DNA from: Chloroflexota bacterium | GTDB lineage: Bacteria; Chloroflexota; UBA11872 | NCBI GenBank assembly: GCA_011523785.1 | Contig: WTFW01000134.1 | Location: 1-35,309, forward strand | Direction: 5' to 3' | Length of the DNA stretch: 35,309 nt | Shown: piece by piece, positions 1 to 35,309 of the stretch | How the letters are laid out: each line of letters begins with the position of its first letter | Position numbering within the stretch: the stretch's first letter is position 1 | Translations under genes and position numbers: made by a program | Notes under the pieces: model-generated | Databases searched by the model: none | What the model was told of the DNA's origin: nothing | The model's input: the letters and a program-made list of their open reading frames with translations, nothing else

Positions 1-955
1 GGGGGATGGTGGGCTGGTGGGGGTTGACGCGTTCGAAGTTGGCGCCGTCCGAGCTCACGGCCAGGCGAATGTCGCCGGCGTACATGCCGTAGAGACCGTA
101 GTCGCTGGGGACATACCAGCCGTATTCGTAGGCCATGATCCAGGCGCCGCCGTAGGAGCCCATCATGACGTGGTGGTCTTCTTCCTCGAGGCCATCGTTG
201 GGTGAAATCAGCGGGTTTTCGTCGGCCTCGCGGAAGTTCTCGATGTCGGGACCGTAGGCCAGGAACTTGGCTCGACCCTGGGACGGATTTCGCTTCGAGA
301 ACTGCTTCAGATGGGGCTCATCCAGATCGACCATCCACTGGTAGACGAACTTGAAACGCCGGCTCGGGTCGGGGTCCTGATCGTCACGAACCAGGACGCC
401 GACGTCCGGCGGTCGACCGCCCCAGCGCGGCAGCAGGATGCGCTCGCCGGTGGTCCAGTTGATGCCGTCCGGGGAGAAGATGGCGCGGGCGCCGTGCTGG
501 CTGTAGGTGGGTTCTCCGACGTAGCTGTGCAGGCGCTTGATGCCCTTGAAGCGCTTGTTGGGGTCGGGCTCGAGTTCGTCCTTGAGGATGGGGCCGCGGC
601 CTTCGATGACGATGTTGTTGTCTTTGCTGCCCTTGTACTCGAACATCCCCAGGTTCGGCTTGTGCCAGTTGACGCCGTCTTCGCTGATGGCGTAGCCGGT
701 GGCCCACCAACTGGCGCCGCCCATGTCGGAGCCGGCATACCAGGCCTTGAAAAGCTTGTCCTCCTCGTCGTAGATGACGCTTTGCGAGGACCAGGGCGCG
801 CAGTGGGTGGAGTCCCACTCGTGGATGTCGCCGAGCGGGAGCACGGGGTTGAGGGGGTGTTTTTCAGCCTGGCAGACGGCCCGGACGACGTTGTGGCAGG
901 ACTCCACGCGGTCCATGAGAAGGAAGCCGTCGCGGTTGGATGGGTTGGCGCTCAT
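1..955 (-). CDS. beta-propeller glycosidase-like protein, 3' end cut by window
   Basis: The frame is open from an ATG at 955 to the left edge, about 318 residues with no stop, so the C-terminus lies outside. A GAGG ribosome site sits 7 bases before the ATG. The protein carries repeated S/E-D-G-x-N/I-W/F motifs (DGVNWHKP, DGINWTTG, SSDGANFERVN) and many Trp/Tyr/Gly-rich strands, as in five-bladed beta-propeller glycosidases of the GH32/GH43/GH68/GH130 type. I see no signal peptide, so it probably acts in the cytoplasm on an imported sugar. It follows the two permease genes on the same strand by about 120 bases, so it is likely the last gene of the sugar-transport operon. The exact family and substrate cannot be fixed from this fragment. 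Confidence 0.7.
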   Translation of the reverse strand, partial: MSANPSNRDGFLLMDRVESCHNVVRAVCQAEKHPLNPVLPLGDIHEWDSTHCAPWSSQSVIYDEEDKLFKAWYAGSDMGGASWWATGYAISEDGVNWHKPNLGMFEYKGSKDNNIVIEGRGPILKDELEPDPNKRFKGIKRLHSYVGEPTYSQHGARAIFSPDGINWTTGERILLPRWGGRPPDVGVLVRDDQDPDPSRRFKFVYQWMVDLDEPHLKQFSKRNPSQGRAKFLAYGPDIENFREADENPLISPNDGLEEEDHHVMMGSYGGAWIMAYEYGWYVPSDYGLYGMYAGDIRLAVSSDGANFERVNPHQPTIP

Positions 956-1076
956 GTGGAGACCTCAGGCGCTGAAGACGAGCCGTGGCTCAGGATAGAC
1001 AGCCCGGCAGTCCGGCGCGACTGGCGCTCGCGCTCTACGGTGTCTGCTTCGGCGAGGCGTGTTTTGACGGCGTGCG

Positions 1077-1952
1077 TCAGCCCTTGATGCCGGTCAGGGC
1101 GATGCCGCGGATGAACTGCTTCTGGGCGAGGAAGAAGGCGATGATCATGGGGACGATGAGGAGCATGGCACCGGCCATGAGGAGGTGGTATTCGGTGCCG
1201 AACCTTGAGACGAAGAACTTGAGGCCTACCGCAAGCGTGAGGTTCTCGGTACGCAGGAGATAGATCAGCGGCTCAAGGAAGTCATTCCAGCGGTTCATGA
1301 ACGAGAAGACGGCAATAGTCGCGATGGCAGGCACGGAGAGCGGGATGACGACCTTGCGGAGGATCTGGAGGTGGGAGGCGCCGTCAATGCGGGCGGCGTC
1401 GTCAAGCTCGCGGGGAAGCGTGAGGAAGAACTGCCGCATGATGAAGATATAGAAGGCCGTTCCAAACAGGCGGGGAATCAGCAGCGGCCACAAGGTGTCG
1501 ATCATGTCGAGCCGGTGAAAAATGAGCCAGCGCGGGATAAGCGTGACGGCGCCCGGAAGCATCATCGTCGCGAGTACCCCAATAAACAGCTTGTCGCGGC
1601 CGGCAAAGCGGGTACGAGCGAAACCGTAGGCGACCGAAACACTGGTTACGGTCTCCGCGATCACGCTGAACGAGACCACGATGATGGAATTCTTCATCCA
1701 TGACCAGGTCGGTCCGTTCTGCCACATGATGGCGTAATTTTCCCAGACCGGCGGCAAGGGAACGATGATTGGAGGGATTACATAAAGATCGGACTCCTTT
1801 GTCAACGACGTCCGTAGCATGAAGAACACGGGATACATATAGACAAAGGAACCGCCGACTACAATGAGATACAGGAGGATCCGGCGCGTCCAGCGCAACG
1901 CGCGGAGTACGACCGGACGACGTCGTGGCATTTCCGCCGTGGTCGCGGCCAT
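1077..1952 (-). CDS. carbohydrate ABC transporter permease, MalG type
   Basis: 291 residues, the usual size for the family. It is an inner-membrane permease with about six hydrophobic segments, the first at roughly residues 27-47. The cytoplasmic EAA loop that contacts the ATPase is visible as ELDDAARIDGAS followed by the conserved Ile-Pro (VVIPLSVP). The C-terminus ending in GIKG is typical of MalG/UgpE-like permeases. Its ATG directly follows the TAG stop of the partner permease (TAGATG), so translation is probably coupled. No ATPase gene is in the window, so a shared MsiK/UgpC-type ATPase encoded elsewhere is likely. The sugar is not known. The glycosidase-like and GH32 neighbours suggest a glycoside or fructoside. 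Confidence 0.93.
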   Translation of the reverse strand: MAATTAEMPRRRPVVLRALRWTRRILLYLIVVGGSFVYMYPVFFMLRTSLTKESDLYVIPPIIVPLPPVWENYAIMWQNGPTWSWMKNSIIVVSFSVIAETVTSVSVAYGFARTRFAGRDKLFIGVLATMMLPGAVTLIPRWLIFHRLDMIDTLWPLLIPRLFGTAFYIFIMRQFFLTLPRELDDAARIDGASHLQILRKVVIPLSVPAIATIAVFSFMNRWNDFLEPLIYLLRTENLTLAVGLKFFVSRFGTEYHLLMAGAMLLIVPMIIAFFLAQKQFIRGIALTGIKG

Positions 1953-2912
1953 CTATCCGGGCTCCTGGTATTCGTAGTACACCCAGCGTCGTGCGCCGAC
2001 GAACTGGATAATCGTGGCCACGAAAATTATGGCGAAGAGTATCCACGAGATCGAGGCGGCGTAGCCCATCTTGAAGGCGTTCCAGCCCATGATCCAGATA
2101 TAGAGCAGAATAAACAGCGTGGCGTTATCGGGTCCTCCACCCGTCATCAGCAATGCCTGAGTCACAACCTGAAACGACCCAATCACGCCGAGGATCAGGC
2201 TCAGGAAAATGTACGGCGTCATCATGGGGATCGTCACGTGGCGAACCTTGGCCCACCAGCCGCCGCCGTCCACTTCCGCTGCTTCATACAAATGCTGGGG
2301 CACGCCTTGCAGGCCGGCCAGAAATATCACCATGGAGGCACCGACGCCCCAGAAGCTCATGATGATGAGGGCGGGCATGGCCCAGGTGGTGGAGGTCAAC
2401 CAGCGCGGGCCCTCAATCCCGAACCAACCCAACATCCCATTTAGCGCTCCCCGTGGCGCAAAGAGCCAGATCCAAATGAGCGCCATTCCCACGCCGGACG
2501 TCACGGATGGGATGTAGTACATCGTTCGCCAGATCGGCATGCCCCGGACCTTCTGATTGAGTAGACCGGCAACGGTGAAGGCGATCAGTGTGGACCCGGG
2601 AACGTGAAACAGGGTGTAGTAGGCAGTGTTCCAGAGGCTTTTTCCAACGAGGGGATCCGTAAAGGCAGCCTGGTAGTTGCGGAGGCCGATGTACGTCGGC
2701 GGGCGACCTACGTCCCAGTTCAGGAACGAGATGATGAGCGCAAATATGTACGGACCAAGGTCGAGGAGGATGAAGCCCACGACCCAGGGAAAGATGAAGA
2801 CCCAGCCCTCCTGGGCGGCTAGCCACTTGCGCGCGGCGCGCCAGCGGGACAGGGGCGCAGGCGGAGCGCGCAGGCTCGCGCCCGATTTCGCGCTGAGGCT
2901 GCTTGACGCCAC
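1953..2912 (-). CDS. carbohydrate ABC transporter permease, MalF type
   Basis: 319 residues with a basic cytoplasmic N-terminus and six hydrophobic segments. The first (GWVFIFPWVVGFILLDLGPY) is the classical start of sugar ABC permeases of the MalF/UgpA group. The EAA loop reads EAAEVDGGGWWAKVRHVTIPMM, with the conserved Gly and Ile-Pro. The start is GTG at 2912 with GGAGG six bases upstream. It pairs with the adjacent MalG-type permease to form the membrane channel, and is fed by the binding protein encoded upstream. A strong hairpin pair lies between it and the binding-protein gene and probably lowers its expression relative to that protein. Confidence 0.93.
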   Translation of the reverse strand: MASSSLSAKSGASLRAPPAPLSRWRAARKWLAAQEGWVFIFPWVVGFILLDLGPYIFALIISFLNWDVGRPPTYIGLRNYQAAFTDPLVGKSLWNTAYYTLFHVPGSTLIAFTVAGLLNQKVRGMPIWRTMYYIPSVTSGVGMALIWIWLFAPRGALNGMLGWFGIEGPRWLTSTTWAMPALIIMSFWGVGASMVIFLAGLQGVPQHLYEAAEVDGGGWWAKVRHVTIPMMTPYIFLSLILGVIGSFQVVTQALLMTGGGPDNATLFILLYIWIMGWNAFKMGYAASISWILFAIIFVATIIQFVGARRWVYYEYQEPG

Positions 2913-2942
2913 GCTTTACCTCCGGGCCAACAGCCCGTGTGC

Positions 2943-3018
2943 CCGCAGGCTACCGGAGCGCCGGGCCTCGGACGCCTGCGGACAGCCGGTGGGGACGCCA
3001 GGACGGCGCCCCCACCGG
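2943..3018 (-). repeat. two stable hairpins between binding-protein and permease genes
   Basis: Two inverted repeats fill the gap between the binding-protein stop (3035) and the permease start (2912). The first pairs 2986-2999 with 3005-3018: 14 pairs, one of them G-U, around a 5-base loop. The second pairs 2943-2950 with 2974-2981, 8 perfect pairs. No U-run follows either, so a simple intrinsic terminator is unlikely. Structures at this place are known in maltose-type operons to stabilise the upstream message and keep the binding protein in excess. That role is inferred here. Confidence 0.7.
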
Positions 3019-3034
3019 GACAAATCCTGCGAGC

Positions 3035-4672
3035 CTAGATCTCGCGCCGGAGAGCTTCGGTGCCCTCGGCGTCCAGTTCGGCCATCATCTGGTAGGGGTC
3101 CTCGCCGCCCACCAAGGCGCGGTCGCCCAGCTTGCCCAGAACGAGCCGGAACCACTCCAGCCAGTTCGGATGGGCGTGGGTGCCGCGGATCCAGTTCTCG
3201 CGGAACTGGCCCACGGCCTCGGCCTCGGCGGCCAGGTCGGGGAAGTTGTCCGTTCCGCTGGAGAACTCGGTGATGAAGGGGCTGTTCCAGATGGACTTGG
3301 CAGCCGGCACCACCGGTTGGAACTCGGCCAGGTACGGTGCCATGATGTCGCCGTGCCAGAAGAGGGCCAGGCCAGCGGCCTCCTCGGCATTGCCGCGCTC
3401 TTCCGCCGCCCGGTTGACCACGATGTTGTTGGTCTCGTTGTGGTAGCCGCGGATTCCCGTGTACGGCGACTGGTAGGGCCAGAAGACGTGGAAGTCGAAC
3501 CGGCCACCGATGCGGTTCTTGATGCCCCCGCCGGAGTTGTATCCGAAGCCGGACATTCCGATCAGGCCGGTTGCGAACAGGTTCGTCGAGCCGGACGTGT
3601 TGGCCGGCGACTCCAGCGTGGCCTGCACCTCGTCGGTGGTCGGAGCCACGCCGTCTTCCCAGGCCAACTTCCACCAGTCGGCGAACGACTCGACGGAGTT
3701 TCCGCCGGGCCTCGTGGCGATCGAGGCCGTGGAAGTTTCGCTGGCGGAGTCATACCAGGCGGCGCCTTCGCTCGAGAGGCGCTCGGCCCAGCCCTGGTTC
3801 CAGGCGCCAGTCTGGCGCTCCAGACCCCAGATGCCGGCTTCCTCGTCGCGCATCTGGGCCGCCAGTTCGCGAAACTCGTCGAAGCTGTAGTCCTTGTCCG
3901 GAATCGTGACGCCAGAATTCTCGACGATGCTCAGGTTGGCCATCATGGCACCGACATACACGCCGTATGGCACGCCGCGGATGACGCCGTCCTTGTCGAC
4001 CAGGTAGCCGTCGTGCCACCAGAAGTCGGCCGGCGTCAGGCCGGCGCGGTCAAGGTGCGGCTTCAGGTCGAGGTTGTAGAGGTCAGCGTTCCACCACAGC
4101 TCGGACATGACTTCGGGGCCGGAACCCGCCACCAGCAGGTTGGTGAGGATGCCGGCGTAGCCGACGGCGGTGCTGCCGCCGGAACCCGAGATGATGAGGA
4201 TGTCTACGGTGACGTGGGGATTGACCTTGTTGTATTCCTCGGCCATGAACTTGTGCGTGGCCGCGCGAACGCCGGAACCCCAGTCGGTGGAGAACTCGAG
4301 CCGCACCGGCGTCTTCTGCACCGGCGCCTCGACCATGACTTCGACTTCCTTGGTCACGACCTTCTCGACGACTCTCTCGCGTTCCACGACCTGCGTCACG
4401 ATGCGTTCGACCGGCACCTCGACTTGCTGGGTGACGATCTTTTCCTGCGTGACGATGCGCTCGACCGGAACTTCCCTGACTTCAGTCTCACGGACGATCT
4501 TCTCGACGGGAACTTCCTTGATGACCGTGGTCTCGACCGGGACTTCCTTGGTGATGATCTGCGGCTCGGTTTCGCCACAGGCCGCCAGAGCTGCCGCGCC
4601 CGCCACGCTGACACCCAGGCCACCGGCCATGCGTAGCATCCGGCGTCGGCTCACGTGCGAATTCCTGCTCAT
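3035..4672 (-). CDS. extracellular sugar-binding lipoprotein of ABC transporter
   Basis: 545 residues from the ATG at 4672, which has GGGGAGG eight bases upstream; a longer frame to 5041 lacks such a site. The N-terminus has a twin-arginine-like stretch (SRRRMLRMAGG), a hydrophobic segment and the lipobox ALAAC, with Cys32 as the lipidated residue. Residues about 39-120 are a charged repeat built on K/R-E-V-P-V-E and V-x-K-I/V units, probably an extended or coiled stalk lifting the binding domain from the membrane. The rest is a family 1 type solute-binding fold (EFSTDWGSG, then ADLYNLDLKPHLDRAG). It heads the operon with the two permeases. It captures a sugar outside the membrane, but the ligand is not predictable from the sequence. 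Confidence 0.92.
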   Translation of the reverse strand: MSRNSHVSRRRMLRMAGGLGVSVAGAAALAACGETEPQIITKEVPVETTVIKEVPVEKIVRETEVREVPVERIVTQEKIVTQQVEVPVERIVTQVVERERVVEKVVTKEVEVMVEAPVQKTPVRLEFSTDWGSGVRAATHKFMAEEYNKVNPHVTVDILIISGSGGSTAVGYAGILTNLLVAGSGPEVMSELWWNADLYNLDLKPHLDRAGLTPADFWWHDGYLVDKDGVIRGVPYGVYVGAMMANLSIVENSGVTIPDKDYSFDEFRELAAQMRDEEAGIWGLERQTGAWNQGWAERLSSEGAAWYDSASETSTASIATRPGGNSVESFADWWKLAWEDGVAPTTDEVQATLESPANTSGSTNLFATGLIGMSGFGYNSGGGIKNRIGGRFDFHVFWPYQSPYTGIRGYHNETNNIVVNRAAEERGNAEEAAGLALFWHGDIMAPYLAEFQPVVPAAKSIWNSPFITEFSSGTDNFPDLAAEAEAVGQFRENWIRGTHAHPNWLEWFRLVLGKLGDRALVGGEDPYQMMAELDAEGTEALRREI

Positions 4673-4707
4673 AGCAATGGCCTCCCCATAGAATGTGCCG
4701 TCTCCGC

Positions 4708-4722
4708 TCGGCACCTTGCCGA
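4708..4722. promoter_or_regulatory. candidate operator palindrome in divergent promoter region
   Basis: A perfect 6-bp inverted repeat TCGGCA-CCT-TGCCGA lies midway in the 98-base gap between the divergent starts of the binding-protein gene (4672, minus) and the amidohydrolase gene (4771, plus). The position suits a shared operator. No regulator gene is present in the window, and short palindromes arise easily in GC-rich DNA. Confidence 0.3.
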
Positions 4723-4770
4723 ACCGTACCATGCGTCGCCAAATTCTCCCAACCCGAAAAGGCCGCCACT

Positions 4771-6027
4771 GTGAAATATGACCTGCTGATTGCCGCCGGG
4801 CACATCGAGGATCCGGCCCGAGGCCTGGGTGGACCCGGGTATGTGGCGACGACCGGGAATCGCATTGCGCTTGCCGCCATTGAAACGGAAGGTGGCGAAG
4901 CTCCGCCAGCTCAGCGGCGCCTTGACTATCCCGATGGCGTGTTGCTGCCTGGGCTGGTGGACATGCATGCGCACCCGGCGATCGAGGATTCCAAGTATGG
5001 AATCGATCCCGATGAGCACTTTCTGCCGCGTGGCTCGACAACGGTTATGTCGCAGGGCGACGCAGGGGCTCGGAACTGGCCGCGTTATCGCGAGCGAGTG
5101 ATCGAGGGCTCTCGCACACGCGTGCGCATGGCGATCAATCTTGCGGCCTCCGGGGAGTCCAATTCCGGCTTCAGCCTGGGCGATCCGGCTGAAGCGGACG
5201 TCAATGCCTGCGTTGAGGCGATCCGGGACGGAGGCGATCTGATCTGGGGCATTGCCATCAACGTGGCGGAGGCTGTTTGCGGCGACAGTGACCCGCGGGA
5301 GATGTTGCGCCGCGCCATTCAGGTAGGCGAGGCAACCGATCGGCCGCTGCTGGTCGGGACGCGCCACGACGAGGACTTTCCGCTTGACGAAGTGCTGGAG
5401 CAGTTGCGGCCAGGGGACGTCGTGACCTATTGCCTGCACGGGCTGGTCGACCGCATTGCGCGGGACGGGCGGGTTCTGGATTGCGTCTGGCAGGCCCGCG
5501 AGCGTGGCGTTCTGTTCGATTCGGGGCACGGGATGGGATCGTTCGACTTCGAGGTTGCGGAGACGGCGATCAAGGAGGGGTTTCTGCCTGACACTATTTC
5601 GACGGATCAATACCGGCGCCACGTGGGATCCAACCCGCAGCACGACCTGCCGTTGACGGTGTCCAAGCTTCTGGCCGCGGGGATGCGCGCGGACGACGCC
5701 TGGCCGCGAATCACGTCGCGTCCTGCTGAACTGCTGGGTCTCGCGGGTGAAGTGGGCACATTGGCGCCGGGCGCCTGCGCCGACCTGGTGATCCTGACGG
5801 AGGGCAGCGAGACCGTGGCGCTGCGCGACGTGAGCGGCAACGAGCGTCCGGGCCGGATCTGGAGCGCGGCGGCCGTGGTGCGTGACGGCGAGGTGATTAC
5901 GCCGCTGGCCGGCTGGCGTCCCAGCGGAATCCTTGACGCCTCAGGCAGGGTCGCCTGCTTGTCGCCGGACGCGCCGCAATCTAGATTCTTGACCAATCCT
6001 CAGGCATCAGCTCGGGTCCCACCCTGA
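4771..6027 (+). CDS. amidohydrolase (dihydroorotase-like, EF_0837/AHA_3915-like)
   Basis: 418 residues from the GTG at 4771, with AAAAGG eight bases upstream. It is a metal-dependent hydrolase of the amidohydrolase superfamily. The metal-binding HxH lies at His66 and His68 in the motif GLVDMHAHP after the first beta-sandwich part. Further likely ligands are the His in YCLHGL and the Asp in ISTDQYRRH. The C-terminal sandwich closes with the usual GTLAPGACADLVIL. The family resembles dihydroorotases and deacetylases whose natural substrates are mostly unknown, so only hydrolysis of a C-N bond is predicted. It is divergent from the sugar transporter and 11 bases before the GH32 gene, which suggests one operon with it. 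Confidence 0.85.
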   Translation: MKYDLLIAAGHIEDPARGLGGPGYVATTGNRIALAAIETEGGEAPPAQRRLDYPDGVLLPGLVDMHAHPAIEDSKYGIDPDEHFLPRGSTTVMSQGDAGARNWPRYRERVIEGSRTRVRMAINLAASGESNSGFSLGDPAEADVNACVEAIRDGGDLIWGIAINVAEAVCGDSDPREMLRRAIQVGEATDRPLLVGTRHDEDFPLDEVLEQLRPGDVVTYCLHGLVDRIARDGRVLDCVWQARERGVLFDSGHGMGSFDFEVAETAIKEGFLPDTISTDQYRRHVGSNPQHDLPLTVSKLLAAGMRADDAWPRITSRPAELLGLAGEVGTLAPGACADLVILTEGSETVALRDVSGNERPGRIWSAAAVVRDGEVITPLAGWRPSGILDASGRVACLSPDAPQSRFLTNPQASARVPP

Positions 6028-6038
6028 CCGGAGGCACC

Positions 6039-7604
6039 GTGATTGCTCCAAAGTCGCGCGTACCGGCGTACACCTACCCAACGACGTTGGCCGAGCAGGA
6101 AGCGGCGCTGGCAACAAATCCGCTGATGCAGCGGCTGCTTGAATCGCGGGCGTCCTATGCCGGGCTGCGTCACCGTCCGGCGTACCACTACGTCAATCCC
6201 GAATCGACGCTGAACGACCCCAACGGACTCTGCTTCTGGCAGGGGCGCTGGCACCTCTTCTACCAAGCGTATCCGCCGGAGGACGACCGCCAGCACTGGG
6301 GCCACGCGGTTTCCGACGACCTGGTGCACTGGCGCGACCTGCCATATGCCATTTATCCCAGCCCCGAGGACAAGTGCTTTTCGGGATCGACGCTGGTTGA
6401 GGACGACCGGGTGATTGCCATCTACCACGGCGTAGGCGCCGGCAACATGGTCGCGACGTCGAGCGATCCGCTGCTGCTCAACTGGGAGAAGGTCGGCAAC
6501 CGGCCTGTGATTCCGATGCCGGATCGCGACGGTCCGCCGGCGCCGTACCGGGTCTTCGATCCCTGCATCTGGAAGAAGGACGGCGTTTACTACTCGCTGT
6601 CCGCGGGAACCAAGCCCGAGGGCCCCGGCGGCAAGCCAATCCGGGCCAATTTCCTGTTCAGGTCAGAGGACCTGGAGCACTGGGACTACCTGCATCCATT
6701 CGTCGAAGACGACCACTACTCCAGGGTCGGCGACGACGGCGCCTGTCCGTACTTCTGGCCGATTGGCGACCGGCACATGCTGCTGTTCTACAGCCACACG
6801 CGGGGCGGTCAATACCTGCTGGGTGACTACGACACCGAGCGCGACAAGTTTGTGGTGACCCACGGCGCCAAGTACAACTTCGGGCCGTCGGGGCCAAGCG
6901 GTCTGCACGCTCCGTCGGCGACGCCCGACGGCAAGGGCGGCCTGATCGTGATCTTCAACATGAACCCGGGCAAGCCGACACCGCGCTGGAACCAGATCAT
7001 GACGCTGCCTCGGCGTCTCACGGTCGATGGCGACGTGGTATTCGTGGAACCTGTCGAGACGCTCACCTCCTTGCGGCAGGACGAGCAGGACCTGGGTTCG
7101 CTGGATCTGCCGGCCAACCAGGAGGTTGTGCTGGACGGAACGTCCGGCGACGCGTTGGAACTGGAGTTGGAGGTCGAGCCGTCGTCCGCGCCGATGGTCG
7201 AGTTGAACGTCTTGCGCTCACCAGGCCGCGAAGAGTTCACGCGTGTCGCCTTCTACCGCGACCGCGGTTATCGCACCAACCACTTCACGCAGGGAATCGT
7301 GGGACCGCTCTGGACCCACCTGAGCCAGCTCTCGATCGACACGTCGTATTCGTCGATAGCACCTGACGCGTTGTCGCGCGCGCCGGAGAACGCGCAGGTT
7401 CTGATCGCTCCAGACGAACCCCTGCGGCTACGAGTCTTCGTTGATCGAAGCGCCGTGGAGGTGTTCGCGAACGGGCGGCAGGCGCTGGCGGTGCGGGTCT
7501 ATCCAGACCGCGAAGACAGCGTGGGTGTGTCGCTGCGTTCGCAGGGCGCGCCCAGCACCGTTCGGTCGTTGAAAACCTGGACGCTGGAGGCGCTCTGGGA
7601 CTAG
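6039..7604 (+). CDS. glycoside hydrolase family 32 protein, altered catalytic motif
   Basis: 521 residues. The start is GTG at 6039 with GGAGG four bases upstream. The N-terminal five-bladed propeller is clear: YVNPESTLNDPNG holds the nucleophile Asp60, DLVHWRDLPYAI.P and FSGSTLVEDD are the next conserved blocks, and RVFDP holds Asp174, the transition-state stabiliser. The C-terminal part is the beta-sandwich ending with LRVFVDRSAVEVFANG, a hallmark of GH32. Known members cleave sucrose, levan or inulin. The usual acid/base motif E-C-P reads A-C-P here (Ala235), so the general acid appears to be missing or moved. No signal peptide is seen, so it should be cytoplasmic and act on imported oligosaccharide. 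It shares an operon with the amidohydrolase. Confidence 0.9.
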   Translation: MIAPKSRVPAYTYPTTLAEQEAALATNPLMQRLLESRASYAGLRHRPAYHYVNPESTLNDPNGLCFWQGRWHLFYQAYPPEDDRQHWGHAVSDDLVHWRDLPYAIYPSPEDKCFSGSTLVEDDRVIAIYHGVGAGNMVATSSDPLLLNWEKVGNRPVIPMPDRDGPPAPYRVFDPCIWKKDGVYYSLSAGTKPEGPGGKPIRANFLFRSEDLEHWDYLHPFVEDDHYSRVGDDGACPYFWPIGDRHMLLFYSHTRGGQYLLGDYDTERDKFVVTHGAKYNFGPSGPSGLHAPSATPDGKGGLIVIFNMNPGKPTPRWNQIMTLPRRLTVDGDVVFVEPVETLTSLRQDEQDLGSLDLPANQEVVLDGTSGDALELELEVEPSSAPMVELNVLRSPGREEFTRVAFYRDRGYRTNHFTQGIVGPLWTHLSQLSIDTSYSSIAPDALSRAPENAQVLIAPDEPLRLRVFVDRSAVEVFANGRQALAVRVYPDREDSVGVSLRSQGAPSTVRSLKTWTLEALWD

Positions 7605-7623
7605 GCCGCTTCCGTCCGTGGGA

Positions 7624-8352
7624 CTACCGGCTCGACCAGTCCAGGTCGATGTCGGGCAGCATCGGCAGTTCCAGCATGAACCGGTAGAAGCGCCCCGTCG
7701 GACCGCCGTCCGGCAGCGAGGCCAGCCACACGGCCGTTGGGACAGCCTCGGACGGTGCCACATCCGAGGTCGGGTTCATGTCGGTCTTGACGGAGCCTGG
7801 GCTCATGGCGTTGACCAGGACGTTCGACGCTTCGACTTCCTTGGCCATGGCAATGGTCAGCGCGTTGACCGCGGCCTTGGACGCGGCGTAGGCCGACTCA
7901 CCGGGATTGCACATGATGGCGGCGCCGGAGGAGACGTTAACGATTCGCCCGTAGCCGGCCTCGATCATGTGCGGCAGCGCGGCGTGGCAGCAGGCGAAGA
8001 GGCCTACCAGGTTCACGGCCTGGACGCCCGCGAAGGCTTCCGGCGAGACCTCGGCCACGGGCCCGCGCGCGTTGCTTATGCCGGCGTTGTTGCACAAGAC
8101 GTCGAGCCGGCCGTGACGTGCGACCACGCCATCGATTGCTTTGCCTACCGCCGCGGAATCGCTGACGTCCAAGGGCACCACGTCGGCTGATCCAGACAGT
8201 TCGCCGATCTCGGATGCCACCGCAATCAAACGCGCTTCGTCGCGGGCGGCCAGGATTACATGTGCGCCGGCGCGCGCATAGCCAAGCGCGATTTCGCGTC
8301 CGATTCCGCGACTGGCGCCGGTGACCATTGCGATTCGACCAGCAAGACTCAT
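7624..8352 (-). CDS. short-chain dehydrogenase/reductase
   Basis: 242 residues from the ATG at 8352, which has AAAGGG nine bases upstream; the frame is open further but without a better site. It is a classical SDR: the NAD(P)-binding TGASRGIG at residues 11-18, NNAG at 88-91, the catalytic Ser about 141, and Tyr155 with Lys159 in YAASK. An Arg rather than Asp after the glycine motif slightly favours NADP. It is a cytoplasmic oxidoreductase of an alcohol or ketone whose substrate cannot be named. It lies last in the long minus-strand run and ends 19 bases from the converging GH32 gene. Confidence 0.9.
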   Translation of the reverse strand: MSLAGRIAMVTGASRGIGREIALGYARAGAHVILAARDEARLIAVASEIGELSGSADVVPLDVSDSAAVGKAIDGVVARHGRLDVLCNNAGISNARGPVAEVSPEAFAGVQAVNLVGLFACCHAALPHMIEAGYGRIVNVSSGAAIMCNPGESAYAASKAAVNALTIAMAKEVEASNVLVNAMSPGSVKTDMNPTSDVAPSEAVPTAVWLASLPDGGPTGRFYRFMLELPMLPDIDLDWSSR

Positions 8353-8442
8353 ACGGACCGCCCTTTCGGCTACGACGAGAACGTCAGCGGGTACACGACG
8401 CAACAGCCCGCCGAGGACGAAGCCTCAACCGACTTTTCGGTT

Positions 8443-8679
8443 CTAGCTGCCCTGGCTGGCTTCCTTGGCGGCCTTGGCCTGATCGAGGCCCGAGCGGCGC
8501 GCCTCGTCGTCCTTCTCGTAATCCGTGGCGCCTACGCAGCCGCGCCCGCAGCGACCCGAGGGCTTGAACTCGAAGGAATCGCTGTCGGCGCAGGCGCTCA
8601 GCCCGAGCAGGGCCGGGCCAACAATGAGCGCGCCGATAACCGCGCGTCGGCCTAGGACTCGAGGAGCATGGTTGAGCAT
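8443..8679 (-). CDS. small lipoprotein of unknown function
   Basis: 78 residues. The N-terminus has arginines (GRRAVIGALIV), a hydrophobic stretch and the lipobox GLSAC, so it should be exported and lipid-anchored near residue 30. The mature part is only about 50 residues, with two further Cys in GRCGRGC and a charged C-terminal tail rich in Asp, Glu, Lys and Ala. I do not recognise the family. It is 90 bases upstream of the SDR and 100 bases downstream of the ThDP enzyme on the same strand. The clear signal peptide supports a real gene. Confidence 0.6.
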   Translation of the reverse strand: MLNHAPRVLGRRAVIGALIVGPALLGLSACADSDSFEFKPSGRCGRGCVGATDYEKDDEARRSGLDQAKAAKEASQGS

Positions 8680-8779
8680 GATCCCGGCTCTCTGATGCCC
8701 TAATCAGGCACGAGCATAACCCAGACGGCCAAACTAGCCGAAGCCGGGCAATGGCGGGGACCGGCCAGCGTCGGAACGG

Positions 8780-10396
8780 CTATTGAACCTGCAGCGGCCT
8801 CCGGCACTTCACCGGCACGTCAATGAGCGAGGGGCGATCGAGTTCCAGCGCATCCCGCAGCGTGGCCTCCAGCGTTTCGGGGGTGGCTCGCATGCCGACG
8901 GCGCCGAAGGATTCGGCGAACTTCACGAAGTCGGGGTTCCTGAGATTGACCTCGTAGTCGTTGTCGTAGTCGCGCAGGAAGTCCTCCTTGATCGCGCCGT
9001 ACGCGTCGTCATTGAGGATCACGACCGGAACGTTCAATCCCTGCTGTACGGCGGTAGCTATTTCCTGGGCCGTGAACAGGAAGCCGCCGTCGCCGGTCAA
9101 CGAGATGACGGGTTTGTCCGGAGCCACGATCTTGGCGCCTAGCGCCACGGGATAGGAGTAGCCCAAGGTTCCGAACGCCAGGCCGTAGAGCCAGGTCCGC
9201 GGCTCGTAGAAGGGCAGGTGTTCGCGGCTCCAGTAGCCCAGCAGGTGCGGGTCACTGGCCACGATGGTGTTGCGAGGGAGGGCGCTTCGAATCGCTTTCA
9301 TGAGACCCCACTCGAGGGGCGCCCGTTGCGCCAATTCGGCGCGAACTTCGTCGCGCGCCGCCCGCCCGGCGTCGACCCACTCGTCGCGGTCCACGTCTGG
9401 CGCATCGGCCGTCGCTTCCACCAGTGCCGCCAAGCCGGCCTTCGCATCCGCGTGCACGCCGATCTCGGCGGGAAAGTTCTTTCCAGGCTGGGATGGGTCG
9501 ATGTCGATGTGCAGCAAGCGCTTTGGTACCGGCAGCGTCCAGCGACCGCTGGAGAGGTACGAAAAGCGCGCGCCCACGGCCAGCATCACGTCCGCCTGCT
9601 CCATGAAGCGGCGGATCGGTCCGTGCTGATTCAGGTTGCCGATGACGAGCGGATGATCCTCGGGCATCGCGCCCTTGCTGGTGGTCGTGAGCATGACGGG
9701 GATATCCAGGGACTCCGCGAGCGTGCGGAGCTCATCCCAGGCTCCCGACATCATCACGCCGCCACCGGCCCAGATCAGGGGACGCTCGGCCGCGGCCAGG
9801 ATTGATGCCATGCGCTCCAGGTCTGAGGGATCGCCTTGCGGCGGTTGGTGGGTCTCCTCTTGAAGCAGCTCTACGTCGCCCTCGCCCTGGAATACGTCGA
9901 CCGGGATTTCGACGACGACCGGACGCGGCCGGTTGACCTGCATGCGGCGGAGCCCTTCGTGAATGGCGCCGGGAATCTCTCCGGGCGACATGGCCTGCCG
10001 GCTCCACTGGCTGAGGCGGCTGAAGACGCCGAACTGGTCCTTGCTCTCGTGGACGATGCCCTTGTCCTGGTAGAGGTACGCGGACATGTCCTCGGCCATG
10101 ATGTTCAGCAGCGGGATGCCGTCGCCGTAGGCCTCGCCCATTGGTGTGGCCACATTTAGCGCGCCGGGGCCGGCTGTGCTCAGGACGGTTGCCGGCTTTC
10201 CGGTTACCCGCGCGGCACCTATGGCCATGTAGCCGGCGCCCTGTTCGTGCCGAACCAGCACGTGGCGAACCTTGTCCTGCCGCATCAGGCGGCCGTACAG
10301 GTGTTCGCTGTGATATCCGGGGATCCCGAACACGAGGTCAATGCCTTCGGCGATCAAGCTCTGGACTACGGCGTCAGAGCCGGTCATCACTGCCAT
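8780..10396 (-). CDS. thiamine diphosphate enzyme, acetolactate synthase-like
   Basis: 538 residues. The start ATG at 10396 has GGGAG seven bases upstream. The three domains of the pyruvate oxidase/acetolactate synthase family are present. The N-terminal Pyr domain has the catalytic Glu51 in RHEQGAGYMA and STAGPGALN. A central domain covers about 190-330. The C-terminal PP domain has the ThDP/Mg motif starting GDGG at 435 and ending LND at 461-463. The family decarboxylates 2-keto acids and transfers the aldehyde or forms acetolactate. No small regulatory subunit gene lies nearby, so a catabolic or specialised decarboxylase is as likely as branched-chain synthesis. It is downstream of the murJ-like gene on the same strand with a 73-base gap. 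Confidence 0.88.
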   Translation of the reverse strand: MAVMTGSDAVVQSLIAEGIDLVFGIPGYHSEHLYGRLMRQDKVRHVLVRHEQGAGYMAIGAARVTGKPATVLSTAGPGALNVATPMGEAYGDGIPLLNIMAEDMSAYLYQDKGIVHESKDQFGVFSRLSQWSRQAMSPGEIPGAIHEGLRRMQVNRPRPVVVEIPVDVFQGEGDVELLQEETHQPPQGDPSDLERMASILAAAERPLIWAGGGVMMSGAWDELRTLAESLDIPVMLTTTSKGAMPEDHPLVIGNLNQHGPIRRFMEQADVMLAVGARFSYLSSGRWTLPVPKRLLHIDIDPSQPGKNFPAEIGVHADAKAGLAALVEATADAPDVDRDEWVDAGRAARDEVRAELAQRAPLEWGLMKAIRSALPRNTIVASDPHLLGYWSREHLPFYEPRTWLYGLAFGTLGYSYPVALGAKIVAPDKPVISLTGDGGFLFTAQEIATAVQQGLNVPVVILNDDAYGAIKEDFLRDYDNDYEVNLRNPDFVKFAESFGAVGMRATPETLEATLRDALELDRPSLIDVPVKCRRPLQVQ

Positions 10397-10469
10397 ACGC
10401 GAACTCCCACAGGCGCGTGCGAGCGCTGATCGTAGCCGACACGCGGCAGCGGCCGTGCCAGACCGTTCG

Positions 10470-12038
10470 TTAGGTGCGCAGTCGAGCCCGAAGCAGCCTT
10501 GCCAGTCGCGGCACTTCCGGGACCCGCAGCAACGCCAGCACGGCGATGTAGACGGCCGCGATCCCCGTGCCGCTCACGAAGAGCACTCGCCAGCCGGCGA
10601 TTCCCCCAGGTTCCAATGCGAGGGTCGACCATTCGCGAAGGAACAGGCCAACCGCCGCCGCGAGGCCGCCGGCCGCGATGACGCGGACGCCGAAAAACCA
10701 GAGTCCGGGGTCGCCGAATCCGCCGAGGCGACGCCACAGCAGCCAGCCCAGGACCACGCCATGGAGGCTGTTCTGGACCGAGTTCGCGGCCACGAGCCCG
10801 AAGACTCCGAACGGCTCGACCAGGGCCAGCGCGGCGACCAGATAGGCCAGCCCGCCGCCGACGCCGACCAACACGGGCGTCAACGTGTTGCGGGTGGCGT
10901 AGAACGCCGCGATGAAGATTTGGTCGAGGACTGTTATCGGAAGTTGGACCGCGTAGATGAGGAGAGCCAGTCCCGTGAGATCGGTGGCCGCCGCATCGAA
11001 GTCTCCCCGCTCGTAGACCACACGAATCACCGGAACGCTCAGCGCGGTCAGGATCACGGCGACCGGCACCATGAGGACGAATGCGCTCCGCGCGGCGGCC
11101 ACGAGCGCGGATTTGAATTCGACCGCGTTCACGAGGTCGCGCACTTTCTCGGGAGCACTGCGCGCAAGCACGGGCAGGAATGCCAGGGCAATCGCGGAAC
11201 CGATCAGTCCCAGCGGAAACTGCTGCAGGCGGGTGGCGAAGCGCATGATCGCGAGGCTGCCTTCACCCGTGCGCGACGCGAGGTTGGTATCCACGATCAC
11301 GAGAGCCTGTGCGATCACGAGGCCGCCGGCTATCGGGAGGTAGAGCCGCAAGGCGCGGGCCGTATCGGAGTTCCCCCGCCACGCCGGCGCAGTCATTCGA
11401 ACGCCGTCCCGAACCAGGGCCGGAAGCTGGACCAGCAGGTGCGCTCCGGCGCCCGCCAGGTAGCCAATGGCCACGCCGACAGGGCCGACGGCGGGCGTGA
11501 GCGCCAGGGCCAGCACGATCAGCGTTCCGTTCAGCGTCGCCGGCGCGAACGATGGGGCTGCAAAGCGATCGCGGCCGTAGAGCCGCGCAGCCGTTACCGC
11601 GGACAACCCCAGGAAGAGCACCGCCGGAAGCGTGATGCGCGTCATGACGACCGCCAGGTCGCGTGTCTCGGCCGGCAATCCCGGAGCTGCGGCGGCCACT
11701 AACGGCTCGGCCAGGGCGACCAGGACGACCGTCACGCCGATCAGCGCAACGCCAACCGACGTGATGAGGGACGAGAAGGTTCTTGCCAGCCGTCGGTCAT
11801 CTCCCGCCATTTCGCTGAAGAGCGGGATCAGCACGCCGGAGACCGCGCCGCCGATCACGAGTTCGTGGACCAACTGCGGCAGACGCGTCGCAACCTCAAA
11901 TGCGTCGGTGGCTCCGGAGATGCCGAACAGGGCGGCGATGACCGGCTCGCGGACGAATCCCAGGAGCCGGCTGAGAATGTTGCCCGCCGCGACCAGCGCC
12001 GCGGCGACGGCCACGCGCCTGGCAGTGGCCGTGTTCAC
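10470..12038 (-). CDS. murJ: MurJ/MviN-type lipid flippase
   Basis: 522 residues, with about 14 hydrophobic segments spread over the length as expected for MOP-superfamily flippases. The N-terminal signature ILSRLLGFVREPVIAALFG and DAFEVATRLPQLV are typical of MurJ, as is RVVYERGDFDAAAT in the middle. MurJ moves lipid II for peptidoglycan synthesis across the inner membrane. Its GTG start overlaps the stop of the upstream adenylyltransferase gene (GTGA), so translation is coupled. The link to sugar-nucleotide genes leaves open that it flips another lipid-linked glycan. The fit to the family is strong. Confidence 0.92.
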   Translation of the reverse strand: MNTATARRVAVAAALVAAGNILSRLLGFVREPVIAALFGISGATDAFEVATRLPQLVHELVIGGAVSGVLIPLFSEMAGDDRRLARTFSSLITSVGVALIGVTVVLVALAEPLVAAAAPGLPAETRDLAVVMTRITLPAVLFLGLSAVTAARLYGRDRFAAPSFAPATLNGTLIVLALALTPAVGPVGVAIGYLAGAGAHLLVQLPALVRDGVRMTAPAWRGNSDTARALRLYLPIAGGLVIAQALVIVDTNLASRTGEGSLAIMRFATRLQQFPLGLIGSAIALAFLPVLARSAPEKVRDLVNAVEFKSALVAAARSAFVLMVPVAVILTALSVPVIRVVYERGDFDAAATDLTGLALLIYAVQLPITVLDQIFIAAFYATRNTLTPVLVGVGGGLAYLVAALALVEPFGVFGLVAANSVQNSLHGVVLGWLLWRRLGGFGDPGLWFFGVRVIAAGGLAAAVGLFLREWSTLALEPGGIAGWRVLFVSGTGIAAVYIAVLALLRVPEVPRLARLLRARLRT

Positions 12039-12535
12039 GTCTGGCGGCGGCTCCGAGCGATCAGGTCCCGGGAGGCATGGCCCGGCGCGAGGGGAACGAA
12101 CACGGCCGGGATTCCCAGACGCTGGAGCGTGGCGGACTCTGGAAGGGTTCGGCCACCTGTGGAGACATCGTAGTCCGCTCCCTTGACATAATACGAAGGT
12201 CGCAGCCGCTCAATGAGCTGATCGGCAGTCTCTTCGTCAAATGAGGTGACGGCAGCTACCCAACGCACCGCGCGCAGGACCGCCAGCCGGTCGGCCAGCG
12301 GCATGAGGGGCCGGTCGGGGCCTTTGAGCTGGCGAACCCCGGCGTCGCTGTTGACCCCGACTACCAGCCGATCACCAAATGCGGCGGCGCCTCGCAGCAG
12401 GGCGATGTGACCCGGATGAATCAGGTCGAAGCAGCCGTTGGTCAGCACCAGCCGCCGGCCGGCGGCGCGCTGGCGCGAGGCCCAGTCCGGCAGGTCGCCG
12501 GGCAACACCAGGTCGGCCTCAGGCGTCGTCGTCAC
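12035..12535 (-). CDS. rfaE2: RfaE2-like nucleotidyltransferase (heptose-1-phosphate adenylyltransferase)
   Basis: 166 residues, equal to the C-terminal half of HldE. It has the cytidylyltransferase fold motifs LTNGCFDLIHPGH (HxGH active site) and VGVNSD, followed by VKGADYD. The known reaction joins AMP from ATP to D-glycero-beta-D-manno-heptose 1-phosphate to make ADP-heptose. The start is GTG at 12535, 17 bases inside the upstream kinase gene. The kinase and transferase are therefore separate here, where many Gram-negatives have one fused protein. No GmhA, GmhB or HldD gene is in the window. Confidence 0.87.
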   Translation of the reverse strand: MTTTPEADLVLPGDLPDWASRQRAAGRRLVLTNGCFDLIHPGHIALLRGAAAFGDRLVVGVNSDAGVRQLKGPDRPLMPLADRLAVLRAVRWVAAVTSFDEETADQLIERLRPSYYVKGADYDVSTGGRTLPESATLQRLGIPAVFVPLAPGHASRDLIARSRRQT

Positions 12536-13544
12536 CGGCTTCGCTAACGATCTGGTCGGCCGAGACGACGACGACCCCGAGCTGTCGAACGACGATGCGC
12601 GCCGCCACGGCCGAGAGCGCGGCGGCCTCGTGCGGCGTCGCGCCGCCCAGGAATGCGGCAGTCATAGCCGCCGCCACTGTGTCCCCCGCGCCGCTTGGGT
12701 CCACGACTCGGCCAGCGACGGCAGCAGGAAAGAGCGCGCGCCCCTGGTCTCCCGCATCCAGCACCATGCCCGCCGCCCCCAGGGTGACGAGCACCGCTTC
12801 GACTCCAATTGCCTGCCGAAGCTCGCCGGCGGCGGCCTGCGCCTCGGACGTGGACGTGATTTGGCGGCCGAGTTCGGCTTCGGCCTCGGGCTGATTGGGC
12901 GTGAGGAGGGTGGCGTCCCTAAATCTGGCTAGCTGGCCGTGTGCATCCGCGGTTACCACCAGGCCGGCATCCCGGGCGGCGGGCAACGCGGACCGAAGAA
13001 CCGACGAGCTGACCACCCCGGCTTCGTAGTCCGATATGACCAGAGCATCGGCGGACGGAATCGCCGAATCCAGGAATGAAGCCATGGCGTCGACGGTTGC
13101 CGGCTTGACCGGAGAGCGGTCCACCGAGTCCACTCGCGCGATCATGCTTTGGGGTCGCTGTCGGTCGCCACCGGCCCAGACGCGCAGCTTGACGGCGGTG
13201 GTCCGGTCCGCGTCGCGGATGAGGCCGTCGGTGGCTATCCCTCGCTGTTCGAGCTGCTCGCTCAGACGGTCGGCCATGGCGTCGGCGCCGACTACGCCGG
13301 CCACGGCGACGTCACATCCCAGGCCGCGAAGATTCGTCGCCACGTTGGCGCCCGCGCCGGGAACCAGGATGCGTTGGTGCTCCTCGATGACAGGCAGAGG
13401 GGCTTCGCGAGACAGCCGGGTAGCCGAGCCGATGACGTGCTCGTCGGCGACCATGTCGCCAAGCACGATGGCCCGCTTGGCGGCCGCACGTTGCAGGACT
13501 TCAGCGGCGCGCCGGGAACTAATCGTCGGGCCGGAGGCCCCCAT
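12519..13544 (-). CDS. rfaE1: RfaE1-like PfkB-family sugar kinase (heptose-7-phosphate kinase)
   Basis: 341 residues from the ATG at 13544; a TTG at 13547 is also possible. It is a ribokinase/PfkB fold. The N-terminal ATRLSREAPLPVIEE matches the substrate lid region of HldE. A glycine-rich GAGANVATNLRGLG comes next, and the catalytic Asp is in DPSGAGDT near the C-terminus. Known members phosphorylate D-glycero-D-manno-heptose 7-phosphate at C1. It begins three bases after the upstream isomerase gene and overlaps the adenylyltransferase gene by 17 bases, so the set is one operon. ADP-heptose in an organism without LPS would go to other glycans such as surface-layer decoration. That is inference. 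Confidence 0.87.
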   Translation of the reverse strand: MGASGPTISSRRAAEVLQRAAAKRAIVLGDMVADEHVIGSATRLSREAPLPVIEEHQRILVPGAGANVATNLRGLGCDVAVAGVVGADAMADRLSEQLEQRGIATDGLIRDADRTTAVKLRVWAGGDRQRPQSMIARVDSVDRSPVKPATVDAMASFLDSAIPSADALVISDYEAGVVSSSVLRSALPAARDAGLVVTADAHGQLARFRDATLLTPNQPEAEAELGRQITSTSEAQAAAGELRQAIGVEAVLVTLGAAGMVLDAGDQGRALFPAAVAGRVVDPSGAGDTVAAAMTAAFLGGATPHEAAALSAVAARIVVRQLGVVVVSADQIVSEAGDDDA

Positions 13545-13547
13545 CAA

Positions 13548-14315
13548 TCAGCCGCGTGCTGCGCGAAGGTGCACGGCACACTGCCGCAAGGCCTCGGCCG
13601 GATCGCCGCGCATGCGGCACTCCAGGGCGGTGGAGCCTGCATACCCGATGTCCCGCAGCGCGGCGTAGATTGCGGCGAAGTCCAGTGAACCCGTGCCGGG
13701 ATGCGCGCGCTGGCTGTCGGCGAAGTGGACGTGCCCGATCCAGTCACCGGCCGCTCGAATGCTCGCGGCTACGTTGTCTTCCTCGATGTTCATATGAAAC
13801 ACGTCCGCCAGGACTTTCACGCTGGGGCTGCCTACGCGCTCGGCGATTGCGATGCCGTCGGCCACGGTGTTGATCAGGTGCATTTCGTAACGATTGAGCG
13901 GTTCGATCGTGATGGTCACGCCGGCGGCTTCCGCGTGGGGCGCCAGGTGCTCCAGGGCTCGGACGTAGCTATCCGCCTGGTCCTGGGCGACGGTATCGGC
14001 CGGCAGCGAACCGCGCACCGGCACCGAGATCAACGCCGTGACACCCAGGTCGTTGCAGGCGTCGAGGGCGCGCCGCGTCTGGTCGATACGCCGACGCTGC
14101 GAGAACTCGTCCGCCACGAGGTCCAGGCTGCGACCGGCCGGACACATGCTCATCGCCGGGATGCCGGCCGCCGATAGCGCACTTCGGTACTCGTCGAGGT
14201 GATCGGCCGCGTCGCTGTGAACTTCGACGGCTTCGTAACCCGCCTCGGCCAGGCAAGCGATGCGCTCCGCGACTGAGTTGCCAGGCGCCAGTCGGACTTG
14301 GGCGGAGAGCTTCAT
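13548..14315 (-). CDS. sugar-phosphate isomerase/epimerase-like TIM barrel
   Basis: 255 residues; the ATG at 14315 has GGAGG ten bases upstream. It is a member of the xylose isomerase-like TIM-barrel (AP endonuclease 2) superfamily. The pattern is close to D-tagatose/D-psicose 3-epimerases and hydroxypyruvate isomerases: a metal-binding Glu in TIEPLNRYE, an Asp-x-x-His in LADVFHMN, a His in HVHFADSQR and a Glu in ALECR near the C-terminus. The expected reaction is epimerisation or isomerisation of a ketose, but the substrate is unknown. It is the first gene of the heptose-kinase/MurJ operon and might supply or alter a sugar for that pathway. Confidence 0.85.
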   Translation of the reverse strand: MKLSAQVRLAPGNSVAERIACLAEAGYEAVEVHSDAADHLDEYRSALSAAGIPAMSMCPAGRSLDLVADEFSQRRRIDQTRRALDACNDLGVTALISVPVRGSLPADTVAQDQADSYVRALEHLAPHAEAAGVTITIEPLNRYEMHLINTVADGIAIAERVGSPSVKVLADVFHMNIEEDNVAASIRAAGDWIGHVHFADSQRAHPGTGSLDFAAIYAALRDIGYAGSTALECRMRGDPAEALRQCAVHLRAARG

Positions 14316-14372
14316 CGGCGACTTTCCTCCTTCGGGGCGGCAGCGTAGCAGAGCGTTCGGGAGTGCTTGCTA

Positions 14373-14400
14373 TCATCTGGCGATACATTTGGTCATCTGG
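14373..14400. promoter_or_regulatory. 8-bp direct repeat in divergent promoter region
   Basis: TCATCTGG occurs at 14373-14380 and again at 14393-14400, exactly 20 bases apart, about two helical turns. The pair lies in the 104-base gap between the divergent isomerase gene and the small basic protein gene. Such spacing suits a dimeric regulator binding one DNA face, but no regulator is known. The region between the copies is AT-richer than its surroundings and may hold the promoter. Confidence 0.3.
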
Positions 14401-14419
14401 AATTGGGCATTCGCTCACC

Positions 14420-14548
14420 TTGAACAAGCGTAAGCGTGTGGCTTGGCGCAAGCACCGTCGTACCAAGAAGCGGGGCCGCCTGCGTCGCAAGGCCGAGCGC
14501 GAAGCCGACAACGCACCTGGTCGCCGACGGTCGCGTCAGGCGTCGTAG
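14420..14548 (+). CDS. small Arg/Lys-rich protein
   Basis: 42 residues from a TTG at 14420; the frame is open upstream to 14363 (ATG), which would add 19 unrelated-looking residues. The sequence begins LNKRKRVAWRKHRRTKKR and is close to half Arg/Lys, with a charged tail. Its pattern KRKR-x4-KHR loosely recalls tiny ribosome-associated proteins of the AURKAIP1/COX24 (bS22) kind, but I cannot confirm the family. A nucleic-acid or ribosome-binding role is the natural guess. It is 31 bases before the M16 peptidase gene on the same strand. The start codon and the gene itself are moderately uncertain. Confidence 0.5.
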   Translation: MNKRKRVAWRKHRRTKKRGRLRRKAEREADNAPGRRRSRQAS

Positions 14549-14579
14549 CGGCGCGGACGCCCGGCTCGGCGCCGGCTTC

Positions 14580-15869
14580 ATGCCTGGGGCGTTGACGGCC
14601 GTGCAGCGCACGCTGCCGAACGGCGTTCATCTCATCGCAACGCCTATTCCGCATACCGCGGCAGTCAGCCTCCACGTCGCCTCACGTGCCGGATCAGGCA
14701 GCGAGACTGCGGAAATGAGTGGGATCACCCACTTTGTTGAGCACATGCTGTTTCGTCACGGCTCACACGAGCCCGGCGCGTTCGCCAGCGCAATCGAACG
14801 GCTGGGCGGGCAGATCTATGCGGCGACCGAGCCGGAATTGACCACCGTCGGTACCAAGGTTCCCGCCGAGGCATGGACCGACGCGCTCCAGATCGTGACG
14901 CGAATGGTGCGTGAGCCGGCCATGGAGCCAGATGAGATTGAGAAAGAGCGCACGGTCATTCTGGACGAGCTGGGGATGCTGGACGACCTGCCGGACGAGG
15001 CCGCACGCCGTTCCGTGCTGGCTCGCCTTTGGCCGAATCATCCCTTTGGCCGCGAAATCGCCGGCACGACGACGACCGTTCGCTCGTTGACGCGCGATGC
15101 CCTGCTCCGGCGTGCCGGCGAGATGTTTGCCGGTCGCAACACCATCGTGAGCGTGGCGGGAGCGCTGGATCCGGCGGCGGCGTTGGACTTGCTGGCTGAT
15201 GCCTTTGGCGGGGCGCCCGCCGGCTCCCGCGAGGTCTATCCCGAAATCCATGCCAACGGCCAGGAGACGGCTAGGGTGCGCGTTATTCGGCGTGAGGCCG
15301 AGCAGGCGTACTTTTCCATCGCCGGGTTCACCCCGGGCCGGAACAGTCCTGACCGCCACGCCGTGGAGCTGTTGGGCGCGGTGCTGGGCGCCGGGTTTGG
15401 CGCCCGGCTGGTGCTCGAGTTACGCGAACGGCACGGTCTGGCATACGACATTGGCGCGGATGTCGGCCATTGCGGCGACCGGGGCGTGCTGGCGATTGAC
15501 GGCGCAACGGATCCCGATCAGCTGCCGAGAGCCATCGAGATCGTATTAGGCGAACTGTGCGATGTCGCCGCCCGTGGCGTTTCCGAGCACGAATTTGAAC
15601 GTGCCCGCGCCTACACGGTCGGCGGTATGGTTCGATCCTTGGAGGACTCCGCGGTTGTGGCCGCGTGGTATGCCCGCGAGGAAGCGCTGGAGCCGATCGC
15701 GCTGACGCCGGATGCGCTCATCCAGCGCGTGCGCGCTGTGACTCGCCGCGACGTCAACACGGCCGCCCGAGCCTGCCTGGGCCGGACGTGGCCGCTGATC
15801 GCTGTAGCCGGACCACTGGGCGACAACGTCCGGATTCCCACCGAATTGACACTGCAAGGCGCCGCCTGA
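14580..15869 (+). CDS. M16 family zinc peptidase
   Basis: 429 residues from the ATG at 14580; the longer frame to 14436 would overlap the small basic gene and adds no domain. The inverted zinc motif HFVEH (His51, Glu54, His55) is followed by the downstream metal-ligand Glu region EKERTVILDELGM. The second half contains the inactive-like domain with HGLAYDIGADVG, where the Arg/Tyr pair of the family lies. The length fits single-subunit processing-peptidase-like M16B proteins. It has no signal peptide, so it is likely cytoplasmic. Its substrate is unknown. It is followed one base later by the TPR gene, so the two are probably translated together. Confidence 0.9.
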   Translation: MPGALTAVQRTLPNGVHLIATPIPHTAAVSLHVASRAGSGSETAEMSGITHFVEHMLFRHGSHEPGAFASAIERLGGQIYAATEPELTTVGTKVPAEAWTDALQIVTRMVREPAMEPDEIEKERTVILDELGMLDDLPDEAARRSVLARLWPNHPFGREIAGTTTTVRSLTRDALLRRAGEMFAGRNTIVSVAGALDPAAALDLLADAFGGAPAGSREVYPEIHANGQETARVRVIRREAEQAYFSIAGFTPGRNSPDRHAVELLGAVLGAGFGARLVLELRERHGLAYDIGADVGHCGDRGVLAIDGATDPDQLPRAIEIVLGELCDVAARGVSEHEFERARAYTVGGMVRSLEDSAVVAAWYAREEALEPIALTPDALIQRVRAVTRRDVNTAARACLGRTWPLIAVAGPLGDNVRIPTELTLQGAA

Positions 15870-15870
15870 G

Positions 15871-17298
15871 ATGCGACCGAGCGAGGCCGCGCATCTGGCG
15901 CGTCAGGCGCTGGCTGACGGCGACGCGACGTTGGCCCGTTCGATCGCCGAACGGCTGCTCGTCGAATTCGCCAGCTACCCTCCCGCGCGGCTGGTGCGCG
16001 CGCTGCTGGCTGAGCAGGCGAACGATATCGATGCCGCGCTGGACGACCTGCGCGGCGTCACCTCCGCCGAACCGGCAAACGCCGAGGCGCGTGCCGTGCA
16101 GGCCCGTCTGTTTCAGCGGCGGGGCGACACGGACCGCGCCCGCGTGGCCGCACGACAGGCGGTGGAACTCATCCCCAGCAGCCCCGATGTGCTCGAGTCT
16201 GCCCTTGAGGTCCTGAATGTCGAGGCCGATTCGTTGGACACCAGCGCTGCGGTGCTAGCGCGCGTGCATCTGAACTGTGGCTGGCCGGACCTGGCGGAGC
16301 GCCACGCTCGAGCGGCTGTGAATGAAAGCCCGGAGCGCGTGGACGTCCGGCTGACGCTGGCCGAGGCGCTGTGGCGGCTGGGGCGACTTTCCGCCTGCGA
16401 AGCCGAGTGCCGCGTCGTCGCCGATCAAGCCGAGGAGTGCGTCCGCGCCGCCGTGATGCGCGCCCACATTCTGTCCGAGCGAGGGCGTACGGCCGAGGGC
16501 CAGGAGCTCCTGGATCGAATCGGGCGCATCGACCCTGAGTTTCGAGAAGCACGGGAACTGCTGGGCACCCTCGAGGTCCATCGCCTGGTGCTGCCGAACC
16601 TGGTTGAAATCACCTTGCCGCCGGAGCTACTGCGTCAATCCAATGGGACCGTCGAGGCGGCCGCGGAGACATCCACGGATGACGGAGTTCATGCGGCTGC
16701 TTCACCGGATACGGATCCCACACCGGCGGAAGACCAGGAGGATGGTCAGGAAAGCCCGACCGAGACGCTTGGTGAAACTCCTCCTCAGGTCCAACCGTCG
16801 CAACCGGCGGAGGAACTCCCAGGACCCGAGGTTCAGGCGGACTCGGCCGGCAGCCTTCCGCGCTCGAGCGAGGAAGCCGTTGAGTCGCCCGAGCCGTTGA
16901 GTCTGGATGAGGTTGCCAGGGATTCCGACTCGCGGAGCGAAGCAGTGCCGCCTACGGCCGAGGTGATTCCCATGGCTTCCGCTGGCGAAGGCGAGCCAGT
17001 CGCGCCCACGGACGAGCCGGCGGCGGGTGCGGCATTCTCAACGTTTGACTGGGCGCGTCACTTGATTGAGCACTCGGAATGGACGGAAGCCGAGCGCGTG
17101 TTGACCGACATCGTCACGGCAAATGACCCCGACGTATCGCGTGTTGACGGCTTGCTGCTGGAAGCCGTGGCGCATCGCGAACTGCGGGTCCCGGCCTGGA
17201 AACTCCTGGGAGACCATTACATGCAAACCGACCGTCCGCAGGCCGCCGCGGATGCGTATTTGCGGGCCGCGAATGTCGCCGGCGGATCGGCAGGATGA
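15871..17298 (+). CDS. TPR-repeat protein with acidic Pro-rich linker
   Basis: 475 residues in three parts. Residues 1-256 are helical repeats of the tetratricopeptide kind (for example EANARAVQ-like helices, RRGDTDRARVAARQAVEL, LAEALWRLGRL). Residues about 257-388 are a low-complexity acidic stretch rich in Glu, Pro, Ser, Thr and Asp, probably disordered. The last 85 residues return to TPR-like helices (HLIEHSEWTEAERVLTDIV, AADAYLRAANVAG). It is presumably a scaffold. Its ATG follows the M16 stop by one base, and its own stop overlaps the next ATG (ATGA), which codes for a Roadblock protein. No GTPase partner is seen in the window. Confidence 0.8.
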   Translation: MRPSEAAHLARQALADGDATLARSIAERLLVEFASYPPARLVRALLAEQANDIDAALDDLRGVTSAEPANAEARAVQARLFQRRGDTDRARVAARQAVELIPSSPDVLESALEVLNVEADSLDTSAAVLARVHLNCGWPDLAERHARAAVNESPERVDVRLTLAEALWRLGRLSACEAECRVVADQAEECVRAAVMRAHILSERGRTAEGQELLDRIGRIDPEFREARELLGTLEVHRLVLPNLVEITLPPELLRQSNGTVEAAAETSTDDGVHAAASPDTDPTPAEDQEDGQESPTETLGETPPQVQPSQPAEELPGPEVQADSAGSLPRSSEEAVESPEPLSLDEVARDSDSRSEAVPPTAEVIPMASAGEGEPVAPTDEPAAGAAFSTFDWARHLIEHSEWTEAERVLTDIVTANDPDVSRVDGLLLEAVAHRELRVPAWKLLGDHYMQTDRPQAAADAYLRAANVAGGSAG

Positions 17299-17642
17299 TG
17301 CGCGCCTCAGACCTGCACGAGGATATCCAGCGGTTGCCGGGCGTTACAGGAACCGCAGTATGGAAGGCTGGCGAGGCTCCAACGGGCGATCTCGGCGGAC
17401 GCGGCGGGCCAGTCGGCCCCGGGTTGCTCTCCGCCAGCATCGCCACGATGGAGCAAGCCGTTGAAACGATGGGACTCGGCCAAATCGCCGAGATCTGGTT
17501 CGTGACCGACGACATCCAGTGCCTGGCACTGCGATCGGGCCAATGGCAAGCGGTCGTCGTCGGTGGTCTGGAAATGGATGTGGACGGCGTTCGCGACGGG
17601 CTGACCAATCTGCTCGCGGCGAACGATGCAACTGGCGCCTGA
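17295..17642 (+). CDS. Roadblock/LC7-like small protein
   Basis: 115 residues. The pattern of a predicted N-terminal helix, LPGVTGTAVWKAGEA (beta hairpin), a central helix with ATMEQAVETMGLGQIAEIWFVTDD, the strand LALRSGQWQAVVVG, and a last helix with VRDGLTNLLAAND matches bacterial Roadblock/LC7 (MglB-like) domains. These form dimers that regulate small Ras-like GTPases or bind scaffolds. It starts inside the stop of the TPR gene, so the two are translationally coupled and probably interact. The assignment rests on fold pattern, not a single diagnostic motif. Confidence 0.65.
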   Translation: MMRASDLHEDIQRLPGVTGTAVWKAGEAPTGDLGGRGGPVGPGLLSASIATMEQAVETMGLGQIAEIWFVTDDIQCLALRSGQWQAVVVGGLEMDVDGVRDGLTNLLAANDATGA

Positions 17643-17670
17643 CGATGGGCGTCCACGGGAAGGAAGCCGA

Positions 17671-18126
17671 ATGGAACGGACGTTAGTCCTGCTGAAGCCG
17701 GATGCCCTGCAGCGCGCGATTGCGATGCAGATTCTTGAGCGATTCGAACGGCGCGGGCTGCGGTTCATTGGCCTGAAGCTGGTGGCCGCAAGCCGTGAGC
17801 AGGCGAGCCAGCACTATGCGGAGCACGAGGGGAAGTTCTTCTTCGATGGCCTGGTTGCCCATCTGCAGAGCGGACCGGTCGTGGCCGTCGTCCTGGAAGG
17901 CCCGGAGGCAATCTCCGTGGTGCGCGCGATGGTAGGCGCCACGCGACCGCACGAGGCCGCCGCCGGCACGATCAGGGGCGACCTGGCGCTGGCCGGTCTT
18001 CGCAACCTGGTGCACGCCTCAGACTCGCCGGAAACCGCGGCGCGCGAGATCGCCCACTGGTTCGATGCGGACGAAGTCCTGGACTATGACCGGCAACTCG
18101 ACCGTTGGGTCTATGAGTCGGACTGA
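17671..18126 (+). CDS. ndk: nucleoside diphosphate kinase
   Basis: 151 residues; the ATG has GGAAGGA seven bases upstream. It transfers phosphate from ATP to other NDPs through a phospho-His. The active-site His115 is in NLVHASDS, a variant of the usual N-x-x-H-G-S-D-S. Other signatures are LLKPDALQR at the N-terminus and GATRPHEAAAGTIRGD near 90-104. It is a cytoplasmic, oligomeric enzyme. It lies between the Roadblock gene (28-base gap) and sucC (45-base gap), so it could balance GTP and ATP for either neighbour; that is inference. Confidence 0.95.
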   Translation: MERTLVLLKPDALQRAIAMQILERFERRGLRFIGLKLVAASREQASQHYAEHEGKFFFDGLVAHLQSGPVVAVVLEGPEAISVVRAMVGATRPHEAAAGTIRGDLALAGLRNLVHASDSPETAAREIAHWFDADEVLDYDRQLDRWVYESD

Positions 18127-18171
18127 GCCGGTGAGAGTGCAACGTCTCGCCTTAACGTCACTGGACGACGC

Positions 18172-19302
18172 ATGAAGGTCCACGAGCACGACGCCCGTGC
18201 GATCTTCCAGCTGCACGGACTGCCGGTGCCGGAGTCGCGGCTGGCGGCTTCCGCCGAGGAAGCCGCCGAGGCGGCCAGTGCTCTGGCTGGCCGCGTCGTC
18301 GTCAAGGCCCAGGTCCTGGCCGGCGGACGAGGAAAGGCCGGCGGCGTGAGTCTGGCGGGTTCGCCCGCCGAAGCTGCGTCGGAAGCCGACCGCATCCTGG
18401 GCCTGGTCATCGGCGGTGAGCACGTACGGAAGGTGCTGGTCGCTCCCGCGGTCGACATTGCTCGCGAGTTGTATTTGGGCGTGGTGATCGACCGGACGGC
18501 CCAATCGCTGGTCCTGATGGCCAGCGCCGAGGGCGGCGTCGACATCGAAGAGGTGGCGGCAACGAACCCGTCGGCGATCCGCCGCGTGAACGTCGATCCG
18601 CTAGTTGGCCTGCCCGACTGGGAGGCCCGTCAACTCGGCTTCGCGCTCGGACTGAGCGGCGCGCAGGTCCGTCAGTTTGTGCGAATAGCGCAGGGGCTCG
18701 TGCAGGCCTTTATCGAAGTCGATGCGTCCCTTGCCGAGGTCAATCCACTGGTCGTGGACGCCGACGGCAACCTGCAGGCCATTGACGCCAAGCTGAACAT
18801 CGACGACAACGCGCTGGCCCGACAGCCCGACGTTGAACGGCTACGCGATCCTCACGAGGAGAGCGAGGCCGAGCGACGCGCGCGCGACGCCGGGCTGAGC
18901 TACATCAAGCTCGACGGCACGATTGGCTGCATGGTCAACGGCGCCGGGCTCGCCATGGCCACGATGGATGTGATCAAGCACTACGGGGGCGAACCCGCCA
19001 ACTTTTTGGACGTCGGTGGCGGCGCCGGGGTAGAGAAGATCACGACGGCCTTTGAGATCATTCTCGAAGATCCCAACGTGCGCGCGGTCCTGGTGAACAT
19101 CTTTGCCGGCATCACACGGGCCGACGACGTGGCCGCGGGTGTGATTGCGGCCCGCGCTCGCCTGACGCAGGACATTCCGCTGGTGGTTCGGGTCGCCGGC
19201 ACTCGCGAGGCCGAGGCTTTGGAACTGCTGCAAAGCGCCGGCATCGGCGCGGAACGCTCGATGGACTCGGCCGCCGCCCAGGTAGTGGAGGCGACGCGAT
19301 GA
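18172..19302 (+). CDS. sucC: succinyl-CoA synthetase beta subunit
   Basis: 376 residues, near the usual 385-390. It is the ATP-grasp and C-terminal CoA-ligase subunit of the TCA-cycle enzyme converting succinyl-CoA and NDP to succinate and NTP. Visible signatures are the N-terminal MKVHEHDARAIFQLHG, the nucleotide-binding VVKAQVLAGGRGKAGGV, DASLAEVNPLVV, and NGAGLAMATMDVIKHYGGEPANFLDVGGGA in the ligase domain. Its stop overlaps the start of sucD by four bases (ATGA), as is usual for the pair. The gene itself looks intact, unlike the sucD behind it. Confidence 0.95.
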   Translation: MKVHEHDARAIFQLHGLPVPESRLAASAEEAAEAASALAGRVVVKAQVLAGGRGKAGGVSLAGSPAEAASEADRILGLVIGGEHVRKVLVAPAVDIARELYLGVVIDRTAQSLVLMASAEGGVDIEEVAATNPSAIRRVNVDPLVGLPDWEARQLGFALGLSGAQVRQFVRIAQGLVQAFIEVDASLAEVNPLVVDADGNLQAIDAKLNIDDNALARQPDVERLRDPHEESEAERRARDAGLSYIKLDGTIGCMVNGAGLAMATMDVIKHYGGEPANFLDVGGGAGVEKITTAFEIILEDPNVRAVLVNIFAGITRADDVAAGVIAARARLTQDIPLVVRVAGTREAEALELLQSAGIGAERSMDSAAAQVVEATR

Positions 19303-19808
19303 GCGTTCTGCTTGACGCAACCACCCGGCTCGTCGTCCAGGGAATGACCGGAAGCCAGGGATCGTTTCACACCCGCCTGATGCGCGAGGCCGGGACGCAG
19401 GTCGTCGCCGGGGTCACGCCGGGCCGCGCCGGCGCCACGGTTGAGGGCCTGGAGGACGTTCCCGTCTTCAACACGGTTGCCGAGGCGACACAAGAGACAG
19501 ACGCAAATGCCGCCTGCATCTTTGTCCCGGCCGCATTCGCCGCCGACGCCATCCTGGAGGATGCCGCCGCCGGTCTGGACGTCATTGTCTGTCTGACCGA
19601 GGGGATTCCGGTCCTGGACATGCTTCGCGTGATGCCGCGTGTGCGTGCCGCCGGTTCGCATCTGATCGGGCCGAACTGTCCCGGAGTCACCACGCCGGGC
19701 GAGGGGAATGACCGGAAGCCAGGGATCGTTTCACACCCGCCTGATGCGCGAGGCCGGGACGCAGGTCGTCGCCGGGGTCACGCCGGGCCGCGCCGGCGCC
19801 ACGGTTGA
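19299..19808 (+). pseudogene. sucD: sucD N-terminal fragment, frame broken by tandem duplication
   Basis: The true start of the succinyl-CoA synthetase alpha subunit is here (MSVLLDATTRLVVQG, then TGSQGSFH). The frame is correct up to TTPGEG at 19703-19706, covering the N-terminal CoA-binding Rossmann domain. It then runs into a second copy of the same DNA in another frame, giving about 33 unrelated residues and a stop at 19808. The product would lack the phospho-His domain. Removing one 364-base copy restores a continuous 293-residue SucD, close to the normal 289. This is therefore a broken gene, or an assembly error. Confidence 0.85.
19340..19703 (+). repeat. 364-bp tandem duplication inside sucD, copy 1
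   Basis: Copy 1 of an exact direct repeat with a period of 364 bases. I found no difference between the copies by eye. The match spans 366 bases, because the two share two G bases at the junction. 364 is not a multiple of three, so the junction shifts the frame by one. Confidence 0.95.
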
Positions 19809-20067
19809 GGGCCTGGAGGACGTTCCCGTCTTCAACACGGTTGCCGAGGCGACACAAGAGACAGACGCAAATGCCGCCTGCATCTTTGTCCCGGCCGCAT
19901 TCGCCGCCGACGCCATCCTGGAGGATGCCGCCGCCGGTCTGGACGTCATTGTCTGTCTGACCGAGGGGATTCCGGTCCTGGACATGCTTCGCGTGATGCC
20001 GCGTGTGCGTGCCGCCGGTTCGCATCTGATCGGGCCGAACTGTCCCGGAGTCACCACGCCGGGCGAG
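19704..20067 (+). repeat. 364-bp tandem duplication inside sucD, copy 2
   Basis: Copy 2 of the exact direct repeat, abutting copy 1. Beyond 20069 the sequence continues into the normal second half of sucD. The junction is 'gagg/ggaatg', two shared G bases, as in a short-homology slippage or a mis-joined read overlap. Confidence 0.95.
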
Positions 20068-20544
20068 GGCGTGAAGGTCGGAGTCATGCCCTGGGCCGTG
20101 CACGCGCCGGGACACGTGGGCGTCGTGAGCCGCAGTGGCACGTTGACCTACGAAGTGGTCCAGCACCTGACGGATCTGGGCGCCGGGCAGACCACGACGG
20201 TTGGAATCGGCGGCGACCCCATCATTGGCACGCGCTTCACCGATGTACTGGCGATGTTTGAAGCAGACCCGGCCACGCATGGAGTAGTCTTGTTGGGCGA
20301 GATCGGCGGTGACGACGAAGAACGGGCGGCCACGTATATTCAAGAGCGAATGACGAAGCCCGTCACATCGTTCATCGCCGGGAAGACCGCGCCCCCCGAA
20401 CGCCGGATGGGGCACGCGGGCGCCATCGTGTCAGGCACGTCCGGCGGTGCAACGGCGAAGGAATCCGCGCTGCGGGCGGCAGGCGTCCTGATCGGTGAGA
20501 CACCGGAGCACGCAGCCCGCTTGCTGATAGACCGATTGCGATAG
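19708..20544 (+). CDS. sucD: succinyl-CoA synthetase alpha subunit, N-terminally shortened frame
   Basis: 278 residues from the internal ATG at 19708. It holds all of SucD except the first 15 residues: TGSQGSFH (CoA loop), [30 protein letters not shown] and the phosphorylated His in [11 protein letters not shown]. The missing part is the first beta strand of the Rossmann CoA domain, so activity is doubtful. The duplication junction creates GAGGGG only three bases before this ATG, so weak internal initiation is possible. If the duplication is an assembly artefact the real gene is 19299-20544 minus 364 bases. The known role is CoA binding and phospho-His transfer with SucC. Confidence 0.75.
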
Positions 20545-20563
20545 GTAGGAGAGTGTCTGGCTG

Positions 20564-20656
20564 GTGATAATGGACGGAACGATAACGAGCCTTGAGGACA
20601 ACTGGTTGCCCAAGGCCGCCACGCGACGTGGCCGCCGGGCGGTGACACTGCGATGA
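20564..20656 (+). CDS. possible 30-residue leader ORF coupled to korA
   Basis: A short frame from GTG 20564 (or ATG 20570) to a TGA at 20654-20656, which overlaps the korA ATG as ATGA. GGAGAG at 20548-20553 is ten bases before the GTG. The peptide reads MDGTITSLEDNWLPK then an Arg-rich tail (from the ATG). The korA start itself has no good ribosome site, so translation of this frame could deliver ribosomes to korA. No family is recognised, and a chance frame of this length is possible. Confidence 0.35.
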   Translation: MIMDGTITSLEDNWLPKAATRRGRRAVTLR

Positions 20657-22512
20657 CCGAAAACGCCCTCTCCTGGATGATTGGCGGCCCGGCCCTGACG
20701 GGCGGCGTCAACCGTTCGGCCGAGCTTTTCGCCAAAGCCTGCGCCCGAGCCGGTCTCTACGTGTTCTCGAACGTCGAATACCACTCGAACATCATGGGGC
20801 GGCATATCTCCTACCGCGTTCGGACCAGCGACCGGCCGGTCCACTCGCACGTCGAACACGTTGACCTGCTGCTGGCCCTTGACGCCGAGACGCTATTCGG
20901 CACACCCGAATACCAGGACTACCAGCGGCACGGCGGCCACCTGCACCGGCTGGCCCCCGATGGCGTCGTGGTCCTTGACTCCAAGGCCAAGATCGACCAC
21001 TCGGCGATTGAGCGCGATGACATTCACGTGGTGGCGCTGGCCTACGACGACGTTGTTCGCGAATCGGTTGAGGAACTCGGAATCACCTACAACGCACGCC
21101 GCCACAGCGTGATGCGCAACATGGTGCCGATCGGCGCCAGTTGCGCTCTGCTGGACTTCGACATCAGTCACGTGGTGTCGCTGGTGGCGGAGGTGCTTCC
21201 GGCACACCGCCAGGACATGGTGGAAATGAACCGCCACGTCCTGCTGCATGCGGCGGAACAGGCGCGCCGCGCCTATGCCAAGGAAGAATTCCACGTCACC
21301 CTTCAGCCACGTCCCGAGCGCAACGGTCACATGCTGATCAAGGGCGTCGACGCGGTGGGCATTGCCAAGATTCACGCCGGCTGCGCCTTCCAGACGTATT
21401 ACCCGATTGCCCCGGCGTCGGACGAGAGCGTGATGCTGGAGCGTCACCAAACGAGCTATCCCATCGTCGTCTTGCAGGCCGAAGACGAGATCGCTTCTAT
21501 GAACATGGCGGTCGGCGCAGCCCACGCCGGAGTTCGCGCGGCAACCTCAACCGCCGGTCCGGGCTTCAGCCTGATGGCCGAGGGTCTCGGCTTCGCGTCA
21601 ATTACCGAAGCCGCGGGTCCAGTCGTGGTGCTCTGGCAGCGTGGCGGGCCGAGCACCGGACTTCCCACGCGCCAGTCGCAGCAGGACCTGCGATTTGCCT
21701 TGCAGCCCGCGCACGGTGAGTTCCCCCACATCGTGGTCGCGCCCGGCGACACGCGCGAAGCCGCGCGCATCACGCACATGGCGTTCAATTGGGGCGACCG
21801 CTACCAGGTGCCCGTCGTCGTGCTGGCGGACAAGTTCATTGCCAATTCCCTGGTAACGCTTGATGACCTGGGACTGGATGGACTTCCCGTCGACCGCGGC
21901 GAGTACTGGACGCTGGAAATGAACGGCTCCGAGCCCTACCGGCGCCACCGCCTCACCGAGTCCGGGATCAGCCCCCGCGCGGTCTTCGGAACGCCGGGCG
22001 GCCAGTACGTGACCACGAGCGACGAGCACACCGAGCGGGGACGGATCGACGAGCAGATCGAGAACCGCATGGCGCAAATGGAAAAGCGCATGCAGAAGCT
22101 TGATCTGGCGGCGGAAGAGATTCCGGACGAATGGCAGTACGAGCTGGTGGGTCCGGAAGACGCCGACGTCACGATTGTCGGCTGGGGTTCGACGCGCGGA
22201 CCCATCCTGGACGCCCTGCCGGTGCTCGAATCGCAGCACGGCATCTCGGCCAACTTCCTGCAGATCCGGCTCCTGCGACCATTCCCCGCCGCCGTCGTGC
22301 ATGAGACGCTCAGCCGCGCCCGCCGAGCGGTCCTGGTGGAAGACAACTACATGGGTCAGTTGGGCATGCTGATCGCGGAGCAGACCGGGATTAAGCTTGA
22401 GCGGATGGCGCTGAAGTACGACGGGCGCCCGTTCTCGCAGGACGAAGTTGTTGAAGCCGTGTGCGAGCACAACGAGGCCGACATCGGTCGGCTCGTGCTC
22501 TCGCACCCGTAG
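20653..22512 (+). CDS. korA: 2-oxoacid:ferredoxin oxidoreductase, fused gamma-alpha subunit
   Basis: 619 residues. The N-terminal gamma domain (about 1-190) opens with WMIGGPALTGGVNRSAELFAKACARAGL. The alpha domain starts around residue 220 with AVGIAKIHAGCAFQTYYPIAPASDESVML, the YPI-T/A-P-S/A-S motif of the pyrimidine-binding part. STAGPGFSLMAEG and the C-terminal region with LVEDNYMGQLG complete it. With KorB it oxidatively decarboxylates a 2-oxoacid to the acyl-CoA and reduces ferredoxin. The SucCD neighbours point to 2-oxoglutarate and succinyl-CoA. This fused form is common in Actinobacteria, Chloroflexota and related aerobes. The Cys/ferredoxin subunit is absent. Confidence 0.93.
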   Translation: MTENALSWMIGGPALTGGVNRSAELFAKACARAGLYVFSNVEYHSNIMGRHISYRVRTSDRPVHSHVEHVDLLLALDAETLFGTPEYQDYQRHGGHLHRLAPDGVVVLDSKAKIDHSAIERDDIHVVALAYDDVVRESVEELGITYNARRHSVMRNMVPIGASCALLDFDISHVVSLVAEVLPAHRQDMVEMNRHVLLHAAEQARRAYAKEEFHVTLQPRPERNGHMLIKGVDAVGIAKIHAGCAFQTYYPIAPASDESVMLERHQTSYPIVVLQAEDEIASMNMAVGAAHAGVRAATSTAGPGFSLMAEGLGFASITEAAGPVVVLWQRGGPSTGLPTRQSQQDLRFALQPAHGEFPHIVVAPGDTREAARITHMAFNWGDRYQVPVVVLADKFIANSLVTLDDLGLDGLPVDRGEYWTLEMNGSEPYRRHRLTESGISPRAVFGTPGGQYVTTSDEHTERGRIDEQIENRMAQMEKRMQKLDLAAEEIPDEWQYELVGPEDADVTIVGWGSTRGPILDALPVLESQHGISANFLQIRLLRPFPAAVVHETLSRARRAVLVEDNYMGQLGMLIAEQTGIKLERMALKYDGRPFSQDEVVEAVCEHNEADIGRLVLSHP

Positions 22513-22529
22513 AAAGGGCATGGAACGAC

Positions 22530-23477
22530 GTGGTAGTCGCTGACACCGAACGATTGACGGCCAAGACCTTTGGGGTTGAGGACTCCCATCCGGACTGGTG
22601 CGGCGGCTGCGGCGATTTCGGCATTCTGAGCGCGGTCAAGCAGGCTTTGGCTCAGCTTGGACGTCCGCCGCACGAAGTCGCCGTGATTTCGGGCATCGGC
22701 TGCGCCGGCAAGATTTCGCACTACATCAACTCGTATGGCCTGCACACACTCCACGGTCGGGCCCTCAATGTGGCTACCGGCGTGAAGCTGGCCAACCAGA
22801 ACCTGGAGGTTCTCGTAGCCGGCGGCGACGGCGACGGCTACGGCATTGGCGCGGGCTACTTGGTCAACTCTGGGCGCCGCAACCTGAACATCGCGTATCT
22901 CGTCCACAACAACGGCGTCTACGGCCTCACCAAGGGCCAGGCTGCTCCCACCATGCGCCGCGGCCAGAAGACAAAGGCCATGGCTGAGGCCGCTATCCAG
23001 GAGAGCGTTAACCCGATCGGTCTGGCAATCGCCTCCGGTTACACCTTCATTGCGCGTGGCTACGCTATGGCGCAGCGGGAACTGGTGAGCCTGATCGTGC
23101 AGGCCGTCCAGCATCGCGGAACCGCGCTCATCGACATCCTGCAGCCCTGCCCGATCTACAACGACCTGATGACGATTGACTTTTTCCGCGGCAGAGACAT
23201 CGGGCACAACCGCACCTACTGGCTGCCGGACGAGGGCTTCGACGGCCGCGTGCACGACCCGAGCAACCAGGACGAAATCGTGGCCAAGCAGCAAGCCGCG
23301 ATTGCGAAGTCGTTTGAGTGGGGTGACAGGATTCCCACCGGGGTGCTCTATCAGCTCGACGCCCCGACTTACGAGGATGAACTGGCCGGTCGCCTGCCGG
23401 ACCTCGCAACCAAGAGCCTTTTGGATCTGGCGACGCCAGGGCAGGACATCTCGCGACTTCAGGACGCCTACCGCTAG
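22530..23477 (+). CDS. korB: 2-oxoacid:ferredoxin oxidoreductase beta subunit
   Basis: 315 residues from the GTG at 22530, which has GAAAGGG 11 bases upstream and starts 17 bases after korA; an earlier in-frame start would overlap korA by 52 bases. Cys24 and Cys27 in WCGGCG with Cys58 in GIGCAGK are [4Fe-4S] ligands (a fourth lies further on). The ThDP motif begins GDGDGYGIG at 99 and ends with NNGVYGLTKGQ. Its partner is the fused KorA. Together with sucCD it forms a ferredoxin-linked 2-oxoglutarate to succinate module that could run in the oxidative or, if the other enzymes exist, the reductive direction. Confidence 0.94.
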   Translation: MVVADTERLTAKTFGVEDSHPDWCGGCGDFGILSAVKQALAQLGRPPHEVAVISGIGCAGKISHYINSYGLHTLHGRALNVATGVKLANQNLEVLVAGGDGDGYGIGAGYLVNSGRRNLNIAYLVHNNGVYGLTKGQAAPTMRRGQKTKAMAEAAIQESVNPIGLAIASGYTFIARGYAMAQRELVSLIVQAVQHRGTALIDILQPCPIYNDLMTIDFFRGRDIGHNRTYWLPDEGFDGRVHDPSNQDEIVAKQQAAIAKSFEWGDRIPTGVLYQLDAPTYEDELAGRLPDLATKSLLDLATPGQDISRLQDAYR

Positions 23478-23579
23478 GCCACTGCCCCTCGCTCGCTCCG
23501 CAATAGCCGGTTCGAAGATAGCCGCGGGTAGCTGCCAGACCAACGCGTGCGCGCTTGTGCCTGTGCCAGACTCGCCTGA

Positions 23580-23653
23580 GCCCCCGTAGCTCAGTGGACC
23601 AGAGCGACGGCCTTCTAAGCCGTGGGTCGCAGGTTCGAATCCTGCCGGGGGTG
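23580..23653 (+). tRNA. tRNA-Arg (anticodon UCU)
   Basis: A full 74-base cloverleaf. The acceptor stem GCCCCCG pairs with CGGGGGT (G-U at the first pair). The D stem is GCTC/GAGC. The anticodon stem is ACGGC/GCCGT around the loop CTTCTAA, anticodon TCT, reading AGA. The T arm is GCAGG-TTCGAAT-CCTGC. The discriminator base is G, and CCA is not encoded. Its 3' half is overlapped by the end of the convergent SDR/DUF2867 gene, whose stop codon lies on the opposite strand of the anticodon loop. It stands about 100 bases after korB and may have its own promoter. Confidence 0.97.
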
Positions 23654-25093
23654 CCCCACGCTCTCGGCACGCCTGGCAATGGCCGTGGCCAACCCATCGA
23701 AAATCCACGCGTGGACGGGATACAGGGCGTACCAATAGAGGAGACCGCCCAGTCCTTTCGGACTGAATGACGCTGTCTGATCCATGTGCGTTGACCCGTC
23801 AGGTGCCACCGTAAGCCTGAACTGAAGCCAGGCCCGACCCGGAAGCTTCATCTCCGCCCGTAGCCGGATAAGCCGATCGACGTCCAGGTCTTCGACTCGC
23901 CAGAAGTCGACGGCATCGCCAATGCGCAGATCATCTGGATGGCGTCGACCTCGGCGCAGTCCAGGGCCGCCCAGGAGCCGGTCTAGCACGCCGCGAATCC
24001 GCCATGTCCAGTTGGCGAAGTACCAACCCCGCGCCGCGCCAATGCCAGCGATCACCCGGAAGACATCGCCCGCCGGAGCCGAGATTCGACGGCTGCGGCG
24101 TTCCACGATCAATCCTTGTCTTGATTCCAGCACGACCGGCTTCCCAGGTTCGGGCGTTGGACCGGCGGCGTCGCTCCAGGATGTATCTATGAGCCCCGTG
24201 TCGAGGTCTTGAATCACCTGGTTGAGCGCCGAGGCGTAGCTGAGGGGTTTGATGCCGGGGAAGAGCCTGCGCGCGAGATCATCCGTCACGACGACATCGT
24301 TGCGAAGCCCTTCCACAAGTGCCCTGCTGATGCCGGACGGAATAGGTGTCATCCAGTGAACCCAATAGGAGGACAACCGTGGAGTCAGAACCTGGACGGG
24401 CAGCAGCAATCGCCGTAGACCGCGTGCCTTCGCATAACCGAGAAGCAATCCGCGATAGGTCGTGACATCGGCGCCACCAATCTCGATGATCGCCCCGTTG
24501 CTCTCGGAGACATCGAGCGACGCAACCAGGTAGGTCAGAACGTCCTCGATCGCGATCGGCTGAATCCGGGAGTAGATCCACCTGGGGCAGACCATGACCG
24601 GAAGACGTTCCACGAGATATCGAATCATCTCGAACGAGATGCTGCCGGAGCCGACAATTACCGCGGCTCGGAACTCTGTGACGGGAACTCCACGTTCGCG
24701 AAGTGCCAGTCCCGTCTCGTGTCGCGAGCGTAAGTGATGGGACAAGTCGGCGGCCGATTCTCCGAGGCCTCCCAGGTAGATGATGCGCTGCACGCCAGCC
24801 CTCCGTGCCGCCGAGCCGAAGCTGCGGGCTGCCCGGATGTCGAGGTCGCGGAAGCTGGCGACTGTGGACATGCTGTGAATCAGGTAGTACGCGGTCTCCA
24901 CCCCGCGGAGCGATTCTGATAGGTCTTCAGGACTGAGGACGTCGCCGACCACGATCTCGACCTGACTGGACCACGAGCGAGAAAGCGCGCGCGCACGGCT
25001 TCGCACGAGAACGCGGACGCCGTGGCCCTCTTCAATCAGACGAGGAACCAAGCGTCCGCCGATGTAGCCTGTCGCTCCGGTAACCAGGATCAC
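23615..25093 (-). CDS. NAD-binding SDR (NmrA-like) with C-terminal DUF2867
   Basis: 492 residues; GTG start at 25093 with AAGG eight bases upstream. The N-terminal half is an atypical SDR/epimerase with the nucleotide motif VTGATGYIGGRL at residues 4-15 and EIVVGDVLSPEDL. The C-terminal 180 residues fit DUF2867, a helix-grip-like domain often fused to such reductases. The last 12 residues before the stop are read from the antisense of the tRNA-Arg gene (the artefact-like string QDSNLRPTA), so the natural end of the protein is uncertain. The function is unknown; a membrane- or lipid-related reductase is only a guess. Confidence 0.82.
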   Translation of the reverse strand: MILVTGATGYIGGRLVPRLIEEGHGVRVLVRSRARALSRSWSSQVEIVVGDVLSPEDLSESLRGVETAYYLIHSMSTVASFRDLDIRAARSFGSAARRAGVQRIIYLGGLGESAADLSHHLRSRHETGLALRERGVPVTEFRAAVIVGSGSISFEMIRYLVERLPVMVCPRWIYSRIQPIAIEDVLTYLVASLDVSESNGAIIEIGGADVTTYRGLLLGYAKARGLRRLLLPVQVLTPRLSSYWVHWMTPIPSGISRALVEGLRNDVVVTDDLARRLFPGIKPLSYASALNQVIQDLDTGLIDTSWSDAAGPTPEPGKPVVLESRQGLIVERRSRRISAPAGDVFRVIAGIGAARGWYFANWTWRIRGVLDRLLGGPGLRRGRRHPDDLRIGDAVDFWRVEDLDVDRLIRLRAEMKLPGRAWLQFRLTVAPDGSTHMDQTASFSPKGLGGLLYWYALYPVHAWIFDGLATAIARRAESVGHPRQDSNLRPTA

Positions 25094-25292
25094 GTCCGGG
25101 CCTTCACCCTGTCTTCTTGACCTGAATCAATCCTAGCCCTGGCATCAAGCGGTGCGTGGTGGGATTGCCCACGATGTCACTGAGCCTCTCCGCCGGAGCA
25201 TAGTGGCGCCCGGCACATATCCCTGAGAGATCTCGCGAGGCCGGACGGCGCACGAGCCGCGAGTGGTCGACGAAATCAGGTCCTGCGTCGGT

Positions 25293-26399
25293 CTAGGTGA
25301 TCACCTGGGCTTCGTGCGCACTCTCGTAGTCGGTCAGCACCTCTCGTCCCTGCTCGGTGACAAGGACGAGATCCTCGATGTGGTACCCAGCGACATCCGG
25401 GTCCAGGTATGCGGGTTCGATGCAGAGGACCATGCCCGGCCGGAGCACTTCGTCGGTGCTTGGATTGAGCATGGGGTATTCGTGGAGACCCAGGCCGAGC
25501 CCATGCCCGAGATGCGCCAGTTGGAACGGTAGGCCGACTCTCCGGTAGGCGGCCTGGCACGCGGAGAACAGTTCGCGGACCTCAAGACCAGGACGAATGG
25601 CATCGAGCGTATTGACGTGGGCCTGATACAACCGGCTGTAGATGTCCAGCTGCCGGGGGCTCGGCTTGCCAACGAAGGCCGTTCGGGCCAGGTCCGACCA
25701 ATAGCCGACGAAGTTGCCCGCGACATCCGTGTGAAGGACGTCGCCAGCTTCGAGGCGCGTCGCTCCAGGGCGCGCGTGCCACTCGAAGGACCGAATTCCG
25801 GTGCCAAGGAACATGAAGTTCAAGACGTCGGCCCCGGCCGCGGTCACGCCGGCGGTGATGTCGTCCGCGACCTTCTTTTCAGGTTCGCCGACGGTCGCTC
25901 GCTCGAAGGCGCGGCGAATCGCGCGTTCGGTCGAGCGGCCGGCCGCGGCGAGGGCATTGACCTCCTCCGGCGTCTTGATCATTCGGGCGCGGTCCAGCAA
26001 GTCGCCGCAGTCGACGAACGTGGCGCCAGCGAGTCGCTTACGCAGTTGGTTGACATAACCACTTGGAAGGGAGTGCATCTCAAGTCCCAGTCGGCCCTTG
26101 GCAAGACCCTTCTCCTCGACGACATCCGCCAGGAGATCGATCGGCGAGGTGACGAACTCCGTGTAGGCGCGCATGTCCTCGACTTGACAGTCGTCCCGGC
26201 ATGCCACGTCCTCACCCTTGCAGACGACGATCGCCGGGTCTCCTTCAGCGGGCCACACCAGCAGTGCCAACCGGTCGGGAATAAGGCGCTGCATGACCAT
26301 CCGAGCGCCCGAGAGGTAGGAGACGTTCTCCAATGAACTGGCGATTACGCCATCCATTCCCGACTCGGCGAGAAGGGTTTCGAAGCGCTTTAGGTTCAT
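25293..26399 (-). CDS. M24 family metallopeptidase (Xaa-Pro aminopeptidase-like)
   Basis: 368 residues; ATG at 26399 with GAGGAG nine bases upstream. It has an N-terminal creatinase-type domain (about 1-130) and the pita-bread catalytic domain. The five metal ligands can be placed: Asp in HTDVAG, Asp in SDLARTAF, His in LGHGLGLGLHE, Glu in CIEPAY and Glu in YHIEDLVLV. Known members cleave Xaa-Pro peptides or C-N bonds in creatine-like compounds. It is cytoplasmic. It follows the GNAT gene on the same strand at 61 bases. Confidence 0.92.
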   Translation of the reverse strand: MNLKRFETLLAESGMDGVIASSLENVSYLSGARMVMQRLIPDRLALLVWPAEGDPAIVVCKGEDVACRDDCQVEDMRAYTEFVTSPIDLLADVVEEKGLAKGRLGLEMHSLPSGYVNQLRKRLAGATFVDCGDLLDRARMIKTPEEVNALAAAGRSTERAIRRAFERATVGEPEKKVADDITAGVTAAGADVLNFMFLGTGIRSFEWHARPGATRLEAGDVLHTDVAGNFVGYWSDLARTAFVGKPSPRQLDIYSRLYQAHVNTLDAIRPGLEVRELFSACQAAYRRVGLPFQLAHLGHGLGLGLHEYPMLNPSTDEVLRPGMVLCIEPAYLDPDVAGYHIEDLVLVTEQGREVLTDYESAHEAQVIT

Positions 26400-26460
26400 T
26401 TGGCGTCGCTCCTCAGCAGGGCCTGGTTAGTGTGGCCCGGCGGCGGTGGCCGCTCTGGGA

Positions 26461-27060
26461 CTAAACGTGGCCATCCTGGGCTTTCTTAGCAGCTGGGTCC
26501 GCGCAACTGTCTGCCCGCAGCGTCCATTCGTCGCGAAATACGGCGTAGTACACCAGGTCCACGTGCTCGTCTCGCATTTTCCAATGGCCGCGCAGCACGC
26601 CCTCGCGCGTCATGCCCAGCCTCTCCATCACGCGCCAGGACCGCGTGTTGTCCACGTGCGCGCGGGCGTACACCTTGTGCAACCTGAAATGCCGGAATCC
26701 CCAGTCCACAACCGCGCGAGCGGCCTCCGTGGCGAGTCCTTGTCCCCACCAGCGCCGGCCTAGGAGGTAGCCCAACTCCGCAGTTTCATGCTCAGGATTC
26801 AGTTGCAGACTGAGGCCTCCAATGGCCCGCGGACCAAAAGTGATGGCGAATTCCGCACACCGGGACCAGTCGGTTCGCATTTGGCGAATGACGAAGTCCA
26901 GCGCGTCTTGGCGCGTGTACGGATCCGGCAGCGGCCGGAAGCGCGCGACTTCAGGATCCGACGCGTAGGCCCGGACGTCGTCGACATCGCTGAGCTCGAA
27001 CGGCCGCAACAGCAAGCGTGCCGTTCGCAGTTCAACTGGCTTGTCCTGGTCGCCGTGCAT
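26461..27060 (-). CDS. GNAT acetyltransferase, RimJ/RimL type
   Basis: 199 residues, the usual size. The RimJ/RimL pattern is clear: LRTARLLLRPFELSDVDDV at the start, IGGLSLQL, ELGYLLGRRWWGQGLATEA with the acetyl-CoA loop in R/Q-x-x-G-x-A form, and NTRSWRVMERLGMTREG near the end. It should acetylate an amine from acetyl-CoA, perhaps a protein N-terminus or a small molecule. It has a divergent start from the enolase-superfamily gene and precedes the M24 gene on the same strand, so it may share a transcript with it. Confidence 0.9.
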   Translation of the reverse strand: MHGDQDKPVELRTARLLLRPFELSDVDDVRAYASDPEVARFRPLPDPYTRQDALDFVIRQMRTDWSRCAEFAITFGPRAIGGLSLQLNPEHETAELGYLLGRRWWGQGLATEAARAVVDWGFRHFRLHKVYARAHVDNTRSWRVMERLGMTREGVLRGHWKMRDEHVDLVYYAVFRDEWTLRADSCADPAAKKAQDGHV

Positions 27061-27177
27061 CAGTGCATCTCGGTTCGAAAGGCGAGAGTCAACGCCCCAC
27101 TCAGCTCACGCCGTCTGCCGCTACGGTCCGTGGCTGAATGGTACGCCGGGATCGGCCGGCCGTACCTGGACATGCGA

Positions 27178-27203
27178 CACTCCCGCCGAAGTCTGCGGGA
27201 GGT
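27178..27203 (+). promoter_or_regulatory. hairpin sequestering the ribosome site of the enolase-family gene
   Basis: CTCCCGC at 27180-27186 pairs with GCGGGAG at 27195-27201 (7 perfect pairs, 8-base loop). The outer CA/TG can add two pairs past one bulged G. The GGGAGG ribosome site at 27197-27202 lies in the 3' arm, 10 bases before the ATG at 27213. Folding would hide it, so translation may be controlled by structure. Whether this is regulated is not shown. Confidence 0.45.
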
Positions 27204-27212
27204 GTGGCTGCC

Positions 27213-28463
27213 ATGAAGATCGTGTCGGTAGAACAGATTCCGGTGGACGCCGGACACACGGAGCGTCCGGGTCGGCAGATGCGCCGCAAGTGCGCGGACT
27301 GGTCGATCATCGAGGTGTGCAAAGTCACGGCCGACAACGGGCTGGTTGGCTGGGGCGAAACGGTCCCGCACTACACCTGGGGCCGGGTGTCCGACGAAGC
27401 CGCCGAGCGAGCGATCGGGCGCAACCCGGCCGAACTGATGTGGGACGACGGTTGCGGGGCGGGCTTGCAGCAGGCGCTGTTCGATCTCACCGGCAAGGCG
27501 CTTGGCGTACCGTCGTATCGCCTGATCGGTCATAAAGTGCGCGACTGGTGCCCGATCGCCTGGTGGTGCTGGGATATGCCGGCTGACGAGTGGGTGGGTG
27601 AGACGCAGGACGCCGTGGCGGCCGGGTACGCCAGCTTCAAGCTGAAGGCGCGGCCCTGGCACGACCTACGGGCGGCAACGCAGGCAATCAGCGATGCGAC
27701 GCCGGACCACTGCGTGTTCGACCTGGACTTCAACAGCTTGCTGGTGTCGGCAGGGCAGGCGCAGCACGTACTGGCTGACCTGGAGACGTTTCCGAAGGTG
27801 CACTTCTTCGAGACACCGATTCCGCAGCACGACGTGGAAGGCAACCGCTCGCTGCGGGCGAAGCTGCGGCGGCCGGTGGCCATGCACTTTGACAACCCGC
27901 CGTTCCTGACAGCGGTCAAGGAGGGCGTTTGCGACGGCTGGGTGCTGAACCAGGGGGCGGCGCGCACCGTGCACCAGGCGGCGCTGGCGGATGAGGCGAA
28001 CATGCCGCTGTGGCTCCAGCTTGTGGGTACCGGGATCACCACGGCATTCACAGCTCACCTGGGCGCGGTGCTGCCGGCGGCTCAATGGCCGGCCATCACG
28101 TGCCTGAACACCTACCGGGACGATCTGATTCGAGAGCCGCTGGAGATCCGACGCGGTCACATGCGGGTTCCGGAATCGCCGGGCCTGGGGATCGAGGTGG
28201 ACGAGGAAGCCCTGGAACGGCTGCGGCGGCCGGACATTTCGCCGCACGAGCTGCCGCGCATGATTCATACCGTGCGCTGGGCGGAGGGATCTTCGGCGGC
28301 GTACACGGAGCACGACGACATGGAAGCCGACTTCCTGGCGGGCAGCCGGCCTGGATTCGAGCGGGGCGTATCCCTGACGACCGAAGAGGATGACGGGAGC
28401 CCGGCGTTTGACGAGCGGTGGCAGCAGGTGCGGCAGGCCGGAATCCTGACGCGGTACGAGTAG
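27213..28463 (+). CDS. enolase-superfamily enzyme (mandelate racemase-like)
   Basis: 416 residues from the ATG at 27213. The N-terminal capping domain (about 1-125) is followed by the modified TIM barrel. The catalytic K-x-K pair is at Lys143 and Lys145 (SFKLKARPW), metal-binding Asp170 or Asp172 lies in FDLDFNS and Glu200 in FETPIPQ. A third acidic ligand near HFDNPP would be expected. Such enzymes racemise, epimerise or dehydrate acid sugars; no substrate is predictable. It is a single gene, with no partner on the plus strand before a long gene-poor interval. Enolase paralogues are abundant in SAR202 Chloroflexota, which fits the suspected source. Confidence 0.88.
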   Translation: MKIVSVEQIPVDAGHTERPGRQMRRKCADWSIIEVCKVTADNGLVGWGETVPHYTWGRVSDEAAERAIGRNPAELMWDDGCGAGLQQALFDLTGKALGVPSYRLIGHKVRDWCPIAWWCWDMPADEWVGETQDAVAAGYASFKLKARPWHDLRAATQAISDATPDHCVFDLDFNSLLVSAGQAQHVLADLETFPKVHFFETPIPQHDVEGNRSLRAKLRRPVAMHFDNPPFLTAVKEGVCDGWVLNQGAARTVHQAALADEANMPLWLQLVGTGITTAFTAHLGAVLPAAQWPAITCLNTYRDDLIREPLEIRRGHMRVPESPGLGIEVDEEALERLRRPDISPHELPRMIHTVRWAEGSSAAYTEHDDMEADFLAGSRPGFERGVSLTTEEDDGSPAFDERWQQVRQAGILTRYE

Positions 28464-28491
28464 TACGTAACTTTACATAACGCGTACATAA
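28464..28491. repeat. three helically spaced TAC(A/G)TAA motifs
   Basis: TACGTAA at 28464, TACATAA at 28474 and TACATAA at 28485 lie directly after the enolase-family stop codon, spaced 10 and 11 bases. On the other strand one copy reads TTATGTAAAGT, close to a XerD half-site as known from Bacillus dif. They lie in the same orientation, so they do not form a recombination site alone. Confidence 0.45.
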
Positions 28492-28874
28492 TGCGGGGAA
28501 TGTAGGACTCGGAAACTCGGAGTGCCTTTGGCGGATGCGCGAGGGGCCGGGGTGCGACCGGGCTGCGTCAAATGCACTGCCGCGGGGCACAATCCCGAGC
28601 GAGTCGACGGCGGTGACGGTTGGTACGCACCGGGCGAAATCCGCGCCAAGGGATCCGACGAGGTCGCCGCCTGCCGCCGGCGACACTCTTTCCGACCCAT
28701 ACTGCGGCGCCGAGTGGCGATGACGTAACCGCTTGTGCGGAGCACTTGGCGCGGCCAGAGCGCGCTCTGAGTTCCAGGTCAGCGTTGAGCGCCGATCCCG
28801 GAAGCTCCAGGGCTGGAAGACGCTCGTCCGGTCAGCGCCGGTGGCGGCCTGACTGGCTGGACCTTGTGTTCATT

Positions 28875-28902
28875 AATAGAACTAATACACATTAGTTCTA
28901 TA
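28875..28902. other. dif-like recombination site candidate
   Basis: A 28-base site with 11-bp arms AATAGAACTAA and TTAGTTCTATA around the 6-base centre TACACA. The arms match in inverted orientation at 10 of 11 positions. The strict palindrome is 28876-28886 with 28891-28901. The layout 11-6-11, the inner TAA/TTA edges and the asymmetric centre are those of Xer target sites; the E. coli dif centre, read on one strand, is TATACA. A Xer-like recombinase gene starts 407 bases away. An operator or plain hairpin remains possible. Confidence 0.6.
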
Positions 28903-29218
28903 AGTCTAATCTCATGGCACTCGGGCGGGGTCATGCAGGGCGCGGAGTGTCCGACGGTCCTCACGGGGTTGGTGTGCATGGCTTGTTTCGGCGCTCTCCA
29001 GATAGCCGTGGACTCAGCGGGTCGGCGGAACCCCGGTAACGACTGGGTGACCAGGGATCGACCATGGGCCTATGACGCCCGAGCCTCCTGTCCTGCCTTC
29101 ACGCTCGACATGAACCGTGCGTCGTCTGAGGCTTCCTGAAGGCCGACGAGCCTGAATTCCGAGCGAATTCGCGAAGTGCCGCGGGGTAGCGAGCGGTCGT
29201 ACAGGTTCGAAAAGTCTC

Positions 29219-29247
29219 GTGACAGAGTTGACGGGGCGCGCTAGATT
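29219..29247 (+). promoter_or_regulatory. candidate sigma70-type promoter before the recombinase
   Basis: GTGACA at 29219-29224 and TAGATT at 29242-29247 stand 17 bases apart, matching the -35 and -10 consensus at 5 and 4 of 6 positions. Transcription would begin about 55 bases before the recombinase ATG. Confidence 0.35.
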
Positions 29248-29308
29248 CAAAGTTCCCACTGTGTCGTGGGGGTACCGGTAGTGCACAGGTGAATCGGGAT
29301 TGGAGGCC

Positions 29309-30316
29309 ATGAGCCAGACCTTGCAAGCCGCAACGGCAGACTTTCTGGGCGCCATGCGTGCCAAGTCGCCGAGCACGAGGGCGACCTATGGGACTGGTCT
29401 GCGGCGTTTTCTGGCCTGGCGGGGTACGGAGACGCCGCTGGACGAGTTGGACGACAGCGTGCTCGAGCGGTTTTACCTGGAGTTGGTGGATGAGTTCGGA
29501 CGCGAGCGGCAGGCGACGATCTCGACCTACCTGGCGGCGGTTCGCGCCTTTCTGAGGCATTGCCTGCGCTCCGGTGCGTTAGACGGGGTCGAACTCGAGC
29601 GGGCGGTCGAGCGATTACGTGCGGTTCGCGACAAGCCCGGATACCGGACGCCGCGGGTCGAGAACGGGCTGGCGCTGATTGTTGATTATGTCAAGAACGA
29701 ACTGCCAGGACTGATTGCCGAATCAGCGTCAAGAGACGCCCGGCTCCGGGTTTATCGGGACCGAGCGTTGCTACTCCTGCTGTTTACCACCGGCATGCGG
29801 CGGCGCGAGGCGGCTCGATTGGACCGAAGAGACGTGGATGACGGGCAGGCGCAGCAGGCGCTGATTACCGGGAAGGGCGACCGGGAGCGCGTGGTGTTTT
29901 TCGACGACGACACGCGTGAAGCGATTCGCGCCTACGTCGAGGCACGGCACGACGCCAGTGCGCCTCTGTTCATTCGGCATCACGGGAAGCCCAAGAATCC
30001 TGGTCGTGCGGGCGAGCGGCTGCGGTTATCGCCGCAGTCGATCTGGAAGATCGTGAAGACCTATGCCAAAGCGGTGGGCGTGCCGGCCACGACGCATGAC
30101 TTCCGGCACCTAAAGGCCACGTCGCTACTCAATCGGGGCGCAAACCTCTCGGAGGTCCAGGACATCCTGGGGCACGCCTCGCCGGACACGACAAAGCGCA
30201 TCTACGCGCACTATGAAACCGCCAAATTGCGCGAGGCGTTCGATCGATACAGCCCGTCGGTGGAAGAGGCCGCAGCGGCGGCGCGCAAGGGCCGGTCGCT
30301 GGCGGGGTCACGGTAA
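29309..30316 (+). CDS. Xer-like tyrosine recombinase
   Basis: 335 residues from the ATG at 29309, with GGAGG two bases before it (a TTG at 29300 is the alternative). An N-terminal SAM-like core-binding domain (about 5-95) is followed by the catalytic domain. The active-site set is complete: Arg164 in TGMRRREAARL, Lys189 in ITGKGDRER, His263 and Arg266 in HDFRHLKATSLL, His289 in ILGHASPDTT, and nucleophile Tyr299. It has no phage-integrase N-terminal arm-binding extension. A dif-like site lies about 400 bases upstream and no phage, integron or IS genes are near, so a chromosome-resolution or resident single-recombinase system is likelier than a mobile integrase. The next gene starts six bases after the stop. 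Confidence 0.93.
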   Translation: MSQTLQAATADFLGAMRAKSPSTRATYGTGLRRFLAWRGTETPLDELDDSVLERFYLELVDEFGRERQATISTYLAAVRAFLRHCLRSGALDGVELERAVERLRAVRDKPGYRTPRVENGLALIVDYVKNELPGLIAESASRDARLRVYRDRALLLLLFTTGMRRREAARLDRRDVDDGQAQQALITGKGDRERVVFFDDDTREAIRAYVEARHDASAPLFIRHHGKPKNPGRAGERLRLSPQSIWKIVKTYAKAVGVPATTHDFRHLKATSLLNRGANLSEVQDILGHASPDTTKRIYAHYETAKLREAFDRYSPSVEEAAAAARKGRSLAGSR

Positions 30317-30322
30317 GGCGCA

Positions 30323-30679
30323 ATGGCTACCGAGCATCGGCGTCATGTCAGCGGGCTGACCACGACAGCTCAGGTGGCACCTGAGGCAATCTGGTTGTGC
30401 CGGGTGTGCCACCGGACCAACGCGCGGGGGTGGCAGGTGTGCCGGTTGTGCGGCGCGGAGCGCCCGGCGCGTCACGCTTGGATGAAAACGCGAGTGTTTC
30501 GTTTGCTGGCGTTTCTGCTGGCAGCCGTCGGCAGCGGGGCGATCGGGGTGGTGGTGCTGAGTGCGTGGGGAGCGGTGGTCAGCGGGCCGTGGGTGCTTCC
30601 GGCCATTGCGATCTGGGTGCTTGGATGCCTGGCGGTCCTGGTCGTTGTATCGATGAGGCAGGCGTTGAGCGGCGGTTAG
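30323..30679 (+). CDS. RanBP2-type zinc-finger membrane protein
   Basis: 118 residues. Residues 24-43 match the RanBP2 finger consensus exactly: W24-x-C26-x2-C29-x3-N33-x6-C40-x2-C43. Two hydrophobic membrane segments follow at about 58-80 and 87-110, so the finger is likely cytoplasmic. AAGGCG lies just before the ATG, and the gene begins six bases after the recombinase stop, implying co-transcription. RanBP2 fingers bind RNA or proteins. In bacteria they often sit on small membrane proteins of unknown role. The C-terminal end overlaps the converging ceramidase-like gene by four bases. Confidence 0.75.
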   Translation: MATEHRRHVSGLTTTAQVAPEAIWLCRVCHRTNARGWQVCRLCGAERPARHAWMKTRVFRLLAFLLAAVGSGAIGVVVLSAWGAVVSGPWVLPAIAIWVLGCLAVLVVVSMRQALSGG

Positions 30680-31992
30680 TGGTCAGCGAACAGCTGACTT
30701 AGCGAGTTCAGCGCGGCCGCGCGCAGGTTGTCTCCGCTGACGGGATCCCAGGCGGCGTGGTGGCCATACCAACGATGGGCGTCGTCGACTTCGTAGCCGC
30801 CGGTGGCCATGGCGCGGCGGGTGGGGGTGTAGCCGACGAGGCCGTTGCTCCAGCCGGCGATCATTAGCTCAGGCGACGTGGTCTGCGTTCGGAGGGCGCG
30901 GCCGTCTTCCGAAAAGAACTCGGATGGGATGGCAACCAGAGCAACGTCACCGATCCGCAGGGCCTGGATGTCGACGGAGAGGTCGGGGCCGTCGGATGGC
31001 TTCCAGTCAAGGACACGCCGGGCGAAGTCGACCTGGTGCCACTGGATGCGCAGGCGTTGCGCGGTTCCGGTTGTGGACTCGAGGGCGTGCTGACCCTCGG
31101 CGAGGATTCGCCGGGCTTCTGCCTGGCTGATTGGTTCGGCGTAGTTGAGGTCGGCTGGCGCGGAGGCACTGCCCGCGCACGTCGTGGAGGACTGGCGCAG
31201 CTGCGAACGGAGTTGCAGGACCGTGCGGCCGAGGGCGACGCCGTGATGGCGGGCGTTGGAGACGCTGCGGTAGCCGGCGCCGTCGAAGCGCTGATTGACA
31301 TCGCCGCCGGCGCCGTTGACGTACAGGCAGGGCGCAGCGGTGACCTCGCTGACGGTGCGGCGCATGTGGCCGGGGTAGTCGGAGGTGCTGACGCATTCGC
31401 GTGAGCCGGTGGGGTGGCAGCTGTAGTTGACCAGGGTGACGACGGGATTGCCGTCGGCCCCACGAAACTCAGCCACGACGACCGCCGCGTCGATGTCGTC
31501 GATGTGGCCGTCCTCGGGTCCGCCGGGGCGGAAGGCGGCCGAGCGGCGATTGGCGCCGACGTACGACTCGCCGCGGGCCAGCCACAGGTCGGCCGTGACC
31601 AGGCGGCCCAGCGCCGCAACAGCCGCGTCAACTGCAGCTTCTTCGACGGAGTTCAGGTAGTCGGGATCTTTCTCACCCATCCCTGGGAGCACGCCGGTTT
31701 CGGGACCGCCGTGGGTGTGGGTGCAGGTCCACATCTGGTTCGCACCCGGCACGCCGGTGGCTGCCGTCGCACTGGCGCGGAGGTCGGCCAGGTGCTCGGT
31801 GGTGAAGCCGATCAGGTCGAAGCTGAAGAGCAGCAATGTCCGATCGCCGTCGGAGGCGGCGAGGACGCCGACCTCCAGCGGTTCAAGAGAGCCAAGGCTG
31901 GCGCCGAAGCGGAAGCCGAAGCCGCTGAGGTCGATGCCGGGCGGTGGGGTGATGTCACGGCGGGCGAATCCGACCCGGAGCTGGCTGGTCAT
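30676..31992 (-). CDS. neutral/alkaline ceramidase N-terminal domain protein
   Basis: 438 residues. It matches the N-terminal catalytic domain of neutral ceramidases: VGFARRDITPPPG at the start, the zinc-binding THTHGGPETG, NYSCHPTG and NGAGGDVNQRF. In known ceramidases these hydrolyse the amide bond of ceramide. It lacks a signal peptide and the C-terminal Ig-like domain of the secreted enzymes, so it may act in the cytoplasm on another amide. Such short forms are common in Planctomycetes and Chloroflexota without a proven substrate. Its ATG overlaps the hflX stop (ATGA), so it is the last gene of the dapF-dapL-hflX operon. Confidence 0.88.
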   Translation of the reverse strand: MTSQLRVGFARRDITPPPGIDLSGFGFRFGASLGSLEPLEVGVLAASDGDRTLLLFSFDLIGFTTEHLADLRASATAATGVPGANQMWTCTHTHGGPETGVLPGMGEKDPDYLNSVEEAAVDAAVAALGRLVTADLWLARGESYVGANRRSAAFRPGGPEDGHIDDIDAAVVVAEFRGADGNPVVTLVNYSCHPTGSRECVSTSDYPGHMRRTVSEVTAAPCLYVNGAGGDVNQRFDGAGYRSVSNARHHGVALGRTVLQLRSQLRQSSTTCAGSASAPADLNYAEPISQAEARRILAEGQHALESTTGTAQRLRIQWHQVDFARRVLDWKPSDGPDLSVDIQALRIGDVALVAIPSEFFSEDGRALRTQTTSPELMIAGWSNGLVGYTPTRRAMATGGYEVDDAHRWYGHHAAWDPVSGDNLRAAALNSLSQLFADH

Positions 31993-33320
31993 GGCGAGGT
32001 CGCCGTTTCAACCCGGTAGGAGTCGAATCGCCCGGCCAGGGCAGCCGGCACGGCGCCGCGAAGGCGGGTTCCGGACTCGCCGAATGACTCGTCCTGGACG
32101 TTTCCGTGCTCGTGAAATAGGGCCACGAGGCGGCCGTCGTCGTAGGGGATTTCGACCTCTATGTCGACCGTGCTGACCTTGTGGATATCGGCCAGCCGCT
32201 GGAGAAGGTCGTCAATTCCCTCGCCGGTGGTCGCCGAGACGGCCACGGCGTTGGGGTACTCGGCAAGGTCGGGCGCCGGCGCCATGTCGACCTTGTTGAG
32301 CGCCGTGACGATTGGTCGGCGGCCGGCGCCAATCTCGCGAAGCGTGTCGTGAACGACCTCGACCTGGCGGTCGAATGCAGGGTTGGCCAGGTCGACGACG
32401 TGGACGAGGATGTCGGCCTCGAGCGCCTCCTCAAGGGTGCCCCGAAAGGCCTGGACGAGGCGGGTGGGCAGGCGCTGGATGAAACCGACCGTGTCGGTTA
32501 CCAGGATCGCGCCGCCACCCCGCAGGTCGACGCTGCGGGTGGTGGGATCCAACGTGGCGAAGAGGCGGTCTTCGGTGAGGACGCCGGCACCTGTGAGGGC
32601 GTTGAGGAGGCTGCTCTTGCCAGCGTTGGTGTAGCCGACCAGAGCCGCCGTGAGGAAGCCGGACTCGCGCCGGCGGGCGCGGCCCCTGGCGCGGCGAGCG
32701 CGTACAGCGTCCAGCCGCTTGTCCAGCATGGCCATGCGGCCGCGATAGAGGCGGCGGTCGGTTTCGATCTGCGTTTCGCCAGGACCGCGGAAGGGTCCGA
32801 CGCCACCGCGCTGTCGCGAAAACTGGACCCAGAGTTCGGAAAGCCTGGGTAACAGGTATTCCAACTGGGCGCGTTCGACCTGGAGGTGGCCCTCCACGGT
32901 GCGGGCGCGGGCGGCGAAGATGTCGAGGATGACGCCGGTGCGGTCGAGGACCTTGCCCTTGAAGGCGTTCTCCAGGTTGCGTTGCTGTCGGGGCCTGAGG
33001 TCGGCGTCGATCACCAGGACGTCGGCATCGTGGGTGCGGGCGAGGGTAATGGCGTCATCAAGCTGGCCGCTGCCCATGAGCGTGGCGGCGACGGGCCGGC
33101 GGATGCGGAGGAGGGTTCGTCCGACGACCTGGGCGCCGGCGGTTTCGACGAGTTCGGCGAGTTCGTCGAGGGAGGCATCGGCGGGCCAGTCGCCGAGTTC
33201 GGGAAGGCCTTCGAGACCGACCAGGAAGGCGCGTTCGGGGCGTGCATCGAGCAGCCGTCCGGAAACATCCGTATCGGACGGTCCGGTTTGGGAGCGGCCG
33301 TTAGAAGCTGACAGTGGCAA
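31989..33320 (-). CDS. hflX: ribosome-associated GTPase HflX
   Basis: About 443 residues from a TTG at 33320, with GGAG four bases upstream; an ATG at 33338 is an alternative and a still longer frame to 33407 overlaps dapL by more than 100 bases. The N-terminal HflX domain contains ATLMGSGQLDDA and FAARARTVEGHLQVERAQLEYLLPRL. The glycine-rich GVGPFRGPGETQIETDRR is the HflX signature. The G domain has GYTNAGKSS (P-loop), the switch DTVGFI, and NKVD. HflX splits stalled 70S ribosomes and rescues them under heat and antibiotic stress. The short overlap with dapL suggests coupling. Confidence 0.93.
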   Translation of the reverse strand: MPLSASNGRSQTGPSDTDVSGRLLDARPERAFLVGLEGLPELGDWPADASLDELAELVETAGAQVVGRTLLRIRRPVAATLMGSGQLDDAITLARTHDADVLVIDADLRPRQQRNLENAFKGKVLDRTGVILDIFAARARTVEGHLQVERAQLEYLLPRLSELWVQFSRQRGGVGPFRGPGETQIETDRRLYRGRMAMLDKRLDAVRARRARGRARRRESGFLTAALVGYTNAGKSSLLNALTGAGVLTEDRLFATLDPTTRSVDLRGGGAILVTDTVGFIQRLPTRLVQAFRGTLEEALEADILVHVVDLANPAFDRQVEVVHDTLREIGAGRRPIVTALNKVDMAPAPDLAEYPNAVAVSATTGEGIDDLLQRLADIHKVSTVDIEVEIPYDDGRLVALFHEHGNVQDESFGESGTRLRGAVPAALAGRFDSYRVETATSP

Positions 33321-34467
33321 TGCGCTCCAACGCTTCATCGAGCCGGTCGTCGGGAGTGGTGAGCGAGATGCGGAAGTGGCCTTCGCCGTAGGTCCCGAAG
33401 CCGACACCGGGCGTGACGATGACGCCGACCTCGTCGATCAGGCGGGTGGCGAAGTCGACGGAGGACATGCCGCCGGGGGTGGGGCTCCAGAGGTAGAGGC
33501 TGGCCTTGGGGACTTCGGGCGCCACGCCCACGTTGCGCAGGGCGCTGACGACGCGGTCGCGGCGGGCCTGGAGGTGGGCGTTGCGGGCGTCGATCCAGTC
33601 CTGGTCGACCTCCAGGGCCGCGATGCCGGCGTGCTGGACGGCCTGGAAGATGCCGGAGTCGACGTTGGTCTTGACGCGCCCCAGGGCTTCGACCACCTCG
33701 GCGTTGCCGGCCATCCAGCCGATGCGCCAGCCGGTCATGTTGTAGGTCTTGGAGAGGGAGTGGAACTCGACGGCGATGTCGCGGGCTTCGGGGATCTCGA
33801 GGATGCTGCGGCAGCGGTAGCCGTCAAAGACAACCTCGGAGTAGGCGGCGTCCTGGGCCAGGACGACGTTGTTGGCGCGGGCGAAGTCGACGGCCTCCTC
33901 GAAGAATTCGAAGGGGGCCACGGCAGCGGTGGGGTTGCCGGGGTAGCAGAGCCAGAGCAGGCGGGCGTTGGCCAGGGCGTCGGCCGGCACGTCGTTCAGG
34001 TCGGGGATCCAGCCGCGTTCGGAAGTGAGGGGGAGGGAGTGGGACACGCCGCCGGCGAGCATGGTGCCGATGGCGTAGACGGGATAGCCGGGGTCGGTCA
34101 TCAGGACGGTGTCGCCGGGGTTGACGAGGGCCAGCGGGAGGTGGGCGATGCCCTCCTTGGAACCGATGAGGGGGACGATTTCGGTGGCCGGATCGAGGTC
34201 GACCTGGAAGCGGCGGGCGTACCAGGCGGCGATGGCTTCGCGGAGCTCGTCCAGGCCGTAGTACTCGGGATAGCGGTGGTTGACCGGGTCGCGGGCGGCG
34301 CGGTCCAGGGCATCGAGGATGGGATCGGGGGTCGGGAGATCCGGGTCGCCGATGCCGAGGCTGATGACGTCGACGCCTTCGGCCCGCCTCGCGTCGCGGA
34401 GCTTGTCGAGTTCCGCGAAGAGGTAGGGCGGGAGGTTGGAGATTCGGTCGGCGAACTGGATGCTCAC
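33301..34467 (-). CDS. dapL: LL-diaminopimelate aminotransferase
   Basis: 388 residues from the GTG at 34467, one base after the dapF stop, with GGAGG nine bases upstream; a longer frame to 34533 would overlap dapF by 65 bases. It is a fold-type I PLP aminotransferase. The start MSIQFADRISNLPPYLFAELDKLR and LGIGDPDLPTP are typical of DapL. The PLP-Lys is in SLSKTYNMTGWRIGW. DapL converts tetrahydrodipicolinate directly to LL-diaminopimelate, bypassing the acyl pathways. The adjacent dapF then makes the meso form for lysine and peptidoglycan. A general aspartate aminotransferase is the alternative, but the context favours DapL. Confidence 0.9.
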   Translation of the reverse strand: MSIQFADRISNLPPYLFAELDKLRDARRAEGVDVISLGIGDPDLPTPDPILDALDRAARDPVNHRYPEYYGLDELREAIAAWYARRFQVDLDPATEIVPLIGSKEGIAHLPLALVNPGDTVLMTDPGYPVYAIGTMLAGGVSHSLPLTSERGWIPDLNDVPADALANARLLWLCYPGNPTAAVAPFEFFEEAVDFARANNVVLAQDAAYSEVVFDGYRCRSILEIPEARDIAVEFHSLSKTYNMTGWRIGWMAGNAEVVEALGRVKTNVDSGIFQAVQHAGIAALEVDQDWIDARNAHLQARRDRVVSALRNVGVAPEVPKASLYLWSPTPGGMSSVDFATRLIDEVGVIVTPGVGFGTYGEGHFRISLTTPDDRLDEALERIATVSF

Positions 34468-34468
34468 G

Positions 34469-35309
34469 TCAGAGGGCCTCCGCAGCGTTGCTTGTGGGCC
34501 ACGCGCCTTCGAAGACGGTGGCTGCCGGTCCACGCAGGATCAGTTCGTGGCCCGGACCGTCCCAAACGACCCGCAGCCTACCGCCCGGCATGTCCAGATC
34601 GACGGCGCCGGGATCGATGCGGCCCTCGAGCACGGCAACGGCCACCGAGGCCGAGGCGCCGGTGCCGCAGGCCAGGGTGATGCCGGCGCCGCGTTCCCAG
34701 ACACGCACCTTGAGGTGTCCAGGTGCGAGGACCTGGACGATTTCGAAGTTGACGCGTTCGGGGAACGCCGGGTCGTGTTCGACGAGGGGGCCGATGCGTT
34801 CGAGGGGGAAGTCGTCGACGGAGTCCTGGAAGGAGACGGCGTGGGGGTTGCCCATGGAGACGCCGGTGACGGCGAGTTGCGTGCCGTTCGGGTTGAGGGT
34901 GGTGCGGCTGCCGGGGCCGTTGGTGTGCATGGGGACGTTGGGAGGGTGGAAGTCGGGGACGCCCATGCCGACGGCGGCCTGGAAGGCGCCGTTGACGTAG
35001 CCGCTGACTTCGATGGGGCGGGGGCCGCCGGCGGTTTCGACGGTGATGGGGCCGGTGGTGAGTTCGCCCTGGTCGAAGAGCCACTTGGCGAAGCAGCGGA
35101 TGCCGTTGCCGCACATCTGGGCGAGGGAGCCGTCGGAGTTCCAGATTTCCATGTGGTAGGGGTGGGATGCGCCGTCGCGGACGACGAGGAGCTGGTCGAA
35201 GCCGACGCCCAGGTGGCGGTCGCCGATGGCGCGGGCGACGGGGCCGAGGTCGGCGGGGAGGTCGCGGCGGCCGTCGAGGAGGACGAAATCGTTGCCGGCG
35301 CCGTGCATC
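34469..35309 (-). CDS. dapF: diaminopimelate epimerase, 5' end at window edge
   Basis: 279 residues visible. The catalytic pair of cysteines is present in MCGNGIRC and ACGTGASA. The first visible residues MHGAGNDFVLLDGR are normally preceded by about five residues (an F-T-K type start), so the true start is just outside the window. DapF interconverts LL- and meso-diaminopimelate by a two-base mechanism through the two cysteines. It is a cytoplasmic monomer with two similar halves. It is the first visible gene of the dapF-dapL-hflX-ceramidase-like operon. The sequence otherwise looks intact. Confidence 0.95.
   Translation of the reverse strand, partial: MHGAGNDFVLLDGRRDLPADLGPVARAIGDRHLGVGFDQLLVVRDGASHPYHMEIWNSDGSLAQMCGNGIRCFAKWLFDQGELTTGPITVETAGGPRPIEVSGYVNGAFQAAVGMGVPDFHPPNVPMHTNGPGSRTTLNPNGTQLAVTGVSMGNPHAVSFQDSVDDFPLERIGPLVEHDPAFPERVNFEIVQVLAPGHLKVRVWERGAGITLACGTGASASVAVAVLEGRIDPGAVDLDMPGGRLRVVWDGPGHELILRGPAATVFEGAWPTSNAAEAL

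Follow-up and report, generated by a model that had tools for sequence, protein, structure and literature searches.

A candidate dif site with symmetric arms, a linked tyrosine recombinase, and polar XerD-type half-sites in a Chloroflexota lineage

The palindrome and the adjoining recombinase gene

The DNA analysed here, called the window, is a stretch of 35,309 nucleotides from a Chloroflexota bacterium (assembly GCA_011523785.1, contig WTFW01000134.1), whose genome is referred to as G000. It contains a short palindrome and, downstream of it, a gene for a putative tyrosine recombinase, named XerX (Table 1). The palindrome lies in a gap of 836 bases (28464-29299), which becomes 845 bases, the figure of a first-pass annotation, if it is counted to the ATG at 29309. 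The layout given in that annotation, 11-base arms around a 6-base centre with 10 of 11 arm positions pairing, was recovered when the window was re-read, and all six residues of the R-K-H-R-H-Y set that it ascribed to the adjoining recombinase are present. Read with a 4-base spacer, these bases give a perfect 11-4-11 inverted repeat (28876-28901).

Table 1 Features of the window that bear on the candidate dif site
Feature	Position	Strand	Description or basis
Candidate dif site	28875..28902	.	AATAGAACTAA TACACA TTAGTTCTATA, 11-6-11; conservation and polarity flip
XerX, putative tyrosine recombinase	29300..30316	+	338 aa from TTG 29300, alternative ATG 29309; R-K-H-R-H-Y
TTGACATAA half-site, toward site	12183..12191	+	window motif search
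TTGACATAA half-site, toward site	26050..26058	+	window motif search
TTTACATAA variant half-site, toward site	28472..28480	+	window motif search
TTGACATAA half-site inside XerX gene, back toward site	29686..29694	-	window motif search

Apart from the repeat at 28876-28901, the window holds no perfect inverted repeat with 11-bp arms and a spacer of at most 12. When the sequence was shuffled 60 times under a first-order Markov model, such repeats occurred at a mean of 0.32 per window-length shuffle; 22% of the shuffles held at least one, and none held one with A+T-rich arms. Taken alone, the palindrome is only modestly improbable, so that conservation becomes the deciding evidence.

The window's own pattern, with at most two mismatches, was found in 17 of 41 relatives, every one of them in family f1 and at one place each (17 of the 19 relatives in this family, with G003 and G011 as the misses), and in none of the 22 genomes outside f1; the reversed pattern had no match in the same 41 relatives. 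A degenerate form of the pattern (at most two mismatches) detected the site in 21 of the 24 genomes of the order, as a single copy in 20 of the 21, and missed it in G003, G021, and G022; G019 holds a perfect palindrome together with a second, weaker match. Ungapped pairwise identity in genus g1 (11 genomes) was 0.96 for the arms, 0.71 for the 4-base spacer, and 0.38 for the flanks, and in genus g2 (5 genomes) it was 1.00, 0.70, and 0.36, respectively, with G011 (g1) and G015 (g2) omitted from these counts.

Of 54 loci in GTDB r220 that carried the degenerate pattern, 20 were from Chloroflexota and 34 were not titled Chloroflexi or Chloroflexota. The 34 were treated as chance matches because the fetched DNA held no XerX relative in any of them (E <= 1e-4) and because TTGACATAA, a polar motif described below, stood at 4:1 toward and away from the pattern. 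The 20 Chloroflexota loci, several of which are the same genomes as in our G-numbered set, included 13 with an XerX relative, and their ratio for TTGACATAA was 15:0.

The pairing of site and recombinase, which the annotation expected to be conserved in relatives, was borne out. In 17 of the 18 site-bearing f1 genomes, a distance of 0.4-1.1 kb separates the site from the 5' end of XerX, and the gene reads away from the site; in the remaining genome, G015, the site begins at contig base 63. XerX is also near the site in two of the three site-bearing genomes of f2 (G020 and G023; 1.4-1.5 kb) and in locus L204, and the two are unlinked in G019, 362 kb apart. The R-K-H-R-H-Y set is complete in all 29 aligned XerX rows; for two rows from family f5 (G034 and G037), the matched stretch includes a single in-frame TAG, which lies outside the aligned segment. 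Used as query, XerX matches 40 of the 41 genomes at E <= 0.001, a count that takes in XerD-like and other recombinases, and G038, G040, and G030 (f3) each have two or more XerX-like matches at about 50%. No NCBIfam cut-off was passed: XerX scored 142.2 of 335.15 for TIGR02224 and 136.9 of 329.6 for TIGR02225 (XerC and XerD), 85.5 of 267 for XerS, and 144.8 of 220 for archaeal XerA (NF040815), yet the latter was its best hit.

Directly 3' of XerX, a frame of 118 aa (30323-30679, + strand) has CxxC pairs close to its beginning and, as judged by eye, hydrophobic stretches; it has no Pfam match.

The catalytic domain family of XerX is common to integrases, and the recombinase and the palindrome could be the integrase and attachment site of a mobile element. 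Such an origin is extremely unlikely, since the identity of XerX declines with kinship as does that of the XerD orthologue described below, nearly all genomes carry one copy of the site, and viral contigs yielded neither a match to the site pattern nor a confirmed relative of the protein; moreover, the Pfam matches of eight scanned neighbour genes are metabolic, housekeeping, or none.

Polar half-sites and the position of the site on the chromosome

In the window, the three exact copies of the nine-base motif TTGACATAA all point toward the palindrome, and their change of strand brackets it. A k-mer polarity scan of G002, G006, and G013, ranked by the score of the weakest genome, placed GACATAA and TGACATAA at the top, and in a composition-corrected ranking TTGACATAA was first among 83,243 tested 9-mers. 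The second-ranked 9-mer, GGCTAAACT (31:0), occurred only in the sampled stretches of G002 among four genomes and is probably a repeat array. TTGACATAA belongs to the degenerate motif TTDACATAA, where D is A, G, or T. Over the 2.5 Mb of stretches from G002, G006, G013, and G019 plus the window, copies pointing toward and away from the site numbered 55:0 for TTGACATAA, 22:0 for TTTACATAA, 4:0 for TTAACATAA, and 10:2 for TCGACATAA, and the looser GACATAA stood at 83:5 in four genomes. The gene finder placed 12 of the 55 TTGACATAA copies in intergenic DNA, 17 in sense and 26 in antisense orientation.

In G002, one contig of 3,002,743 bases with the site at 2,442,548, all 33 copies of TTGACATAA in the whole genome point toward the site, and the reversed pattern occurs twice. 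Twenty copies are on the + strand (864,678 to 2,440,746) and 13 on the - strand (from 2,449,708 across the record start as far as 116,829), which gives two sign changes. The terminus-side change falls in a 9-kb bracket (2,440,746-2,449,708) with the site inside it; the second, between 116,829 and 864,678, encloses the origin markers dnaA (800 kb), 16S (784 kb), and parS (839 and 850 kb). The antipodes of these markers fall 97-157 kb from the site, or 3-5% of the genome, and 28 of the 33 copies are located in the half of each arm nearer the terminus. Contig C13 of G013 has nine copies on the + strand up to 214,107 and six on the - strand from 223,387, with the site at 215,473. Contig C1 of G019 has one copy on the + strand at 37,360 and eight on the - strand from 39,271, with the site at 37,888, so that the flip tracks the site and not the XerX gene (399,562). 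Both the position opposite dnaA and parS and the flip of the motif at the site agree with the terminus that the first-pass annotation expected nearby. TTGACATAA is scarce in the f3 genome G030 (4 copies), and the motif is therefore not class-wide.

The annotation also anticipated a switch of GC skew at the site, which was seen in part. The minimum of the cumulative skew fell in the 4-kb chunk containing the site in G002, where 80 stretches were sampled, one of them added at the site, with gaps between them that set a resolution of some tens of kb. In G006, the minimum within 165-345 kb was at 269.5 kb, within 4 kb of the site at 265.7 kb, and further sign switches were found at about 165 and 340 kb. 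The sign at the site was origin-like in both genomes and not terminus-like, and in G002 it was present at third codon positions on both gene strands; neither G013 (g2) nor G019 had a switch at the site, and the skew of G019 was flat. Because its sign and place vary, GC skew gives partial support only, and alone it would not carry the claim of a terminus. The nine-base polar motif provides a marker of the terminus for draft genomes in which GC skew fails.

Sites resembling parS (at most two mismatches), counted in whole genomes, numbered 12 in G000 and 13 in G004, on many contigs; G002, G013, and G020 had one or two, and G019 none.

The polarity flip led by prediction to a new candidate dif in one other family, f4. 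On contig C2 of G029, the motif flips, among the matches listed, between 608,684 and 612,433, a 3.7-kb interval; the reversed pattern is more frequent there (11 against 40). A search of this interval for arms over half A+T with spacers of 4-8 gave one perfect 11-bp pair, AGTTCCGAGAA-TGTATC-TTCTCGGAACT, at 609,620, intergenic according to the gene finder. This palindrome occurs once in each of the six f4 genomes, all from one genus, and in none of the 35 other genomes of the class (at most three mismatches), with an identity of 0.97 for the arms and 0.44 for the flanks. It is unlinked to the XerX-like gene of G029, which lies 120 kb away, and the f4 protein used for comparison had only 29% identity to its best XerX row. 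In family f5, the corresponding bracket of G034 (26,315-28,691) contained no A+T-rich palindrome, only G+C-rich repeats.

These results bear on whether the palindrome instead serves the recombinase gene, or a neighbour, as operator or terminator, a role that its place in an intergenic gap upstream of the recombinase would allow. We regard this as very improbable: in G019 the site is 362 kb from the gene and the polarity flip is at the site, the single-copy palindrome of f4 is likewise far from the XerX-like gene in G029, and the flanks are not conserved.

The second Xer protein and the reading of arms and half-sites

The recombinase beside the site had been described as a lone Xer, which did not hold, as G000 also carries an XerD-like gene (C167) and a 62-aa fragment (C21). 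The XerD-like gene adjoins a frame that we take to encode a purine nucleoside phosphorylase, an order presumably like ripX-drm-pupG in B. subtilis. XerD-like genes were found in 39 of the 41 relatives with one match each (E <= 1e-30).

In 29 of 30 aligned rows, the XerD orthologue has an arginine for the catalytic lysine, which is kept in G003; the arginine is in the same column in 6 rows and one column before it in 23, in a hairpin that aligns loosely. In f1, this lysine is the only departure from R-K-H-R-H-Y. Further losses are an H to Q in G025 and, in the best-matching translations of three additional genomes, an R to H and a first H to R in G019 and a first H to R in G034; the translation from the third, G030, matched a different recombinase with GKG and was left out of the count. 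The change of K to R cripples enzymes of the tyrosine-recombinase type, and judged by these residues the XerD orthologue looks catalytically degenerate. The sequence TRQGFW is identical in all 30 rows of the XerD orthologue and absent from the XerX rows; the TRQGFW helix contacts DNA.

G003 (76% complete) is without the site, its only match to XerX is XerD-like, and it has the sole XerD row with the hairpin lysine. This genome may rely on an active XerD; alternatively, its assembly may lack the XerX region.

The two arms of the site change together. The arm pair is GAACTAA/TTAGTTC in f1, GATATAA/TTATATC in G020, G023, L204, and L251, and GACATAA/TTATGTC in G019, and in G031 (f4) an A to G change at one outer arm end is accompanied by T to C at the other; the exceptions with unlike arms are G011 and L219. 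Paired changes are the pattern expected if one protein reads both arms. The action of one recombinase on both arms, as the annotation proposed, is the reading favoured, short of proof, by the co-changing arms and the degenerate second Xer. Two core Xer proteins remain, so that a two-protein synapse keeps some probability; in f1 the lysine alone sets the XerD orthologue apart, and G003 retains it.

These two proteins could form a classical two-recombinase system, in which XerX is the XerC-like partner, the XerD orthologue is the other, and dif happens to be symmetric. The XerD-like gene of most relatives fits such a system, as does the report that xerC genes are mostly near dif (PMC3025954, in the part available). 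A scan of 13 loci (f2, f3, f5, and L204) with a generic dif consensus gave nothing convincing beyond previously identified palindromes and, at three loci of f3, a weaker CGATAAT form. There, at L044:1295, L045:1209, and L047:1309, an unequal-armed CGATAAT...TTA candidate, CGATAATGNNAATTA, lies 170-300 bp upstream of XerX orthologues, which also suits two recombinases; it was not seen in L049 or L050. Against a classical pair stand the equality of the arms and their paired changes, the lack of a classical XerD half-site in the arms of f1 and f4, and the arginine in the XerD orthologue with the further losses of R or H in G019, G025, and G034, which together make it unlikely. A single recombinase acting on both arms remains the favoured reading.

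The polar motif itself is related to XerD sites. TTGACATAA is identical to a classical XerD half-site, and the three third-base forms of TTDACATAA, when reverse-complemented, equal TTATGTCAA, TTATGTAAA, and TTATGTTAA, which are parts of the dif sites printed for F. alni, B. subtilis, and E. coli in the available part of PMC3025954. The motif might nevertheless serve as the FtsK-orienting sequence of this group, in the role of KOPS, and be read by FtsK gamma rather than XerD. Its complete polarity with a flip at dif resembles that of KOPS (GGGNAGGG) in an E. coli control of 200 kb around dif, where GGGNAGGG stood at 21:0; TTDACATAA stood at 3:0 in the same 200 kb, too few to judge the generality of polar XerD half-sites. 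GGGNAGGG was not polar in G002 (132:143), G013 (13:15), and G019 (29:24), and stood at 38:18 in G006. FtsK gamma was matched in 39 of the 41 genomes, above the cut-off in 36 and weakly in genus g1 (28.9-34.1 bits). Set against an FtsK reader are the match of all three third-base forms to XerD half-sites of the three printed dif sites and the XerD recognition motif kept in every row, and we hold this reader to be doubtful, if quite possible.

A division of Xer duties within this class of Chloroflexota may be tentatively proposed, at somewhat less than even chances, in which a catalysis-dead XerD reads polar half-sites over most of both arms and steers segregation to the terminus, through FtsK direction, SMC unloading, or both, and the other recombinase alone resolves dimers at a perfectly symmetric dif.

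A proposed model and its relation to known systems

The palindrome is very probably the dif of this Chloroflexota lineage. Its reading as a chromosome dimer-resolution site, put forward in the first-pass annotation, is supported at the level of sequence by a conserved, near-single-copy site and a polarity flip opposite dnaA and parS; the linkage to XerX and the intact and degenerate active sites of the two Xer proteins complete the picture. We infer from these features that XerX would bind both equal arms and catalyse both strand exchanges around the 6-bp centre, converting a dimeric chromosome to monomers at division, probably with FtsK. The polar TTDACATAA half-sites on the chromosome arms would point to dif and would most likely be bound by the XerD orthologue, which appears to have kept its DNA-recognition motif and lost catalytic residues; the bound protein may then mark direction for the segregation machinery. 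In B. subtilis, XerD is reportedly an SMC unloader at the terminus. Taken as a whole, a symmetric dif linked to XerX, with polar half-sites pointing to it, is in our judgement the likely explanation of the locus.

This model provides a candidate dif and a likely recombinase for a lineage with none found in print. No Chloroflexota dif with a tyrosine recombinase was found in the open-licence literature, where absence is weak evidence; in the available part of PMC3025954, the mentions of Chloroflexi are dif predictions in three Dehalococcoides. The string TTGACATAA had no dif context among the matches listed from this literature, as far as titles and the starts of abstracts go, and the occurrences of TTATGTCAAGT included a dif context. 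The polar half-sites together with a degenerate XerD are the part that was not found described in the open-licence papers searched; such a pairing would open an XerD role apart from recombination to direct test.

Several features are shared with known systems. In Legionellales, according to the accessible part of PMC9765430, one recombinase, XerL, acts with perfectly symmetric dif arms, and the likeness extends to a short intergenic site near the terminus, with long and perfectly symmetric arms, and to a lineage in which the usual dif is unseen. Unlike in XerL/dif as given there, the recombinase here usually adjoins the site, and there is a second core Xer, seemingly catalytically degenerate, with polar XerD-type half-sites on the arms. 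XerH/difH and XerS/difSL, as presented in the available part of PMC5357621, also have a recombinase gene adjoining its site and a single-recombinase logic, whereas their sites have imperfect or unequal arms, with an 11-bp centre in difSL, and their proteins are longer (354-362 aa for XerH and 356 aa for XerS, against 338 aa for XerX).

The 28-bp 11-6-11 layout with TAA/TTA inner edges is that of XerC/XerD-dif, the XerD orthologue is kept, and the polar motif is an XerD half-site; in contrast to that system, the arms here are equal and co-changing, and 29 of 30 rows of the XerD orthologue are without the catalytic lysine. The motif is like KOPS in being short, polar toward dif along the arms, and enriched near the terminus, but it is a recombinase half-site and not GGGNAGGG. 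Finally, XerD unloads SMC at the B. subtilis terminus, as cited in the available part of PMC12322038, and that system resembles the one proposed here in a role of XerD at terminus sites apart from recombination, whereas in the lineage described here the polarity of the sites extends across most of both arms, and the XerD orthologue appears degenerate.
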